Of a stretch of DNA of 64,000 nucleotides, positions 1 to 64,000 are shown piece after piece. Under the pieces are notes generated by a model, which did not search any database, was not told the origin of the DNA, and saw only the letters and a list, made by a program, of their open reading frames with translations. The DNA comes from Alloalcanivorax mobilis (GTDB lineage: Bacteria > Pseudomonadota > Gammaproteobacteria > Pseudomonadales > Alcanivoracaceae), in assembly GCF_002864685.1 (NCBI RefSeq), contig NZ_NMQZ01000005.1, positions 62,001-126,000 on the forward strand. The letters are read 5' to 3'. The translations under genes and the position numbers were made by a program. Positions within the stretch are counted from its first letter, which is position 1. Each line of letters opens with the position of its first letter.

Positions 1-1409
1 GCCGGGTCGCCGAGCACTGCTTCCAGGCGCTCGGCGGCGTCGCCGAACTGGCGCAGGGTCGTTTCGGAGGCGGCCAGGTTGCGATCCAGTTTATTGGCGA
101 TCTGCTCCAGGGGCAGGCTGTTGAGGGTGTTCATCAATTGGGTGATCTGACCTTCCAGTTGCGCCAGACCGCCCTGGGCGGTGGGGAACACCGGCACGTT
201 CTGGAAGCGCCGGGCCACATAGTCATCGGCGTCGTCGTGGAAGTTGAGGTCCACGAACAGCGCACCGGTGAGCAGGTTGGCCGACTGCAGCGTGGCGCGC
301 AGGCCGTGTTTGAACATGCGGTCCAGCCGTTGTTGCCAGTCGTCGAGCAGCGGTTCGGTGGTTTCCGTGACGCGTTGCGGTTCGATGCGGATCAATACCG
401 GAATGGCGAAACGCGTCAAGGTGTCGGGCTGGTCGGCGGTGAAATGCCAGGGCACCTGCTCGACGGTGCCCACGCGCACGCCTCGGTATTCCACCGGCGC
501 GCCGCGACGCAGGCCGCGCACCGTTTCCTCGACCATCATCACGTATTCGATGTATTGATCGAACAAACCACGCCGGGCAGATTCCTGGTCGGCATAGAGG
601 GTGAACCGCGCATCGTTGGCGATCGGATCACCGGGGGCCACGCCGGCGTCCGGCACGCCAAAGGCGACGCCGCCGCCGAGCAGGGTTTCCAGCGATTGCA
701 GATTGACGCGAAAGCCCTGCGCATCCAGTTCGAAGCCGACCCCGGAGACGCTCCAGAAGCGGGTGGTGTCGGTGACCAGCACGTCGTAGGGCTTTTCGAT
801 GAAGATGCGGTGTTCGATGTGCTGGCTGGCGGCGTCGAACTCGGTGTTCACCACCCGGCCCACGGTGAGGTTGCGATAGGTGACCGGGTCGCCGGTGCTG
901 ACGCTGTTGCCCGGCTCGCTGTCCAGGTTCAGGTACAGGCCGCGCGCGCCGGCCTCGGTGACCGGCGGTTGATCCTCAACGGCGAACTTGCGCTTCTCTT
1001 CCTTGCTTTTGCCCGGCTGCAACTCGATGTAGGCGCCGGAGAGCACCGTGCCCAGGCCACTGATGCCCTCGCGGCCGATGCGCGGCTTCACCACCCAGAA
1101 TTTGGAATCCTGGTTGAGCATGCGATCGCCGCCGGCTTGCAGGCGGGCGGTGACGATGGCGTGGGTCAGATCATCGGAAAGCGTCACCGACTCCACCTGC
1201 CCGACCTGCACGCTGCGGGTTTTAATCGCGGTCTTGCCGGCCTGGATGCCCTCCGCGTCCTTGAGGCGCAGGGTCACCGTGGGACCCTGGCCGGACAAGT
1301 GATCGAACACCAGCCACAGGCCGATCAGCAACGCGGCGAGCGGAATCAGCCACACCGGTGACAGGCGCGGCAGCCGCTCAGTGAGAGCGCGGGAAGAGGG
1401 TTGGGTCAT
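1..1409 (-). CDS. pqiB: PqiB, MCE-domain lipid transport protein (3' end outside window)
   Basis: PqiB forms an MCE-domain tube that spans the periplasm and is thought to move lipids between the inner and outer membranes. The frame reads from an ATG at 1409 off the left edge, so about 469 N-terminal residues are visible. A single membrane anchor (VWLIPLAALLIGLWLVF) lies near residues 19-35. Three MCE-like domains follow at about 44-135, 155-270 and 275 onward, each with a G-x-PV-x-YR-x-L/V-x-VG pattern (for example GAPVEYRGVRVGTV). The start overlaps the end of pqiA by 32 nt, so the two genes are an operon in the usual pqiA-pqiB order. The family call is firm. The distal periplasmic helix region cannot be seen. 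Confidence 0.93.
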   Translation of the reverse strand, partial: MTQPSSRALTERLPRLSPVWLIPLAALLIGLWLVFDHLSGQGPTVTLRLKDAEGIQAGKTAIKTRSVQVGQVESVTLSDDLTHAIVTARLQAGGDRMLNQDSKFWVVKPRIGREGISGLGTVLSGAYIELQPGKSKEEKRKFAVEDQPPVTEAGARGLYLNLDSEPGNSVSTGDPVTYRNLTVGRVVNTEFDAASQHIEHRIFIEKPYDVLVTDTTRFWSVSGVGFELDAQGFRVNLQSLETLLGGGVAFGVPDAGVAPGDPIANDARFTLYADQESARRGLFDQYIEYVMMVEETVRGLRRGAPVEYRGVRVGTVEQVPWHFTADQPDTLTRFAIPVLIRIEPQRVTETTEPLLDDWQQRLDRMFKHGLRATLQSANLLTGALFVDLNFHDDADDYVARRFQNVPVFPTAQGGLAQLEGQITQLMNTLNSLPLEQIANKLDRNLAASETTLRQFGDAAERLEAVLGDP

Positions 1410-2673
1410 GATTCCGCCGTTGTTGTTGGTCCCAGATCAACCGGGGGTCGAAACTCATTGCCGCCAGCATGGTGAGCACCACCACGCCGGCGAAGGCCAG
1501 GCCACCCGGGCCCGGCTGGATGGAAAGCAGATTGCCCAGCCGCACCAGCGCCACCACGATGGCGACCACGAACACGTCGATCATCGACCAGCGCCCGACC
1601 CACTCGGTGATCCGATACAGGCGCATTTGCGCGGCCATGTCCAGTTGCCGGTTCTGGCGGCTGGCCAGGCACAGCCAGCCCAACGCCATGATTTTGCCGA
1701 AGGGTATCAGAACACTGGCCACGAAGATCACCAGCGCAATGGGCCAATCGCCATGGCCAATAAACTGCAATACCCCGGAGATGATGGTCGAGGGCTGGGT
1801 GTTACCGAGGCTGGTGGTGACCATGATCGGCAATAAATGCGCCGGGAAACAGCACAGGATCGCGGCCACCAGCAGGGCGGTGGTGCGTTGCAGACTGTGC
1901 GGATGGCGGCGGTGCAAACGCGCCCCGCAGCGCTGGCAGGCGCGGCCGGCCTGGCGGGCCTGCAAATGGCCGCACTGTTCGCAGCCCACCAGCCCCTGGC
2001 CGGCGGCGGTCTCGCCGGCGCGGGCGCCTTCCGGTGGCGCCGGCGGGCCGGCTAACCGCGCCCACAACGCCAACGGGTGAAAACGCTGCACGGTGAACAG
2101 CAGGGCGAGGGCGAAACCGGAGAACGCCCAGAAGCCGGGTTCAAGGCCAATCTGCGCCATGCCGGCGATCTTGATCAGGCTGATCAGCGCGGCGATGGCG
2201 AAGACGTCCGCCATCATCCACGGTTGCCAGCGCGGCAGTGAGCGCACCAGCAGTGCCGTACCGGGCAGCCGGTGGCGGCCACTCAGACTCAGGTGCACCC
2301 ACAACAAGGCGACCAGAAAGCAGCCCGGCAACACCACGATGGTGGTGAACACAATGATGCCCAGCAGTGGGTCGTGGAACGCGGCCAACTGGGTGGCCGC
2401 GTCCAGTAACCCCATGCTGTCGCTGACGCCGCTTTTCTCAAAGCGGATGTAAGGAAACGCCAGCGCCAGCGCCAGCATGATCAGCGCGGTCACCGCCAGC
2501 GCCGGGCTGGTCTGGTCGTGGGGGGTATAGCGGGCCAGCGGATGGGCGCAGCGCGGGCAACGTAACCACTGGCCCGGTTCCGGCTCCGGCACCGCCACCA
2601 CCAGGTCGCATTCCCGGCAGGGCAGCAGAATGTCGGCGGATTGAGCTGGTGAGTTTGACGCGACGTCGTCCAT
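1378..2673 (-). CDS. pqiA: PqiA, paraquat-inducible membrane protein
   Basis: This 431-residue inner-membrane protein is the partner of PqiB. It has the duplicated PqiA architecture: two zinc-ribbon-like four-cysteine motifs (C19, C22, C39, C42, then CEQC...CQRC near residues 228-248), each followed by about four transmembrane segments. The length matches E. coli PqiA and its homologue YebS. It is the first gene of the operon and overlaps pqiB. Residues 51-70 (ALAVTALIMLALALAFPYI) show the first membrane span. It anchors or gates the PqiB tube; its exact biochemical role is not settled in the family. Confidence 0.93.
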   Translation of the reverse strand: MDDVASNSPAQSADILLPCRECDLVVAVPEPEPGQWLRCPRCAHPLARYTPHDQTSPALAVTALIMLALALAFPYIRFEKSGVSDSMGLLDAATQLAAFHDPLLGIIVFTTIVVLPGCFLVALLWVHLSLSGRHRLPGTALLVRSLPRWQPWMMADVFAIAALISLIKIAGMAQIGLEPGFWAFSGFALALLFTVQRFHPLALWARLAGPPAPPEGARAGETAAGQGLVGCEQCGHLQARQAGRACQRCGARLHRRHPHSLQRTTALLVAAILCCFPAHLLPIMVTTSLGNTQPSTIISGVLQFIGHGDWPIALVIFVASVLIPFGKIMALGWLCLASRQNRQLDMAAQMRLYRITEWVGRWSMIDVFVVAIVVALVRLGNLLSIQPGPGGLAFAGVVVLTMLAAMSFDPRLIWDQQQRRNHDPTLFPRSH

Positions 2674-2718
2674 GGGCGGGCCGGTGGCAAGCGAGGGTTT
2701 ATTGTGCCGATCGGCGGC

Positions 2719-2892
2719 GCTAGACGCTAGACGCTGGGGGGCTGATGTCGGACGTCGGACGTCTGATGTCGGACGCTAAACCCGTTGCTGAGCCCCTTGG
2801 CGTGGTTTCTGCCAGGGCGTTGCGGAAAACACGCCGCGCCTTTTGGCGCCCGGGTTAAAGCGTCCGGCGTCTAGCGTCCGGCGTCCGGCGCC
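2719..2892. repeat. Inverted pair of heptad-repeat arms (element 1)
   Basis: Two arms built of degenerate 7-bp units face each other across a core of about 65 bp. The left arm (2719-2784) has units such as GACGTCG and GACGCTA. The right arm (2850-2892) reads AGCGTCC-GGCGTCT-AGCGTCC and further units. Next to the core both arms carry the same motif in opposite orientation (TAAACCCG / CGGGTTAA). The right arm covers the last codons and stop of the flavin reductase gene. The organisation matches the element at 10819-10955. Confidence 0.75.
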
Positions 2893-3899
2893 TCTCGCGG
2901 CGCGTAGTCGAAAGCGTCGGAGTGGATATTCTCCGCCGGGACGCCCTCGTCGCGCAGGGCATCGAACACCGCCCAGGCCATGGCCGGGGAGCCGCCGATG
3001 TAAAACAGGGGGGCGTGTGGTTCGGCGAGCGCTTCCAGGGCGGCTTCGTGGACCAGGCCGTGGGCGTGGCCGGGGCGGCTGATGTCGGAGAGCGCGGTGA
3101 CGGCGTGGAAGTCCGGCAGTTGGTGTTGCCACTGGCCGGGCAGCTCGGGCAGATAGAGGTCGGCTTCCACGCGGGCGCCCCAGAACAGACGCACCGGGTG
3201 TGGGTGGCCCAGTTCGATCAGCCGTTCGATCATGGCTTTCACCGGGGCGAAGCCGGTGGAACCACAGATAAACCAGATCGGTCGCGCGGGCGGCTGGTCG
3301 ATAAACCGTCCGCCGGCGGGCAGGGTCACGGCCACGGTGCCGCGTTCGCCGAGCTCGGCCATGATGCGCCGGGCGGTGTCGTTTTCTTCGCCGTGGCGCA
3401 CGTGCAGCTCGATGTCACGGCCACCGGGGGCGTTGGCGATGGAAAACGGATAGCTGCCGTGTTCCAGCTCCAGCGACAGGTACTGACCGGCGTGCCAGCG
3501 GATCGCTTTGCCGGCGGGCAGGCGCAGCCAAATCCGGCTGACGTCGTGGTTGAGGGCGTCCTGGCCGATGATCTGGCAGGTGGCGCGGTGCACGGGCAGT
3601 TCACCCGGCGCGGTAATCTCTGGCACGTCGATCTCGCAATCGCTGATCGGAATGGCCACGCAATACAGTACCCGGTCCGCCCGGGTCTGGCCGGCGTGGA
3701 TGACACTGGAGCCGGTCAAGGGATCCGGCCGCAGGTAACGCACGGCGCCCGCCACCAGGGTGCCCTGGCAACGCTCGCAAACCCCATTGCGGCACGCGTG
3801 CGGGAAGCCGAAACCGGCCTCCCGGGCGGTCTGAAGAATGGTGGTGTCGGGCGCGCATATCAAGCTGTGCCGCCCATTGATGGTAAGGCGATGGGGCAC
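2871..3899 (-). CDS. 2Fe-2S ferredoxin-linked FAD/NAD(P)H reductase
   Basis: This 342-residue electron-transfer flavoprotein has an N-terminal plant-type ferredoxin domain with cluster ligands C36, C41, C44 and C80. An FAD domain (GSYPFSIANAP near residue 150) and a pyridine-nucleotide domain (FICGSTGFAPVKAM near 210) follow. This is the layout of CDP-6-deoxy-glucoseen reductase (AscD-like) and of oxygenase reductases. No partner oxygenase is adjacent, so the electron acceptor is unknown. The final residues (PDAGR-stop) are encoded by the heptad repeat at 2850-2892, so the native C-terminus was probably rewritten by the repeat. Confidence 0.8.
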   Translation of the reverse strand: MPHRLTINGRHSLICAPDTTILQTAREAGFGFPHACRNGVCERCQGTLVAGAVRYLRPDPLTGSSVIHAGQTRADRVLYCVAIPISDCEIDVPEITAPGELPVHRATCQIIGQDALNHDVSRIWLRLPAGKAIRWHAGQYLSLELEHGSYPFSIANAPGGRDIELHVRHGEENDTARRIMAELGERGTVAVTLPAGGRFIDQPPARPIWFICGSTGFAPVKAMIERLIELGHPHPVRLFWGARVEADLYLPELPGQWQHQLPDFHAVTALSDISRPGHAHGLVHEAALEALAEPHAPLFYIGGSPAMAWAVFDALRDEGVPAENIHSDAFDYAPREAPDAGR

Positions 3900-3908
3900 C
3901 GGGGCGGG

Positions 3909-4616
3909 TCAGCCTACCTTGCGGCCGGTGATGATGCTCTTAACGTGCTCCAGGTCCGCCCAGGCACCTTCGGCGAAGATCTTCTTCACGTCGCCGACCA
4001 CCGCTTCATAACCGTAGCGGGGGTGAGCATCGTGCACCGCCACGCGGGCGCCGGCGTTCAGGTGGGGTTGGAAATCCTTGAAATCCTGATAGGCCTGCTC
4101 GTGGTTGCCGTCGATCCACAGGAAATCGATTTTCACTTCCGGGTTCCAGGCGTGCGCGGCTTCCTGGGAGTAGCCTTCGATCAATTCGAACATGCCCTCG
4201 AAACCGTTGCGGCGCAGACGCTCTTCCACCAGTGATTTGGTGGGCTTGTTCTCCAGCGGCACGCAGTCGTCGCTCAGCTCTTCCTGCTTTTCCAGATCGG
4301 AGTTGAACGGGTCGATGGCGTAGATCTTGCCGCCCTTGCGTTTCAGGCCGCGCAGCAGATAGCTGGTGGACAGGCCGCCGTAGCAACCGATCTCAACGAT
4401 CACGCCACCGGCGGGAACCTGACTGGCCCATTGGGTGAGCATGCCCGCCTCGGTGTGACGGATCATGCCGCCGTAGGCGCGCTTGTCATACCGGCGGCCG
4501 TTCAGCAGGCCCATCAGGTTGTGATAGATCGGCCTGGAGAAGCCGCTGATCACCTTCGGGCCTTTCTCGTTCCAGGCTTTTTCCAGGAAAGCGTTGGTGG
4601 ATTCGTTCGCTGACAT
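3909..4616 (-). CDS. Class I SAM-dependent methyltransferase
   Basis: This 235-residue protein has a Rossmann-type S-adenosylmethionine fold. The glycine-rich motif I (VEIGCYGG) lies near residues 72-79, motif II (YAIDPF) near 98, and the post-motif acidic segment (FLWIDGNHEQAYQDF) near 168. It resembles the Methyltransf_24 group, often annotated as sugar or small-molecule methyltransferases. The gene ends 9 nt before the start of the reductase at 3899, so the two may be cotranscribed. The substrate cannot be told from the sequence. Confidence 0.75.
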   Translation of the reverse strand: MSANESTNAFLEKAWNEKGPKVISGFSRPIYHNLMGLLNGRRYDKRAYGGMIRHTEAGMLTQWASQVPAGGVIVEIGCYGGLSTSYLLRGLKRKGGKIYAIDPFNSDLEKQEELSDDCVPLENKPTKSLVEERLRRNGFEGMFELIEGYSQEAAHAWNPEVKIDFLWIDGNHEQAYQDFKDFQPHLNAGARVAVHDAHPRYGYEAVVGDVKKIFAEGAWADLEHVKSIITGRKVG

Positions 4617-4755
4617 AACGGTCCTTTAGTTCTTGGTCCGGCGGCGGGTGAGCCGGCGCGACGGTCGGGTCTGGCGCCATTTTACACCAGGGCGCCTGGA
4701 ATAACGCCTTGCGTGCTTCGCGGGGCGCGTCGCAAGCCGGTTTCATGCCCGCGGG

Positions 4756-5142
4756 TCAGGCGCCGGTACCGACGAAGAGCGCAATGATACAGCCGATGCC
4801 GAAAAACCACACCAGGGAGCGCGCGCTGGCCCAATCGCCGATGTAGCAGATGCCATAGAGAATGCGGCTGCAAACAAACGCCACGGCGATGCCATTGAGG
4901 GTGTTCTGGGGCGCGGTGTGGGCGATCTGGGCAATGATCACCGCCGCCGCGAAGGCCGGCGTGACCTCGAAACTGTTTTGCTGGGCCCAGTGCGCCCGCT
5001 TGCGCGCGCCGGCCAGGGTATCGAGAAACTCCCGGGGGTTATGGTTTTCGCGGGGGCCGAAGCCGCCCTGGAATTTGGCGAACATGGTAAAGGCGTAGGG
5101 CAGCAGAAAGGCCACCAGCACGCACCAGAAGGCAAGAGTCAT
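4756..5142 (-). CDS. MAPEG family membrane protein
   Basis: This small 128-residue integral membrane protein has four predicted membrane segments. The pattern is typical of the MAPEG superfamily (membrane-associated proteins in eicosanoid and glutathione metabolism): FGPRENHNPREF after the first helix and a RAHWAQQNSFE motif leading into the second. Bacterial members are often annotated as glutathione-linked, but the function of this subgroup is not established. It stands alone between the methyltransferase and the DsbA-fold gene. Confidence 0.75.
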   Translation of the reverse strand: MTLAFWCVLVAFLLPYAFTMFAKFQGGFGPRENHNPREFLDTLAGARKRAHWAQQNSFEVTPAFAAAVIIAQIAHTAPQNTLNGIAVAFVCSRILYGICYIGDWASARSLVWFFGIGCIIALFVGTGA

Positions 5143-5165
5143 AAAACCTCGGCGAACCGTTAAGG

Positions 5166-5186
5166 GTGAACAGTGAATAGTGAACA
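5166..5186. repeat. Heptad tandem repeat, GTGAACA type
   Basis: Three tandem 7-bp units (GTGAACA, GTGAATA, GTGAACA) lie in the gap between the MAPEG gene and the two-domain DsbA-fold gene. No inverted partner was found. It is a short relative, in period and setting, of the other heptad arrays in the window. Confidence 0.6.
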
Positions 5187-5232
5187 GCGGGTACTTTCCG
5201 GCGTCGGGCGCCAGGTTTCAATGACCGTCCTG

Positions 5233-6558
5233 TCATTCGGCGGGGCGCTCCGGCAGAGCCGGGTCACTGTTTTGCAGTGCCTGTTCCACCAGTGCCAGCC
5301 GGTCCTGACCCCAGAGCGCGGTGTCGCCGATCTGGAAGGTGGGCACGCCCCAACTGCCGGCGGCCATCATCGCGTCACGGTTGGCTTGGGCGAGCTGGCG
5401 CCACTGGTCGTCGTCCAGCCAGCGGCGAGCCCGGTTCCAGTCCAGCCCGGCGTTCTCCGCCAGCCGTTTCAGGCCGGCGTCGCTGGCCGCGTCCACGCCC
5501 TGGCTCCAGATGCCGGTGGCCGCCGCCAGCAGCCATTCGCGCAGGCGCCCTTCTTTCTCGGCGAACGGCCACAACGCCATGCAGCGTTCCACCCCTCGGC
5601 CGACCGGATCGCACACCCGCCCGAAGGGCACGCCGTGCAGGCGGGCCTCGCGGGCGGCGTCGGTGAGAATATAGAAGCGCTTGGCGCGGGGCACCGCCAG
5701 GCCACGCATGACCATGGGCAGTACCGGCCGGAATTCGAGCGCCACCCGGTAGTGGTCGGCCAGCGCGCAGGCGCGCTGCAAGGCCAGGTAGGAATAGGGG
5801 CTGCGGAACGAAAAATACAGCACCAGCCGGGTGCCCGGCGCCGCCGGTGGCCGGTCGAGGCGCGGCCGCTTGGCGGCACCGTAATCCAGCGGCCAGGCGC
5901 CGCCGCCCAGGCCCTGATGCTCCAGTTGCCGTGCCAGGTGGTCGAGCCGTTCCAGGCTCCAGTACCACTCGCCCTGGTAATGCAAGGTGGCGCTCAGGTA
6001 GTGGCCGTCCTCGATGAACTGATCCCGGCGTGCTTCCAGGGCCAGGCGGGCTTGATCCTCGGGCTGTTGGCCGTGTTCGGCGATCAGGTTGGCCAGGCGC
6101 TCGTGATCGCCCTCCCAAAGGGCGCCGGCGAGGGCGTGGGCCAGGCTCCAGAAACGCTCGTCGCCCTCGTGACGCAGCAGGCAACGGGTCGCCGCCAGGC
6201 ACGCCCGCGGGTCGGGGCGCTGGGCGTGGCCGGGGAAGCGCAGGCCATGAAAGCGGGCCAGCCGGGCGGCATCCTCGATCGCCAGCTGCTCAAGCATTTC
6301 CGGCTCGGGATACATCTGCCGGTCCAGGTAGAGCAATACGCGTGGCCGGATCGCCAGTGCGAAATGATTGGAGAAGGCGGGCAACGCTTGGGCGAGCAGC
6401 CAGGAATAGGGATCGTCCAGGCGAAAATAGAAGGTCGCCTGGCGGGGGCGGCCGGCGAGGCGGCGGCGCCAATCGGCGAGCCGATGGCGCCAGCGCTGCC
6501 GGGCCGGGCTGGTGATCAGCCCGGCGGCGAACGGCATCAACGCGTGTTTTAAGCTCAT
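5233..6558 (-). CDS. Tandem DsbA-fold protein (2-hydroxychromene-2-carboxylate isomerase-like)
   Basis: This 441-residue protein appears to hold two thioredoxin/DsbA-fold units. The second (about 240-430) looks like 2-hydroxychromene-2-carboxylate isomerase: a FSFRSPYSYLAL opening, GVPFG, and a closing WGVPTFQIG followed by WGQDRL. The first (about 40-225) begins FYFRLDDPYSWLL and looks like a diverged copy of the same fold. Neither unit has a CxxC motif, so disulfide oxidoreductase activity is unlikely; glutathione-dependent isomerase chemistry is more plausible. The family member usually has one domain of about 200 residues, so a fused pair is notable. Confidence 0.7.
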   Translation of the reverse strand: MSLKHALMPFAAGLITSPARQRWRHRLADWRRRLAGRPRQATFYFRLDDPYSWLLAQALPAFSNHFALAIRPRVLLYLDRQMYPEPEMLEQLAIEDAARLARFHGLRFPGHAQRPDPRACLAATRCLLRHEGDERFWSLAHALAGALWEGDHERLANLIAEHGQQPEDQARLALEARRDQFIEDGHYLSATLHYQGEWYWSLERLDHLARQLEHQGLGGGAWPLDYGAAKRPRLDRPPAAPGTRLVLYFSFRSPYSYLALQRACALADHYRVALEFRPVLPMVMRGLAVPRAKRFYILTDAAREARLHGVPFGRVCDPVGRGVERCMALWPFAEKEGRLREWLLAAATGIWSQGVDAASDAGLKRLAENAGLDWNRARRWLDDDQWRQLAQANRDAMMAAGSWGVPTFQIGDTALWGQDRLALVEQALQNSDPALPERPAE

Positions 6559-6578
6559 CCCTGGGCTCCGGGCGGCGT

Positions 6579-8426
6579 TCAGCCGCCGATCTGGCTGAGA
6601 TCGCGCACCGCGCCCCGGTCGGCGCTGGTGGTCAACGCGGCGTAGGCCCTAAGGGCGGTGGACACGTTGCGCGGGCGGATCTCCTTGGGTTTCCAGGCCA
6701 GTTTGCCGCGGCCTTCCATTTTTTCGCGGCGCTGGGCCAGCTCTTCGTCGCTGACCACCAGTTGGATGGTGCGGTTGGGAATGTCGATCTCGATGCGATC
6801 ACCCTCCTGCACCAGCGCGATGGCGCCGCCTTCCGCCGCCTCCGGGGAGGCGTGGCCAATCGACAAACCGGAGGTGCCGCCGGAGAACCGGCCATCGGTG
6901 AGCAGCGCGCACTGCTTGCCCAGCCCTTTGGATTTCAGGTAGCTGGTGGGGTACAGCATCTCTTGCATGCCGGGGCCGCCTTTCGGGCCTTCGTAGCGGA
7001 TCACCACCACATCGCCGGGCTGGATTTCGTCGCCGAGAATGGCGCGCACCGAGGAATCCTGGGATTCGAACACCCGGGCACGGCCGGAGAACTTGAGAAT
7101 CGACTCGTCGACGCCGGCGGTTTTGACGATGCAGCCGCGCTCGGCGATGTTGCCGTACAGCACCGCCAAGCCGCCGTCACGGCTGTAGGCGTGTTGCAGA
7201 TCGCGGATGCAGCCCTCGGCGCGGTCGGTATCCAGGCTCTCCCAGCGGGTGTCCTGGCTGAAGGCGGTCTGCGTGGGGATGCCCGCCGGGCCGGCGGTGA
7301 ACATCTTCTTCACCCCTTCGTCGCGGGTCAGTGTCACGTCATAGTGTTCCAGGGCCTCGGCCACGGTGGCCGAATGCACCATCGGCAGGTCGTTATGCAG
7401 CAGGCCGGCGCGATTCAGCTCGCCGAGAATGCCCATCACGCCGCCGGCGCGGTGCACATCCTCCATATGGTACTTCTGGGTGGACGGCGCCACCTTGCAC
7501 AGGCAGGGCACCTTGCGGCTGAGCCGGTCGATGTGCTCCATGGTGAAGTCCACGCCGCCTTCCTGGGCCGCCGCCAGCAGATGCAGCACGGTGTTGGTGG
7601 AGCCGCCCATGGCGATGTCCAGGCTCATGGCGTTTTCGAACGCCTTGAACGAAGCGATGTTGCGTGGCAACACGCTCTCCATGTCCTGCTCGTAATACAG
7701 CTTGGCGAGATCGACGATGCGGCGGCCGGCTTCCAGGAACAGCTCGCGGCGATCCGCGTGGGTGGCCAGCAGCGAGCCGTTGCCCGGCAGCGACAGACCC
7801 AGCGCTTCGGTCAGGCAGTTCATGGAATTGGCGGTGAACATGCCCGAACAGGAGCCGCAGGTCGGGCAGGCGGAGCGTTCCACCTCGGCCACGGTGGCGT
7901 CGTCGACGCTGTCGTCCACCGCCATCACCATGGCGTCGACCAGATCCAGCTTGTGCTCGGAAAGCTTGGTCTTGCCCGCTTCCATCGGCCCACCGGAGAC
8001 AAAGATCACCGGGATATTCAGGCGCATGGCGGCCATCAGCATGCCAGGGGTGATCTTGTCGCAGTTGGAGATGCACACCAGCGCGTCGGCGCAGTGGGCA
8101 TTGACCATGTACTCCACGGAATCGGCGATGATGTCCCGGCTGGGCAGGGAATAGAGCATGCCGTCGTGGCCCATGGCGATGCCGTCGTCCACCGCGATGG
8201 TATTGAATTCCTTGGCGATGCCGCCCGCGGCTTCCACTTCCCTGGCCACCAGTTGGCCCATGTCCTTCAGATGCACGTGGCCGGGCACGAACTGGGTGAA
8301 GGAGTTGGCGATGGCGATGATCGGCTTGCCGAAATCGCCGTCCTTCATGCCGGTGGCGCGCCAAAGCGCCCGGGCGCCGGCCATGTTGCGGCCATGGGTG
8401 GTGGTGCGGGAGCGGTACTGGGGCAT
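6579..8426 (-). CDS. ilvD: Dihydroxy-acid dehydratase
   Basis: IlvD dehydrates 2,3-dihydroxy acids to 2-keto acids in isoleucine and valine synthesis, using an iron-sulfur cluster. The 615-residue product from the ATG at 8426 matches the family length (616 in E. coli) and begins [20 protein letters not shown]. Cluster-binding cysteine regions are visible ([10 protein letters not shown] and [18 protein letters not shown]), as is the C-terminal [14 protein letters not shown]. The open frame extends 30 codons further upstream to 8516, but that stretch has no family similarity, and a GAGG ribosome site precedes 8426. Confidence 0.97.
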
Positions 8427-8768
8427 GTCGACCTCGCTGCTGCCGGGGGTTCGGGGGCGGTTATTGTAGCGCAGCGTGGCCGCGAAGGGGGAATACCGCG
8501 ACGCGGGCATCGGCAATGTCCTTCACGAGTTGTCTGGAATGTCCTACAGACGACACCAGGCTGAGATGTTTTTCTTGCCATCACGAGGACGGGAACGCAG
8601 CGAAGCTTAGGCGGTGCCGGGCGCCAGGTCGGAAAGCGGGCGGCGTGCACCGGGGAATGGGTATTGAGCGGTCATGCCGCCAGGAGGAAAGTGATGTATA
8701 TCCCTTTGACATATACGCGCGTGGGGTTGAAAATCCGGGAGTCGGCTTACCTTCCCGGAGACTGCCTC
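8427..8768. other. Intergenic region between ilvD and vapB
   Basis: This 342-bp stretch holds the divergent control regions of ilvD (minus) and vapBC (plus). I found no convincing gene in it. Its right part contains the vapBC promoter and inverted repeat described separately. A strong AGGAGG at 8682 precedes an ATG at 8694 that is in frame with vapB. Confidence 0.6.
8696..8734 (+). promoter_or_regulatory. Probable vapBC promoter with overlapping inverted repeat
   Basis: A -35 box TTGACA (8706-8711) and a -10-like GAAAAT (8729-8734) are separated by exactly 17 bp. An inverted repeat GTATAT-N9-ATATAC (8696-8716) overlaps the -35 box, which is a fitting place for VapB/VapC autorepression. This is inference from position and symmetry. 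Confidence 0.5.
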
Positions 8769-8999
8769 ATGGAAAAGACCAGCGTATTCAAAAGCAACCG
8801 GACTCAGGCGGTGCGTCTGCCCAAGGCCGTGGCGTTCCCGGATGATGTCAAGAACGTGGAGATTGTCGCGGTGGGCCGCGCCCGTGTCATCACGCCGGCC
8901 GGTGAGGCCTGGGATTGCTGGTTTGACGGCCCCGCTGTCAGCCCGGATTTCATGGCGGAGCGCTTGCAGCCTGAAGACCAAAACCGCGAGGCGTTTTGA
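8769..8999 (+). CDS. vapB: VapB-family antitoxin
   Basis: This 76-residue protein has an N-terminal SpoVT/AbrB DNA-binding fold (SVFKSNRTQAVRLPKAVAF) and a C-terminal tail (WDCWFDGPAVSPDFM) that would wrap the toxin. It neutralises VapC and probably represses its own operon. The ATG at 8769 gives the canonical VapB start (MEKTSVF) with GGAG 8 nt upstream. A longer version from ATG 8694, with a better AGGAGG, would add 25 residues and is less likely because the promoter lies inside it. Its TGA overlaps the vapC ATG, indicating coupled translation. Confidence 0.88.
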   Translation: MEKTSVFKSNRTQAVRLPKAVAFPDDVKNVEIVAVGRARVITPAGEAWDCWFDGPAVSPDFMAERLQPEDQNREAF

Positions 9000-9424
9000 T
9001 GCTGAGGTATATGCTGGATACCAATATCTGCATCTTCACCATCAAGAATAAGCCCTCGACGGTGCGTGAGACGTTCAGACAGTGTCAGGATCAACTGTGC
9101 ATCAGCAGCGTCACCTTCATGGAGCTGATGTATGGCACCGAGCGTTCCGCCCGGCCTCGGGAAAACCTGGCCGTGGTGGAAGGGTTCGCCGCCCGGCTGA
9201 CGGTGCTCGACTACGACCCCGGCGCCGCCATGCACACCGGCCAATTGCGGGCGGAACTGGCGCGGGCGGGCACGCCCATCGGCCCTTACGATCAGATGAT
9301 CGCCGGCCATGCGCGCAGCCTTGGCCTGATCCTGGTGACCCACAACACGGGGGAGTTCGAGCGGGTGCCCGGCCTGCGTATCGAGGACTGGTTGTCTCAG
9401 CCCGGCGCCGGCGAATCCGCCTGA
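8999..9424 (+). CDS. vapC: VapC-family PIN-domain toxin
   Basis: This 141-residue PIN-domain ribonuclease is the toxin of the pair; family members typically cleave tRNA or rRNA. The acidic active-site pattern is visible: D near the start (MLDTNICIF), E in SVTFMELMYG, D in PIGPYDQMIAGHA, and the terminal LVTHNTGEFERVPGLRIEDW block. The ATG at 8999 overlaps the vapB TGA. A TTG one codon earlier is possible. The gene converges on argA with a 30-nt gap. Confidence 0.9.
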   Translation: MLRYMLDTNICIFTIKNKPSTVRETFRQCQDQLCISSVTFMELMYGTERSARPRENLAVVEGFAARLTVLDYDPGAAMHTGQLRAELARAGTPIGPYDQMIAGHARSLGLILVTHNTGEFERVPGLRIEDWLSQPGAGESA

Positions 9425-9454
9425 TCGGCGCTGCTTCTCACTGTTCCCTGCCCG

Positions 9455-10792
9455 TTACAACGCTTTCAAGAACACCTTGGAATTGCGCTGCCAGTTATAA
9501 AGCTGCTGACGCTGAGCGGGCAGGGCCTTGATGTCGGCGGCCTGGAAGCCGTTCTCCTGGAACCAGTGGGCGGTGTGGGTGGTGAGCACGAACAGGCGGG
9601 AGAGCCCCTGTTCGCGGGCGCGTCTCTCCAGATGACGCAGCATTTGCAGGCCGCGTTCGCCGTTGCGATAGCCGGGGTGCACCACCACACAGGCCAGCTC
9701 GCCGGTCTTGTCCTCGGCAAACGGATACAGCGCGGCACAGGCGATCACCATGCCGTCGCGTTCGATGATCACGAAGCGCTGGATTTCGTTCTCGAGCAGT
9801 TCCCGGGAGCGGCGCACCAGGGTGCCGTTGGCCTCCAGCGGGCTAAGCAGTTCGAGAATGCCGCCGACGTCGTCGATGCGGGCGCCGCGCAGGGTTTCGT
9901 AGGTTTCCCGGGTGACCATGGTGCCGCAGCCGTCGCGGGTGAACAGCTCTTTGAGCAGGGCTCCGTCTTCCTCGGCGTTGAGCAGGTGGGCACGGGCCAC
10001 GCCGTTGCTGGCGGCGTGGCAGGCGGCGGTGAGCTGGCGCTCCAGCGGGCCCTCGCCGAAGCGGTCCTCGGAGAGCAGACGGCCGGCTTCCTGTGGAGAA
10101 AGCTCGCGCAGCAGGCGGTTCTCGGCGTCGGTGACGCGGATGCCATCGCCGAGCAGGATCAGCTTATCCGCGCCCAGGGCGATGGCCGCGGTGGACGCCA
10201 CTTCCTCGGCGTTCAGATTGAACAGCTCGCCGGTGGGCGAGCTGCCCAACGGCGACAGCAGCACCACATTGCCGGCGTCCACCTGACGGCGAATCGGCAT
10301 CACCTCAATGCGGCGCACTTCACCGGTGTGTTGGTAGTCGAAGCCATTGCGCACGCCCATCGGCTTGGCGATCACGAAGTTGCCGCTGATCAACTGGATC
10401 GCGGCGTTGTGCATCGGTGAGTTGGCCAGCCCCATGGAGAACAGCCCTTCCAGCTTCAAACGCAATGCCCCCACCGCGGCGGTGACTGCTTCCAGGGCAC
10501 GCTCGTCGGTGATCCGGGTGTAATGCTCGAAGCGGGTTTCCACCCCGGCGGCGTCGAGCCGCTGGGTGATCTGAGGCCGGGCGCCATGCACCAGCACCAG
10601 CCGCACCCCCAGCGCGTTCAGCAACGCCAGATCGTGCACCAGCGCCGGCAAACGCGGCGTGTCCAACACCTCACCGCCGAGCATCACCACGAAAGTGCGA
10701 CCGCGATGGGCGTTGATGTACGGCGAGGAATTGCGGAACCAGGCGACCTGATCGTTGCTGTTGGACACGGGTTTCTCGGTGTTGGTGGGCAT
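9455..10792 (-). CDS. argA: Amino-acid N-acetyltransferase (N-acetylglutamate synthase)
   Basis: ArgA makes N-acetylglutamate from acetyl-CoA and glutamate, the first step of arginine synthesis. The 445-residue product has an N-terminal amino-acid-kinase-like domain (about 1-290; FVVMLGGEVL, LVHGARPQI) and a C-terminal GNAT domain (about 300-445; ACVVVHPGYRNGERG). This is the classical two-domain gammaproteobacterial form, close to the 443 residues of E. coli. ATG 10792 is chosen for length; GTG 10768 (SNSNDQVAWF) is the alternative and matches the shorter Pseudomonas start. The frame stays open upstream into the heptad element, where the added residues are repeat-derived. Confidence 0.95.
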   Translation of the reverse strand: MPTNTEKPVSNSNDQVAWFRNSSPYINAHRGRTFVVMLGGEVLDTPRLPALVHDLALLNALGVRLVLVHGARPQITQRLDAAGVETRFEHYTRITDERALEAVTAAVGALRLKLEGLFSMGLANSPMHNAAIQLISGNFVIAKPMGVRNGFDYQHTGEVRRIEVMPIRRQVDAGNVVLLSPLGSSPTGELFNLNAEEVASTAAIALGADKLILLGDGIRVTDAENRLLRELSPQEAGRLLSEDRFGEGPLERQLTAACHAASNGVARAHLLNAEEDGALLKELFTRDGCGTMVTRETYETLRGARIDDVGGILELLSPLEANGTLVRRSRELLENEIQRFVIIERDGMVIACAALYPFAEDKTGELACVVVHPGYRNGERGLQMLRHLERRAREQGLSRLFVLTTHTAHWFQENGFQAADIKALPAQRQQLYNWQRNSKVFLKAL

Positions 10793-10818
10793 GGGGGGAG
10801 TATAGCCAGCGGGCTGCG

Positions 10819-10955
10819 CCGGACGCCAGACGCCGGACGCCGGACGCTTAACCCGGACCCGGAAAGGCATGAGTGTTTCCTGCATGGCCGCAGAAAGCAC
10901 TCCATGGACTTCAGTAACGGGTTAAGCGTCCAGCGTCCGGCGTCTAGCGTCCGGC
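10819..10955. repeat. Inverted pair of heptad-repeat arms (element 2)
   Basis: The left arm (10819-10856) reads GGACGCC-AGACGCC-GGACGCC-GGACGCT-TAACCCGG. The right arm (10918-10955) reads GGTTAAGCGTCCAGCGTCC and further units, its near-perfect reverse complement. The core is about 60 bp. The right end abuts the pitA stop codon (10957) and the left arm lies upstream of argA. The layout and the TTAACCC motif match element 1. Confidence 0.8.
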
Positions 10956-10956
10956 C

Positions 10957-12225
10957 TCAAGCTCCAAACAACCCCTTAAAGAAATAGAAGAACAAAATCG
11001 AAAGCAGCGCGCCGGCGGGGAGGGTGACGATCCAGGACGTAAAGATGGTGCCGATCACGCGCAGGTTGAGCGAGCCGATGCCGCGGGCCATGCCGACGCC
11101 GAGCACCGCGCCCACCAGGGTGTGGGTGGTGGAAATCGGCAGGCCGGTGCCGGAGGCCAGCACCACGGTGGTGGCGGCGCCCAGTTCGGCGGCGAAGCCG
11201 CGGCTGGGGGTGAGGGCGGTGATCTTGGTGCCCACCGTGGCCATCACCCGGGCGCCCAGAATCGCCAGGCCGAACACGATGCCCATGGCGCCGAGCAGCA
11301 GAATCCAGCCTGGCAGCACCGCTTCCGAGCCGATCACGCCCTGGTTGACGATGATGCTGTTGATCGCCGCCAGCGGGCCGACCGCATTGGCCACGTCGTT
11401 GGAACCGTGGGCGAAGGCCATGGCGCAGGCGGTGAAGATCATCAGCACCGCGAACACCCGCTCCACCGAACTGAAGCGGAAGTCCTTGTCGGCTTCCGGG
11501 TCGGGTTTAATGCGGCGGAGAATGATCAGGCCAAGCACCGACACCAGCAGCCCGCCGATCACCGCCAGACCGGCGCTTTGCGCGAAGCTCAGATGCAGAC
11601 CCAGGTGCTTGAGCCCTTTGACCAGTGTCACCATGGAGATCACGAAGCCGACCAGGAACATATAAAACGGCACCACCTTCTTCGCCTGGGCGAACGGGTC
11701 GTCCTGGTTGAGCACCAGCCGTTGCACGCTCTTGATCAATGCGAACGAGATAAACCCGGCCAGCAATGGCGAGGTTACCCAACTGGCGACGATCGAGCCC
11801 ACTTCCCCCCATTGCACCGCGTCCGGGCCAACGCCGACGGCGGCGAAGCCGACAATGGCGCCGACAATGGAGTGGGTGGTGGACACCGGCCAGCCGAACC
11901 AGGAGGCCGCCACCAGCCAGATGCCGGCGGACAGCAGCGCGGCCATCATCCCGTACACCAGATAATGGGGCGTGGCGTCGAAGGCGCCGGATTCGATGAT
12001 GCCCTTGCGGACGGTTTCGGTGACCTCGCCACCGGCAAAGTACGCCCCACAGAATTCAAACACGATGGCGATCAGGATCGCCTTTTTTACCGTCAATGCC
12101 CCGGCACCCACCGAGGTGCCCATGGCATTGGCGACGTCGTTGGCGCCCACGCCCCAGGCCATCAGAAAGCCGAACGCGCCGGCAATGATCAGCATCAGGG
12201 TGCTGTGTTCGAGCATCCACTCCAT
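10957..12225 (-). CDS. PiT-family inorganic phosphate transporter
   Basis: This 422-residue polytopic permease imports phosphate. It shows both halves of the internally duplicated PiT signature (GVGANDVANAMGTSVGAG near residue 26 and GSNDVANAVGPLAAIN near 272) and two PVSTTHS/PISTTHT motifs. It lies 33 nt downstream of the DUF47 gene, the standard PiT-DUF47 pairing, in which the DUF47 protein is thought to modulate the permease. The gene ends right at a heptad-repeat element. Confidence 0.93.
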   Translation of the reverse strand: MEWMLEHSTLMLIIAGAFGFLMAWGVGANDVANAMGTSVGAGALTVKKAILIAIVFEFCGAYFAGGEVTETVRKGIIESGAFDATPHYLVYGMMAALLSAGIWLVAASWFGWPVSTTHSIVGAIVGFAAVGVGPDAVQWGEVGSIVASWVTSPLLAGFISFALIKSVQRLVLNQDDPFAQAKKVVPFYMFLVGFVISMVTLVKGLKHLGLHLSFAQSAGLAVIGGLLVSVLGLIILRRIKPDPEADKDFRFSSVERVFAVLMIFTACAMAFAHGSNDVANAVGPLAAINSIIVNQGVIGSEAVLPGWILLLGAMGIVFGLAILGARVMATVGTKITALTPSRGFAAELGAATTVVLASGTGLPISTTHTLVGAVLGVGMARGIGSLNLRVIGTIFTSWIVTLPAGALLSILFFYFFKGLFGA

Positions 12226-12258
12226 AGGGAACCTCGGCTATGGCTGGCAGACAGCTCG

Positions 12259-12939
12259 CTAGCGCGCGAGCAAGAGTTGAAGACGGCCGCCCACTTTCTG
12301 GGCGCGGTCGGCCAGGTCACCGACCCAGTCGATGATTTTGTACAGGAAGATGACGTCCACCGGTGGCAGGCCCGCTTCCAGTTTGAACAGCTGCGCGCGG
12401 ATCAGAATCTGTTGGTCGTCGTTGGCGCGCTCAAGCTGGTCAAGATCCTCGATCAGGTCTTCCACCAGTTTGATTTCCCGTCCGCTGAAGCCGGTTTCCA
12501 CCAGTTCGTCGAGTTCGGCGATGGCCTTGCGGGCCTGGGCCGAGGTGTCGATGGCGCCCTGCAGATAATCCGCCATTGACGCCGCCAGCGGCGCGGGAAT
12601 GGTCATCTGCCGCCCCAACATCAAGCCGGCGATGTCCTTGGCCTTGTTGGCCACTTTGTCCTGCACGCTGACCAGTTCCAGAAGATCGGAACGCGGTACC
12701 GGCAGGAACAGGCTCTTGGGCAGGTTGAGCCGGAATTCCTTTTTCAACTCATCAGCCTGGTTTTCCAAGTCGGCGATGCGCCGGCGCGCCTGCTTGGCGG
12801 CCTCCCAGTCCTCGGCACTGACCGCGGCGAAAAAATCGCCCAGGCCAAGAGCGCACTCGTGCACGGTGTCGTAGTGCTGCTGCAAAGGCTTGATCGGGGA
12901 CCGGCCGAATAGGCCGGCTATGGAACTGCCGAAGGACAT
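12259..12939 (-). CDS. DUF47 (TIGR00153) PhoU-like partner of the phosphate transporter
   Basis: This 226-residue, mostly helical cytoplasmic protein of the DUF47 family is distantly related to PhoU. It starts MSFGSSIAGLFGRSPIKPLQ and ends DWVGDLADRAQKVGGRL, both typical of TIGR00153. It is the first gene of a two-gene unit with the PiT transporter. A regulatory role in phosphate uptake is the accepted inference for this pairing. Confidence 0.9.
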   Translation of the reverse strand: MSFGSSIAGLFGRSPIKPLQQHYDTVHECALGLGDFFAAVSAEDWEAAKQARRRIADLENQADELKKEFRLNLPKSLFLPVPRSDLLELVSVQDKVANKAKDIAGLMLGRQMTIPAPLAASMADYLQGAIDTSAQARKAIAELDELVETGFSGREIKLVEDLIEDLDQLERANDDQQILIRAQLFKLEAGLPPVDVIFLYKIIDWVGDLADRAQKVGGRLQLLLAR

Positions 12940-13082
12940 AGGGCTACCCTGTCACGGACGTATCGCGTATTGGGGCGCGAGTATAGATCACGAGCGCGGT
13001 CATGCCTACGCCGGTATTCGTGGTGGGCGCGCGGCGCGCTACCATGACCCGGGAACACAATAACGGTAACGAGGGGAACACC

Positions 13083-14876
13083 GTGACGGCCACCAATATG
13101 CCGCGCCATCTGCAAGGCCAGGACGTCGATGTCCGCTGGGTGATGCGTGAGCTGCTTGAGGAGCAGCGTGTCAGCCGCGAGGACTTCAATGTCATCGCCA
13201 CCACCCCGAGGGACAAGAAAGAGCTTAACTGGCACCCGATCGAAGTGGTCGCCAAATACCGGCTCGAGGATCGCAGCGAGCCGCAGCGGTTGTTGGATGT
13301 GGAGTTCCTGACCCGCTGGCTGGCGGAAAAAGGCGGCTTGCCACTGTTTCACATCGACCCGCTCAAGGTGGATGTGGACGCGGTCACCCGGGTAATGAGT
13401 TACGCGTTCGCCGAGCGCCACGGCATTGTCGCCGTGGAAGCCGGCCGCGAGCGGGTGCGGGTGGCCTGCGATCAACCGTTCAAGCTGGAGTGGCGCGAGC
13501 ATCTGCACCAGGTGCTGGGCGAGCGTGAGCTGCAGGTGGTGTTCGCCAACCCGGAGCAACTGCGCCGCTATCGCATCGAGTTCTATAACCTGAGCCGCTC
13601 GATTGCCGGCGCCGCCCGCGCCGGTGGCCAGGAGCTGTCCGGAATCACCAATTTCGAGCAACTGCTGGAGGTGGGCCAGGGCCACCCGGACGCCGACGAC
13701 CAGCACATCGTTAATATCGTCGACTGGATTCTTCAATACGCCTTTTCCCAGCGCGCCAGCGACATCCATCTGGAACCGCGCCGGGATACCGGGCGCATGC
13801 GCTTTCGCATCGATGGCGTGCTGCACGATGTCTACGAACTGCCCGCCACCATTATGGCGGCGGTCACCAGCCGCTTGAAAATTCTTTCGCGGCTGAATGT
13901 GGCCGAGAAACGCAAACCCCAGGACGGCCGTCTGAAAACCAAATCGCCGGACGGCGAGGAAGTGGAGCTGCGGCTCTCCACCTTGCCCACCGCCTTCGGC
14001 GAAAAGATGGTGATGCGGGTGTTCGATCCAGACGTTCTGGTGCGCAGCTTCTCGCAGCTGGGCTTCAGCCGTGAAGACCGCGACGCCTGGGCGGCGATGA
14101 CCGGTCACACCCATGGCATTGTGTTCGTCACCGGCCCGACCGGCTCAGGCAAGACCACCACTCTCTATTCCACCCTCAAGCAACTGGCCACCAGCGAGGT
14201 CAATGTCTGCACCATCGAAGACCCCATCGAGATGGTGGAGCCGAGCTTTAACCAGATGCAAGTGCAGGCCAACATCGACGTGAGCTTTTCCCAGGGCGTC
14301 AAGGCGATGCTGCGCCAGGACCCGGACATCATCATGATCGGTGAGATTCGTGACCTGGCCACCGCCGACATGGCGATCCAGGCGGCGCTCACCGGCCATC
14401 TGGTGCTGTCCACCCTGCACACCAATGACGCGCCGTCCTCGATCACCCGGCTGGTGGATCTGGGCGTGCCGCCCTATTTGATCACCGCCACCGTGTTGGG
14501 GGTGATGGCGCAGCGGTTGGTGCGCACCCTGTGCCCCCATTGCAAGGAGAGCACCGCCACCGACGCGGCGGCCTGGCAGGAGCTGACCCGGCCTTTCAAA
14601 ATCGCCGCGCCGGACACCCTGTGCCGCCCGGTGGGCTGCCTGGAGTGTCGCGGCACCGGCTATCTGGGGCGCATGGGGGTGTACGAAACGTTGCCGCTGA
14701 ACAGTGCGCTGAAAGGTGTGATCAGCCGCAACGCGGACCTGGAAACGCTGACCCGCCAGGCGCTCAAGAACGGCATGAAGCCGTTGCGCATCAGCGGCGC
14801 GCAAAAAGTGGCGCGGGGCCTCACCACCATCGAGGAAGTCATGCGCGTCACCCCCAGCCAGGATGTGTTGCTGTGA
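13083..14876 (+). CDS. GspE/PilB-type secretion ATPase (orphan)
   Basis: This 597-residue type II secretion/type IV pilus assembly ATPase has an N-terminal T2SSE-N-like region (about 30-180). The catalytic core carries Walker A GPTGSGKTT near residue 351, the Asp and His boxes (IEDPIEM, STLHTNDAPSS) and a C-terminal four-cysteine zinc site (CPHC near 484, CLEC near 519). GTG 13083 is chosen because GAGGGG stands 7 nt upstream; an ATG 27 codons earlier has no ribosome site. No other pilus or secretion gene is nearby. In Pseudomonas an orphan ATPase also sits beside the PiT-DUF47 genes. Confidence 0.88.
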   Translation: MTATNMPRHLQGQDVDVRWVMRELLEEQRVSREDFNVIATTPRDKKELNWHPIEVVAKYRLEDRSEPQRLLDVEFLTRWLAEKGGLPLFHIDPLKVDVDAVTRVMSYAFAERHGIVAVEAGRERVRVACDQPFKLEWREHLHQVLGERELQVVFANPEQLRRYRIEFYNLSRSIAGAARAGGQELSGITNFEQLLEVGQGHPDADDQHIVNIVDWILQYAFSQRASDIHLEPRRDTGRMRFRIDGVLHDVYELPATIMAAVTSRLKILSRLNVAEKRKPQDGRLKTKSPDGEEVELRLSTLPTAFGEKMVMRVFDPDVLVRSFSQLGFSREDRDAWAAMTGHTHGIVFVTGPTGSGKTTTLYSTLKQLATSEVNVCTIEDPIEMVEPSFNQMQVQANIDVSFSQGVKAMLRQDPDIIMIGEIRDLATADMAIQAALTGHLVLSTLHTNDAPSSITRLVDLGVPPYLITATVLGVMAQRLVRTLCPHCKESTATDAAAWQELTRPFKIAAPDTLCRPVGCLECRGTGYLGRMGVYETLPLNSALKGVISRNADLETLTRQALKNGMKPLRISGAQKVARGLTTIEEVMRVTPSQDVLL

Positions 14877-14885
14877 GGCGGCGGC

Positions 14886-14969
14886 AAGCTACAAGCCTCA
14901 AGCTTCAGGCTACCGAGCTCATGGATACAGCCTTGCGCTTGAGGCTTGAAGCATGAGGCTTGAAGCGTG
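14886..14969. repeat. Inverted heptad arms, CTCAAGC type (element 3)
   Basis: The left arm (14886-14912) contains TACAAGC-CTCAAGC-TTCAGGC. The right arm (14935-14969) contains GCTTGAG-GCTTGAA-GCATGAG-GCTTGAA, its degenerate reverse complement. The spacer is about 22 bp. The element follows the ATPase stop codon directly. Period and geometry are those of elements 1 and 2, but the unit sequence differs. Confidence 0.75.
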
Positions 14970-15091
14970 CCCCTCGCCGGAGCACGGCTTCGCCGACGGC
15001 AGGGCCTGTGCTGTCCTCTTCATCCTGTTTCCTGTTCCCGCGGCAACTTCCCAGTGGCCTTTCCCCCTCAGGCCGTGGACAATAGCCGACC

Positions 15092-17962
15092 ATGACTGAA
15101 CCGGACTATTCCGGCTTGCCCGATGAGCTCTCCGTGCTGGTAACCCGGCATTGGCAGCGCTTCCAGGAGGCGGGCCACACACTCCCCGACGCTTTGTTCG
15201 CCGACCTGTCCAGGGTCTGGGCGGGCTCCGATTACGTGGCGGAGCAGTTCATCCGCGACGCCGGGCTCGGTGAGTGGCTGGCGGCAAGCCCACTCAAACA
15301 GCGCCTCGACCCGGGCACCCTGGCCGGCGATGTGCGCCGCCAGGTGATCGCCTGCGACGACGAAGACAGCCTCAAATCGGTGCTGCGCCGATTGCGCCAC
15401 CGCCACATGGTGCGGTTGATCTGGCGTGATCTGGCGCGCCTGGACGATTACCACGCGCTGGTCGCGGATCTGTCCTTGCTGGCCGACACGCTGATTTCCA
15501 CCGCCTTGGAGCGGCTCCACGAGTGGGCCTGCGAGCGCAACGGCACGCCGGTGGACGAGCACGGTTATCCGGTCAAGCTGGTGGTGCTGGCGATGGGCAA
15601 GCTGGGCGCCCGCGAGTTGAATCTGTCTTCCGACATCGACCTGATTTTCGCCTACGAGCACGAAGGCGAAATCGAAGGCGGCCGCCGCAGCCTCACCCAC
15701 CACCAGTTCTTTCTGCGCCTGGGCCAGCAACTGATCAAAGCACTGGATCAGAACACCGCCGACGGCTTTGTGTTTCGCACCGACATGCGACTGCGCCCCT
15801 GGGGCAAGAGCGGCGCCCTGGCGGTGGGCTTCGACGCCATGGAGAGCTACTACGAAACCCAGGGCCGGGAATGGGAACGCTACGCGCTGATCAAGATGCG
15901 CCCGGTGGCTGGCGATCTGGAGGCGGGCACGCGCCTGATCGAGCGGCTCAATCCGTTCGTTTACCGCCGCTATATCGATTACGGCGCGTTCGAATCGCTG
16001 CGCGAAATGAAAGGGCTGATCGAGCGCGAGGTGAACCGCAAGGGCATCCAGGCGGACGTCAAACTGGGCGCCGGCGGCATTCGCGAGGTCGAGTTTATCG
16101 TTCAGGCATTCCAGTTGATCCGTGGCGGCCAGTTGCCCAGCCTGCGTCAGCCCAACCTGATCCAGGTGCTGCCGCTGCTGGGCGAGGAAGGCCTGCTGCC
16201 TGACGACGTGATCGATGAGCTGCGCGGCGCTTACGTGTTTCTGCGTGACGTGGAGCACCGCCTGCAGGCCCTTGCCGACAAACAGACCCAGCGGCTGCCC
16301 GACGACGAGCTGGGCTGGCAGCGCCTGACCTACGCGATGGGCTTCTCCGCCCGCGCCGCGTTTGAGCGTGCGCTGCGCCGCCACCGCGAGCAGGTGCGTT
16401 TTCACTTCAGTCAGGTGATCGCTGATCCGCAACAGGAAGCGGAGGTCAACGAAGCCGACCGCGAGTTGCTTGATCTGTGGCTCGGCGAAGTGGACGACGC
16501 CGACGCGCTGGCCCATTTGCAGGCGATTGGCGTGCAGGACGCCGATCAGGTGCTCGCCTTGCTGGTGCAGTTGCGCGAGTCACGGTCGGTGCAGAACATG
16601 CAGCGCATCGGTCGCGAACGGCTTGACCGTTTGATGCCGCTGCTGATCGAGGCACTCGGTTACCAGGGCCATGGCGCGGTCACCGCCGCGCGGCTGATCG
16701 CCTTTATCGAAGCGGTGGTGCGCCGCAGCGCCTACATTGCCCTGCTGGTGGAGAACCCCGGGGCGCTCGCCCAGCTGGTCAAGCTGTCCGGCGCCAGCCC
16801 CTGGATCGCCGAGCGGCTGGCCCGCCACCCGGTGCTGCTCGACGAGCTGCTCGACGTGAGCACCCTGTATTCGCCGCCGGCGCGCACGGAACTGGATGAC
16901 GAGCTGCGCCAGCAATTGCTGCGCGTGCCGGAAGACGATCTTGAGCAGCAGATGGAAGTGCTGCGCAATTTCAAACAGGCTCACCTGCTGCGCGTGTCCG
17001 CCTCCGAGGTCACCGAAGTGCTGCCGCTGATGAAAGTCAGCGATTACCTCACCTGGCTGGCGGAGAGCGTTCTCAACCAGGTGGTGATGCTGGCCTGGGA
17101 GCCGCTGGTGGAGCGCCATGGCCGGCCGGTGCGCGACGATGGCCAGCCCTGCAGCCCGGATTTCGTGGTGGTGGGCTACGGCAAGCTGGGCGGCATCGAA
17201 CTGGGCCACAACTCCGACCTGGATCTGGTGTTCCTGCACGATGCCGCCGCCGGCGGTATGACCGACGGCGAGAAGAGCGTCTCCAACGAACAGTTCTACG
17301 CCCGTCTCGGCCAGCGCATTGTGCACATTCTCGCTACCCGCACGATGAGCGGCCAGCTCTACGAGGTGGACACCCGGCTGCGGCCCAGCGGCAGCTCCGG
17401 GCTGTTGGTGTCGTCGATGGAGGCGTTCCACAAATACCAGCTCCATGACGCCTGGACCTGGGAACATCAGGCGCTGGTGCGCGCCCGCGTGGTGGCCGGT
17501 TGCAACCGGGCGCGCCAGGCGTTCGACGCGATTCGCCATGAGGTACTGTGCAAAAAACGGGACCAGGAGGCGCTGCGGCACGACGTGTTGGCGATGCGCG
17601 AGAAGATGGTCGATCACCTGTCTTCCCATAAAGAGGGGCAATTCCACCTCAAGCAGGACCCGGGAGGTATCGTCGATATCGAATTTATGGTGCAATATGG
17701 CGTACTCAGATGGGCCTCTTCCCACGGCGAACTGACCCGGTTCACCGATAATGTGCGGCTGCTCGAAACCCTCGCCGCCCTGGAACTGATGCCGGCGCAG
17801 GACGCCGGTCTGCTTCGGGAAGCCTACCTGGCCTACCGGTCCGCGGCTCATCGCGCCTCGCTGCGCAAAGTGAAATCCATTGTCGACGACACGGAATTCC
17901 GCGATTTGCGTGAAGGCGTGCGAGCGATCTGGAAACAATGGTTTGGTCTGCCGGACGCCTGA
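15092..17962 (+). CDS. glnE: Glutamine synthetase adenylyltransferase/deadenylase
   Basis: GlnE adds and removes AMP on glutamine synthetase in response to PII signalling. The 956-residue length is close to E. coli GlnE (946). Both duplicated nucleotidyltransferase halves are visible: the deadenylase half with MGKLGARELNLSSDIDLIF near residue 168, and the adenylylase half with GYGKLGGIELGHNSDLDLVF near 694. Helical linker regions lie between them. ilvE follows about 100 bp downstream on the same strand, the same neighbour pair as in Pseudomonas. Confidence 0.97.
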   Translation: MTEPDYSGLPDELSVLVTRHWQRFQEAGHTLPDALFADLSRVWAGSDYVAEQFIRDAGLGEWLAASPLKQRLDPGTLAGDVRRQVIACDDEDSLKSVLRRLRHRHMVRLIWRDLARLDDYHALVADLSLLADTLISTALERLHEWACERNGTPVDEHGYPVKLVVLAMGKLGARELNLSSDIDLIFAYEHEGEIEGGRRSLTHHQFFLRLGQQLIKALDQNTADGFVFRTDMRLRPWGKSGALAVGFDAMESYYETQGREWERYALIKMRPVAGDLEAGTRLIERLNPFVYRRYIDYGAFESLREMKGLIEREVNRKGIQADVKLGAGGIREVEFIVQAFQLIRGGQLPSLRQPNLIQVLPLLGEEGLLPDDVIDELRGAYVFLRDVEHRLQALADKQTQRLPDDELGWQRLTYAMGFSARAAFERALRRHREQVRFHFSQVIADPQQEAEVNEADRELLDLWLGEVDDADALAHLQAIGVQDADQVLALLVQLRESRSVQNMQRIGRERLDRLMPLLIEALGYQGHGAVTAARLIAFIEAVVRRSAYIALLVENPGALAQLVKLSGASPWIAERLARHPVLLDELLDVSTLYSPPARTELDDELRQQLLRVPEDDLEQQMEVLRNFKQAHLLRVSASEVTEVLPLMKVSDYLTWLAESVLNQVVMLAWEPLVERHGRPVRDDGQPCSPDFVVVGYGKLGGIELGHNSDLDLVFLHDAAAGGMTDGEKSVSNEQFYARLGQRIVHILATRTMSGQLYEVDTRLRPSGSSGLLVSSMEAFHKYQLHDAWTWEHQALVRARVVAGCNRARQAFDAIRHEVLCKKRDQEALRHDVLAMREKMVDHLSSHKEGQFHLKQDPGGIVDIEFMVQYGVLRWASSHGELTRFTDNVRLLETLAALELMPAQDAGLLREAYLAYRSAAHRASLRKVKSIVDDTEFRDLREGVRAIWKQWFGLPDA

Positions 17963-18068
17963 CGGCGCCGCCGGGTGTGCTCGCCCGCCGGTGCGTCCCG
18001 GGCGTGCCGCCTGATTCGGGCCTGATTTTTTTGGGATTTGAGGATTACAGGTTTAGGAGAGTACCGCC

Positions 18069-18992
18069 ATGTCCATGGCTGATCGAGACGGTGTTATCTG
18101 GTTGGACGGTGAAATGGTGCCCTGGCGGGAAGCCAAGGTGCATGCGCTGACCCATTCCCTGCATTACGGGATGGGCGTGTTCGAGGGCGTGCGCGCCTAC
18201 GAAACCGAGCGCGGCCCGGCCATCTTCCGGTTGCAGGAGCACACCAAGCGGCTGTTCAACAGCGCCCACATTCTGAACATGAAGATTCCGTTCACCGCGG
18301 ACCAGCTTAACCAGGCGCAGATCGCGACCATCCGTGAGAACGAATTGCCGCACGCTTATCTGCGCCCGCTGGTGTTCTACGGCAGTGAAGGCATGGGCCT
18401 GCGCGCCCACAACCTGCAGGTGCACGTGGTGGTGGCCGCCTGGGAATGGCCCTCGTACATGTCGCCGGAAGCGCTGGAGCTGGGCATCAAGGTGCGCACC
18501 TCCAGTTATACCCGCCACCACGTGAACATCAACATGTGCAAGGCGAAGGCCTCCGGCAGCTACATGAACTCCATGCTGGCGTTGGGCGAGGCGGTCAGCG
18601 GCGGCGCCGACGAAGCGCTGCTGCTGGACAACGAAGGCTACGTGGCGGAAGGCTCCGGGGAAAACATCTTCCTGGTGCGCGACGGCGTTATCTATACCCC
18701 GGAACTGACCTCCTGCCTGGACGGCATTACCCGCCGCACCATCATGCAGCTGGCCGAGGAGCGCGGTTACAAGGTGCGCGAAAAGCGGCTCACCCGTGAC
18801 GAGGTCTACATCGCCGACGAAGCGTTCTTCACCGGCACCGCCGCCGAAGTCACGCCGATTCGGGAACTGGACGGCCGGGTGATTGGCGAGGGCAAACGCG
18901 GCCCGGTCACCGAGCAACTTCAGGCGGTGTATTTCGATCTGGTGCGCGGCAAGCTGGACGAATACCAGGACTGGCTGACCTTCGTTTCTTGA
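18069..18992 (+). CDS. ilvE: Branched-chain amino acid aminotransferase
   Basis: This 307-residue PLP-dependent class IV transaminase performs the last step of valine, leucine and isoleucine synthesis. The family motifs are visible: LHYGMGVFEGVRAYET near residue 33, the PLP-lysine segment NMCKAKASGSYMNSML near 155, and the EGSGENIFLV/DGITRRTI blocks. A good AGGAGA stands upstream of ATG 18069; a second ATG two codons later is possible. It leads into the LPS core genes, with a 36-nt gap to waaF. Confidence 0.96.
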   Translation: MSMADRDGVIWLDGEMVPWREAKVHALTHSLHYGMGVFEGVRAYETERGPAIFRLQEHTKRLFNSAHILNMKIPFTADQLNQAQIATIRENELPHAYLRPLVFYGSEGMGLRAHNLQVHVVVAAWEWPSYMSPEALELGIKVRTSSYTRHHVNINMCKAKASGSYMNSMLALGEAVSGGADEALLLDNEGYVAEGSGENIFLVRDGVIYTPELTSCLDGITRRTIMQLAEERGYKVREKRLTRDEVYIADEAFFTGTAAEVTPIRELDGRVIGEGKRGPVTEQLQAVYFDLVRGKLDEYQDWLTFVS

Positions 18993-19028
18993 GGGTTGCC
19001 CGCCGGACGCTGAAACGGATTTTGCCGG

Positions 19029-20087
19029 ATGTCTGATCGTCGCACGGCCAGAACAGTGACACGCATTCTGGTGGTCGGCCCTTCCTGGGTCGGCGACATG
19101 GTGATGGCGCAGACCCTGTTCGCCGAGCTCAAGCGGCGCCAGGACTGCGTCATCGACGTGCTGGCGCCAGCCTGGTGCCGGCCGTTGCTGTCACGCATGC
19201 CGGAAGTGCGCGCGCCGCTGGAACTGCCGTTCGGCCATGGTGAATTGAAGCTGCGTCGCCGCCGTGCCGAAGGCCGTGCCCTGCGCGGCGATTACGACCA
19301 CGCCTATGTGCTGCCCAACTCCTTGAAATCCGCCCTGATACCCTGGTTCGCCAGGGTGCCGGTGCGCACCGGCTGGCGCGGTGAAATGCGTTACGGCCTG
19401 CTCAACGATGTGCGCGTACTGGACAAAACCCGTTACCCGTTGATGGTGCAGCGCTTCGTGGCGCTGGCTCTGCCCGCCGAGGCGGCGGTGCCGGCGCTGG
19501 AGGAGATCGCCGCGCCGAGCTTGAAAGTGGACCCGGAGCAGGTCGCCGCGACCCTGGCCACGCACGGCCTGAATCGCCAGCGGCCGGTGCTGGGCCTGTG
19601 CCCCGGCGCCGAATTCGGGCCCTCCAAGCGCTGGCCGGAATACCATTACGCGGAGGTCGCCCGGCACTGGATCGCCAATGGCGGCCAGGTGTGGCTGTTC
19701 GGCTCCGGCAAGGACCGCCCGGTGGCGGAATCGATCCGTGACGCGCTGCCGGCCGAGCACCAGGACGCGGTTGCGCTGTTGGCCGGTGTCACCAGCCTGG
19801 AGCAAGCGGTGGACCTGTTGTCCGCCTGCGACGCGGTGGTCAGCAACGATTCCGGATTGATGCACATCGCCGCCGCCCTGGGGCGGCCGCTGGTGGCGGT
19901 GTACGGCTCCACCTCACCGGGGTTCACGCCGCCGTTGGGTGAGGCGGTGGCGGTGGTGCGCCTGGACCTTGATTGCAGCCCCTGTTTCCAGCGTGAGTGC
20001 CCGCTCGGCCACCTCAACTGCTTGCGTCAGCTGGAGCCCGCCCGGGTGATCGCGGCGCTCAAGCAATTGCCCGGCGTGGCGTTCTGA
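19029..20087 (+). CDS. waaF: LPS heptosyltransferase II
   Basis: WaaF adds the second heptose to the LPS inner core in the cytoplasm. The GT9-family protein of 352 residues opens with RILVVGPSWVGDMVMAQTLF, nearly diagnostic for WaaF, and carries GLCPGAEFGPSKRWPEYHYA near residue 195 and SNDSGLMHIAAALG near 275. The ATG at 19029 and a GTG at 19056 (closer to the E. coli start) are both possible, and neither has a strong ribosome site. Its stop is immediately followed by the ATG of the next gene. Confidence 0.95.
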   Translation: MSDRRTARTVTRILVVGPSWVGDMVMAQTLFAELKRRQDCVIDVLAPAWCRPLLSRMPEVRAPLELPFGHGELKLRRRRAEGRALRGDYDHAYVLPNSLKSALIPWFARVPVRTGWRGEMRYGLLNDVRVLDKTRYPLMVQRFVALALPAEAAVPALEEIAAPSLKVDPEQVAATLATHGLNRQRPVLGLCPGAEFGPSKRWPEYHYAEVARHWIANGGQVWLFGSGKDRPVAESIRDALPAEHQDAVALLAGVTSLEQAVDLLSACDAVVSNDSGLMHIAAALGRPLVAVYGSTSPGFTPPLGEAVAVVRLDLDCSPCFQRECPLGHLNCLRQLEPARVIAALKQLPGVAF

Positions 20088-20855
20088 ATGGCGCGCGCCT
20101 ATCTCGACCCGGAATGGCGCGCGGTGCTGCGCACGCTCGGCCTGGATACCCTGCGGGCCTGGTGGCAGGGCGACAAAGGCGAGCCGGTGGACGAGCCCAA
20201 TGTTCGCTACGGCGGGGAACTGGCGGTCTACCGGGTGCAATTGCCGGATGGCGAGGGCCGCACCCACAACCTCTATGTGAAGTGCCAGCGTAATCAACAC
20301 CACCGCACGCCGCGCCATCCGCTGTGGGGCGAGCCGACACTGCACGCGGAATTCCGCGCCCTGCGCCGCTGTCTGGCGCAGGGCATTCCGGTGGCGCCGC
20401 CGGTGTTTTTCGACACCCTGCGCGACGCCGCCGGCGACACCCTGACGGTGATGGTAAGCCTGGGTCTGGATGGTTTCGACAGCCTTGACCGGATCGAGCT
20501 CGCCGCCCTGCCGGTGGCGCGTCGTTGGCGCCTGATCGAGGACGTGGCGAGCACCGTGCGTTTTATGCATGAGCGCGGCTACGTTCACCGCAATCTCTAT
20601 CCGAAGCATGTTTTTGTTGCCTGGCGTGCCGCTCTGGGCTGCTATGATGTACGCTTCATCGATCTGGAAAAGACCCACCGGGTGTTCAGGCGGCAGCACC
20701 TGTTCCGCGACCTGGAGAGTCTGGCGAGGCGCGGCGACGGCGTGCGGGAGCGGGATGGGCTGCGGTTCCTGCGCCACTATCTGGGCACGCCTCGCTTGCA
20801 CGCCAAGGGCCGTGAGCTGGCGCGGCGGCTGGCCGCCAAACGTCCGCAACGATAG
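20088..20855 (+). CDS. InaA/WaaP-family LPS kinase-like protein
   Basis: This 255-residue protein of the lipopolysaccharide kinase family has a nucleotide-binding lobe (LYVKCQRNQHHRT near residue 65), a catalytic-loop region HRNLYPKHVFV near 166, and FIDLEKTHRVF (the DFG-like segment) near 190. The usual catalytic aspartate of the HRD motif is an asparagine here (HRN). It may act on a core heptose like WaaP or WapP, or may be weakly active. It lies between waaF and waaC with no gap on the left and 7 nt on the right, so it belongs to the operon. Confidence 0.8.
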   Translation: MARAYLDPEWRAVLRTLGLDTLRAWWQGDKGEPVDEPNVRYGGELAVYRVQLPDGEGRTHNLYVKCQRNQHHRTPRHPLWGEPTLHAEFRALRRCLAQGIPVAPPVFFDTLRDAAGDTLTVMVSLGLDGFDSLDRIELAALPVARRWRLIEDVASTVRFMHERGYVHRNLYPKHVFVAWRAALGCYDVRFIDLEKTHRVFRRQHLFRDLESLARRGDGVRERDGLRFLRHYLGTPRLHAKGRELARRLAAKRPQR

Positions 20856-20862
20856 GACCCGA

Positions 20863-21894
20863 ATGCGCGTTCTTGTGATCAAGACCTCATCGATGGGGGA
20901 TGTCATCCACACCCTGCCGGCACTCACCGACGCGGCCCGGGCGCTGCCGGGCCTGCGCGTGGACTGGGTGGTGGAAGAAGCATTCGCGGACCTGGCCGGC
21001 CGCCACCCGGCGGTGGAGCGGGTGCTGCCCTGCGCGCTGCGGCGCTGGCGTCGCCATCCGTTGCGCGCGCGGCGCAGCGGCGAGTGGGGCCGGTTCAAAA
21101 ACGCGCTGCGCGAGCACCACTACGACGCCGTCATCGACGCCCAGGGGCTGATCAAGAGCGCTTTCCTGACCCGCCTGGCGCGCGGCCCCAAGTTCGGATT
21201 GGACAAGACCTCCGCCCGCGAGCCGCTCTCCGCCCGGGTGCTGGATCATCCGCTGGCGGTGCCACGTGGCGGCCATGCGGTCAGCCGGGTGCGTCAACTG
21301 TTTGCCCAGGCGCTGGGTTACGCCGCCCCGGAAGACGATCCGGATTATGGTCTGGTACGGACCCGGGACCCCCACTCTCTGCTCGACGGCAGCGCCGATC
21401 TGGTGTTCTTTCACGGCACCACCTGGCCCACCAAACATTACCCGGAAGCGTTCTGGCGCGCCCTTGCCGAGCAAGCCGAACAGGCCGGCCACCGGGTGCA
21501 TTTGCCATGGGGCAACGAGCAGGAACGGGTGCGCGCCGAACGCATCGCCCGGGGCTTGCCGGCGGTGACCGTGTTGCCCCGGCTGACGCTCACCGAGCTC
21601 ACTGATCGCTTGATGCGCTGGGACGCTTTCCTGGCGGTGGACACCGGCCTGGCGCACCTGGCCGCTGCCGCCGGCTTGCCGGGGTTGGCGTTGTACGGGC
21701 CCACCGACCCGCGCCTGACCGGTGTGTGGGGCCCGCGCGCGCATTCGTTCGCCGCCGAATTTCCCTGCGCGCCCTGCCTGCAAGAGAAATGCACCTACCG
21801 GGGCAGCCTGGGGCGGGGCGTCGAGCCGCCGTGCTTCAGCAGTCTTAAACCGCACCGGGTGTGGCAACGGCTGATCGAGGTGGCGGGCGCATGA
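20863..21894 (+). CDS. waaC: LPS heptosyltransferase I
   Basis: WaaC attaches the first heptose to Kdo in the LPS inner core. The GT9 protein of 343 residues begins MRVLVIKTSSMGDVIHTLPA, typical of WaaC, with FHGTTWPTKHYPE near residue 187 and VDTGLAHLAAAAGLPGLALYG near 255. The ATG at 20863 fits the family start; the frame runs much further upstream but overlaps the kinase gene. Its TGA overlaps the waaG start (ATGA). Confidence 0.95.
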   Translation: MRVLVIKTSSMGDVIHTLPALTDAARALPGLRVDWVVEEAFADLAGRHPAVERVLPCALRRWRRHPLRARRSGEWGRFKNALREHHYDAVIDAQGLIKSAFLTRLARGPKFGLDKTSAREPLSARVLDHPLAVPRGGHAVSRVRQLFAQALGYAAPEDDPDYGLVRTRDPHSLLDGSADLVFFHGTTWPTKHYPEAFWRALAEQAEQAGHRVHLPWGNEQERVRAERIARGLPAVTVLPRLTLTELTDRLMRWDAFLAVDTGLAHLAAAAGLPGLALYGPTDPRLTGVWGPRAHSFAAEFPCAPCLQEKCTYRGSLGRGVEPPCFSSLKPHRVWQRLIEVAGA

Positions 21895-22985
21895 AGCTGG
21901 CCTTCGCGTTGTTTGAATACTTCCCCTACGGCGGCCTGCAGCGCGACATGCTGGCGATCGCCGGCGCCGCGCTGGCGCGCGGCCATCAGGTCACCGTTTA
22001 TACCCGCCAATGGCAGGGCGCCACGCCGAAGGGCCCGAAGGTGGTGACGCTGCCGGTGGACGCACGCAGTAACCATGCCCGCGACGCCGGCTTCGCCGCC
22101 GCGTTGGCGCCGCGCCTGGCCGGTTTCGACAGCGTGGTGGGTTTCAACAAGATGCCGGGGCTGGATTGGTACTACGCCGCCGACGGCTGCCTGGCGGCGC
22201 GCTACCATGGCCCGCGCCGCTGGCTGCCGCGCTACCGCAGCAAGCTGGCGTTCGAGCGGGCGGTGTTCGAGGCGCGCGGCGCGGCGCGAATACTCTCTAT
22301 CTCGCCGCCGCAGCGGGCGCTCTATCAGCGCCATTACGGCACCGCCGATGCCCGTTTCGTGGACCTGCCGCCGGGCATTCGCCGCGACCGTGCCCAGCCG
22401 GAAGACGTGCTGCGTCACCGGGCGATGCTGCGCACCAGCCTGGGCCTGGAAGAGCATTCGCCGATGCTGTTGTTCGTCGGTTCCGGATTCCGCACCAAGG
22501 GGCTGGACCGGGCGATCCGCACCCTGGCCGGCCTGCCCGCGCCGGCGCGGCTGTACGTGGTCGGCGAGGATCGCGCCACCCCCTATCGGCGGCTGGCCCG
22601 CAAACTGGGTGTGGCCGGGCGGGTGCACTTCATGGGCGGCCAGGATAACGTGCCGGAGTGGCTGTGGAGCGCCGATTTGCTGCTGCACCCCGCCTACGCC
22701 GAGAATACCGGCACGGTGCTGCTGGAAGCGGCGATCGCCGGCCTGCCGGTGCTGACCACCGAAGCGTGCGGCTACGCGCCCTACATCGGCGAGGGCGAGC
22801 TGGGCCAGGTGCTGGCCGAGCCGTCCGACGAGCAACTGGTGCAGGCCGCCGGTGCGCTGCTGGAGCCTCCCCGCGAGCGCTGGCGTGAGCGCTCGCGGGC
22901 GTTCGCCGCCGGCGCCGACATTTACGATCTTGTGGAGCATGCCGTGGATGCCATCGAACAGACCCCTCGCCAGGAGCGCCGATGA
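21891..22985 (+). CDS. waaG: LPS core glucosyltransferase (WaaG family, GT4)
   Basis: This 364-residue retaining glycosyltransferase adds the first outer-core hexose to heptose II. It begins MKLAFALFEYFPYGGLQRDM, as in WaaG, and contains LFVGSGFRTKGLDRAI near residue 195 and the E-x7-E nucleotide-sugar motif region HPAYAENTGTVLLEA near 265. It is joined to waaC and waaP by ATGA overlaps at both ends, so the three are cotranslated. In Pseudomonas the enzyme adds a galactosamine-type sugar, so the exact donor is open here. Confidence 0.93.
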   Translation: MKLAFALFEYFPYGGLQRDMLAIAGAALARGHQVTVYTRQWQGATPKGPKVVTLPVDARSNHARDAGFAAALAPRLAGFDSVVGFNKMPGLDWYYAADGCLAARYHGPRRWLPRYRSKLAFERAVFEARGAARILSISPPQRALYQRHYGTADARFVDLPPGIRRDRAQPEDVLRHRAMLRTSLGLEEHSPMLLFVGSGFRTKGLDRAIRTLAGLPAPARLYVVGEDRATPYRRLARKLGVAGRVHFMGGQDNVPEWLWSADLLLHPAYAENTGTVLLEAAIAGLPVLTTEACGYAPYIGEGELGQVLAEPSDEQLVQAAGALLEPPRERWRERSRAFAAGADIYDLVEHAVDAIEQTPRQERR

Positions 22986-23827
22986 CGTTGTTTATGCGCG
23001 ACGACCTGGCCCGTGCCTGGCATGACGAGGACCCTTTCGAACGGGCCGCGCACCAGGATGGCGTGATCTACCGGGCCCGGGAAGGGCGCCGCACCCTGCA
23101 ATTCGAAATCAACGAACAGCGCTACTTTCTGAAATACCACGGTGGCATCGGCTGGGGCGAGATCGTCAAGAATCTGAGCCAGGGCAAGTGGCCGATTCTG
23201 GGCGCCCTGTCGGAGGTGCGCGCGATTCGCAAAGTGGCCGGCGCCGGCATCCATACCCTGGCCATCGCCGGCTATGGCCAGCGTGGCCTGAATCCGGCGC
23301 GCCGCGAATCGTTTCTGGTCACCGATGAGCTGGTCAACACGCTCAGCCTGGAAGAGCTGGGCGAGCGCTGGCGGCTGGAACCCGGCGCCCCGAGGTTCAA
23401 ATGGGCGCTGATCCGGCGCGTCGGAGAGATCGCCAAGGCAATGCACGACGTGGGCGTCAACCACCGCGACTTCTATCTGGGTCACTTCCTGATTTCCCGG
23501 GCGGCGGTAGAACGGGAAGACAGCCGCGCGGCGCTGCATCTGATTGACCTGCATCGCTCCCAGGTGCGCGGGCGCGTGCCGCGCCGTTGGCGCGTCAAGG
23601 ACATCGGTGGGCTGTATTTTTCCACCGCCCGCCTGGACCTGACGCACCGCGATCTGCTGCGCTTCGTGCGCGCCTACACCAACATGCCGCTGCGCCGGGC
23701 GCTGGCCGACAAACACCGCCTGCTGCAGGCCAGCCGCGAGGAAGGCGAGAAAATCTATCGCCGCTACTTTGAGAAGGAGCCGGCGTTTCCGCTGCCGTTC
23801 AGCGAACATCCGGGCAAGGACATCTGA
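22982..23827 (+). CDS. waaP: LPS core heptose I kinase
   Basis: WaaP phosphorylates heptose I of the LPS core, which strengthens the outer membrane. The 281-residue protein has the WaaP pattern: FLKYHGGIGWGEIVKNL near residue 48, HRDFYLGHFLI with the catalytic aspartate near 163, and LIDLHRSQVR near 187. It overlaps waaG by 4 nt. The two-domain kinase gene starts immediately after its stop. Confidence 0.95.
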   Translation: MTLFMRDDLARAWHDEDPFERAAHQDGVIYRAREGRRTLQFEINEQRYFLKYHGGIGWGEIVKNLSQGKWPILGALSEVRAIRKVAGAGIHTLAIAGYGQRGLNPARRESFLVTDELVNTLSLEELGERWRLEPGAPRFKWALIRRVGEIAKAMHDVGVNHRDFYLGHFLISRAAVEREDSRAALHLIDLHRSQVRGRVPRRWRVKDIGGLYFSTARLDLTHRDLLRFVRAYTNMPLRRALADKHRLLQASREEGEKIYRRYFEKEPAFPLPFSEHPGKDI

Positions 23828-23828
23828 G

Positions 23829-25205
23829 ATGGCCGTGCCGAGCGCCGGAGCCGACGAGCCCCTCACTTCCCTGCGCGAACTGGCCGCCGCCGGCCGCGAG
23901 CCACGGTTGCCGGCCCGCCTCGCCACCGTCTTCGGCGATCTGATTCTGGAGCGCACACTGCGGCTGCTGCCGGGCCGGCGGCTCACCGCGCGCGCGCGGC
24001 TGGCCGGCGAGCCGGTGATCGCCAAGCTGTTCTTTGCCGATCGCAAGGCGCGTCGGGAGGCCGCCCGGGAAGCGGCGCGGCTGGCGCGGCTGGAGGCGCT
24101 GGCGGTACCGGCGCCGCGCTTGCTCGGTGACAGCGGTGGCACCGAGCAGGGCCGGGTGCTGACGTTGCAATGTCTGCCCGGCGAGAGCGCGTTGGCGGTG
24201 TATGCGCATGCCTACCCGCGCGGCCAGGGCGAATCGGTGGTGACGCGGTTGGTCGCCTTCGTCGCCGAATTGCACCGCCAGGGCTGTGTGCAAAGTGACG
24301 CCCACCTGGGCAATTTTCTGATCGACGGTTCGTGCCTGTATCTGGTCGACGCCGGCAGCGTGTTGATCCGCAGGCGGCTTTCGGCGGCGGCCAAACGCGA
24401 CAATCTGGCCGCGCTGCTGGCCCAGTTCTATCCGCTGGATTGCCTTGACCTGAATGCCATTCGCCACGCCTACGGCCCCGACGCGCCCACTCTGGACGCG
24501 TTAGCGGCGGCGTTGGCCCGGGCCCGGACGCGGCGCTATCGGCACGCCTTGAAAAAGATCCACCGCGAGTGCAGCGATTACGCGGTGGTGCGCGCGGCCG
24601 GGCTGGCCGGCATGGCCAGCCGCTCTCTGGAGGAGGACTTCCAGGCGCTGATGGCCGCCGGCATTGATCGGCAAATGGCCGAAGGTGAAACCCTCAAGCC
24701 TGGCAACAGCAGCACCGTCAGCCGGGTGCGGTGGCGTGGCCACGATTGGGTGATCAAACGCTACAACACCAAGAGCCCGGGCCACCGGCTGCGCAAGCAA
24801 TTCAAGCCCAGCCGCGCGTCGCGCTCGTGGCGCAACGCGCGCTGGCTGGAGCTGATCGGCCTGGCGACGCCAGCGCCGGTGGGCTATGCCGAGCGGCGTC
24901 CGTTCGGTGTGCTCGATACCGCCTATTTCGTTTGTCAGTATGTGGCCGGTCCGTCCCTGGCGGAGTTGCCCGCCGGCCCCGACCTGACCGCCGCCCAGCA
25001 GCAAATGGAGCGGGTGTTTGATTTGATGAAGGTCCTGAATTTCAATCACGGCGATCTCAAGGCCACCAACTTTTTGTGGGTGGCGCAGCGGCTGTGTGTG
25101 CTGGATCTGGACGCCATGCGACTGGAACTGCCCGCCGGCGAGGTGGAAACGCTGGTGGAGCGGGACCGCGCCCGCTGGCGGCGCAATTTCACGAAGGAGG
25201 CTTAG
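23829..25205 (+). CDS. Two-domain LPS kinase-like protein
   Basis: This 458-residue protein appears to contain two kinase-like folds in tandem. The first (about 30-220) has VIAKLFFADRKARREAAREA and a loop QSDAHLGNFLI followed by LVDAGSV. The second (about 255-450) has WVIKRYNTKSPGHRLRK and NHGDLKATNFLW followed by VLDLDAM. It corresponds in place and size to the kinase-like genes downstream of waaP in Pseudomonas, probably acting on LPS core sugars. ATG 23829 follows the waaP stop. The TAG stop is formed by the TA insertion site and first base of a MITE-like element, so the native 3' end may be truncated. Confidence 0.75.
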   Translation: MAVPSAGADEPLTSLRELAAAGREPRLPARLATVFGDLILERTLRLLPGRRLTARARLAGEPVIAKLFFADRKARREAAREAARLARLEALAVPAPRLLGDSGGTEQGRVLTLQCLPGESALAVYAHAYPRGQGESVVTRLVAFVAELHRQGCVQSDAHLGNFLIDGSCLYLVDAGSVLIRRRLSAAAKRDNLAALLAQFYPLDCLDLNAIRHAYGPDAPTLDALAAALARARTRRYRHALKKIHRECSDYAVVRAAGLAGMASRSLEEDFQALMAAGIDRQMAEGETLKPGNSSTVSRVRWRGHDWVIKRYNTKSPGHRLRKQFKPSRASRSWRNARWLELIGLATPAPVGYAERRPFGVLDTAYFVCQYVAGPSLAELPAGPDLTAAQQQMERVFDLMKVLNFNHGDLKATNFLWVAQRLCVLDLDAMRLELPAGEVETLVERDRARWRRNFTKEA

Positions 25206-25469
25206 GGCCTGTTCACACTCATTATGATGGTCGCGTTGCTGCCCCAAAGCGGGCCAGGCAAGGCGCGAGGAGAGAGGGTTAGTATGCTAAATGACCGACG
25301 AGCAACACCGCCTGGCCCGCTTTGGGGCGCAACCCGAAGGGCCGGGGCCGTTTTCGCGCAATCCCGCGTTGCGGTTCGCTTGTGTGGCGGCCCACACCAC
25401 GCTCACCGCGCCTTGGTTTGCGCGAAAACGACCTCCGGCGCGGCCATCATAATGAGTGTGAACAGGCCC
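25205..25469. mobile_element. MITE-like element with 31-bp terminal inverted repeats
   Basis: This 265-bp segment is bounded by inverted repeats at 25205-25235 and 25439-25469 (one mismatch), beginning GGGCCTGTTCACACTCATTA. It is flanked by TA on both sides (25203-25204 and 25470-25471), consistent with a TA target duplication as made by IS630/Tc1-type transposases. Inside are two further inverted repeats: a perfect 19-bp pair (25241-25259 with 25310-25328) and a perfect 13-bp pair (25349-25361 with 25418-25430). No open frame of meaningful length lies inside, so it is non-autonomous. Together with its 3' flank it fills the gap up to neuB. Confidence 0.85.
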
Positions 25470-25588
25470 TAGGTCACTCCCGCCTGCGCGCTTCCTGCCT
25501 GTACAATGGGGGCCGGCAGGCCCGAAGATGAGCGCCACGGTTGAATCCCGCGCCGCTTTCCGTAACCACGTTCGCGCAAAGGCTCAGC

Positions 25589-26647
25589 ATGGAAAACGCT
25601 ACCCAAAACGCCAGTTTTAGCATCGCCGGCCGGGCCATCGGCCCGGACCACAAGCCCCTGGTGATCGCCGAGATCGGCATCAATCACGAAGGCAGCCTGG
25701 AGACCGCCAAGGCGATGGTCGATGCCGCGCAACGGGCTGGCGTGGAGATGATCAAACATCAGACCCATGTGGTCGCCGATGAGATGTCCGGCGCCGCCAA
25801 AAAAGTGATCCCGGGCAACGCTTCGGTGTCGATCTACGAGATCATGGACCGCTGCAGCCTGGACGAAGAGCAGGAAACGGAGCTCAAGAACTACGTTGAG
25901 TCCAAGGGCATTATTTTCATCAGTACGCCGTTTTCCCGCGCCGCCGCCGACCGCCTGGAAAGAATGAACGTACCGGCCTACAAGATCGGCTCCGGCGAGT
26001 GCAACAACTACCCGTTGTTGAAACACATCGCCGGGTTTGGCAAGCCGGTCATCCTCAGCACCGGCATGAACAACATCGAGAGCATCCGCAAAGCGACGAG
26101 GATTTTCGATGAGGCAGGGGTTCCCTATGGGTTGCTGCACACCACCAACCTGTACCCGACGCCGGCGCACCTGGTGCGTCTGGGCGCGATGAGCGAACTG
26201 GGCCGTGAATTTCCGGGTGTGGTGATCGGGTTGTCCGATCACACCATCTCCAACCACGCCTGCTTCGCGGCGGTGGCGCTGGGCGCCTCGATTCTGGAGC
26301 GTCACTTCACCGACACCATGTCGCGGCCGGGCCCGGACATCGTCAACTCCATGGACGAGACCGCCACCCGCGAACTGCTGGAAGGCTCCGAGCTGATCTG
26401 GCGGATGCGCGGCGGTAAGAAAGAAGCCGCCGCCGAAGAGCGGGTCACCAGCGATTTCGCCTTCGCCAGCGTGGTGACCATCAAGGCCATCGCCGCCGGC
26501 GAACCCTTCACCAAGGACAACCTCTGGGTGAAGCGCCCCGGCACCGGTGAAATTCTCTCCGAGCATTACGAGGATTTGCTTGGCAAAACCGCCGCCCGCG
26601 CGATCCACGCCGACGAGCAGCTTGGCTGGGGCGACGTGTCGGAATGA
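25589..26647 (+). CDS. neuB: N-acetylneuraminate synthase-like enzyme
   Basis: NeuB condenses N-acetylmannosamine with phosphoenolpyruvate to make sialic acid. The 352-residue protein has the TIM-barrel domain (about 15-280; [46 protein letters not shown]) and a C-terminal SAF/antifreeze-like domain (about 290-352; [12 protein letters not shown]). ATG 25589 gives the family-like start. A -10-like TACAAT at 25502 lies about 30 bp beyond the MITE. neuC overlaps its stop (ATGA). Related enzymes make legionaminic or pseudaminic acid, but their extra genes are absent here. Confidence 0.88.
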
Positions 26648-27780
26648 AAAAGCGGATTCTTTTTCTGACCGGCACGCGCGCCGATTTCGGTAAGCTGAAA
26701 TCGCTGATCAGCTCGGTCGAGGACGCCGAGCGATTCGAGTACGGCATCTTCGCCACCGGCATGCACATGATGTCCAAGTACGGACTCACCGTGAATGAGA
26801 TCGGCAAATCCGGCTTCACCAACGTGTTCACCTACATGAACCAGAGTGAGGGCGACGCCATGGAGGTGGTGCTGGCCAACACCATCACCGGGTTGAGCCG
26901 TTACCTGCAGGAACACCATTACGATCTGATCGTGGTGCACGGTGACCGGGTTGAGGCGCTGGCCGGGGCCACGGTGGGCGCCCTGCGCAATATCCTGGTG
27001 GCCCATGTGGAAGGTGGCGAGGTCTCCGGCACCATCGACGAACTGATGCGCCACGCCATCACCAAGATGTCGCACTTGCATTTCGTTGCCAGCGAAACCG
27101 CCCGCCGCCGCTTGATTCAACTCGGTGAAGATGAGAACAACATCTTCCTGATCGGTTCGCCGGACGTGGACGTGATGCTCTCCGACGCGCTGCCGAGCCT
27201 GGAACAGGCGCGCCAGCGCTATGAGATTCCGTTCCAGGATTACGCCATTTGCATGCTCCATCCGGTGACCACCGAAGACGAGGTGGAGCGCAAACAAAGC
27301 GCTCGCCGTTATGTCGACGCGCTGATCGACAGCGGCCGTCATTACGTGGTGATTTATCCGAATAACGATCAGGGCTGCGAGGCCATCTTCGAAGCCTATG
27401 AGAAGATCGCGGAGCACCCGCGTTTCCGTCTGTTCCCGTCGTTGCGGTTTGAATATTTTCTGACCCTGCTCAAGCACGCCGATTTTATCATCGGCAACTC
27501 CAGTGCCGGCATTCACGAAGCGCCCATCTACGCGGTCCCCACCATCAACGTGGGCAAGCGCCAGCACAACAGAATGGTCCATGAGGGCATTCGCAACGTC
27601 GGCTTCGATCACCAAGACATCATCGCGGCGATCACCGAGACGCTGGCCGCCGAGCGCCATGCGCCACTCTACCATTACGGCGAAGGCGGCAGTGCCGGCA
27701 AGTTCATGGACACGCTGCGCGACGATGCCTTCTGGGCGACGCCCAATCAGAAGCATTTCAAGGATCTGGTGTTTCCATGA
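26644..27780 (+). CDS. neuC: UDP-GlcNAc 2-epimerase (hydrolysing), NeuC family
   Basis: NeuC releases N-acetylmannosamine from UDP-GlcNAc, feeding NeuB. The 378-residue GT-B-fold protein starts [20 protein letters not shown], typical of the hydrolysing subfamily, with [13 protein letters not shown] near residue 98, [13 protein letters not shown] near 121 and the C-terminal [10 protein letters not shown] near 287. It overlaps neuB and neuA by 4 nt each. The related legionaminate epimerase (LegG, acting on a diamino sugar) is an alternative, disfavoured because no legionaminate precursor genes are present. Confidence 0.87.
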
Positions 27781-28472
27781 TCGAAGGCAAAAGCGTATTG
27801 GCGCTGATCACCGCCCGTGGCGGCTCCAAGGGGATTCCCGGCAAGAACATCAAACCCCTCGCCGGCAAGCCGCTGATCGCCTGGTCCATCGAGGCGGCCC
27901 GCGCGTCGCGATACGTGGACCGGTTGGTGGTGTCCAGCGACGCCGGCGACATCCTCGAGGTGGCGCGCCGCTACGGGGCGGAAGTACCGTTCACCCGGCC
28001 CGAGGCGCTGGCGGCGGATGACACCGGCAGCATGGAGGTGATTCTGCACGCTCTGCAGGCGCTGGATCAGCCCTACGATTATCTGTTGCTGCTGCAACCG
28101 ACCTCGCCGTTTCGTACCGCCGCCGACATCGACGACGCCCTGGAACAGACCGTTCGCGAGGGCGCTTCGTTGACCGTCTCGGTGGCCCGTCTCAAGAAAC
28201 ATCCGATGTTCATGTACAAAGTGGAAGGCGGCAAACTGGTGCCGTTTTTCGACAACTCGGGTACCCAATTGCGGCGCCAGGATATGCCCGCCGCGTTCGA
28301 GCATAACGGCGCCTTGTACATCGCCCGGGTGCCGTACCTGTTGCAAGCGCGCAGTTTTAACACCCCGGAAGCGACCCCCTATGTGATGGACGGCCCGGTC
28401 AACCTGGACATCGACACCCCGGAAGACTGGGAGCAGGCCGAGCGGCTGGCCGCCCGTCTCGGGCTGGCCTGA
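27777..28472 (+). CDS. neuA: CMP-N-acylneuraminate cytidylyltransferase
   Basis: NeuA activates sialic acid with CTP to give the CMP-sugar donor. The 231-residue protein has the signature ARGGSKGIPGKNIKPLAGKP near residue 13 and LLLQPTSPFRTAADID near 103. It is the single-domain form without the esterase domain seen in E. coli NeuA. It overlaps neuC by 4 nt and is followed after 9 nt by the polysialyltransferase-like gene, forming a tight neuB-neuC-neuA-GT operon. Confidence 0.87.
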   Translation: MIEGKSVLALITARGGSKGIPGKNIKPLAGKPLIAWSIEAARASRYVDRLVVSSDAGDILEVARRYGAEVPFTRPEALAADDTGSMEVILHALQALDQPYDYLLLLQPTSPFRTAADIDDALEQTVREGASLTVSVARLKKHPMFMYKVEGGKLVPFFDNSGTQLRRQDMPAAFEHNGALYIARVPYLLQARSFNTPEATPYVMDGPVNLDIDTPEDWEQAERLAARLGLA

Positions 28473-28481
28473 GGAGCGCCC

Positions 28482-29516
28482 ATGACTCGCACGGTGGCGG
28501 TCTACTTCACCAAGACCGAACTTGAGGTGCTCTCCTCGGAGATCATCGCCGGCACCTACGAGCACGGCAGTGACAATCTTCTCGTGCATCAGGGCCGGCG
28601 GGCGCCACAGATCATCCGTGAGCGCACTTTCCGCTCGGTGCTGCGTTTCGACGACGCCAAGCAAAGCGGCAAGCGGCGCGAGAAAGCGCGCATCGTCGAG
28701 AACCTGGAAGCGCTGGCGCACGCGGTGGGCGATGGCGGCGAAGTGCCCTCGGCCATTAAGCTGCATCTGCCGCGCACTTCAACGTCACGCTCCAATTACG
28801 CGATCCGCTTTCTGGAGAGGGCGTTTCCCCACGCCCGCGTGGAAATCTGTTTGATTCCCCACGGTTTGGTGAGCGTGGAAATCACGCCTTTGACTTTGAA
28901 GTACCGCTGGCGCTTTTTCCGCCGGCGCTGGCATCCGGTGCACCTGCTGTTCCCGGCGCTGCGCTACTACACCCCGAAAGGTGACCTGATCGGCGGTCTG
29001 GACCCGAAGGTGAGCACGGTCTACACCTTTCAGGGTATGCCCACGCCGTACCCGCTGGAGAAGACCCGTGAACTGAGCGGCGCGCGGGAATATCTGCAAG
29101 CGGCCTCCGAGGGCGCGCCCAGGCAACGCTGCGCTCTGATCATCGGGCAGCCGCTGGTGATGCATAACCGGCTCAGCGCCGGGCAAGAGAAGGCCGCCTC
29201 GGACCAGGTGGCGCAATGGCTCAGCGAGCACGGCTATCAACAGGTCTACTACAGCAAGCACCCGCGCAGCGGCGAGCACCTGGATTTCTACCAGGACCAG
29301 TACTCGATATTGCAACAACAGGGCGCGGTGGAGGTGGTGCTTTGTGAGCTGCGACCGGAGGTGGTGATCTCCTGCTACAGCACCGCGCTGGTAACCACCA
29401 AGGTGCTGTTTGGCGAGGACATCCGCGCGCTCTCGTTTGCTTTGGATAAAGTCGACCTGCCCAGCCGGGCGAGCCTGGGCGCCTATATGAACGGCGTCGG
29501 CGTGGAGTTGCTGTAA
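28482..29516 (+). CDS. Polysialyltransferase-like glycosyltransferase
   Basis: This 344-residue protein looks like the alpha-2,8-polysialyltransferase family (A-2_8-polyST). The recognisable points are an N-terminal donor fold, an HP-type motif (YYSKHPRSGEHLDFY near residue 262) and a downstream serine/threonine segment (EVVISCYSTALVTTKVLFG near 292) that together bind CMP-sialic acid in this group. Its place right after neuA fits the use of CMP-sialic acid. Whether it adds one residue or a chain cannot be told. I recognised the family by motif and context rather than by strong similarity. Confidence 0.65.
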   Translation: MTRTVAVYFTKTELEVLSSEIIAGTYEHGSDNLLVHQGRRAPQIIRERTFRSVLRFDDAKQSGKRREKARIVENLEALAHAVGDGGEVPSAIKLHLPRTSTSRSNYAIRFLERAFPHARVEICLIPHGLVSVEITPLTLKYRWRFFRRRWHPVHLLFPALRYYTPKGDLIGGLDPKVSTVYTFQGMPTPYPLEKTRELSGAREYLQAASEGAPRQRCALIIGQPLVMHNRLSAGQEKAASDQVAQWLSEHGYQQVYYSKHPRSGEHLDFYQDQYSILQQQGAVEVVLCELRPEVVISCYSTALVTTKVLFGEDIRALSFALDKVDLPSRASLGAYMNGVGVELL

Positions 29517-29529
29517 ACCGCGACATTGG

Positions 29530-30675
29530 TCAAGCGATGCGCGCGAAGAACTCTTGATAAAATTCGGTGGTGCGGTTTTTCTGTTGGGCGATTTCGTTCT
29601 CGTTGATACGAAGGTTGCCCCTTTCGTAATCGCTGGCCTTGCCGATCACGCGGTCGGCGAAGCCCGGGGTGGGTTGCACCACGCTGTCGGCCATGTCCAG
29701 GGATTGATACAGGTGCGAGACGCGGTCAAGCACCGCCATGCCGATGGTGTTGGCGTTCAGGGCGAGGCTGCAAACGTTGGCGTGAAAGCGGCTGCCGATC
29801 ACCAGTTCGCTGTGCTGATACACGGAAAACACCAGATTGGCGCCGGCCACATCCTGAATGCAAGGCGCCACCGAGATTTTCTTGCGTTTCAGAAAATCGT
29901 TCTGCCCTTCGAGCAGCGAGAAAATGGCCTTCAGGTCGCCGTGGATGTGCGGCACCAGCACCACATGCTTATTCTGGTGGTGCGAGAAATGCTCGATCAG
30001 GAGGGAAAGCTCCTGATAGTAGGCGTGTTTGTCGATGGGGCCATGCTGCTGGCTGAGCATGTCGAGTTGGTCGTCGGAAACATTGATGGCCACGTAGCTG
30101 GGCACCGGCATCATCGGGGCCTGGATCTCCGGCTCAAAGAAAAAGCCGCTGTCCAGCACCTCGCCAAAGGCGCCCTGGTACTTGCCGCGGAACTCGCGGT
30201 GCAGGTTGGCGACCGAGCCGTCGTTGCGGAACGCGATGCGCGTATTGTCACGCTCACGAACCTGGTCGAGGAACGCTTCCAGGCGTTGCAGATTGCCCGC
30301 TGGCACCTCTTTGTGCGGAAAGCAGCCGATGCTGGTGATCAGCATGGGCACGGTCAGGGCATCCAGGGCGCGCTGGTCGATGTCGATGGTGGTGCCGGTG
30401 GCGCTGTCGGGCACCCAGTAATCGAGAAAACCGCCGCCGCCGATAATCAGCAGGTCGAAACGGTTGGCGTGGTCGACGAAGTCCAGATCGAACGCGAGCT
30501 TGTCCGCATCGTGGTAATTTTTGTAGAACTTTCTGATTTCCTGTTGCTCTATGCTGGCGTTGTCACCGAGAACGCTGTGCAGAATCGAATAGAGGCCGCA
30601 GTGGCTGGCGTTGTCGCCAATATTGCCGATAAAGGACGCTACATGCAGAATTTTAAACTTGCTGCCGCTCAACAT
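29530..30675 (-). CDS. Polysaccharide pyruvyl transferase family protein
   Basis: This 381-residue protein of the polysaccharide pyruvyl transferase family (PF04230) uses phosphoenolpyruvate to add pyruvate ketals to sugars. The opening ILHVASFIGNIGDNASHCG and DLLIIGGGGFLDYW near residue 75 are the N-terminal glycine-rich motifs. SELVIGSRFHANVCSLALN near 290 is the conserved C-terminal GxRxHA-type motif. It converges on the sialic-acid operon with a 13-bp gap. It may pyruvylate a sugar of the same surface glycan; the acceptor is unknown. Confidence 0.82.
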   Translation of the reverse strand: MLSGSKFKILHVASFIGNIGDNASHCGLYSILHSVLGDNASIEQQEIRKFYKNYHDADKLAFDLDFVDHANRFDLLIIGGGGFLDYWVPDSATGTTIDIDQRALDALTVPMLITSIGCFPHKEVPAGNLQRLEAFLDQVRERDNTRIAFRNDGSVANLHREFRGKYQGAFGEVLDSGFFFEPEIQAPMMPVPSYVAINVSDDQLDMLSQQHGPIDKHAYYQELSLLIEHFSHHQNKHVVLVPHIHGDLKAIFSLLEGQNDFLKRKKISVAPCIQDVAGANLVFSVYQHSELVIGSRFHANVCSLALNANTIGMAVLDRVSHLYQSLDMADSVVQPTPGFADRVIGKASDYERGNLRINENEIAQQKNRTTEFYQEFFARIA

Positions 30676-30862
30676 AGGGCGTTCCCCCGGGTAAAAAGTC
30701 GTTTCTCCTCCGTGTTTTTTTTGAACTCCGCCCCGGCGGTCCTGCCTGGCCGTTTACAGTGTGATGAAATTCGAGGCTTCACCAGGGCCGGCCGGTGAGC
30801 GGGCGACGTGGTTTGGTTATCGAATGTTGCTATATTCTAATGGATGACCAGCGGGTAAATCT

Positions 30863-32359
30863 ATGACACAAGGGCCGCTCCGGCGGGATCAAGGCGTCAC
30901 GGCCTGGGACTATCGGCTCCCCCTGGTGCTGACCATGGCCGCCAGCGTGGTTCTTTCGCTGGTGTCGATGCACTATTCGCCGATTCTCAACCGCGACGGC
31001 ATGATGTACATCCATCTGGCGCGACTGATTGGCGACGGCCGGCTGGACAGTGCCCTGGCGCTGTTCGACTGGCCGTTCTTCCCGGCACTGCTGGCCGCCT
31101 TGAAGGCGCTGTTGCCGCTGCCGCTGATTCACATCGCCTATGGCACCAGCCTGCTGTTCGCGGCGCTCACCACCTGGATGCTGGTAGTGCTGATGCACCG
31201 GGCGGTGCCCACCGGCAATATCTGGTGGGCGGTGTTGCTGGCGCTGAGCCTGCCGGCCACCGATCAATATCGCCCGGATGTGCTGCGCGACTGGCCGGCC
31301 TGGTTCTTCATGTTGCTGTCGGTGTGGGTCTACCTGCGCTATTCCGCTGGCCACGCCTGGCGCTGGGCGCTGGCGTTCTCCGTGACGGTGCTGGTGGGCG
31401 CGCTGTTTCGCCTGGAAGTGGCGGTGATCGCCGCGCCGCTGTTTCTGCTTTCGCTGTTCGAGCGTGGCTACGGCTGGCGCGAGCGCATTCGCCTGTTCGC
31501 GTTGCCGCTGGTCGCCGGCGTGCTGCTGCTGGGGCTGTTGGTGATCGAGGGCGGGCGCTTCAGCCACCGGCTCTGGGATTATTGGAACACGGTCAACCCG
31601 CTGGTGATCTACGACGGCTTTCGCCAATCCGGTGACGCCCTGGCCGATGCGGTTCTGAACCGGTTTTCCCGGGACTACGGCGCCGCCATCCTGGCGGTCG
31701 GGTTGCTGGTGCTGATCCCGACGAAACTGATTCACTTTTTGTTCGGCCTGCTGCTGCCTTATGCGCTGGAGCGCCGTCACGGCGCCATTGATGGCGGGCC
31801 GGCGTTGCGCGTATACCGCTGGCTGGCATGGACCTGGTTGCTGCTGGTGACGGTGTTTCTGTTGCGCAACTACTACGCGTCATCACGCTACCTGGTGCCG
31901 CTGATGCTGTTCCTGATGCCGTTTTTGTATCTCGGGCTGGTGCGGTTGCGCGAGCGTACCGCTCATCGCGGGCTGTGGGCGCTGCTGGTGTTTCTGATCG
32001 TGCTGCACGGCTTGTCGGCGGCGATCGCCACCCGCGGGCCGGAGAAACTGGCGATCCGCGAGGCCGGCACCTGGGCCGGCGAGCATCTGCCCGCCGACGA
32101 TCGGGTCTACATTAACAATGGCCAAGTGAACTTCTACTCCGGCCGGCCCTATTTCCGGGGCTCCTCGAACAAGATCCTGGCGCCGCAAGAGGTCCACAGC
32201 GACTGGCAGGTGCTGGCGGTGCGCCGCGCCGACGAAGCGAAAACCCGGCAACGGCTGGACAATGAGTACCAGCTTCTGGAGCGCTTCGACAGTGAAGGCT
32301 CGGAGGTGGTGCTGGTGTTCGAAAAACTGGCCGTCAATAGCCAGCCAGCGGCTCAGTAG
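30863..32359 (+). CDS. GT39/ArnT-like membrane glycosyltransferase (putative)
   Basis: This 498-residue protein has about ten or more hydrophobic segments between residues 18 and 385 and a soluble C-terminal region (about 395-498). The first periplasmic loop carries ILNRDGMMYIHLARL, resembling the acidic motif of GT-C fold (GT39/ArnT-type) enzymes that use polyprenyl-phosphate sugars. Neighbouring LPS genes suggest a role in surface glycan or lipid A modification. It starts 187 bp from the divergent pyruvyl transferase and overlaps the LpxL-like gene by 7 bp at the 3' end. Confidence 0.6.
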   Translation: MTQGPLRRDQGVTAWDYRLPLVLTMAASVVLSLVSMHYSPILNRDGMMYIHLARLIGDGRLDSALALFDWPFFPALLAALKALLPLPLIHIAYGTSLLFAALTTWMLVVLMHRAVPTGNIWWAVLLALSLPATDQYRPDVLRDWPAWFFMLLSVWVYLRYSAGHAWRWALAFSVTVLVGALFRLEVAVIAAPLFLLSLFERGYGWRERIRLFALPLVAGVLLLGLLVIEGGRFSHRLWDYWNTVNPLVIYDGFRQSGDALADAVLNRFSRDYGAAILAVGLLVLIPTKLIHFLFGLLLPYALERRHGAIDGGPALRVYRWLAWTWLLLVTVFLLRNYYASSRYLVPLMLFLMPFLYLGLVRLRERTAHRGLWALLVFLIVLHGLSAAIATRGPEKLAIREAGTWAGEHLPADDRVYINNGQVNFYSGRPYFRGSSNKILAPQEVHSDWQVLAVRRADEAKTRQRLDNEYQLLERFDSEGSEVVLVFEKLAVNSQPAAQ

Positions 32360-33267
32360 GGCGAGCGCCGCCCCTCGGGCTGGTGTTTGAAGCGCTTGTG
32401 CACCCACAAGTACTGGTCCGGGTGCTTGCGCACATAGCGTTCGATGGTTTGGTTGATGGCGAGGGTGTCGGTTTCGTCGTCGCCGCAGGGAAAGTCCTCC
32501 AGCGCCGGGCCGAACTCGATTTCGTAGCGGCCGCCGGGCAGCCGGTAATGGGCGCAAGGGATCACCGCCGCTTTGCCCATTTTGGCGATCCGGCTGGTCG
32601 AGGTGATGGTGGCGGCGGGCACGCCGAAAAACGGCACGAACACGGCGTGCTCGGTGCCGTAGTCCTGATCCGGGGCGTACCAGACCACCTCGCCTTTGCG
32701 CAGAAGACGCACGGTCTGGCGCAGGTCGCGGCGATCCACCGAGTGCTTGACCCAACTGCCGCGGCCCTCGGTGATCAGGCGATCCAGCAAGGGGTTATCG
32801 TTGGGCCGGTAGACCACGCTGAACTCGAAGATCTTGCCAAGCAGGCGGCTGCCCACATCGATGCTGTTGAAGTGCATGCCCAGCAGCAGCACACCCTGGC
32901 CCCGGGCGCGGGCTGCTTCGAGGTGTTCCATGCCTTTTACGTGCAGGCGTTTGTCCAGATCCACGCGGCGGTTGTGGAAGCTGCCGGCCATCTCCAGGAT
33001 TGCTTCGCCGGTGCTCAGAAATACCCGCCGGGCCATCGCCTCGCGCTCGCTCTCGCTGAGCTCCGGGAAGCACAGGCGCAGATTGGTCAGCGTGACGCGC
33101 CGCCGCGACCCGCCCAGGCGCCAGGCGATTCGCCCCACGCAGCGGCCGATACCCAGTAGCAGGTCCCACGGCAACTGGCCGATCAGCCAGAACAGCGCCA
33201 GCCCCAGGCGGGTCGGCCACAGGCGCGGATCGCGAGGGTCGGTGGGGCGTTTTTTGCGTTGACCCAC
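32353..33267 (-). CDS. LpxL/LpxM-family lauroyl/myristoyl acyltransferase
   Basis: This late lipid A acyltransferase of 304 residues has one N-terminal membrane segment (LGLALFWLIGQLPWDLLLGI) and the catalytic H-x4-D motif (GMHFNSIDVG) near residue 131. FVPFFGVPAATITSTSRIA and the terminal YLWVHKRFKHQPEG are characteristic of LpxL. GTG 33267 is chosen for agreement with the LpxL N-terminus; a GTG at 33306 would overlap the upstream gene. It follows the O-antigen-ligase-like gene by 4 nt, so the two are cotranscribed. Confidence 0.88.
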   Translation of the reverse strand: MGQRKKRPTDPRDPRLWPTRLGLALFWLIGQLPWDLLLGIGRCVGRIAWRLGGSRRRVTLTNLRLCFPELSESEREAMARRVFLSTGEAILEMAGSFHNRRVDLDKRLHVKGMEHLEAARARGQGVLLLGMHFNSIDVGSRLLGKIFEFSVVYRPNDNPLLDRLITEGRGSWVKHSVDRRDLRQTVRLLRKGEVVWYAPDQDYGTEHAVFVPFFGVPAATITSTSRIAKMGKAAVIPCAHYRLPGGRYEIEFGPALEDFPCGDDETDTLAINQTIERYVRKHPDQYLWVHKRFKHQPEGRRSPY

Positions 33268-33271
33268 GGCG

Positions 33272-34444
33272 TCAGTGCACCACGGCCCGGGGGCGCACCG
33301 TTTCACGGGTGCTCAGGCAGGCGAGCATCAACGCCAGCGGCAGCCACAGGCTCATCCAACTGGGGTGGAACGGCACCAGAAGGTAGGCGCCATCGCTGAG
33401 CATGGCGAGCAAGCCGGGCAGCAGGCTGACCAGAAACACGGCGCCCTCGCGGTGGTTCTGATCGCTGTCGGGGAGCTTCCAGGCGGGCACCGCCCAGCTC
33501 GCCACGAACAGAACCAGGCCGATCAAGCCAGTGCTGTGCACCACCGCCAGCAGCACGTTGTCCGGGTGGGGGATCACCCGCAGGCCGTTTTGCAACTGCA
33601 CCATCAGGGAATCACCGGTTTCCTGGCTCAGCCCGTTGCCGATGATCGGGTGGCTGAAATACATGGATGCCTGGCGCAATACGTCGAAGTCCAGCGCCAT
33701 GTACAGCGCCACCGCGCCGGCCAGGGCGGCCAGCAAACGCTGGCGGTAGCGCAGCAGCACCCAGCCCAGGGCCATGATCAGCAGCATGGCGCCGGTTTGC
33801 CAGTGCACCAGCAGCAGGAACGTGAAGCCGACCAGGGCGCCAGTGCCGCGGCGCGCGCCCTTGGGGCTGAAGCCTTCATCCAGGGCCTGGGCCAGCAGAA
33901 TGAACGACGGCGCCACCAGCGCCATGGTGGAGAGCAGCGGCCCGGGCTGGGGCAAATTGAAAATCAGGCTGGCGGGCTCACTGAACAGTGGGCTGGAGAG
34001 CGGCTGAATGGTGTAATAGCTGACCATGATCACCGCCAGCATCACCATCGAGGTCATGGCGCCATTGGCGAGCGCTTGCTTAAGGGTGTGCCGGTAATAC
34101 ACATGCACCCAGCGCAGGGTGCCGACCAGAATAATGATCTGCACCACCGCGCGCACCGTGCGCGAGCTGTTGGCGTCCGCCGCCCAGGCCATGGTCAGCA
34201 GGGTCCAGCCGAGAAAGGCATAGAGTGGAATCAGCCAGGGGTCCAGCAAAAGCCGCTTGTCGCCGCTCACCAGAGCGCGGGTGAGCAGGGTCAGGGCGGG
34301 CAGAAAAAACAGCACATCCACCACATTGAGCATGGCAACGCGGGAGTGAAACAGAAAGGCGCTGGTGAACATGACCGCGAACGAAACCGTCAGCCACAGT
34401 CTTAGCCACCTCCCCTGTAGCACGTTGTGGCGCAATGCCGTCAT
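33272..34444 (-). CDS. O-antigen ligase/Wzy-like membrane protein
   Basis: This 390-residue polytopic protein with about ten membrane spans resembles the O-antigen ligase/polymerase family (Wzy_C). GLSQETGDSLMVQLQNGLRVIPHPDNVLLAVVHSTG is the large periplasmic loop region near residue 270, with the histidine typical of ligases (HPDNVLLAVVHSTGLIG). It may be the WaaL-type enzyme joining surface glycan to the core. ATG 34444 is preceded by AGGA. A longer frame to 34570 lacks membrane character. It forms a two-gene unit with the LpxL-like gene. Confidence 0.7.
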   Translation of the reverse strand: MTALRHNVLQGRWLRLWLTVSFAVMFTSAFLFHSRVAMLNVVDVLFFLPALTLLTRALVSGDKRLLLDPWLIPLYAFLGWTLLTMAWAADANSSRTVRAVVQIIILVGTLRWVHVYYRHTLKQALANGAMTSMVMLAVIMVSYYTIQPLSSPLFSEPASLIFNLPQPGPLLSTMALVAPSFILLAQALDEGFSPKGARRGTGALVGFTFLLLVHWQTGAMLLIMALGWVLLRYRQRLLAALAGAVALYMALDFDVLRQASMYFSHPIIGNGLSQETGDSLMVQLQNGLRVIPHPDNVLLAVVHSTGLIGLVLFVASWAVPAWKLPDSDQNHREGAVFLVSLLPGLLAMLSDGAYLLVPFHPSWMSLWLPLALMLACLSTRETVRPRAVVH

Positions 34445-34631
34445 ATCAGCCGATTCCTGTAGTTGCACATGATTTGCACTTGGTAATTGCACTTGATTGT
34501 CGCGGGCGATGGCGCCGCCCGGCGATGCCGGTGGCGAGCGGCAAAGTGTACTCAGCCCGGCGGCTCGCATCCACTGCCGCGCCGCCTTGCCGGCTCGTTC
34601 GCTATGCTACACTGCGCGCCATTATCTACCT

Positions 34632-34680
34632 TTTGAAAGCCGACCGTTTGAAAGCCGACCCTTTGGAAGCCGGGCCTTTG
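34632..34680 (+). repeat. 15-bp tandem repeat upstream of hldE
   Basis: Three imperfect copies of TTTGAAAGCCGACCG run from 34632 to 34676, with the start of a fourth. They lie about 40 bp before the hldE start codon, probably in its leader. The frame through the repeat is open and in phase with hldE but has no good start. Confidence 0.7.
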
Positions 34681-34718
34681 GACACCCTGATTCGCCGTCG
34701 CGGTCACAGGAGCTTACG

Positions 34719-36146
34719 ATGCAACACACCCCCATCCCCCCGTTTGGTCAGGCCCACGTGCTGGTGGCCGGCGATGTCATGCTGGACCGCTACTGGCATG
34801 GCCCCACCGGCCGCATTTCGCCGGAGGCGCCGGTGCCGGTGGTGCGTGTCACCGAGCTTGAAGACCGCCCCGGTGGTGCCGCCAACGTGGCGCTTAACAT
34901 GGCCGCGCTCGGTGCCCGTGCCGAACTGGTCGGGGTGACCGGCGACGACGAAGCCGCCGGGCTGCTCGAGGAGCGCCTGGCGGCCGCCGATGTCACCTGC
35001 CACTTTCAGAAAGTACAGGGTCTGCCGACGATTACCAAGCTGCGTGTGATCAGCCGTCAGCAGCAACTGCTGCGGTTGGATTTCGAGGAATCGTTCCAGG
35101 ATCAGGACCCGGTCCCCTTCACGGACAAGGTCAAAGCCGGTCTGGCGGGCTGCGGTGCCCTGGTGCTTTCGGACTACGCGAAAGGCGCGCTGCGCGATTG
35201 CCCCACGCTGATCAGCCTGGCGCGCCAGGCCGGTGTGCCGGTGCTGGTCGATCCCAAGGGCGCCGATTTCAGCCGCTACCGGGGGGCTACGCTTTTGACT
35301 CCCAATCTGGCCGAGTTCGAGGCGGTGGTGGGGCCGGTGCCGGACGAAAAGACCTTGCTGGAGAAAGGCCAGGCGTTGATGTCGGAACTGCAGCTGGACG
35401 CGCTGTTGATCACGCGCAGCGAAAAAGGCATGACGCTGCTGCGAGCGGGTAAACCGGAGCTGCACTTGCCGGCCCACGCCCGCGAGGTGTTTGATGTCAC
35501 CGGCGCCGGCGACACGGTGATTTCGACGCTGGCGGTGGCGCTCGCCGCCGGCGGCACCCTGGAGAACGCCGTGGCGCTGGCCAATATCGCCGCCGGCATC
35601 GTGGTCGGCAAGCTGGGCACCGCGGTGGTGTCGGCCCCGGAGCTGCGCCGCGCGGTGCATCGCACCGGCGGCATCGGGCGCGGCGTGATGAGCGAGGAAC
35701 AGCTGCTCACCGCCATCGAGGACGCCCGCGCCCAGGGCGAGAAAATTGTGTTCACCAACGGCTGCTTCGACATCATCCACGCCGGCCATGTCGGCTATCT
35801 GGACTCGGCCCGTCGTCTTGGCGACCGGTTGGTGCTGGCGGTCAACGGCGACGATTCGATTCGCCGGTTGAAGGGCGCGGGCCGGCCGATCAACTCCCTG
35901 GACCGCCGCATGGCGGTGCTCGCCGCGCTGGAAGCGGTAGACTACGTGGTGGCCTTCGACACCGACACTCCGGAACCGCTGCTTGAGAAGATCAAACCAG
36001 AGGTGCTGGTGAAAGGCGGCGACTACAGCGTCGATCAGGTGGTGGGCGCGGACATCGTCAAGGCCTATGGGGGCGAGGTGAGAGTGCTCGACTTTGTCGA
36101 GGACATTTCCACCACCCACATCGTGCAGAAGATCCGCGGGGAATAA
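34719..36146 (+). CDS. hldE: Bifunctional heptose-7-phosphate kinase/heptose-1-phosphate adenylyltransferase
   Basis: HldE makes ADP-heptose for the LPS inner core. The 475-residue protein (E. coli 477) has an N-terminal ribokinase-type domain (about 1-320; [38 protein letters not shown]) and a C-terminal cytidylyltransferase-fold domain (about 340-475; [18 protein letters not shown]). ATG 34719 is preceded by CAGGAG. It supplies the donor used by waaC and waaF encoded about 13 kb away. Confidence 0.97.
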
Positions 36147-36218
36147 GCGCACGGGCCCGCGTCAGCGGGGTCCTGTCCGACAGGCGGCCGCGATCCATCA
36201 ACGCAGAGCATACACGCC

Positions 36219-36683
36219 ATGACCACGCTCCCCGATTACCAGGCCCTGTTACGGGTGGCCCTCGAAGAAGCCCGCCTGGGGCTCGCCGAGGGCGGCATCC
36301 CGATTGGCGCCGCCCTGTTCGCGCACGATGGCACCTTGCTGGGTCGGGGGCACAACCGGCGTGTGCAGGAGAACGACCCGTCGGTGCACGCCGAGACCGA
36401 CGCCTTCCGCAAAGCCGGCCGCCAGCGCGATTACCGCTCCACCATCATGGTCACCACGCTGGCCCCCTGCTGGTACTGCTGTGGGCTGGTGCGGCAATTC
36501 GGCATCGGCACGGTGGTGGTGGGCGAGTCGCAAAATTTCGCCGGCGGCCTGCATTGGCTGCGCGAAAACGGCGTGCGGGTGATCGAACTGAATTCGCGGG
36601 AATGCGTCGCCCTGCTGGCGGATTACATTCGCGATCATCCCGAGGTCTGGCACGAAGACATTGGCGAAGCGCCGTCGTGCTGA
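36219..36683 (+). CDS. Nucleoside/cytosine deaminase (yeast FCY1-like)
   Basis: This 154-residue zinc-dependent deaminase has the zinc motif HAE (DPSVHAETDAFRKAG near residue 57) and PCWYC (TLAPCWYCCGLVRQFG near 84). The context (VVVGESQNFAGGLHWLRENG) is closest to the small yeast-type cytosine deaminases rather than bacterial CodA or tRNA deaminase TadA. It would convert cytosine to uracil, but related enzymes act on other amino-heterocycles. It stands alone after hldE. Confidence 0.8.
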   Translation: MTTLPDYQALLRVALEEARLGLAEGGIPIGAALFAHDGTLLGRGHNRRVQENDPSVHAETDAFRKAGRQRDYRSTIMVTTLAPCWYCCGLVRQFGIGTVVVGESQNFAGGLHWLRENGVRVIELNSRECVALLADYIRDHPEVWHEDIGEAPSC

Positions 36684-36707
36684 TCCGTTTCAACCGGTCA
36701 AGCGAGC

Positions 36708-36729
36708 AAGCGCGCCCCGGGGCGCGCTT
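36708..36729. terminator. 22-bp perfect palindrome between convergent genes
   Basis: AAGCGCGCC-CCGG-GGCGCGCTT is a perfect palindrome between the stop codons of the deaminase (plus) and the SDR gene (minus). There is no long T-tract, so its efficiency is uncertain, but the position suits a bidirectional terminator. Confidence 0.55.
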
Positions 36730-36768
36730 AATGTCATTGGCTGGTGGCGTCTGTTGTCAGAGCGCCGT

Positions 36769-37536
36769 TCAGTTCTTGTTATAAATGCGGTTGAGCTTGC
36801 GCATGCCGCCGATCCAGCGATCGTAGTTTTCGGTTTTGTTGCGCATGTACTGCAACACTTCCGGGTGTGGCAACACCAGGAACGTTTCTTTCTCGATGGC
36901 CTCCAGGCAGGCCTGGGCCACCGGCTCCGGCTCCATCATGCCGTTGACGCTGGCGACGCCGTCTTCCTTGCCCTTGGTCATGTTGGTGCGCACTGCCTGC
37001 GGGCACAGCACCGACACCTTAATGCCATCGTCGCCGTAGGTGAGCGCGATCCATTCCGCCAAACCGACCGCGGCGTGCTTGGTGACCGCGTAAGGGGCGG
37101 AACCGACTTGCGAGAGCAGGCCGGCGGCCGAGGCGGTGTTGAGAAAATAGCCGCCGCCACGGGCGATCATCTTCGGCGCCAGGTGACGGGCGGCGTAAAT
37201 GTGCGCCATCACGTTGATGTCCCAGATGCGCTGCCAGGCGTCGTTGGCCACTTCCGGCCCGCCGGGAATGGAAATGCCGGCGTTGGAGCAGAACAGATCA
37301 ATGGGGCCGAGGTCTTTTTCGGTGTCGTCGATCAGCGCTTTGATGTCGTTTTCGTCGGCGACGTTGACCTGTCGGGCAACGCCGTCCACCAATTTGGCGG
37401 TGGCCTCGGCGCCGTCACCGTCGAGATCGGCGCAGACGATTTTTTTCGCGCCCGCCTTGGCGAAAGTCTGCGCCAGGGCGCGGCCAATGCCACCGGCGGC
37501 GCCGGTGACGACCACGATGCGGTCTTTGATATCCAT
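36769..37536 (-). CDS. SDR-family oxidoreductase (last gene of the acyl-CoA cluster)
   Basis: This 255-residue short-chain dehydrogenase has the NAD-binding TGAAGGIGRAL near residue 12, NAG (CSNAGIS) near 85, a catalytic serine in NTASAAG and the YxxxK pair (YAVTK) near 150. ATG 37536 has AAAGGAG upstream. It is separated from the second SDR gene by 85 bp containing a heptad-repeat element. Together with the neighbouring genes it probably oxidises a hydroxyacyl or alcohol intermediate. Confidence 0.85.
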   Translation of the reverse strand: MDIKDRIVVVTGAAGGIGRALAQTFAKAGAKKIVCADLDGDGAEATAKLVDGVARQVNVADENDIKALIDDTEKDLGPIDLFCSNAGISIPGGPEVANDAWQRIWDINVMAHIYAARHLAPKMIARGGGYFLNTASAAGLLSQVGSAPYAVTKHAAVGLAEWIALTYGDDGIKVSVLCPQAVRTNMTKGKEDGVASVNGMMEPEPVAQACLEAIEKETFLVLPHPEVLQYMRNKTENYDRWIGGMRKLNRIYNKN

Positions 37537-37552
37537 AAGTTCTCCTTTGAGC

Positions 37553-37617
37553 GCTTGCACGCATCACGCTTCACGCAAAAGCAGGCGCGTGCAAGCGTGT
37601 TGCATGAAGCGTGCTCG
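37553..37617. repeat. Inverted heptad arms, TTCACGC type (element 4)
   Basis: The left arm (37553-37577) contains TTGCACGC-ATCACGC-TTCACGC. The right arm (37586-37617) contains GCGTGCAAGCGTG followed by GCATGAAGCGTG, its degenerate reverse complement. Only about 8 bp separate the arms. It lies 4 bp from the stop codon of the SDR gene that starts at 38401. Confidence 0.7.
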
Positions 37618-37621
37618 CGTC

Positions 37622-38401
37622 TTAACTCCACATAAAGGAGCCGCCACACACGGTCAATGCTTGCCCGGTCATGTAGCGGCTGGCGTCGGAACCCAGGAAC
37701 ACGGCGAGCCCCTGGAAGTCGTCCGCTTCGCCGAGGCGCCGCAGGGGGATCTGCGAGTTGGCACGTTTCACCGCCTCGGGGTTGTCCCACAGCGCCTTGG
37801 CGAAATCGGTGCGCACCAGCCCCGGACAGATCGCGTTGGCGCGAACGCCTTGCGGGCCGTATTCCAGTGCCAGGTTGCGCACCAGGCCGATCAGCGCCAG
37901 CTTGGAGGTGCCGTACAAACCCAGTGTCTCGGAGGGTTTGAAGGCACCGACGCTGGCGGTGAACATCATCGAGCCATTGCCTTTTTCGATCATGTCCGGC
38001 GCCACCAAACGGGCCAGCCACAGGTTGGCCTGCACGTTCACCTGCATGGTTTTTTCGTAGGCGTCGTCGGGGATTTCGGAAATCGGCCCGTAATGCACGT
38101 TGACGCCGGCGTTGCCGACCAGAATGTCCACCGGGCCGGCGAGCTGGTGGGTTTTCTCCACCAGCGCTTGCAGGTCCTCTTTGCGGCCGGCGTTGGCGGC
38201 CACCGCGTGCACACGGTCCGCGCCCACCGCTTTATTGATCTCGGCGGCGGTTTCGTCGAGGGTGTCCTGCTTGCGCGCGGAGATCACCACGGTGGCGCCG
38301 TGGGCGGCCAGCGCGTGCGCCATCGCCTTGCCCATGCCCTTGGAGGCGCCGGTCATCAGCGCCACCTTGCCGGTCAGATCGAACAGTGTGGTATCGACCA
38401 T
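37622..38401 (-). CDS. SDR-family oxidoreductase
   Basis: This 259-residue short-chain dehydrogenase has TGASKGMGKAMAHALA near residue 17, GNAGVN near 93, a catalytic serine in FTASVGA and YGTSK near 160. The C-terminus GQALTVCGGSFMWS is of the FabG type, so oxidation of a 3-hydroxyacyl-CoA is plausible. It starts 3 nt after the acyl-CoA dehydrogenase stop and is cotranscribed with it. In the lva system an SDR (LvaD) follows the dehydrogenase-like enzyme in the same way. Confidence 0.87.
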   Translation of the reverse strand: MVDTTLFDLTGKVALMTGASKGMGKAMAHALAAHGATVVISARKQDTLDETAAEINKAVGADRVHAVAANAGRKEDLQALVEKTHQLAGPVDILVGNAGVNVHYGPISEIPDDAYEKTMQVNVQANLWLARLVAPDMIEKGNGSMMFTASVGAFKPSETLGLYGTSKLALIGLVRNLALEYGPQGVRANAICPGLVRTDFAKALWDNPEAVKRANSQIPLRRLGEADDFQGLAVFLGSDASRYMTGQALTVCGGSFMWS

Positions 38402-38404
38402 GGC

Positions 38405-39655
38405 TCAGGCCCCGGTTTGGCGGTAACGGTTCACTTCGTTGCGGGCGACCACATTGTGGTGCACTTCGTCCGGACCGTCGGCGAGGCGCAGGGTGCGCTG
38501 CTGCATGTACATCTCGGACAGCGGTGACCAATGGCTGACACCGGTGGCGCCGTGAATCTGAATCGCCTGATCGATGATCTGGCAGCACTTCTCCGGCACC
38601 ATCGCTTTCGCCATGGACACCCAGATGCGGGCTTCTTTGTTGCCCATCACGTCCATGGCCTTGGCGGCCTTGAGCACGATCATGCGCATCGCCTCGATTT
38701 CGATGCGAGCGCGGGACACGATTTCCATGTTCTTGCCCAGATCGATGATTTTCTTGCCGAACGCTTCCCGGTTCATGCCGCGCTCAAGGATCAGATCAAG
38801 GGCTTTTTCCGCCGCGCCGATGGAGCGCATGCAGTGGTGAATGCGGCCCGGGCCGAGGCGCAGCTGGGAAATTTCAAAGCCGCGGCCTTCGCCCCAGAGA
38901 ATGTTTTCCTTGGGTACGCGCACGTTATCCAGCTTGATGTGCATGTGGCCATGGGGAGCGTGGTCGTGACCGAACACGCGCATCGGGCCCACGACCTCAA
39001 CGCCGGGGGTGTCCATGGGCACAAGGATCTGCGACTGCTGACGGAACGGCTGCGCGTCCGGGCTGGTCTTCACCATGCAGATCATGATCTTGCAACGCGG
39101 ATCGCCGGCGCCGGAGATGTAGTATTTCTCGCCGTTGATGACCCAGTCGTCGCCGTCCAGCACGGCGCTGGTTTCGATGTTGCGCGCGTCGGAAGAGGCA
39201 ACGTGCGGCTCGGTCATGCCGAAGCAGGAGCGGATCTCACCGGCCAGCAGCGGCTTGAGCCATTTTTCTTTTTGTTCCGGGGTGCCGACACGCTCAAGCA
39301 CTTCCATGTTGCCGGTGTCCGGCGCGGAACAGTTCAGCGTTTGTGACGCCAGCGGGTTTTTGCCCAGTTGGAAGGCGATGTAGGCGTAATCCAGGTTGGA
39401 GAGACCTTCACCGGTTTCCGCGTTGGGCAGGAAGAAGTTCCACAGGCCGCTAGCCTTGTCTTTGTCCTTGGCGGTTTGCAGCAGCTCCAGTTGGCCTGGG
39501 GCGTAGCTGAAGCGCTCGGCGCGGCCTTCGCCGAGGCGATGGAATTCCTCGGTGATCGGGTCGACGTTGTCGCGCATGTGCTTGGCCAGGGCGTCCAGCA
39601 GCGGGCGCGCGTCTTCGGACATCGCCAGGTTGTTCAGATCGGTATCGTTGCCCAT
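38405..39655 (-). CDS. Acyl-CoA dehydrogenase, ACAD10/ACAD11-like
   Basis: This 416-residue FAD enzyme has the acyl-CoA dehydrogenase fold. The central CFGMTEPHVASSDARNIETS near residue 145, SGAGDPRCKIMICM near 185 and GRGFEISQLRLGPGRIHHCM near 263 resemble the ACAD domain of ACAD10/ACAD11 more than ordinary chain-shortening dehydrogenases. In that subgroup the enzyme handles a 4-phosphorylated acyl-CoA made by an APH-type kinase; the matching kinase is encoded at 44031. The next SDR gene starts 3 nt after its stop. A gap of 143 nt separates it from the upstream hydratase. Confidence 0.87.
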   Translation of the reverse strand: MGNDTDLNNLAMSEDARPLLDALAKHMRDNVDPITEEFHRLGEGRAERFSYAPGQLELLQTAKDKDKASGLWNFFLPNAETGEGLSNLDYAYIAFQLGKNPLASQTLNCSAPDTGNMEVLERVGTPEQKEKWLKPLLAGEIRSCFGMTEPHVASSDARNIETSAVLDGDDWVINGEKYYISGAGDPRCKIMICMVKTSPDAQPFRQQSQILVPMDTPGVEVVGPMRVFGHDHAPHGHMHIKLDNVRVPKENILWGEGRGFEISQLRLGPGRIHHCMRSIGAAEKALDLILERGMNREAFGKKIIDLGKNMEIVSRARIEIEAMRMIVLKAAKAMDVMGNKEARIWVSMAKAMVPEKCCQIIDQAIQIHGATGVSHWSPLSEMYMQQRTLRLADGPDEVHHNVVARNEVNRYRQTGA

Positions 39656-39798
39656 GTGTGTCTACTCCTCAGGGTGGTGGGTCTCGCCGCGCCGGTCAGG
39701 GGCGGCGGGCGAGGCTGAATTCGATTCCGCCGGGGCGGATCGGGGGTCGGTAAAGCTGAAGGCCGTGTGCCTGGCAATCACCAGCATGGCGGCGCGGT

Positions 39799-40575
39799 TC
39801 AGCGGTTTTTCCATTGCGGTTGGCGTTTTTCAACGAAGGCGTTGACGCCTTCGCTGAAGTCTTCGGTGTGGCGCAGTTCCGACATCACTTCGCGGCTGTG
39901 CGCCAGGCTCGCTTTGAGCTGTTCCAGGTCGTCCATGCCATTGAGAACGCGCTTGGTGGCTTTCACCGACGACGGCGACACCGCGCAGATCTCGCGGGCT
40001 TTTTCCATGGCCGCCTCGAGCAGATGGCCGGCGGGCAGCACCGCGTTGACGAAGCCCAGTGAGAGCCCTTCGGCGGCGCTTACGTGGCGACCGGTGAGCA
40101 TGATCTCCACGGCGGGCTTGCGGCCAATCTGCCGGCTCAGCCGTTGCACGCCACCGGCGGCGGCGAACAGGCCCACTTTGACTTCCGGCAGCGCGAACGT
40201 GGCGGTGTCGGCGGCGAGCACGATGTCGCAGGACAGCGCGATCTCAAAGCCGCCGCCCATGGCGAAGCCGTTGACCGCCGCGATGATCGGCTTTTCCAGA
40301 TCAAAGCGCGACGACAAGCCAGCGAAGCCGGTGTCCGGCATGCTGCCCTTGCCGCCCTGGGCGGTGTATTTGAGGTCGTTGCCGGCGGAGAACGCCTTGG
40401 CGCCGGCGCCGGTGAGCACCGCCACCCACAGATCCGGGTCGGCGGCGAAGTCGTCCCAGATGGCGGACATTTCCTGGTGCATCGGCGCGTGCACGGCGTT
40501 GTAGACGTCCGGCCGGTTCATGGTCACCAGCAGAATCGGACCATGGCGTTCGGTGGTGACGAATTGATCACTCAT
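39799..40575 (-). CDS. Enoyl-CoA hydratase/isomerase
   Basis: This 258-residue crotonase-fold protein has the oxyanion-hole regions AFSAGNDLKYT near residue 60 and GFAMGGGFEIALSCDIV near 108. The glutamate positions of true hydratases are partly replaced (LPEVKVGLFAAAGG near 134), so hydratase or isomerase activity are both possible. It begins 1 nt after the stop of the 3-hydroxyacyl-CoA dehydrogenase, giving a beta-oxidation pair. Confidence 0.87.
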   Translation of the reverse strand: MSDQFVTTERHGPILLVTMNRPDVYNAVHAPMHQEMSAIWDDFAADPDLWVAVLTGAGAKAFSAGNDLKYTAQGGKGSMPDTGFAGLSSRFDLEKPIIAAVNGFAMGGGFEIALSCDIVLAADTATFALPEVKVGLFAAAGGVQRLSRQIGRKPAVEIMLTGRHVSAAEGLSLGFVNAVLPAGHLLEAAMEKAREICAVSPSSVKATKRVLNGMDDLEQLKASLAHSREVMSELRHTEDFSEGVNAFVEKRQPQWKNR

Positions 40576-40576
40576 G

Positions 40577-41887
<1,311 letters not shown>

Positions 41888-41909
41888 GTTAAGGCTTCCA
41901 TGGTCGGGT

Positions 41910-43610
41910 TCAGACAGTAGACGGCAGCGGCAGGCCCGGGTGGCCGGCGGCGAGGCATTCGTCGCGCAGGGCGCGCCGGTCGATTTTGTCGGTGCCGCCG
42001 CGTGGCAGGGTGTGCGCGCGCATCCAGATGCGCTCCGGTGCTTTGAAACGGGCAATGTGTTCGGCCACGAAGGCGATCAATTGCGCTTCACTGACTCGCG
42101 CCCCGGCTTTGAGCTGCACGCCGGCGCCAACGGTTTCGCCCAGGCGCGGGTCGGGCACCGGGAACACGCCGGCCTCGACGACGTCCGCATGGCGATGCAG
42201 AACGCCTTCCACTTCCAGGCAGGAGATGTTTTCGCCGCCGCGAATGATGATGCTTTTTTTGCGGTCAACGATGTAGAACAGACCGTTGTCGTCCTGGTAG
42301 GCCAGATCGCCGGTCAACAACCAGCCCGCGCGCAGGGTTTGCGCGGTGGCCTCGGGCAGATTCAGATAGCCGCGCATATTGGCGGCGCTTTTCACGGTCA
42401 GTTCGCCGACCTCGCCCACCGGCAGTGGCCGGCCTTCGCCGTCGACGATACGAAATTCCTGAAGCGGTGGCGTCGGCCGGCCGGCCGCTTCCGGATGGCT
42501 GACGTAATCCGGCCCGGCCAGGGTGATGCCCAGGGCGTTGGTTTCGGTCATTCCCCAGCCGGAGGCAATCGCCGCGCCGGGGAAAGCCTCGGCCAGTTGC
42601 CCGACCTGCACCGCCGGCCGTTTGGCGCCGCCACCACCGATGGCTTCCAGGCTTTCCAGCTTTTCGCCCATGCGCCGCGCGGCGTCCATCAACTCGGCGG
42701 ATTGGGTCGGCACGCCAACAAAGCGGGTGACCCGCTCACGTTTGATAATGCGCACCGCCTCTTCCGCGTCCCACTTGTACATCAGGCTCATGGTGGTGCC
42801 GGTGGCCAGACCCTGCAGGAAATTCGACTGCAAGGCGGTGACGTGAAACAGCGGTGTCACCACCAGGGAGGCCGGTGGGTTGGCCGGCGCGGGGGGCGGC
42901 TCATCGAGCAGCAGCGGCGCCATCAAACGGGCCATGACCCAGGAGTAGACCGCCGAAATGGCGCCCCGGTGGGTCAGCCTGACGCCCTTCGGGTGGCCGG
43001 TGGAGCCAGAGGAATAGAGCACCGCGAAGTCGTCGTCGGTGGCGATGGCGGTGTCCGGCCAGTGGGTTTCGGAGCGGGCGGCCAACAGGTCCGCGTAGCG
43101 CCGCTCGCCGTCGGCGTCGCGCACCGCCACCAGATCCAGGCCGAGCCGCGCGGCGCCGGGGCGGATCTGCTGGTACCGGGGGCCGTCGGCGAACACCACC
43201 CGGGCGCCGCAATCCTCAAGCGCGTAGGCCAGTTCCTGCTCGGTCCACCAGGCGTTCATGGGCACCGCCACCGCGCCCATGGCGGTGATCGCGAGAATCA
43301 GAATCGGCAGTTCGGGGTAGTTGCGCATCGCCAGGGCAACCCGGTCGCCGGCCGCCACGTTGAGATCCTGGCCCAGCGCGTGGGCCAGGCGCGTCACCTC
43401 ATCGCACAGGCGCGGGTAGGACCAGCGCTCATCCTGGTAGACCAGCACGTCGCGCTCGCCATAGGCCGGCGCGGCCGCCTCCAGCAATTCACGCAGGTGC
43501 GCGGGGGCATTGCGAAACACTCGGTAACGCACGCCGTCGATGTCGGCATCGGTGAGCTCGAAACGGGGGTCGGTGTCGGCGAGGTGCGCGGCCGCTTGCT
43601 CCGGGGTCAT
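41910..43610 (-). CDS. Acyl-CoA synthetase (AMP-forming)
   Basis: This 566-residue class I adenylate-forming enzyme activates a carboxylic acid to its CoA thioester and would commit the imported acid to the pathway. The P-loop YSSGSTGHPKGVRLTHRG lies near residue 202, GWGMTETNALG near 348, LTGDLAYQDDNGLFYIVDR near 437, and the catalytic lysine in GGTDKIDRRAL near 545. It is the first gene of the minus-strand cluster and faces the kinase gene across a 420-bp control region. Its ATG lacks a ribosome site of its own; a short leader frame with a strong site ends 3 nt before it. Confidence 0.9.
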   Translation of the reverse strand: MTPEQAAAHLADTDPRFELTDADIDGVRYRVFRNAPAHLRELLEAAAPAYGERDVLVYQDERWSYPRLCDEVTRLAHALGQDLNVAAGDRVALAMRNYPELPILILAITAMGAVAVPMNAWWTEQELAYALEDCGARVVFADGPRYQQIRPGAARLGLDLVAVRDADGERRYADLLAARSETHWPDTAIATDDDFAVLYSSGSTGHPKGVRLTHRGAISAVYSWVMARLMAPLLLDEPPPAPANPPASLVVTPLFHVTALQSNFLQGLATGTTMSLMYKWDAEEAVRIIKRERVTRFVGVPTQSAELMDAARRMGEKLESLEAIGGGGAKRPAVQVGQLAEAFPGAAIASGWGMTETNALGITLAGPDYVSHPEAAGRPTPPLQEFRIVDGEGRPLPVGEVGELTVKSAANMRGYLNLPEATAQTLRAGWLLTGDLAYQDDNGLFYIVDRKKSIIIRGGENISCLEVEGVLHRHADVVEAGVFPVPDPRLGETVGAGVQLKAGARVSEAQLIAFVAEHIARFKAPERIWMRAHTLPRGGTDKIDRRALRDECLAAGHPGLPLPSTV

Positions 43611-43613
43611 CGC

Positions 43614-43667
43614 TTAGCGGGACCCGAAAAGGCGGCCTGGAACGGGGGCAGAGAGCAGCTTATTCAA
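43614..43667 (-). CDS. Possible 17-residue leader peptide before the acyl-CoA synthetase
   Basis: AAGGAG (43682-43677 on the minus strand) stands 9 nt before a TTG that opens a frame reading MNKLLSAPVPGRLFGSR and ending in TAA. The synthetase ATG follows one codon later in the same phase. The synthetase ATG has no recognisable ribosome site, so translation may be coupled through this leader. A true gene product is unproven. Confidence 0.35.
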   Translation of the reverse strand: MNKLLSAPVPGRLFGSR

Positions 43668-43776
43668 GGGTTTCTTCTCCTTATTAGGGGCCGGCTTTCA
43701 CGGCGCCTGGCGGCTTGTGGCGGGCCGCGATCACCGATTCCGGCGCGCTCCGGGCGGCGTGCCGCCGAACCGGAGG

Positions 43777-43790
43777 CTGACGTTTGTCAG
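43777..43790. promoter_or_regulatory. CTGAC-N4-GTCAG operator, site 1
   Basis: CTGACGTTTGTCAG is a 14-bp palindrome with perfect 5-bp arms, about 170 bp upstream of the acyl-CoA synthetase start. TTGACTTGACG lies upstream of it on the minus strand. It is identical in arm sequence and spacing to the sites at 43913 and 45409. Confidence 0.65.
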
Positions 43791-43875
43791 GTTCACGCTA
43801 CGACCAACAGCGGCGTCAAGTCAAGTCCGCGCGACCAGTGAGTCGCACCGACGCCGCGTTGATGCACCGGGCGCA

Positions 43876-43904
43876 TTGACGGCATCGCGGAGGGTCCCTA
43901 GTAT
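43876..43904 (+). promoter_or_regulatory. Sigma-70-type promoter of the ACAD10/11-type kinase gene
   Basis: The -35 TTGACG (43876-43881) and -10 TAGTAT (43899-43904) are spaced by exactly 17 bp. The predicted start near 43911 is immediately followed by operator site 2, so a bound protein would block transcription. Confidence 0.6.
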
Positions 43905-43912
43905 TTTCAATC

Positions 43913-43926
43913 CTGACAATCGTCAG
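43913..43926. promoter_or_regulatory. CTGAC-N4-GTCAG operator, site 2
   Basis: CTGACAATCGTCAG begins 8 bp after the -10 box of the kinase promoter and covers the predicted transcription start. The arms are identical to those of the other two sites. The geometry is that of a classical repressor site. Confidence 0.7.
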
Positions 43927-44030
43927 TTTTGGCTCGCGGCCGCCCTTGCCGGCGGTTTTGCCCGGCTGATGGTCCACTTTACGCCGCGCCCCGGTGTACG
44001 CAATCCCCGGGGACAGGACGGAATCACGCT

Positions 44031-45110
44031 ATGAACACTCAGGCCAATCCCTCAGCTCCGGTGATCGTCGAGCCCCTCGAAGTACATCGGATCGACGCCG
44101 CGGCACTGGCCGCCTGGCTCACCCCTTCTTTGCCGGAGGCCGCCGAGGGCCTGCGCGTTCAGCAGTTCCAGGGTGGCATGTCCAACCCCACCTATCTGCT
44201 GACCACCGCCGCCGGCAAACGCTACGTATTGCGTAAGAAGCCGCCGGGCAAGATTTTGCCCAAGGCGCACGCCGTGGACCGCGAGTTCCGCATCATGCAG
44301 GCGCTCACTGACACGCCGGTGCCGACGCCACGCATGGTGGCCTACTGCGATGACACGACGGTGATCGGCGCCGAATTCTTTGTCATGGAGTTTGTCGACG
44401 GGCGCATTATTCCACCGCCATCGATGACCCCGGTGCCCCGCGAAGAGCGGCCGGCGCTGGCCCATTCCCTGGTCGACACCCTGGCGCAGTTGCACGCGGT
44501 GGACTGGCGCGCGGTGGGGCTGGAGGGCTTCGGCCGCCCGGAAAATTACCTGGCGCGGCAGACGTCGCGCTGGGCCGGGCAATACGAAGCCTCCAAGGAG
44601 GCGCTGCCGGCGGATTTCGATTATTCGCAGATGGACTGGCTGCGTGACTGGTTGATGGACCATTCCCAGGTGCAGGACGAGAGCGCCATCGTCCACGGTG
44701 ACTACCGTCTGGGAAACACCATCATTCACCCGGATCGCCCGGAAGTGATCGCCATTCTGGATTGGGAACTGTGCACCATCGGCCATCCGATCGCCGATCT
44801 TGCCTACCTGTGTTTGCATTACCGCCTGCCCGCGGATTTGCCCGGGGTGGTGAACCTGGAGGAAGCGGGGCTGCCCAGTGAGCAGGCCATGCTGGAGCGC
44901 TATTGCCAGCGCACCGGCCGCGCCGGCATTCCGGAGTGGCCGGTGTTCCTGGCGTTCGCCTGCTTCCGCAGCGCGGCGATCATCCAGGGTGTGGCTGCCC
45001 GGGCCGCCCAGGGCAATGTCAGCAGCGCCAGCGTCGACCCGGTGGGCGAGGGAGCCCGTGCTCGCCGCGTCGCCGAAACCGGCGCCGCCATCGCGCGCGC
45101 GTACCAATAG
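44031..45110 (+). CDS. ACAD10/ACAD11-type aminoglycoside-phosphotransferase-fold kinase
   Basis: This 359-residue APH-fold kinase has the N-lobe segments GGMSNPTYLLTTAAGK and LRKKPPGKILPKAHAVDREF (residues about 47-88), which strikingly resemble the kinase domain of human ACAD10/ACAD11. The catalytic loop is HGDYRLGNTIIH near residue 222 and the metal site AILDWELCTIGHPIADLAYL near 240. Related kinases (ACAD10/11, bacterial LvaA) phosphorylate 4-hydroxyacyl-CoA. Here it is encoded apart from its dehydrogenase partner and transcribed divergently. ATG 44031 is the family-like start. Confidence 0.87.
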   Translation: MNTQANPSAPVIVEPLEVHRIDAAALAAWLTPSLPEAAEGLRVQQFQGGMSNPTYLLTTAAGKRYVLRKKPPGKILPKAHAVDREFRIMQALTDTPVPTPRMVAYCDDTTVIGAEFFVMEFVDGRIIPPPSMTPVPREERPALAHSLVDTLAQLHAVDWRAVGLEGFGRPENYLARQTSRWAGQYEASKEALPADFDYSQMDWLRDWLMDHSQVQDESAIVHGDYRLGNTIIHPDRPEVIAILDWELCTIGHPIADLAYLCLHYRLPADLPGVVNLEEAGLPSEQAMLERYCQRTGRAGIPEWPVFLAFACFRSAAIIQGVAARAAQGNVSSASVDPVGEGARARRVAETGAAIARAYQ

Positions 45111-45132
45111 AAAACAATAGAAAACGCACCTC

Positions 45133-45175
45133 GCCGGGCGCGGTCGCGCCCGGCACCCGGGTCTTCGGGGTTTTA
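45133..45175 (+). terminator. Probable terminator after the kinase gene
   Basis: A 9-bp GC-rich stem (GCCGGGCGC / GCGCCCGGC, 45133-45154) is followed by a second small hairpin around CCCGGGTCTTCGGGG and a TTTT run. It starts 23 bp after the kinase stop codon. Confidence 0.55.
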
Positions 45176-45408
45176 TCGCTTTCCGCCTTTTCCTTTTATC
45201 TCCTCCCCTTCACGTTCCTTGTCTCGCTTTGCCGTATCTGTTTACGGCAACCGTGTTGATGTCTTTTTTAAATAATTAATTTTTTCTCTCGATTTGTCAG
45301 TTCGCACTTTTCCGGCCGTGTGGATTACGCAACGGCTTGAAGAGGGCGGCGTTATTTTTTCGCTATTTGGTATTTTGATCTTGAAGGCGGGTACTTTTGC
45401 GGTTTAGC

Positions 45409-45422
45409 CTGACAACTGTCAG
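45409..45422. promoter_or_regulatory. CTGAC-N4-GTCAG operator, site 3
   Basis: CTGACAACTGTCAG lies about 195 bp upstream of the TAXI binding-protein gene. The centre is also nearly symmetrical, giving TGACA/TGTCA arms. A TATAGA at 45451 may be the -10 box, which would place this site just upstream of a weak -35 (GTTTCA, 45428-45433). Confidence 0.65.
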
Positions 45423-45441
45423 CCTGGGTTTCAGCCGTATT

Positions 45442-45468
45442 AATTAGGTCTATAGAGTTAGCCTAATT
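45442..45468. promoter_or_regulatory. Inverted repeat around the putative TRAP -10 box
   Basis: AATTAGG (45442-45448) and CCTAATT (45462-45468) are perfect inverted arms 13 bp apart. They enclose the TATAGA that is the best -10 candidate for the transporter operon. It could be a second regulator site. Confidence 0.4.
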
Positions 45469-45617
45469 GTGTTGCCGAGGAGAGCGAAGCAGTAAAAAGG
45501 CAGCGCGGCGCGTGTGGCTATTCAGGGTTTTTTTCGATTAAACCATACCGCGATGACAAGGCTCGATATCCACAAAGTGAAAGACGACGATTCGAAAATA
45601 AAAACGGAGCGATCACG

Positions 45618-46817
45618 ATGAAAAAATTTACTCTTCGTCATGCCACCGGCATGGCTCTTTCCATCGCCGCGGCGCTGACGCTGAGCGTGCCGGGTGTCGC
45701 CACCAGTGCGGAGTACGACTGGCCGCGTCTGGTGGTGGTCGGCACGCCAGGCACCTCGTCCGCCAGTTTCGCTTCCACCAACGGCTGGGCTCCGATCTTG
45801 AAGAAAAGCGGCGGCTCCACCGTGCGCGTGGTGCCGGAAGACAGCGAGACAATGCGTTATCGCCGGTTGACGCAAAGAAAGGACATCGCCATCAGTTCAG
45901 TGTCGGCCTCCGAAATGCGCTTTCAGGTGGAGGGGATTGGCGGCTATTCCGCGATGCAGGCGGTGCCGCAACGCATCCTCTGGCACCACAACGACACCCC
46001 CTGGGGCTACGTGGTGGCCGGCAATTCGAAGCTGAAATCCATTGATGACATCGCTCAAGGCGACGTGCGCATCGCGAAGGGGGTGTACTCTCCGCCGATG
46101 GTCACCGCGGTGAGTGAAGCACTGCCGGCCTTCGTGGGCCTGACGCCGGAGCAGGCGGCGGAAAAACTGCAATACGTTCCCGCCGGCAGCTACGCGGAGA
46201 ATTGCCGTTCCGTGGTCGATGGTAAGGCCGATGTTGCATACTGTTCGCCGATCAGTTCGGTACTCTCGGAAATGGAAGGCGCGCCGGGCGGCATTCGCTG
46301 GCTGGCTCTGGATCGTGGTAACACCGAGGGATGGAGTAACTACCTGAAGTCCCGGCCAATGTTGATTCCCACCGAGATCAGCCTGGGCGTGCCCACGGCG
46401 CGTGGTGTCGACGGTGCCACCTCCAATTTCCTGTATGCCGTGCCCGCGGAGGCGGACACCGACTTCGCATACAACATGGCGAAGTGGTTCCACCAATCCT
46501 ACAGCGCCTATCAGGGTACCCATCCGATGGCGGCGCGCATGTCCCTGGAATTGTTCCGCGGTTACCTGGACCGTACTCCGCTGCCGGTGCACGAAGGCAC
46601 GGTGAAATATCTGCGCGAAATCGGCGCCTGGACTGATGAAGACGACGTCTGGAACAAACAGGCGATCGCGAAGATGGATCGCTGGACCAAGGCCCGCAAC
46701 GCGGCCATCGCGGAAGCGCGGGAGAAGGACGTTAAGGTGCAGTTCGAGAACCAGGCTTTCCTGGATATTCTCGACCAGCACACCGAGGGCCTTGAAGGCT
46801 TCCGGTCCCGTTTGTGA
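45618..46817 (+). CDS. TAXI-family TRAP transporter solute-binding protein
   Basis: This 399-residue periplasmic binding protein has a Sec-type signal peptide (MKKFTLRHATGMALSIAAAL, cleaved near ATSA). It has the TAXI (TRAP-associated extracytoplasmic immunogenic) layout: LVVVGTPGTSSASFASTNGW near residue 41 and GDVRIAKGVYSPPM near 145. It captures the solute for the fused permease encoded 84 bp downstream. TAXI proteins bind glutamate or diverse carboxylates; the catabolic neighbours suggest an organic acid. ATG 45618 has GGAG upstream. Confidence 0.88.
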   Translation: MKKFTLRHATGMALSIAAALTLSVPGVATSAEYDWPRLVVVGTPGTSSASFASTNGWAPILKKSGGSTVRVVPEDSETMRYRRLTQRKDIAISSVSASEMRFQVEGIGGYSAMQAVPQRILWHHNDTPWGYVVAGNSKLKSIDDIAQGDVRIAKGVYSPPMVTAVSEALPAFVGLTPEQAAEKLQYVPAGSYAENCRSVVDGKADVAYCSPISSVLSEMEGAPGGIRWLALDRGNTEGWSNYLKSRPMLIPTEISLGVPTARGVDGATSNFLYAVPAEADTDFAYNMAKWFHQSYSAYQGTHPMAARMSLELFRGYLDRTPLPVHEGTVKYLREIGAWTDEDDVWNKQAIAKMDRWTKARNAAIAEAREKDVKVQFENQAFLDILDQHTEGLEGFRSRL

Positions 46818-46832
46818 TCGCCCGGGTGTGAC

Positions 46833-46858
46833 GCGCCGCGCCGGTAACGGCGCGGCGC
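46833..46858 (+). promoter_or_regulatory. Stable intercistronic hairpin between binding protein and permease
   Basis: A perfect 11-bp GC stem (GCGCCGCGCCG / CGGCGCGGCGC) with a GTAA loop lies between the two genes. It is followed only by TTTGTAG. Such hairpins commonly protect the upstream message or reduce read-through, so that binding protein exceeds permease. Confidence 0.6.
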
Positions 46859-46901
46859 TTTGTAGTCGGGTTCTTCTCCCCATTCCTTTGAGTGCATCGT
46901 C

Positions 46902-48836
46902 ATGACTGATACCGCACCCTTGCCTGAAGAGTCGATGCCGCAGTCGGAAGTGACCCGGCTGGGCGGAATGTTTTCCTGGCAAAGTATTGTCTTCGTGATT
47001 CTCAGCGTCGCCGGCCTGGCGGTCGGCCTGACCTATATCTTCGGTTTTACCTGGAACGGTCAGCGCCTGCTGGAAGGGCAGTATTACTGGCTGTTCATCG
47101 GGCTGTTCACCGCCGCCGCCTTTATCGCGCTGCCGGCGTATTCCGGCCAGAAAAAAGTACCGGTCTATGATCTGGTCGCCGCCGTGGTGGCATTGGTGAT
47201 CAGCGTGTATTTTTCCACCCATGCCTGGGACATGGTGCAGGCCGGTTGGACGCAGATCCCGATGGGCGCGGTGATCTGGCTGCTGATGCTGGAGGTGGCG
47301 CGGCGCAGTGGTGGTCTGCCGTTTCTGCTGGTGGTGTTGCTGCTCGGGCTGTACCCGCTGATCGCGGACTTCATGCCCGGCTTGTTGATGGGCATTCCCT
47401 ACGATTTCGACCGCATGATCGAGGCGCACGTATTTCGCGCCGAGGGCATGATGGGCATCACCACCAAGATTGTCGCCGAGATCATTCTTGGCTTTCTGGT
47501 GTTCGCCGGCATTCTGATCGCCACCGGCGCCGGCACCTTCTTTATTGATCTGGCCAACGCCGGCTTTGGCCGTTATCGGGGCGGGCCGGCGAAGGTGTCG
47601 GTGGTGGCCAGCGCGTTTTTTGGCAGCCTGTCCGGCTCCATTTTTTCCAATATCGCTGGTACCGGCTCGATCACCATTCCGACCATGAAGAAAGTGGGTT
47701 ACCCGCCCCATTACGCCGGCGCCATCGAAGCCTGCGCCTCCACTGGTGGGGTGGTGATGCCGCCGGTGATGGGCGCCATCGCCTTTGTCATGGCGATCAC
47801 CATCGGCGTGGGCTATTCCACGGTGATGGTGGCGGCGATCATTCCTTCGCTGCTGTTTTACTTCGGCCTGCTGCTGCAAGTCGACGCCTACGCCGCGCGC
47901 ACCGGCCTGAAGGGGCTGGCCAAGAGTGATATTCCGTCGGCGCGCAAGGTGCTGATCAAGGGCTGGCCCTTCCTGCTGGTGCTGATCTTCCTGGTGTGGG
48001 GCTTGCTGTACATGCGTTGGGAATATTACGCGCCCTGGTACGCCTGCGTGTTGATGATCGCCTTATCGTTCCTGCGTCGCGAAACCCGCATGACGCCCCG
48101 CAGGATGTACGAGACCGTGCGTCAGATCGGCCTGCTGGTAACGCAAACGGCGGCGATTATTCTGCCCATCGCGTTCGTGGTCAGCGCGCTCACCATCACC
48201 GGCGTGACCGGCTCGGTGACGTCGGGGCTGGTCAGCCTGGGCGGCGGCAACATCTATATGATTCTGTTCTTCGGCGTGCTGGCCTGCTTCATCATGGGCA
48301 TGGCCGGGCTGGCGATCGTTGCCTATATCTTCCTGGCGGTAACGCTGGCGCCGGCGATCATTGAAGTGGGCGGCCTCAACACCGTGGCGGTGCATTTCTT
48401 TATCGTCTACTACGCCATGTTGTCGGTGATTACCCCACCGGTGGGCGCCGCCGCCTTCCTGGCGGCCACCATCGCCGGGGCGAAGCCGATGAAGACCTCG
48501 TTCACCGCCATGCGCCTTGGCGTGGTGATCTATTTCGTGCCGCTGTTCTTCCTGTTCCAGCCGGCGTTGGTGTTGCAGGGCGATCTGATGCCGCTGATCT
48601 ATGTGCTGCCGTCGATCATCATCGGCATCATGCTGATCTCCGGCGGCCTGGAAGGGTACCTTCTGGGTGTGGGTCTGGTCAGGCCCTGGTTGCGTCTGCC
48701 GTTGGCGGCCGCGGGCTTCGCCTTCAGCTTTCCGGGGTTGACCACCACGGTAATCGGCGGGCTGGTGTCGCTGGTGCTGGCGGCGCTGGTCTGGAAGGAC
48801 AACCGGCGGCGGCCGGCGCTGGCCGGCGAGGCCTGA
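46902..48836 (+). CDS. TRAP transporter fused permease (DctQM type)
   Basis: This 644-residue inner-membrane protein has the small (4-helix, about 25-130) and large (12-helix, about 130-610) TRAP subunits joined, as is usual for TAXI systems. ASAFFGSLSGSIFSNIAGTGSIT near residue 230 and VMPPVMGAIAFVMA near 283 are characteristic of the large subunit. Transport is driven by an ion gradient. It forms an operon with the TAXI binding protein, and a strong hairpin terminator follows the stop codon. Confidence 0.9.
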   Translation: MTDTAPLPEESMPQSEVTRLGGMFSWQSIVFVILSVAGLAVGLTYIFGFTWNGQRLLEGQYYWLFIGLFTAAAFIALPAYSGQKKVPVYDLVAAVVALVISVYFSTHAWDMVQAGWTQIPMGAVIWLLMLEVARRSGGLPFLLVVLLLGLYPLIADFMPGLLMGIPYDFDRMIEAHVFRAEGMMGITTKIVAEIILGFLVFAGILIATGAGTFFIDLANAGFGRYRGGPAKVSVVASAFFGSLSGSIFSNIAGTGSITIPTMKKVGYPPHYAGAIEACASTGGVVMPPVMGAIAFVMAITIGVGYSTVMVAAIIPSLLFYFGLLLQVDAYAARTGLKGLAKSDIPSARKVLIKGWPFLLVLIFLVWGLLYMRWEYYAPWYACVLMIALSFLRRETRMTPRRMYETVRQIGLLVTQTAAIILPIAFVVSALTITGVTGSVTSGLVSLGGGNIYMILFFGVLACFIMGMAGLAIVAYIFLAVTLAPAIIEVGGLNTVAVHFFIVYYAMLSVITPPVGAAAFLAATIAGAKPMKTSFTAMRLGVVIYFVPLFFLFQPALVLQGDLMPLIYVLPSIIIGIMLISGGLEGYLLGVGLVRPWLRLPLAAAGFAFSFPGLTTTVIGGLVSLVLAALVWKDNRRRPALAGEA

Positions 48837-48854
48837 GCCCGGGTTCCAAGCTCA

Positions 48855-48905
48855 GGCCAGGCCCTTTTGACGATCATCAAAGGGGCCTGGCCGGGTTTCG
48901 TTTTG
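48855..48905. terminator. Terminator between the TRAP permease and the TetR gene
   Basis: A long stem of about 16 bp (GGCCAGGCCCTTTTGA / TCAAAGGGGCCTGGCC, 48855-48892) is followed by GGGTTTCGTTTT. It sits between two converging genes and could stop transcription from both sides. Confidence 0.8.
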
Positions 48906-48906
48906 G

Positions 48907-49590
48907 TCAGTCCGCTGAGGGGCCGGTTTCCGCGAGCTGATTGAGCATGGCGGCGACGCCGGCGGTCACGGTGTTGAGGATCAGCTCGTCGTCGATGTCC
49001 TGATGCAGCCAATCCCGCATCGGCGCGAACGCCCCGAGAAACACGATCATATTGGCAAGCACTTCGGCCCGCCGGTCCTGTTCGTGGAGGCGGGCTTTTT
49101 TGCGAAGTTGCGCCGCCAGCGCTTGAATCACCGCCTGATCGCGGGCGCGCATGGCTCGACGATCCTCTTCCTGAAGGTAGGGCACGGAGCGATAGATCAG
49201 CAGTGTGCCTTTGCGTTTCTTGCTCCAGGTATCGCGAAAATAACCGGCGACGTTGTCTTTAAACGAGGTATCGGTGTGCTGCTCCAGACGCTCCGCCAGG
49301 GTGGGAACATCGGGACGGAACCAGAGCTTGTTGAGCAGTCGCCGCAGAATGTCGTTCTTGTTGGCGATGTAATCGTAGATGCTGGCCTGGTTGACGCCGG
49401 AGCTGGCGCAGATGTCGCGAATGGTGGTGGAATCGAACCCTTTTTGCAGGAACAGCTCAAGAGCGGCATCGCAGATCTGGTTGCGGCGTGTTTCGGTAAG
49501 GGCCGTGTCCTGAACACCATCGACGGTGGCTTCCACCAGTTGCTCGCCATCAAAGGCTTTTTTGTCGCCCGGTTTGCGGTCTGCTGGCAA
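48907..49590 (-). CDS. TetR-family transcriptional regulator
   Basis: This 227-residue regulator has an N-terminal helix-turn-helix (ICDAALELFLQKGFDSTTIR then DICASSGVNQASIYDYIANK, residues about 39-77) and a ligand-binding C-terminal domain of the type found in acyl-CoA-responsive members (KRKGTLLIYRSVPYLQEEDR near 125). The start is TTG 49590 with GGAG 7 nt upstream. It is the only regulator near the acyl-CoA/TRAP cluster and is the best candidate to bind the three CTGAC-N4-GTCAG sites. Its own upstream region has no copy of that site. Confidence 0.87.
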   Translation of the reverse strand: MPADRKPGDKKAFDGEQLVEATVDGVQDTALTETRRNQICDAALELFLQKGFDSTTIRDICASSGVNQASIYDYIANKNDILRRLLNKLWFRPDVPTLAERLEQHTDTSFKDNVAGYFRDTWSKKRKGTLLIYRSVPYLQEEDRRAMRARDQAVIQALAAQLRKKARLHEQDRRAEVLANMIVFLGAFAPMRDWLHQDIDDELILNTVTAGVAAMLNQLAETGPSAD

Positions 49591-49929
49591 GCGCGCTCTC
49601 CATAATGTTCGTAATGATCAGAATGAATTTTTCTTGACGGTAGCACACTTGTGCACCGTGCGGAAGAAAGGTGAGAGCGCCGAAAGCCTCTAAAATAAGG
49701 GGTTGACGGCGGTTGCGCGTCGCGGTGGAAAGGTTGGGGTTTTTTTGTAGGAAAGGCTGGGCGGCATTCCGCCTAGCCAGCGACCAGTCTCGATTTTGAT
49801 ATTGGCGTCTGGCGCCAAAACCATCAGGTTCAGGGCAAAGGCGCCGTGCCATTCGGCCAGCGACGGTTTTGACTTTGATCTTAGCGTCCAGCGTCCAGCG
49901 TCCAGCGTCCAGCGTCCAGCGTCCAGCGT
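49591..49929. other. Intergenic region with a heptad array
   Basis: These 339 bp separate the TetR gene from the aldo/keto reductase. The TetR promoter must lie near 49600-49660. The right part carries the tandem heptad array, which runs on into the reductase's 3' end. A segment at 49797-49818 (GGCGTCTGGCGCCAAAACC) resembles the end of the array (GCGCCAAAACC), suggesting partial duplication. No gene was found. Confidence 0.6.
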
Positions 49930-49944
49930 CTAGCGTCCAGCGCC
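49883..49944. repeat. Tandem heptad array, eight units of AGCGTCC
   Basis: Eight consecutive 7-bp units run from 49883 to 49938. Seven are AGCGTCC and one is AGCGTCT, followed by AGCGCC. This is the most regular of the heptad arrays and shows that the period is exactly seven. Its edge encodes the last residues and TAG stop of the aldo/keto reductase. Confidence 0.9.
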
Positions 49945-50736
49945 AAAACCACCCGATTCGCCGCAGGCACGGCGGGCTTTGGCGACGTTCTCTTGCAGGT
50001 GATCCGGGTTGACGGTGCCGGCAATCACCGCACCGACGCCGGCGGTGCCAAGAATTAGATCCAGGCTGGCTTGCACCGGGTCCGGATGGCCTGGGTCCAG
50101 ATGGCCGCTGGCGAAGGCTTTCTTGATCAGTATGCCCTTGCCGTGCGCGGCGGCGTAGTCGATCACCGGCCGTTCGTCGCGTTGCTCAAGGTTATAGGTG
50201 ACCATGGCCAGGTCGGTGCGCGCCAGGGTTGCCAGCCCGCCTTCCACGGTTTTGGTGGACATGCCGGTGGCGCGTATCTTGCCTTCTTTTTTCATCTCTT
50301 CGAGCACCTCCAGGGTGCCCTGGCGGAGCACGTCCAGATCGTTGCCGTCGGAGTGCACCAGCACGCAATCCAGGTAATCGGTGCGCAACCGGCTGAGGCT
50401 GCGTTCCACCGAGGCGCGTGCGTGTTCCGGCGTGAAGTTGAAATGGCTTTCGCCGTGATCGAATTCTTCGCCCACTTTGGAAACGATCACCCAGGCGCGG
50501 CGGTCGCTGAGCAATTGGCCGAGCCGTTCTTCGCTGCGCCCATAGGCCGGCGCGGTGTCGATCAGGTTGATGCCCAGATCGCGGGCCCGCGCCAGCAGAG
50601 CGATGACCGCCTGATCATCGGGAATGGTGAACGCGCTGGGATACTTAACGCCCCGGTCGCGGCCGATTTTCACCGTGCCCAGGCCCAGTGCGCTGACGGT
50701 CAGCCCGGTGTCGCCGAGCGGGCGCATGAACGCCAT
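49930..50736 (-). CDS. Aldo/keto reductase
   Basis: This 268-residue NADPH-dependent TIM-barrel oxidoreductase has the catalytic tetrad visible: D and Y in LIDTAPAYGRSEERLG near residue 60, K in VIVSKVGEEF near 84, H in CVLVHSDGND near 128. The C-terminal residues GAGR and stop come from the heptad array. It overlaps the stop of the FAD oxidoreductase gene (ATGA), so the two are cotranslated. Pseudomonas has the same pair near waaA. The substrate is unknown. Confidence 0.87.
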   Translation of the reverse strand: MAFMRPLGDTGLTVSALGLGTVKIGRDRGVKYPSAFTIPDDQAVIALLARARDLGINLIDTAPAYGRSEERLGQLLSDRRAWVIVSKVGEEFDHGESHFNFTPEHARASVERSLSRLRTDYLDCVLVHSDGNDLDVLRQGTLEVLEEMKKEGKIRATGMSTKTVEGGLATLARTDLAMVTYNLEQRDERPVIDYAAAHGKGILIKKAFASGHLDPGHPDPVQASLDLILGTAGVGAVIAGTVNPDHLQENVAKARRACGESGGFGAGR

Positions 50737-51941
50737 CAGTGCGTGCCCTCGAACAGACTGAACCAGCGTGGCGTGCCGAGCGGCGCCAGCGGCAGATTTT
50801 CCGGCACCGTCAGCGCCGGTCCGGGGGTCAGATCAGTCTCGTCGATCAGCGCTTCCACCCGGTCGCCGAGATCCGGCGCCAGGGTCAGCTTGGTCGGCCA
50901 GGTGACGATCAGATTGCGCTCGCGGCGGGCGTAGGCGTTGTCCGGTTTGCTGAGGCCATGTTGGCGGGGCTCGGCGCGGGCCACGTCCAGCACCGCGAAG
51001 CCAGCGGCGCTGAAATCCAGCCACGGGAACAGCGTGGCGAGTTCGTCGCGGGCGGCCTGGAGCTGTTGTGCGTCGCTGCGTTGCACGCCGCGCTCGGCGA
51101 GATCACCGCCCAGGTACCAGACCAGGTCGCCGTCGGGCATTTCGTGGCTGGTGACGGTCAGGCGGGGTTTGTTGCTGGTGCCCACGCAATGGGCATAGAG
51201 CCGATGGCCGAGGCTGTGTTTTACCAGCATCATTTTCAGCGGCCGGCTCTGGCTGGATTCGGCTTTGAACAGGTGCGCCTTGTGGGCGCGCTCCAGCAGG
51301 TCGGCATTGCCGGCGCCGGCGGCCAGGACCGTGACACGCGGCTCAATGCGCTGGCCGGCGAGTTCCACGGCTTGCAGGCCGTTCTCACCCCAAACCAGCG
51401 TGTCGCGGCTCAGGTCCAGGTGCAGCAGGCGCGGGCGCACCGGCGCGGCCAGCACGTCCAGCAAACTTTCGGTGTTCACCACCAGGTCATCCAGCCGGTA
51501 AACCTGGCCTTTGAAACGCGGGTCGGCGAGCGCTGACGGGAAGCCGGGCCGCTTCAGTTTTTCGATGCGTCCGCGCAGCATGCGGCTGGCGAAGAAGGTG
51601 GTCATGCGGCTGGCGACCGAGCCCGCGGACCACAGGTGCTGGGTTTCCGAGAGCACCTGCACGCCGCTCAGATCCACCGGCCCGTGGCCGGCGATGGCCT
51701 GGCGCCAGCGATCCGGCATGCCGGCGATGGATTCCGACTCGCTGGACAGGGTGCCGCCCAGCGCATACTTCAAGCCGCCGTGGATAATGCCCTGGCTGGC
51801 CAGGGTCTGGGCGCCGCCCAGGGTATCGGTTTCCAGCAGCAAACATTGATAACCCCGGCTTTGCAGTTGGTTGATCAACCACAGGCCGGCGATGCCGCCG
51901 CCGAGGATCAGGATGTCCGGTTTCAGCGTTGCAGAGCTCAT
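50736..51941 (-). CDS. FAD-dependent oxidoreductase (DAO family)
   Basis: This 401-residue protein has a dinucleotide-binding motif ILILGGGIAGLWLINQLQ near residue 9 and LVTVLAAGAGNADLL-like FAD contact near 208. It resembles the D-amino-acid oxidase/glycerol-3-phosphate dehydrogenase fold. ATG 51941 is taken; a TTG six codons earlier is possible. It is divergent from waaA, and its downstream gene is the aldo/keto reductase. The substrate cannot be deduced. Confidence 0.8.
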   Translation of the reverse strand: MSSATLKPDILILGGGIAGLWLINQLQSRGYQCLLLETDTLGGAQTLASQGIIHGGLKYALGGTLSSESESIAGMPDRWRQAIAGHGPVDLSGVQVLSETQHLWSAGSVASRMTTFFASRMLRGRIEKLKRPGFPSALADPRFKGQVYRLDDLVVNTESLLDVLAAPVRPRLLHLDLSRDTLVWGENGLQAVELAGQRIEPRVTVLAAGAGNADLLERAHKAHLFKAESSQSRPLKMMLVKHSLGHRLYAHCVGTSNKPRLTVTSHEMPDGDLVWYLGGDLAERGVQRSDAQQLQAARDELATLFPWLDFSAAGFAVLDVARAEPRQHGLSKPDNAYARRERNLIVTWPTKLTLAPDLGDRVEALIDETDLTPGPALTVPENLPLAPLGTPRWFSLFEGTH

Positions 51942-52068
51942 GGGCCACCATCGGTTCAATGGAGCGCTATGCTAACATAGCCGCGCCGGCACGCGGCACG
52001 GGGCGCGACAAGGCCGCGTCGGAAGCGGCCGTGTGCGCGCCCGCCAGCTTGCGTTGAAAAGGACTGCC

Positions 52069-53346
52069 ATGCGTCTTCTCTACACCTTCCTGTGGTACCT
52101 GTTGTTGCCGTTGCTGTTCGCGCGGTTGTGGTGGCGTGGCCGGCGCGCGCCGGCGTATCGCGCGCGCTGGCGCGAGCGGTTGGCGCTGGGCTATCGGCCG
52201 GGCACCCTGCGTGACAGCGTGTGGATTCACGCGGTGTCGGTGGGCGAGACCCTGGCCGCCGCGCCGTTGATCGAGGCGTTGATGGCGGCGCATCCGCGCA
52301 CCCCCCTGGTGATCACCACCACCACCCCAACCGGCTCGGAGCGGGTGCGCGCGCTGTTTGGTGATCGGGTTACCCACGTTTATTGCCCCTGGGAATTGCC
52401 CGGCGCCTATCGCCGCTTTCTGCGCGCTTTCGATCCCAAGCTGGTGGCGGTGATGGAGACCGAACTGTGGCCGAATCTGTGCGCCGCCGTTGACGCCCAT
52501 GGCGCCGCTCTGGTGCTGATGAACGGCCGGCTTTCGGAGAAAAGTTATCGCGGTTACGCGCGCCTGCCGGCGCTGGTGCGGCCGATGCTGGCGCGCTTTC
52601 GAGTGCTGGCGGTGCAAACCGCGGTGGAAGCGGAGCGCTTCGCCGCGCTGGGTGCTCCCCGCGATCGCCTGCGGGTAAACGGCAGCATCAAATTCGATCT
52701 GGCCCTGGATGCGCCGCTGCGCGAGCGGGCGGCCGCCCTGCGCGGTGAGTTCGGTGAGCGGCCGGTGTGGATCGCGGCCAGCACTCACCCGGGCGAGGAC
52801 GAGATCGTGCTGGCCGCGCACCGGCGTCTCCTTAACCACCGGCCGGGTGTGCTGCTGGTGCTGGTGCCACGCCACCCGGAGCGCTTCGGCGAGGTAGCGG
52901 CGCTGGCGCGGGGCATGGGTTTCACGGTGGCGCGACGCAGTGAGGAACAGGCCGTCACCGATGAGTGCGAGGTGTATCTGGCCGACACCATGGGGGAATT
53001 AATGATGCTCTACGGCGCCTGTGATGTGGCGCTGGTGGGCGGCTCGTTAGTGCCGGTGGGCGGCCACAATCTGCTGGAGCCGGCGGCCTGGGGCGTGCCG
53101 GTGCTCAGTGGGTCGCAATTGCATAATTTCACCGCCATCGCCGCGTTACTGAACGACGCCGGTGCGTTGGCGGTGGTCAACGATGAAGGGGAACTGGCCG
53201 AGCGCCTTGAGCGCCTGCTGGCCGACGCCGGCGAGCGCCGGCGTTTGGGCGAGGCGGCGGCGGCCGTGGTGGCCGCCAACCGGGGCGCGCTTCAGCGCGG
53301 GGTAACGATCTTCTCTTCGCTCTGGCCTTCGAGATCCGGGTTGTAG
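52069..53346 (+). CDS. waaA: 3-deoxy-D-manno-octulosonic acid (Kdo) transferase
   Basis: WaaA adds Kdo residues to lipid IVA, the step before heptose addition. The 425-residue GT30 protein has an N-terminal membrane anchor, IHAVSVGETLAAAPLIEAL near residue 50, METELWPNLCAA near 130, AASTHPGEDEIVLAAHRR near 240 and GGSLVPVGGHNLLEPAAWG near 325. ATG 52069 has AAAGGA upstream. The last 18 codons overlap the 3' end of the convergent tolC gene by 55 bp, and the final residues (SSLWPSRSGL) look atypical for the family. Confidence 0.95.
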   Translation: MRLLYTFLWYLLLPLLFARLWWRGRRAPAYRARWRERLALGYRPGTLRDSVWIHAVSVGETLAAAPLIEALMAAHPRTPLVITTTTPTGSERVRALFGDRVTHVYCPWELPGAYRRFLRAFDPKLVAVMETELWPNLCAAVDAHGAALVLMNGRLSEKSYRGYARLPALVRPMLARFRVLAVQTAVEAERFAALGAPRDRLRVNGSIKFDLALDAPLRERAAALRGEFGERPVWIAASTHPGEDEIVLAAHRRLLNHRPGVLLVLVPRHPERFGEVAALARGMGFTVARRSEEQAVTDECEVYLADTMGELMMLYGACDVALVGGSLVPVGGHNLLEPAAWGVPVLSGSQLHNFTAIAALLNDAGALAVVNDEGELAERLERLLADAGERRRLGEAAAAVVAANRGALQRGVTIFSSLWPSRSGL

Positions 53347-54701
53347 AGATCCAGGGTCTGCTCGGATGAGAGCCACTCGTTCACGGAGACCAGGTTCTGC
53401 ACGTCCAGATCGCCGGCGGCGGATTGCAGCGTCAGGCTGTTGAGGATGTAGTCATACCGGGCGTTGGCGTAGTCCCGCTGCGCGGCGTACAGCGCCTGTT
53501 GGGCATTGAGCACGTCGACCACGTTGCGAGTGCCCACTTCATAACCGGACTGAGTGGCTTCCAGCGCGGAGCTGGCGGAGCGGATCGCCTGGTTGCGTGC
53601 CTGCACCCGCAGGGAGTCGGCTTGCACGGTGCGGAAGGCACTGCGCGCCTGCTGGGTGACGTCGCGCACCGTTTGCAGATAGGTCTGGTCGGCGGCGTCG
53701 GCGCGCAACACCGCCTGTTTACGCTGGCTGTTCAGCGCACCGCCGCGGAACAACGGCATGGTCACTTCAATGCCGATCTCGGTGCCATGGTTGTCCGGCG
53801 TGATGCCACTGCCGAAACCGGTGGCGCCGCCGGTGTCGTCATCCGGAGCGGTGTGCAGATGGGTGTAGCTGCCAACCAGTTGCACCTGCGGCATCATCGC
53901 GCCGAACTGGCGGTCGGCGGTGCAGCCGGCCGCCTTGGCGGTAAACCGTGAGGCGAGAATCTGCGGGTTCTGGTAAGCGGCTTTGTCCAGCCAGGCGTCC
54001 ATGTTTTCCGGCGCCGGGCCACTCATCGGCAGCTCCTCGCGCAGTTCCGCCAGGTTGTCCCAGCGCTGGCCGGTGAGCGTTTCCAGCTGGTCGCGGGCGA
54101 TGGCGAAATCCTGCTCGGCGACAATCAGGCTCACCCGGGTCAGGTCATAAGCGGCCTGGGCTTCTTCCACATCGGTGCGCGGCACCAGGCCGACGTCGAA
54201 GCGCTCGCTGGTCTGGTCGAGCTGGCGGCTGATCGCCTTTTCTTCCGCCTGGGCGGAGACCAGGTTGTCCCACGCGCGCAGCACGCCGAAGTAACCCTGG
54301 GCGACGCGCAATACGAAGTCCTGGCGGGCCTGGTAGAAGTTGGCCTGGGACACCGACACGGTGGCCTTGGCTTCTTTATAGCCGTAGAAGGCGTCGAGGC
54401 GGAACAGTGGCTGGGTCAGGTTGACACTGCTGGCTTCCCGGTCGTAGTCCAGATCCACGCCGCCGTCCTCGATGCGCTGGTTGGTCCGATAGCGGCCGTA
54501 GCTGGCGTCAATGGTCGGCAGCAGGGCGGCGCGGCCTTGAACCAGAGTCTCCTGGTCCGCTTCCCAGTTCTGGCGCTCCGCGCGCCAGGTGCCGTCGTAA
54601 CTCCAGGCGGCATTCGCCACATCGGTGAGGTCGGCGGCCTGGACGCTCGCCGACAGCGTCGTCATCAGGATCACCAGGGGCTTCACGGGGCTCCGCATCA
54701 T
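53292..54701 (-). CDS. tolC: TolC-family outer membrane channel protein
   Basis: This 469-residue outer-membrane efflux protein forms trimeric beta-barrel/alpha-tunnel exits for multidrug pumps and type I secretion. A signal peptide ends at ASVQA-ADL near residue 22. The internal duplication is visible (EVTMPLFRGGALNSQRKQAV near 315, SYEVGTRNVVDVLNAQQALYAAQRDYANARYDY-like coiled region near 390). It is divergent from thiC with a 268-bp gap and converges with waaA, overlapping it by 55 bp. Confidence 0.92.
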   Translation of the reverse strand: MMRSPVKPLVILMTTLSASVQAADLTDVANAAWSYDGTWRAERQNWEADQETLVQGRAALLPTIDASYGRYRTNQRIEDGGVDLDYDREASSVNLTQPLFRLDAFYGYKEAKATVSVSQANFYQARQDFVLRVAQGYFGVLRAWDNLVSAQAEEKAISRQLDQTSERFDVGLVPRTDVEEAQAAYDLTRVSLIVAEQDFAIARDQLETLTGQRWDNLAELREELPMSGPAPENMDAWLDKAAYQNPQILASRFTAKAAGCTADRQFGAMMPQVQLVGSYTHLHTAPDDDTGGATGFGSGITPDNHGTEIGIEVTMPLFRGGALNSQRKQAVLRADAADQTYLQTVRDVTQQARSAFRTVQADSLRVQARNQAIRSASSALEATQSGYEVGTRNVVDVLNAQQALYAAQRDYANARYDYILNSLTLQSAAGDLDVQNLVSVNEWLSSEQTLDLYNPDLEGQSEEKIVTPR

Positions 54702-54852
54702 GGTGTATTCACTCTTGTGTCATTCGGTTTGGGGTGCTCGTCCGCTCCACCGAATCCTTGTACTTTTCCGGGGCGGGCGCCAGGCAGGCGCGGCCAACCG
54801 GCGAGCGGAACAGGGACAGCCTGCTATGGTAATGGCAAGCTCCGGGAATTGA

Positions 54853-57465
<2,613 letters not shown>

Positions 57466-57469
<4 letters not shown>

Positions 57470-57915
57470 AAACCCGTTCCCGATACCGCCTCGACTTCCG
57501 CGCTCTGATGGCTCAGTGCGAGTCCAATTACGCGCGCCTGCTGCCGTTGATCCGCGCCCTGGGCGACCAGGACACTCTCGATCTGGCGTTCGGTGACGAG
57601 CGGCCCCACACCCTCAACATCCGCGTGCTGGAGCGGGCCCCCTACACCACCACCCTGCGCTTGCAGGACCAGGCGTTGCACGACGCCATGCCCGCGCCCC
57701 GCCTCACGGTGCGTCTTTACCACGACGCGCGCGTGGCGGAGGTCACCGAGGCGAGCCCGTTCCAGCGCGTGCAGGCGCGCTATCCCTACCCCAACGACAA
57801 AATGCACCAGCGTGATGAAAAAGCGCAGTGGAACCGCTTTCTGGGCGAGTGGCTGAGCCACGTTCAGGAGCACGGCCGCGACGCGGCGCTGCACTGGCCG
57901 CGTGCCACTTCCTGA
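57466..57915 (+). CDS. DUF1249 (YqiB-like) protein
   Basis: This 149-residue protein of unknown function belongs to DUF1249, which lies between nudF and cpdA in many gammaproteobacteria, including E. coli (yqiB). The end YPYPNDKMHQRDEKAQWNRF is the conserved part of the family. GTG 57466 overlaps the nudF stop. Confidence 0.88.
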
Positions 57916-58212
57916 CCCTCGCGCCGGCGAGCGAAGAAACGGAACCGGGTTCCTGGCAAAGCGCCATTATCTTCGCTATAACCTAACCGCGCGCACCTTT
58001 TCCTGAACATTTTGTGCGTGCCGGCTTCACGCTGGCGGGCCCTTTTGACGCTATACTCGGGGGCGCGTAAAACCGGCAACGCCGGTTGTCCGTTCAACTT
58101 CCCTGGGGAGGGGAGGTCGCGGCCGGGGTGTCAGCCCGGCTGAGCGACAGCAATGGGGTGAGCGTGAAACACGCTCGGGAATGGGATCACGACAACAACG
58201 GGAGCGGTGATT

Positions 58213-59019
58213 TTGACGCAACCGGTTCAACCCCTGCGGGTGGTGCAGCTTTCCGATTTTCACCTGTTCGCGGACACGCAAGGCAAGCTGCTCGGGCTCA
58301 ATACCCAGGCCAGCCTTGAAACCGTGCTGGAGCGGGTGCGGGTCGAGCAACCCGACATGGATCTGATCATCGCCACCGGGGATCTCTCCCAGGATGGCTC
58401 CCTGGATTCGTACCATCGCCTGATCACGCTGCTCGATGGTTTCCGCGTGCCGGTGTACTGGCTGGAAGGCAACCACGATAAGCCGGCGCCGATGATCCAC
58501 GCCCTGCGCCAGCAGAAACACCGGGTCAGCCCGTGCGTGGCGGAGCTCGGTGCCTGGACGCTGATCATGCTCGATTCAACCATTCCCGGCGATGTGCCCG
58601 GTGAACTGTTCGAAGACGACTACCGTTTTCTGGAGCAGGCGTTGGCCGACGCCCGCGGCGAGCATGTCATGGTGGCGTTGCATCACCATCCGGTGGCCAT
58701 GGGCAGCCGCTGGCTGGATACACAGCTGGTGGGCAGCGCCGAGCGCTTTTTCCAGGTCATTGATGCGCACCGCAAAGTGCGCGCGGTGGCCTGGGGCCAT
58801 GTGCACCAGGAATTCCACGGCGAGCGCAACGGTGTGCGGCTGTTCTCGGTGCCCAGCACCTGCGTGCAATTCAAACCGGGCAGCGACGACTTCGCCGTGG
58901 ACGACGCCAACCCCGGTTACCGCTGGTTCGACTTGCACAACGATGGCCGCATCGACTCCGCCGTGAGCCGGGTCGAGGGCCTGGATTTCAAAGTGGATAT
59001 GTCCGCCGGCGGCTACTGA
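58213..59019 (+). CDS. cpdA: 3',5'-cyclic AMP phosphodiesterase
   Basis: CpdA hydrolyses cyclic AMP. The 268-residue calcineurin-like metallophosphoesterase shows all metal motifs: DFHLF near residue 16, GDLSQDGS near 57, GNHDKP near 88, HHHP near 159 and GHVHQ near 197. TTG 58213 is preferred because GGAG lies 8 nt upstream; a GTG at 58207 is too close to that site. It ends the nudF-DUF1249-cpdA neighbourhood, although a 297-bp gap with a TATACT (58052) suggests its own promoter. Confidence 0.93.
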   Translation: MTQPVQPLRVVQLSDFHLFADTQGKLLGLNTQASLETVLERVRVEQPDMDLIIATGDLSQDGSLDSYHRLITLLDGFRVPVYWLEGNHDKPAPMIHALRQQKHRVSPCVAELGAWTLIMLDSTIPGDVPGELFEDDYRFLEQALADARGEHVMVALHHHPVAMGSRWLDTQLVGSAERFFQVIDAHRKVRAVAWGHVHQEFHGERNGVRLFSVPSTCVQFKPGSDDFAVDDANPGYRWFDLHNDGRIDSAVSRVEGLDFKVDMSAGGY

Positions 59020-59076
59020 CGGTGGGCGCTGGCATGCCGACAAGGTCGGCGTCGGCGCCCCCAATCAGCGTGCCGC

Positions 59077-60390
59077 TCAGCGCATCTGCGCGGGCAGCCA
59101 GGTAACGATGATTGGAAAAAAGAAGATCAGCAGCGTGGTCACCGCTTCCATCACCAGAAACCAACTGGCGCCGCGAAACACGTCCACCAGCGGTGTGTCC
59201 TTGTCGATGCCCGCGGTGACATAGACGTTCAGCCCCACCGGTGGTGTGATCAGACCGATCTCGCACATCTTCACGGCCAGGATGCCGAACCACAACGGGT
59301 CGAAACCCAGTGAATGCACCGTGGGGAACAGGATCGGCATGGTGATCACCAGCATCGAGAAGGCATCCAGAAACATGCCCAGCGGCAGGTAGATCAGCAG
59401 GAGCACGCCAATCACCAACAGGGGAGGCAAGTCCAGGGCGGTGACGGTTTCCACGATCGCCTGAGGGGTCCCCACCAGGGTCAGGAAGTAGCTGAAGATG
59501 CCCGCGCCCAGCATGGTCATCAGGATCATCACGGTGGTGTTGATCGATGAGCGGAAGCTCTCTTTCAGCCGGGCGCCCAGTTTCGGGCGCGCCTGGCGCG
59601 AAAACAACAGCATCACGAAGGCAACGAAGGCGCCAACGGCGCCGGCTTCGGTGGGGGTCACCAGGCCCAGGTAGATACCGCCCAGCACCACGATGAACAG
59701 GATCAGCACCTGCCAGGCATCGGCCAATGAGCGCAAGCGTTCGCCCCAACCATAGGACGGCGCCCGCTGCGCGCCGGCGGGCATGATCCGGCGGCTGACC
59801 ACCATGATGCCAAGCACGAACACCAGCGTGGAGAGCAGGCCTGGCAACACCCCGGCCACCAGCATGGCGCCGGCGGACACTTCGGTCAGGGAAGCGTAGA
59901 AGATCAGCAGCACGCTGGGCGGAATCAGCACACCCAGCACGCCGCCGGCGGCGACGACGCCGGTGCTCAGGCGGCGGTCGTAGCCCGCTGCTTTCATTTC
60001 CGGAATCGCCACCGAGCCGACGGTGGCGGCGGTCGCCACGCTGGACCCCGAAGTGGCGGCGAAGCCGGCGCTGGTCAATACGCTGGCGATCGCCAGCCCG
60101 CCGGGCAGGCGCCCCACCCATTTGCGGGCCACGCCAAACAGCCGTTGGCCGACTCCCGCCTTCTGGGCGAAATTGCCCATCAGAATGAACAGAGGAATCA
60201 CCGCCAGCATGTAGACCGCGGTCTGAGTGTAGGAAAACGATTTGAGCCGAAGCAGGGCGAAGTTCAGATCCTCGACCATGGCGATGCCGGCAACGCCAGC
60301 CAGCGCCAGGGAGGCGAACACCGGAACGCCTACCGCCAGCAATACGAACACCAGGCCGACGGCCAGCAGGGTGGCGGTTATCTCATCCAT
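59077..60390 (-). CDS. dctM: TRAP transporter large permease subunit
   Basis: This 437-residue, 12-helix permease carries the ion-coupled solute translocation path. GSSVATAATVGSVAIPEMKAAG near residue 115 and AGGVLGVLIPPSVLLIFYA near 148 are typical DctM segments. It overlaps the dctQ stop by 8 nt. It is the last gene of the second TRAP operon. Confidence 0.93.
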   Translation of the reverse strand: MDEITATLLAVGLVFVLLAVGVPVFASLALAGVAGIAMVEDLNFALLRLKSFSYTQTAVYMLAVIPLFILMGNFAQKAGVGQRLFGVARKWVGRLPGGLAIASVLTSAGFAATSGSSVATAATVGSVAIPEMKAAGYDRRLSTGVVAAGGVLGVLIPPSVLLIFYASLTEVSAGAMLVAGVLPGLLSTLVFVLGIMVVSRRIMPAGAQRAPSYGWGERLRSLADAWQVLILFIVVLGGIYLGLVTPTEAGAVGAFVAFVMLLFSRQARPKLGARLKESFRSSINTTVMILMTMLGAGIFSYFLTLVGTPQAIVETVTALDLPPLLVIGVLLLIYLPLGMFLDAFSMLVITMPILFPTVHSLGFDPLWFGILAVKMCEIGLITPPVGLNVYVTAGIDKDTPLVDVFRGASWFLVMEAVTTLLIFFFPIIVTWLPAQMR

Positions 60391-60916
60391 GGCGCTTCTC
60401 CTGCACGGTCACGGCACCGTCGGCACGGGTGGGGACGCGGCCGATCAGAGCCAGCAGGCCATACAGCACCATCTGCACGGTGGCGAACCAGAGGCCCGCC
60501 GCCAGGATGATCTTCGCCCACCAGATCGGGAACTGAATACTGCCCCAGCGAAACTCGCGGATCTCGAAGGAATGAGCCGCGTCGATGGTGGAGGGCCAGG
60601 CCAGCAGACCCAAGGCCAGGGCGGCGGCGAACCAGGAAAAGGCGTTCATGGCTCTGGCCAGGGCCGCGGGCGCAAGGTTGACCAGGGCGTCCACCCGGAT
60701 GTGAGCGTTGTCCCGTTGCGTCCAGCCCAGGCCGAGAAACACGATCAGCACCAGGGCGATTTCCGAAAGCTCGAAAATGCCGGATATCGGTTGGCCGGTA
60801 ATCGCGCGGACACTCACGTCCACGGTGATGGCGAACATCAGGAACGCCAGGGCGATCAACGCGGCCGCTCCGAGCGCATCGGTAAGACCGCGAAACAATT
60901 TTTCGATCACAAGCAT
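60383..60916 (-). CDS. dctQ: TRAP transporter small permease subunit
   Basis: This 177-residue, four-helix membrane protein has the DctQ pattern (LAFLMFAITVDVSVRAITGQPISG near residue 20-43 and FLGLGWTQRDNAHIRVDAL near 58-76). It partners the large permease encoded just downstream with an 8-nt overlap. The binding-protein gene lies 47 nt upstream. Confidence 0.9.
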   Translation of the reverse strand: MLVIEKLFRGLTDALGAAALIALAFLMFAITVDVSVRAITGQPISGIFELSEIALVLIVFLGLGWTQRDNAHIRVDALVNLAPAALARAMNAFSWFAAALALGLLAWPSTIDAAHSFEIREFRWGSIQFPIWWAKIILAAGLWFATVQMVLYGLLALIGRVPTRADGAVTVQEKRHG

Positions 60917-60963
60917 GCTAGCCTCGCTGTTGTTATTCTCCGCGATTCATCTGCCTCGAAACC

Positions 60964-62067
60964 TCAGCGTGACAGTTCAGCCGCCAGTTCGATGGGACGT
61001 TTGAGGCTGCCGTTGGGGTCGTGCCGGGCGATGGCTTTGTCGATCAGCGACTGCATGCGCTCCCCGTCGATGCCCGCTGGCCTGGCCACGGTCTCGACCC
61101 ATTTGTTGACCTGCGCGGGCTGGATCAGCGCTTTGGCCTTGGCCATTTCCGCGTCGCCGAGGGCATTGAAATGGGCGCCTTCCTTGAGGGCCGTTTTCAA
61201 GTACTGACGAGAGGTAGCGCTGTAAATTTCACGGTATTTGCCGGCGTAGATTTCCTCTACCAGCTCGTTGCAGATACTTTGCACCGCGGATGGCATTTCT
61301 TCCCAGGTCCGCATGCTCATGACGGTGGCCGCCGGGCCATGGGGGCCATCGCCGATGTCCGTGAAGTAAGGAGCAATCTCATGAAGCTTATAGGCAATGG
61401 AGGTCATGAAATCGAAGCCGTACACGCCATCCAGAACGCCCCGCTCGAGCGCGGTGTAGACCTCCGGCGCCGCCATCGGGACGGCGGTGCCGCCGAGTCG
61501 CTCAATGACGTCGGTGGCCACGCCATAGCCACGAATCCGCTTGCCCTTGATGTCGGCCAGGGACTTGATCGGCTCGCGGGTCACCAGCGGCGCGTAGTAC
61601 CAGTTGGTCCAGTACATCACTTTGGCGCCATGCCGTTGCTCCCATTCCTCACGCAGCGGCGGGAATTCCTGATACAGGTCTCGGCAAACCAGTTGCAGTG
61701 CATCGGCGCGGTGCATGCGGAAATACCATTCCAAGCCACGGGTAACCGGTAGCTGTGCCTGATAATAGCCAGGAGAAATCAGTGCCATTTCCGAGGTGGT
61801 ATCGTGAATCGCGGAAAGGTGCTCGCCCACTTTGTTGAGCGATTGTGCCCAGAAGCGGCGGATGTTGACCGCTTTGCCAGCGCGTTTCTCCAGCTCATCC
61901 AGGAACCAGCCGTCCAGCCGTGACGGGCCGGCGGTCTCGGAAACGTAGCTGTCGAATTTGATGCGTAACGCGGACGAAGACCAGGCCGGCATGGAAAGCC
62001 CGCTCAGCATGCCGGCACCCGCCAGGGCCGCGCCGCCTTTCAGAAAGTCCCTTCTTTTTATTGTCAT
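60964..62067 (-). CDS. dctP: TRAP transporter solute-binding protein (DctP family, Tat-exported)
   Basis: This 367-residue periplasmic binding protein has a twin-arginine signal (MTIKRRDFLKGGAALAGAG). The DctP fold is seen in IKGKRIRGYGVATDVIERLG near residue 172, followed by AAPEVYTALERGVLDGVYGF near 198, where the arginine in the first segment usually contacts the substrate carboxylate. It is followed by dctQ and dctM. An acyl-CoA ligase gene lies 51 nt upstream, which suggests the solute is an acid that is CoA-activated on entry. Confidence 0.9.
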   Translation of the reverse strand: MTIKRRDFLKGGAALAGAGMLSGLSMPAWSSSALRIKFDSYVSETAGPSRLDGWFLDELEKRAGKAVNIRRFWAQSLNKVGEHLSAIHDTTSEMALISPGYYQAQLPVTRGLEWYFRMHRADALQLVCRDLYQEFPPLREEWEQRHGAKVMYWTNWYYAPLVTREPIKSLADIKGKRIRGYGVATDVIERLGGTAVPMAAPEVYTALERGVLDGVYGFDFMTSIAYKLHEIAPYFTDIGDGPHGPAATVMSMRTWEEMPSAVQSICNELVEEIYAGKYREIYSATSRQYLKTALKEGAHFNALGDAEMAKAKALIQPAQVNKWVETVARPAGIDGERMQSLIDKAIARHDPNGSLKRPIELAAELSR

Positions 62068-62118
62068 GATCTCTCTCCAGTTGTTGTTAACGGAACATTG
62101 CTTCGAGCGGTGGCAAAC

Positions 62119-63621
62119 TCAGGCGAGAGCTTCCAGTCGATTGCGCAGTTCGGTTTTGAGAATTTTCCCGTAATTGTTTTTGGGCAGCTCGTCGCAGAAA
62201 TAGTACTTTTTTGGCTTCTTGAATGACGCCATGTGATCGGTGAACCATCGGGTCAGGGTCTCCGCGTCGACATCGTCGGCGACCACGAAAGCGACCACGA
62301 TTTCACCCCATTCCGGATCGCGTTGGCCAACCACGGACACCTCACGCACGGCGGGGTGCAGCGACAGCACCTCTTCGATTTCTCGCGGATAGATGTTGCT
62401 GCCACCGGAAATGATCACGTCTTTGGAGCGGTCGGTCAGGGTGAGAAAGCCCTCTTCATCGATGAAACCGATATCGCCAGTGCGCAGCCAGCCATCGATC
62501 AGCGTCTTCTCGGTGGCTTCCGGATTGCGCCAGTAGCCGGCCATTACCGCTTGGCCGCGCACCGCGACCTCGCCGGGTTCGCCGGCGGGCAAGGGATGCA
62601 TGTGATCGTCCACCACCCGCACGTCCACGCAAGACTGGGCGCGCCCCACGGAGGCAAGCTGGCGCGCCCAGCCGGGGGCGTCGTGGTCGGAGATACGCCC
62701 GCGCTCCAGCGCGGTGATGGTCATCGGGCTCTCTCCCTGGCCGTAGACCTGTATAAAGCGCGGGCCGAGTATGTCCAGGGCCTCGCGAATGTCGGCGTTG
62801 TACATCGGCGCGCCGCCATAGATGATGCTTTTCAGGCCCTCGCCGTGTTCGCCCCGATGGCGGGCCTCGGCGACCAGACGCTTGACCATGGTGGGCGCCG
62901 CGAACATCGATACCCGGCCCAGATGCTTCGCCAGATCAAGCACCTCGGCGGCGTCGAAGCCCCGTGAACCGGGCAGCACATGCCGGGCTCCGCAACGCAC
63001 GTGAATGAAATTATAAAGGCCGGCGCCGTGGGACATGGGCGCGGCGTACAGGGCGGCATCGTCGCTGCTGACCGTGTCCACGTCGACGGCGTAACACAGG
63101 GACATGGCCACCAGGTTGCCGTGGGTGAGCATTACCCCTTTGGAGCGGCCAGTGGTGCCCGAGGTGTAGAACAACCAGGCCAGATCATCCTGGTGCCGTG
63201 AGCACGGTGGAACGATGGCGTTATCGCCCGCTGCCGGCAGATCGGCAACGGCGATCTCCGCGCCTTGCTTGTGTTCGTGGTCGGCCAGGGTGCGGCCGTC
63301 CTCCGTCACCACCAGTCGGCTCTCGGCGTTATTGACGATCCAGGCCGCTTCGGCGGCGTGTAGCTTGGCATTCACCGGCACGGCCACCGCGCCGGCCCAC
63401 CAGATGCCGTAAAGCACGGGCAGGTAATCAATGCTGTTCTTCATGAACACGGCGACCCGGTCGCCGGGTGCAATACCGTGCCGCTCGCCCAGCCAGGTGG
63501 CAATGGCAACGGCACGAGCGGCAAAGCCGTGGTAGTCCGCCACCGGCGTGGCGCCCTGGAACAGAGCCGGGCGGCGCGGATGGCACAAGGCCTGGTCGTG
63601 GAGCCAGTTGGCGATGTTCAT
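62119..63621 (-). CDS. Acyl-CoA synthetase/ligase (AMP-forming)
   Basis: This 500-residue adenylate-forming ligase has the P-loop YTSGTTGRSKGVMLTHGNL near residue 152, YGQGESPMTITAL near 296, TGDIGFIDEEGFLTLTDRSK near 390 and the catalytic-lysine end NNYGKILKTELRNRL near 480. Size and motifs fit medium/long-chain or aromatic acid CoA ligases. It lies 6 nt after the thiolase and just before a TRAP binding-protein gene, an import-and-activate arrangement. Confidence 0.9.
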   Translation of the reverse strand: MNIANWLHDQALCHPRRPALFQGATPVADYHGFAARAVAIATWLGERHGIAPGDRVAVFMKNSIDYLPVLYGIWWAGAVAVPVNAKLHAAEAAWIVNNAESRLVVTEDGRTLADHEHKQGAEIAVADLPAAGDNAIVPPCSRHQDDLAWLFYTSGTTGRSKGVMLTHGNLVAMSLCYAVDVDTVSSDDAALYAAPMSHGAGLYNFIHVRCGARHVLPGSRGFDAAEVLDLAKHLGRVSMFAAPTMVKRLVAEARHRGEHGEGLKSIIYGGAPMYNADIREALDILGPRFIQVYGQGESPMTITALERGRISDHDAPGWARQLASVGRAQSCVDVRVVDDHMHPLPAGEPGEVAVRGQAVMAGYWRNPEATEKTLIDGWLRTGDIGFIDEEGFLTLTDRSKDVIISGGSNIYPREIEEVLSLHPAVREVSVVGQRDPEWGEIVVAFVVADDVDAETLTRWFTDHMASFKKPKKYYFCDELPKNNYGKILKTELRNRLEALA

Positions 63622-63627
63622 GATCGG

Positions 63628-64000
63628 TTACGCCTCCCGCGCTTCGAGTACCGAAGCGAAGTTGGCGACGGCGGCGCCGCCCATATTGAAGACCAGGCCA
63701 AGCCCGGCGCCGCCACGGGCCTCGCCCACTGGCCGGCCGGTAAGTTGACGGAAAGCGAGAGCGTGCATGGAGACGCCGGTGGCGCCCACCGGGTGCCCCT
63801 TCGCCTTGAGACCGCCGGACAGATTCACCGGCAAGGCGCCGTCGGCGTACACCGTGCCGTCGTGCAAAGCGCGCTGACCCTGGCCGGCGGGGGCCAGGCC
63901 CATGGCCTCGTAGATCAACAATTCGGCGATCGTGAAGCAGTCGTGGACTTCGGCGAAATGCAGATCGCCGAGGGTGATGCCGGCGCGCTCGTAAGCGCCG
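63628..64000 (-). CDS. Thiolase family acetyl-CoA acyltransferase (5' part outside window)
   Basis: Only the C-terminal 123 or so residues are visible, running in from the right edge. HDCFTIAELLIYEAMGLAP and GGLKAKGHPVGATGVSMHAL are the histidine- and glycine-rich thiolase motifs near the end of the protein. The C-terminal cysteine of degradative thiolases (in CxGxG) appears as GGAGLGLVFNMGG, which is more like the SCP2/steroid-type thiolases, whose end reads this way. It is upstream in the same operon as the acyl-CoA ligase and TRAP genes. Confidence 0.87.
   Translation of the reverse strand, partial: GAYERAGITLGDLHFAEVHDCFTIAELLIYEAMGLAPAGQGQRALHDGTVYADGALPVNLSGGLKAKGHPVGATGVSMHALAFRQLTGRPVGEARGGAGLGLVFNMGGAAVANFASVLEAREA

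Follow-up and report, generated by a model that had tools for sequence, protein, structure and literature searches.

A candidate nonulosonic acid synthesis and transfer cassette at a variable site in the LPS core operon of Alloalcanivorax mobilis

Introduction

What is a set of sialic-acid-type genes doing inside an LPS core locus, and which surface glycan would receive its product? The locus lies in a 64,000-nucleotide stretch of the Alloalcanivorax mobilis genome (assembly GCF_002864685.1, contig NZ_NMQZ01000005.1, positions 62,001 to 126,000 of the forward strand), referred to here as the window, in whose numbering all coordinates are given. Our impression is that LPS bearing sugars of the sialic-acid type is discussed mostly in connection with host-associated bacteria. 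Excerpts of a review agree with this, and also list Neu5Ac in the LPS of Rhodobacter capsulatus and Pseudomonas aeruginosa, among others (PMC9631793); an excerpted study reports nonulosonic acids in marine bacterial polysaccharides (PMC3210612). NeuB is moreover encoded in 126 of the 390 genomes of the order. The suggestion from an earlier, sequence-only reading that a sialylated and pyruvylated glycan would be unusual in a free-living, probably marine organism consequently holds only in part. Our analysis leads us to consider it likely that the cassette is a self-contained make-and-attach set for a nonulosonic acid, most probably Neu5Ac, which occupies a variable position within the LPS core operon and whose action is accompanied by pyruvylation of the same glycan.

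Results

The cassette contains five genes. The first, neuB (25589-26647, + strand), encodes a predicted N-acetylneuraminate synthase (PF03102, 224.6 bits, plus a SAF domain; TIGR03569, 384.7 bits) whose best solved relative is Neisseria meningitidis SiaC. It is followed by neuC (26644-27780, +), for a hydrolysing UDP-GlcNAc 2-epimerase (TIGR03568, 406.5 bits against a cut-off of 235.9), and neuA (27777-28472, +), for a CMP-nonulosonate cytidylyltransferase (PF02348, 90.6 bits) with CMP-Neu5Ac synthetases as its best solved relatives. All three frames are open, and the neuB/neuC and neuC/neuA overlaps are of 4 nt each (ATGA). A gap of 9 nt separates neuA from a gene for a GT38-like nonulosonate transferase (28482-29516, +), assigned by motif alignments and a match to PF07388 (A-2_8-polyST, 42.6 bits, cut-off 23.3), and 13 nt further on lies a convergent gene for a polysaccharide pyruvyl transferase (29530-30675, -; PF04230 PS_pyruv_trans, 40 bits, cut-off 25.3). 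Coordinates and family matches thus agree with the sequence-only reading, which had described an ATGA-fused neuB-neuC-neuA unit followed by a polysialyltransferase-like gene and, convergent with it, one for a pyruvyl transferase. Its placement of the cassette inside the LPS core locus, after waaP-type kinases and beside a MITE, is likewise borne out by the flanking gene calls and the multicopy MITE. Upstream are waaF, waaC, waaG, waaP (heptose I kinase; 22982-23827, +; NF011703, 332.1 bits, cut-off 170), which forms the left flank of the variable site, and at its left edge a dual-kinase gene (23829-25205, +; APH-like plus Kdo/WaaP-like). At the right edge is a gene for a 498-aa membrane protein with no Pfam match (30863-32359, +), beyond which are an lpxL-like lipid A acyltransferase gene (32353-33306, -; named by homology from sequence), a gene for a waaL/Wzy-like membrane protein (33272-34444, -; PF04932, 18.3 bits, below the 31.7 cut-off, its position being conserved in the genus) and hldE (34719-36146, +; named from sequence and position), the right flank of the core locus.

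The MITE occupies positions 25203-25471, between the kinase genes and neuB, and was delimited from its terminal inverted repeats, its copies in the genome and its flanks. This short element has 33-nt terminal inverted repeats (25203-25235 and 25439-25471; 97% complementary), an apparent TA target duplication and multiple copies, the genome holding eight near-full-length ones at 92-100% identity when the cassette-adjacent copy is counted. Its left repeat starts within the stop codon of the kinase gene. A sequence search found no sigma-70-like promoter or terminator in or beside it.

Comparison within the genus shows how the edges of the site vary. The dual kinase is 60-61% identical in the sister species G008 and 32-37% in the other 11 genomes, and the 498-aa membrane protein is 62% identical in G008 and 37% in G004 but was not found in the stretches from the other ten genomes, the G001 stretch ending inside the site. 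The lpxL-like gene adjoins the site in every genus genome except G001, whose contig ends earlier, and hldE is 86-89% identical in the ten stretches that contain the whole gene. In G008 the same two edge genes enclose a complete pseudaminic acid set, PseB, C, F, G, H and I, all scoring over their NCBIfam cut-offs, together with a 369-aa gene of unknown family and an acyltransferase gene. BLASTP showed no similarity between the G008 gene that stands in the place of the pyruvyl-transferase gene and either the pyruvyl transferase or the GT38-like transferase of the window.

The closest complete five-gene unit that we found is in Pseudomonas. In Pseudomonas lopnurensis AL-54 (NZ_JADDIX010000100.1) all five genes are present in an LPS core locus, in another order, with the pyruvyl-transferase gene codirectional and first. 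Identities to the window proteins are 76% for NeuB, 69% for NeuC, 61% for NeuA and 47% each for the transferase and the pyruvyl transferase. On one side of this cassette are the core genes waaG and waaP, kinase genes and a carbamoyltransferase gene, and on the other genes for a Wzy_C ligase-like protein and a transporter resembling MsbA (waaG, the kinases and MsbA being named from sequence or similarity). Its GC content is 52%, against 65% in the adjacent waa stretch. No match to the transferase or the pyruvyl transferase was found in the stretches examined around 79 other NeuB loci. Elsewhere in the order, genome G578, from another family, carries LegB and LegC over their cut-offs plus NeuC, NeuB and NeuD near waaP, and G046 has neuC, neuA and neuB between waaP and hldE. 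Of the 34 order genomes that have both NeuB and waaP, four have the two within 20 kb of each other, or three of 33 once the window genome, which prompted the census, is left out; a hand estimate assuming random placement in a 4-Mb genome gives a chance expectation of about 0.3 genomes. Because related bacteria have pseudaminic, legionaminic or other Neu-type sets either at this very site or at a waaP-linked one that corresponds to it, the outermost acidic core sugar would appear to be swapped as a block. The site looks like a cassette hotspot for nonulosonate sets, which suggests that the surface sugar is exchanged here as a module.

The distribution of the genes also bears on their ancestry. 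The transferase was found in one of 143 relatives, that one being its own genome; the 12 further genomes of the genus lack it. NeuB was found at E 1e-60 in two of 57 relatives, the second (65% identity) from another family, and in the order sample it is present in two of eight genus genomes, G000 and G008, the latter copy being of the pseudaminic type. We rejected foreign base composition as proof of transfer since GC3 differs little between the cassette (0.79-0.83) and the surrounding genes (0.80-0.86). The proposal of horizontal transfer is favoured by the distribution of the transferase and NeuB and by the NeuB tree, and hardly at all by a composition that is barely foreign.

The likely sugar is indicated by NeuB, which matches SiaC with 473.7 bits over 341 residues and a solved pseudaminic synthase with 126.8 bits. 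Its TIGR03569 (NeuB_NnaB equivalog) score falls just below the 399.65 cut-off; the model does not discriminate here, since a synthase from a legionaminic set passes it as well (485.3 bits). In a NeuB tree (from which SiaC is absent) the rows from legionaminic and pseudaminic sets fall far outside the group of the window protein. NeuC is nearly equally close to human GNE (194.5 bits) and to solved diacetyl-bacillosamine epimerases (177.7 bits). NeuB, NeuC and NeuA homologues occur together in a single unit, as expected of a CMP-Neu5Ac pathway, and the cassette product is most likely Neu5Ac.

The transferase resembles the GT38 polysialyltransferases (PF07388), of which Mannheimia PST is described in an excerpted report (PMC5517516), in its family match and in carrying the HP (H260-P261) and ST (S300-T301) motifs in the right order. 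It differs in that P126-H127-G128 replaces the acidic-base motif D/E-D/E-G. Motif alignment to homologues puts His127 (codon at 28860-28862, +) where the catalytic base is expected. The position of the Mannheimia PST base is a histidine in three core-linked proteins, the window protein and two homologues, and is acidic in six of seven others. The three PHG proteins come from three families and the homologues share 28-47% identity with the window protein, the lowest value belonging to a protein encoded within the G578 legionaminic set. Judged by these motifs, the window enzyme is not a standard polysialyltransferase, and His127 may serve as its catalytic base. Polysialic acid was rejected as the first choice of product, given the changed motif and the presence of a homologue within a legionaminic set; 'polysialyltransferase-like' is thus apt as a family label but not as a guide to the polymer made. 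Speaking against the proposed role, three of the five order genomes with a homologue have it apart from any nonulosonate synthesis genes, and among the genomes of its own family G578 alone carries it (1 of 10). Searches with phmmer and a six-row profile returned no significant solved chain (the profile gave two weak matches, at E 0.11 and 1.2, that carry the names KaiC and AAA protein), and an AlphaFold2 model built from two sequences has a mean pLDDT of 40.2. Used alone as a query, the transferase had no relative in collections of genome contigs, viral contigs or phages; the plasmid collection gave one weak relative (27.9%, Nonomuraea) and, at E 10, four further chance-level records.

The association of the pyruvyl-transferase gene with the cassette was upheld by its retention in both the window and P. 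lopnurensis loci, and since all five genes recur in the latter we take it to belong to the unit. R296-F297-H298 is kept in both copies and, on the motif alone, may correspond to R337-L338-H339 of a Pvg1 model, whose R-x-H residues contact phosphoenolpyruvate in the excerpted description (PMC6801904). A phmmer search of solved chains gave only two chance-level matches. The enzyme may pyruvylate the same glycan that carries the nonulosonate.

The search for capsule export genes covered PF02563 (Wza/KpsD-type export proteins) only. The single match in the genome lies outside the window, in a wzi-wza-wzc set on contig C64, so that the statement that no capsule export genes are present stands for the window, as far as PF02563 is concerned, and fails for the genome. 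Genes for Wzx-like flippases (named from sequence) are present in loci on contigs C44 and C52, the latter also encoding a PF02397 sugar transferase, a PglD-like acetyltransferase and a DegT-type aminotransferase.

Discussion

In the scheme that we propose, NeuC would convert UDP-GlcNAc to ManNAc, NeuB would condense ManNAc with phosphoenolpyruvate to give Neu5Ac, and NeuA would activate this to CMP-Neu5Ac. The GT38-like transferase would then act in the cytoplasm, ahead of the flipping of lipid A-core, and attach the nonulosonate to a sugar of the outer core. A pyruvate ketal would be put on one of the sugars of this glycan by the PF04230 enzyme. We infer that the LPS core is probably the acceptor, because the five genes sit in the P. 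lopnurensis core locus and other nonulosonate sets occupy the same (G008) or a waaP-linked (G578, G046) site. The sequence-only reading had favoured the LPS on the grounds that exporters were absent; the core as destination survives on this comparative evidence, but the original reasoning does not, given the Wzi-Wza-Wzc genes.

Those exporter genes raise the alternative that CMP-Neu5Ac is used on a lipid-linked repeat of an O-antigen or capsule, leaving through Wzx/Wzy and Wzi-Wza-Wzc encoded elsewhere, with the core locus a merely convenient place for the cassette. The C64 set, the flippase loci on C44 and C52 with the PF02397 sugar transferase, and the naming of PF07388 after capsule polysialyltransferases are all in keeping with this. 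We nonetheless regard it as unlikely, as the transferase is joined to neu genes in the core loci of two genera and to a legionaminic set beside waaP in a third, and no capsule export gene was recognised among the listed frames of those stretches (by inspection, few frames being family-searched). The C52 locus also enters a less probable alternative, that it supplies the intermediate on which NeuC and NeuB work and the product is legionaminic or another di-N-acyl nonulosonic acid. The aminotransferase, PglD-like and PglC-like genes would fit such a supply, as would the similarity of NeuC to diacetyl-bacillosamine epimerases and the homologous transferase of G578; NeuB, however, has SiaC as by far its closest match and is distant in the tree from the row of the legionaminic synthase, and the genome has no LegC over the cut-off (best 197 bits, cut-off 420).

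The loss of the acidic base could instead mean that the transferase has no catalytic activity or serves some other function, the sugar being attached by a different enzyme. In the excerpted account of Mannheimia PST, the E153A substitution leaves almost no activity (PMC5517516), and PHG stands where D/E-D/E-G is expected. The histidine, HP and ST are, however, conserved across three families at 28-47% identity, which is not a pattern of decay, and we find this explanation quite doubtful. Least probable among those considered is that the genus inherited the cassette as an ordinary sialic-acid locus, which is in no way mobile and which the sister species have lost. The GC3 of the cassette, close to that of the core genes, would suit such a history; the sparse occurrence of NeuB in the genus, with a pseudaminic-type copy in G008, the absence of the transferase from the other 12 genomes and the Pseudomonas location of the closest complete unit argue against it.

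A core-directed make-and-attach set remains our preferred reading, and it can be extended, tentatively and with less than even confidence, to the proposal that the stretch after waaP is an exchange site where complete Neu-type, pseudaminic and legionaminic sets replace one another, and that such sets can carry a separate GT38-like class whose histidine base hands a nonulosonate directly to the LPS core. If so, the outermost core sugar, and with it probably the phage receptor, would be changed in one recombination step. Synthesis and attachment genes form a block in the core operons of more than one genus, and the corresponding place in sister species is taken by blocks for related sugars. Variation of sets at one site offers a natural experiment on the role of the sugar, phage attachment being an obvious candidate, and the transferase variant presents a testable change at the expected catalytic base. 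Among the literature matches listed, which cover few subscription journals, none reports the exchange of nonulosonate sets within a core operon, or a GT38 enzyme with a histidine base.

Several known systems share parts of this arrangement. As in the meningococcal SiaC-type neuBCA genes, the three enzymes form one overlapping unit and NeuB matches SiaC, but the window set lies in an LPS core operon, is accompanied by a pyruvyl transferase and has no PF02563 export gene in the window. The LOS sialyltransferases of Neisseria, Haemophilus and Campylobacter belong to GT42, GT52 and GT80. LOS sialylation in these organisms, as summarised in excerpts of a review (PMC9631793), likewise puts sialic acid on a core-type oligosaccharide; the transferase is of another family there, whereas in the window the genes for synthesis, transfer and pyruvylation make up one block. 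Modules also alternate at the Acinetobacter baumannii K locus, where the excerpted survey finds psa (pseudaminic) or lga (legionaminic) modules at one locus in different strains and lists a pyruvyl transferase gene, ptr (PMC3628348). Those are capsule loci with export genes, whereas the alternation described here concerns an LPS core operon and includes a set of the Neu type.

A nonulosonate cassette within the LPS core operon

The cassette consists of neuB (25589–26647; PF03102), neuC (26644–27780; PF02350), neuA (27777–28472; PF02348), a transferase gene (28482–29516; PF07388) and a convergent pyruvyl-transferase gene (29530–30675; PF04230), each scoring over the Pfam cut-off. NeuC also passes its NCBIfam cut-off and NeuB falls slightly short of its own. 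The five genes are flanked by the dual-kinase gene of the LPS core operon (23829–25205) and a gene for a 498-aa membrane protein (30863–32359), in the overall order glnE, ilvE, waaF, small kinase, waaC, waaG, waaP, dual kinase, MITE, cassette, membrane protein, lpxL, waaL-like, hldE (glnE, ilvE, waaF, waaC, waaG, lpxL and hldE being named from sequence and position rather than by searching the window proteins against family models). The MITE, one of eight near-full-length copies in the genome, is bounded by terminal repeats of 33 nt and has an apparent TA duplication at its flanks. The membrane protein has no Pfam match even at E 1; its sequence gives the impression of a GT-C type glycosyltransferase.

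Comparison of 13 genomes of the genus shows conserved core genes and a stretch from waaP to lpxL that differs between them, and is thus a variable site (the G001 contig stops inside it). In G008, a sister species, the site holds a pseudaminic set encoding PseB, PseC, PseF, PseG, PseH and PseI, all six above their NCBIfam cut-offs. Next come a gene whose 369-aa product reaches no Pfam cut-off and a gene for an acyltransferase. This whole block sits between counterparts of the same dual kinase (60–61%) and membrane protein (62%). Across the remaining 11 genomes the dual kinase is distant (32–37%); a search of their stretches, that of G001 being incomplete, gave the membrane protein in G004 alone, at 37%. 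Site frames in five of these 11 (G003, G004, G005, G006 and G012) encode glycosyltransferase-like and Wzy-like proteins, as judged by sequence, and no nonulosonate set was recognised there. Both edge genes are much closer between the window genome and G008 than to the rest of the genus; the window waaP, by contrast, is nearer to some other species (80% to G011 against 74% to G008). Since the edge genes and waaP differ in their closest relatives, the stretch seems to have a history of its own.

The five genes recur together in Pseudomonas lopnurensis

A two-row NeuB alignment was used to scan genome_contigs (one genome per species, 84,980 species), where a relative is encoded by at least 508 of at least 597 matching stretches, and the best 80 loci were kept. 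The top locus among these, at 76% identity in NeuB, is that of Pseudomonas lopnurensis AL-54, which carries the complete five-gene set on a single strand in the order pyruvyl transferase, neuB, neuC, neuA, transferase (47, 76, 69, 61 and 47% identical to the window proteins, respectively). The pyruvyl-transferase gene is therefore first and codirectional there, whereas in the window it is last and convergent. One flank contains carbamoyltransferase, kinase, waaP and waaG genes; the opposite flank encodes an MsbA-like ABC transporter, a Wzy_C ligase-like protein and proteins resembling glycosyltransferases. The five cassette genes form one unit. None of the remaining 79 loci among the best 80, mostly from Bacteroidota, contained a match to the transferase or pyruvyl transferase at E 1e-3, the flanking DNA being short for some.

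In an 84-row NeuB tree the window and P. lopnurensis proteins are sisters (support 100/96) with a Bacteroidota group adjacent; legionaminic and pseudaminic rows fall far outside, both on very long branches, in a tree whose bootstrap had not converged. The transferase was found in one of 143 relatives (the window's own genome). For NeuB, 2 of 57 relatives have a match at least as strong as E 1e-60. Searching 369 genomes of the class with the Pfam model for the transferase gave 8 with a match, and 5 of 390 in the order matched a two-row alignment of the transferase; the window's genome is included in both counts. The sequence-only reading had proposed a phylogeny of the five proteins against the genomic background as a check on horizontal transfer; distribution and the NeuB tree do point to horizontal acquisition of the cassette, and composition says little. 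Cassette genes have a GC of 0.58–0.65 and GC3 of 0.79–0.83, against GC3 of 0.80–0.86 in surrounding genes. The P. lopnurensis cassette is clearly lower in GC than its waa stretch (0.52 versus 0.65), and differences are small for the G008 set (0.62 versus 0.63) and for a set in G578, a genome from another family of the order (0.43 versus 0.47).

Core-linked nonulosonate sets in other genomes

Among 390 genomes of the order, NeuB (PF03102, E 1e-20) occurs in 126 and WaaP (E 1e-15) in 115. The two lie within 20 kb on one contig in at least four of the 34 genomes with both: those of the window, G008, G046 and G578. Without the window's own genome this is 3 of 33, a lower bound as many assemblies are fragmented; a hand estimate for random placement in 4 Mb gives about 0.3. 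Nonulosonate genes are thus common and the core-linked position is a minority state.

The four sets are Neu-type (two), pseudaminic and legionaminic. In G578 the transferase, found in this genome alone of 10 from its family, is separated from waaP by one unnamed gene (283 aa) and followed by LegB and LegC (both over cut-offs), NeuC, NeuB, NeuD, a split CBS/nucleotidyltransferase-like frame and NeuA. The split gene (L134, 2850–3910) occupies two frames, through either an assembly error or a real break. In G046, neuC, neuA, neuB and a WbuX-type amidotransferase gene lie between waaP and hldE, at a locus where nothing related to the window transferase was seen. A HisH-like protein, so assigned by sequence, is encoded with the amidotransferase among the neu genes (L040, 6876–9448), which suggests an amidated nonulosonic acid. 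The other three of the five order genomes with a transferase homologue (G567, G582 and G602) show no genes for nonulosonate synthesis next to it within the 20 kb that were read.

Acceptor and product

The sequence-only reading had favoured LPS as acceptor because capsule export genes were absent. This argument fails genome-wide: on contig C64 (L141, 309–5615), genes for Wzi, Wza and a Wzc-like kinase form a set for exporting capsule or exopolysaccharide. Two more contigs carry polysaccharide loci. By sequence, contig C44 (L144) contains dTDP-sugar genes and encodes glycosyltransferase-like, sulfotransferase-like and Wzx-like proteins, and contig C52 (L145) encodes PglC-like, PglD-like, Wzx-like and WecA-like proteins. 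The stronger argument for the LPS core as probable acceptor is that linkage to core genes recurs in different genera. The analysis establishes which genes are present and where they lie, while the acceptor, the product and the mechanism are inferred.

The product is most likely Neu5Ac, since NeuB's nearest match by a wide margin is SiaC and the window's genome encodes no LegC over cut-off. Less probably, it may be made by a legionaminic route, for which the PglD-like, PglC-like and aminotransferase genes of C52 would be available and with which NeuC, resembling both epimerase types, is compatible.

Comparison with known enzymes and glycans

In the Mannheimia polysialyltransferase, the catalytic base is described as E153 of a D/E-D/E-G motif and the acid as H291 of an HP motif, with S339-T340 thought to help hold phosphate (PMC5517516). 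Where D/E-D/E-G is expected, the window transferase has P-H-G, the position being set by motif order and an alignment of 10 sequences, its own included, that does not contain the Mannheimia enzyme itself. The P. lopnurensis and G578 proteins share P-H-G; as these show 47% and 28% identity with the window transferase, the histidine is conserved and not a single accident. In six of the 10 the glycine follows an acidic residue (PDG in two, SDG, DEG, EDG, EEG), and L048 has EQG with a poor fit elsewhere. The HP motif is found in 10/10 and the ST pair in 7/10 (exceptions L042, L045 and L048). Three PF07388 loci (L041, L046, L047) yielded no frame by the rule used and were left out, as was L137 (PDG), which is nearly identical to L136. 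A distant relative with the motif SDG (27.9% to the window transferase) occurs in Nonomuraea gerenzanensis (L049, 328–4771), after a NeuA-HAD-NeuB fusion frame and a glycosyltransferase-like frame. The window transferase is a variant worth testing.

Both cassette pyruvyl transferases retain R-F-H, resembling R337-L338-H339 of Pvg1, a stretch said from a model to contact phosphoenolpyruvate; the same source describes pyruvylation as mimicking sialylation (PMC6801904). Sialic acid in LPS has been reported earlier, one review naming Rhodobacter capsulatus and Pseudomonas aeruginosa among others, the latter without its own synthesis (PMC9631793). The cassette is real, intact and of a known kind rather than a new class of system; its position is unusual and apparently exchangeable.
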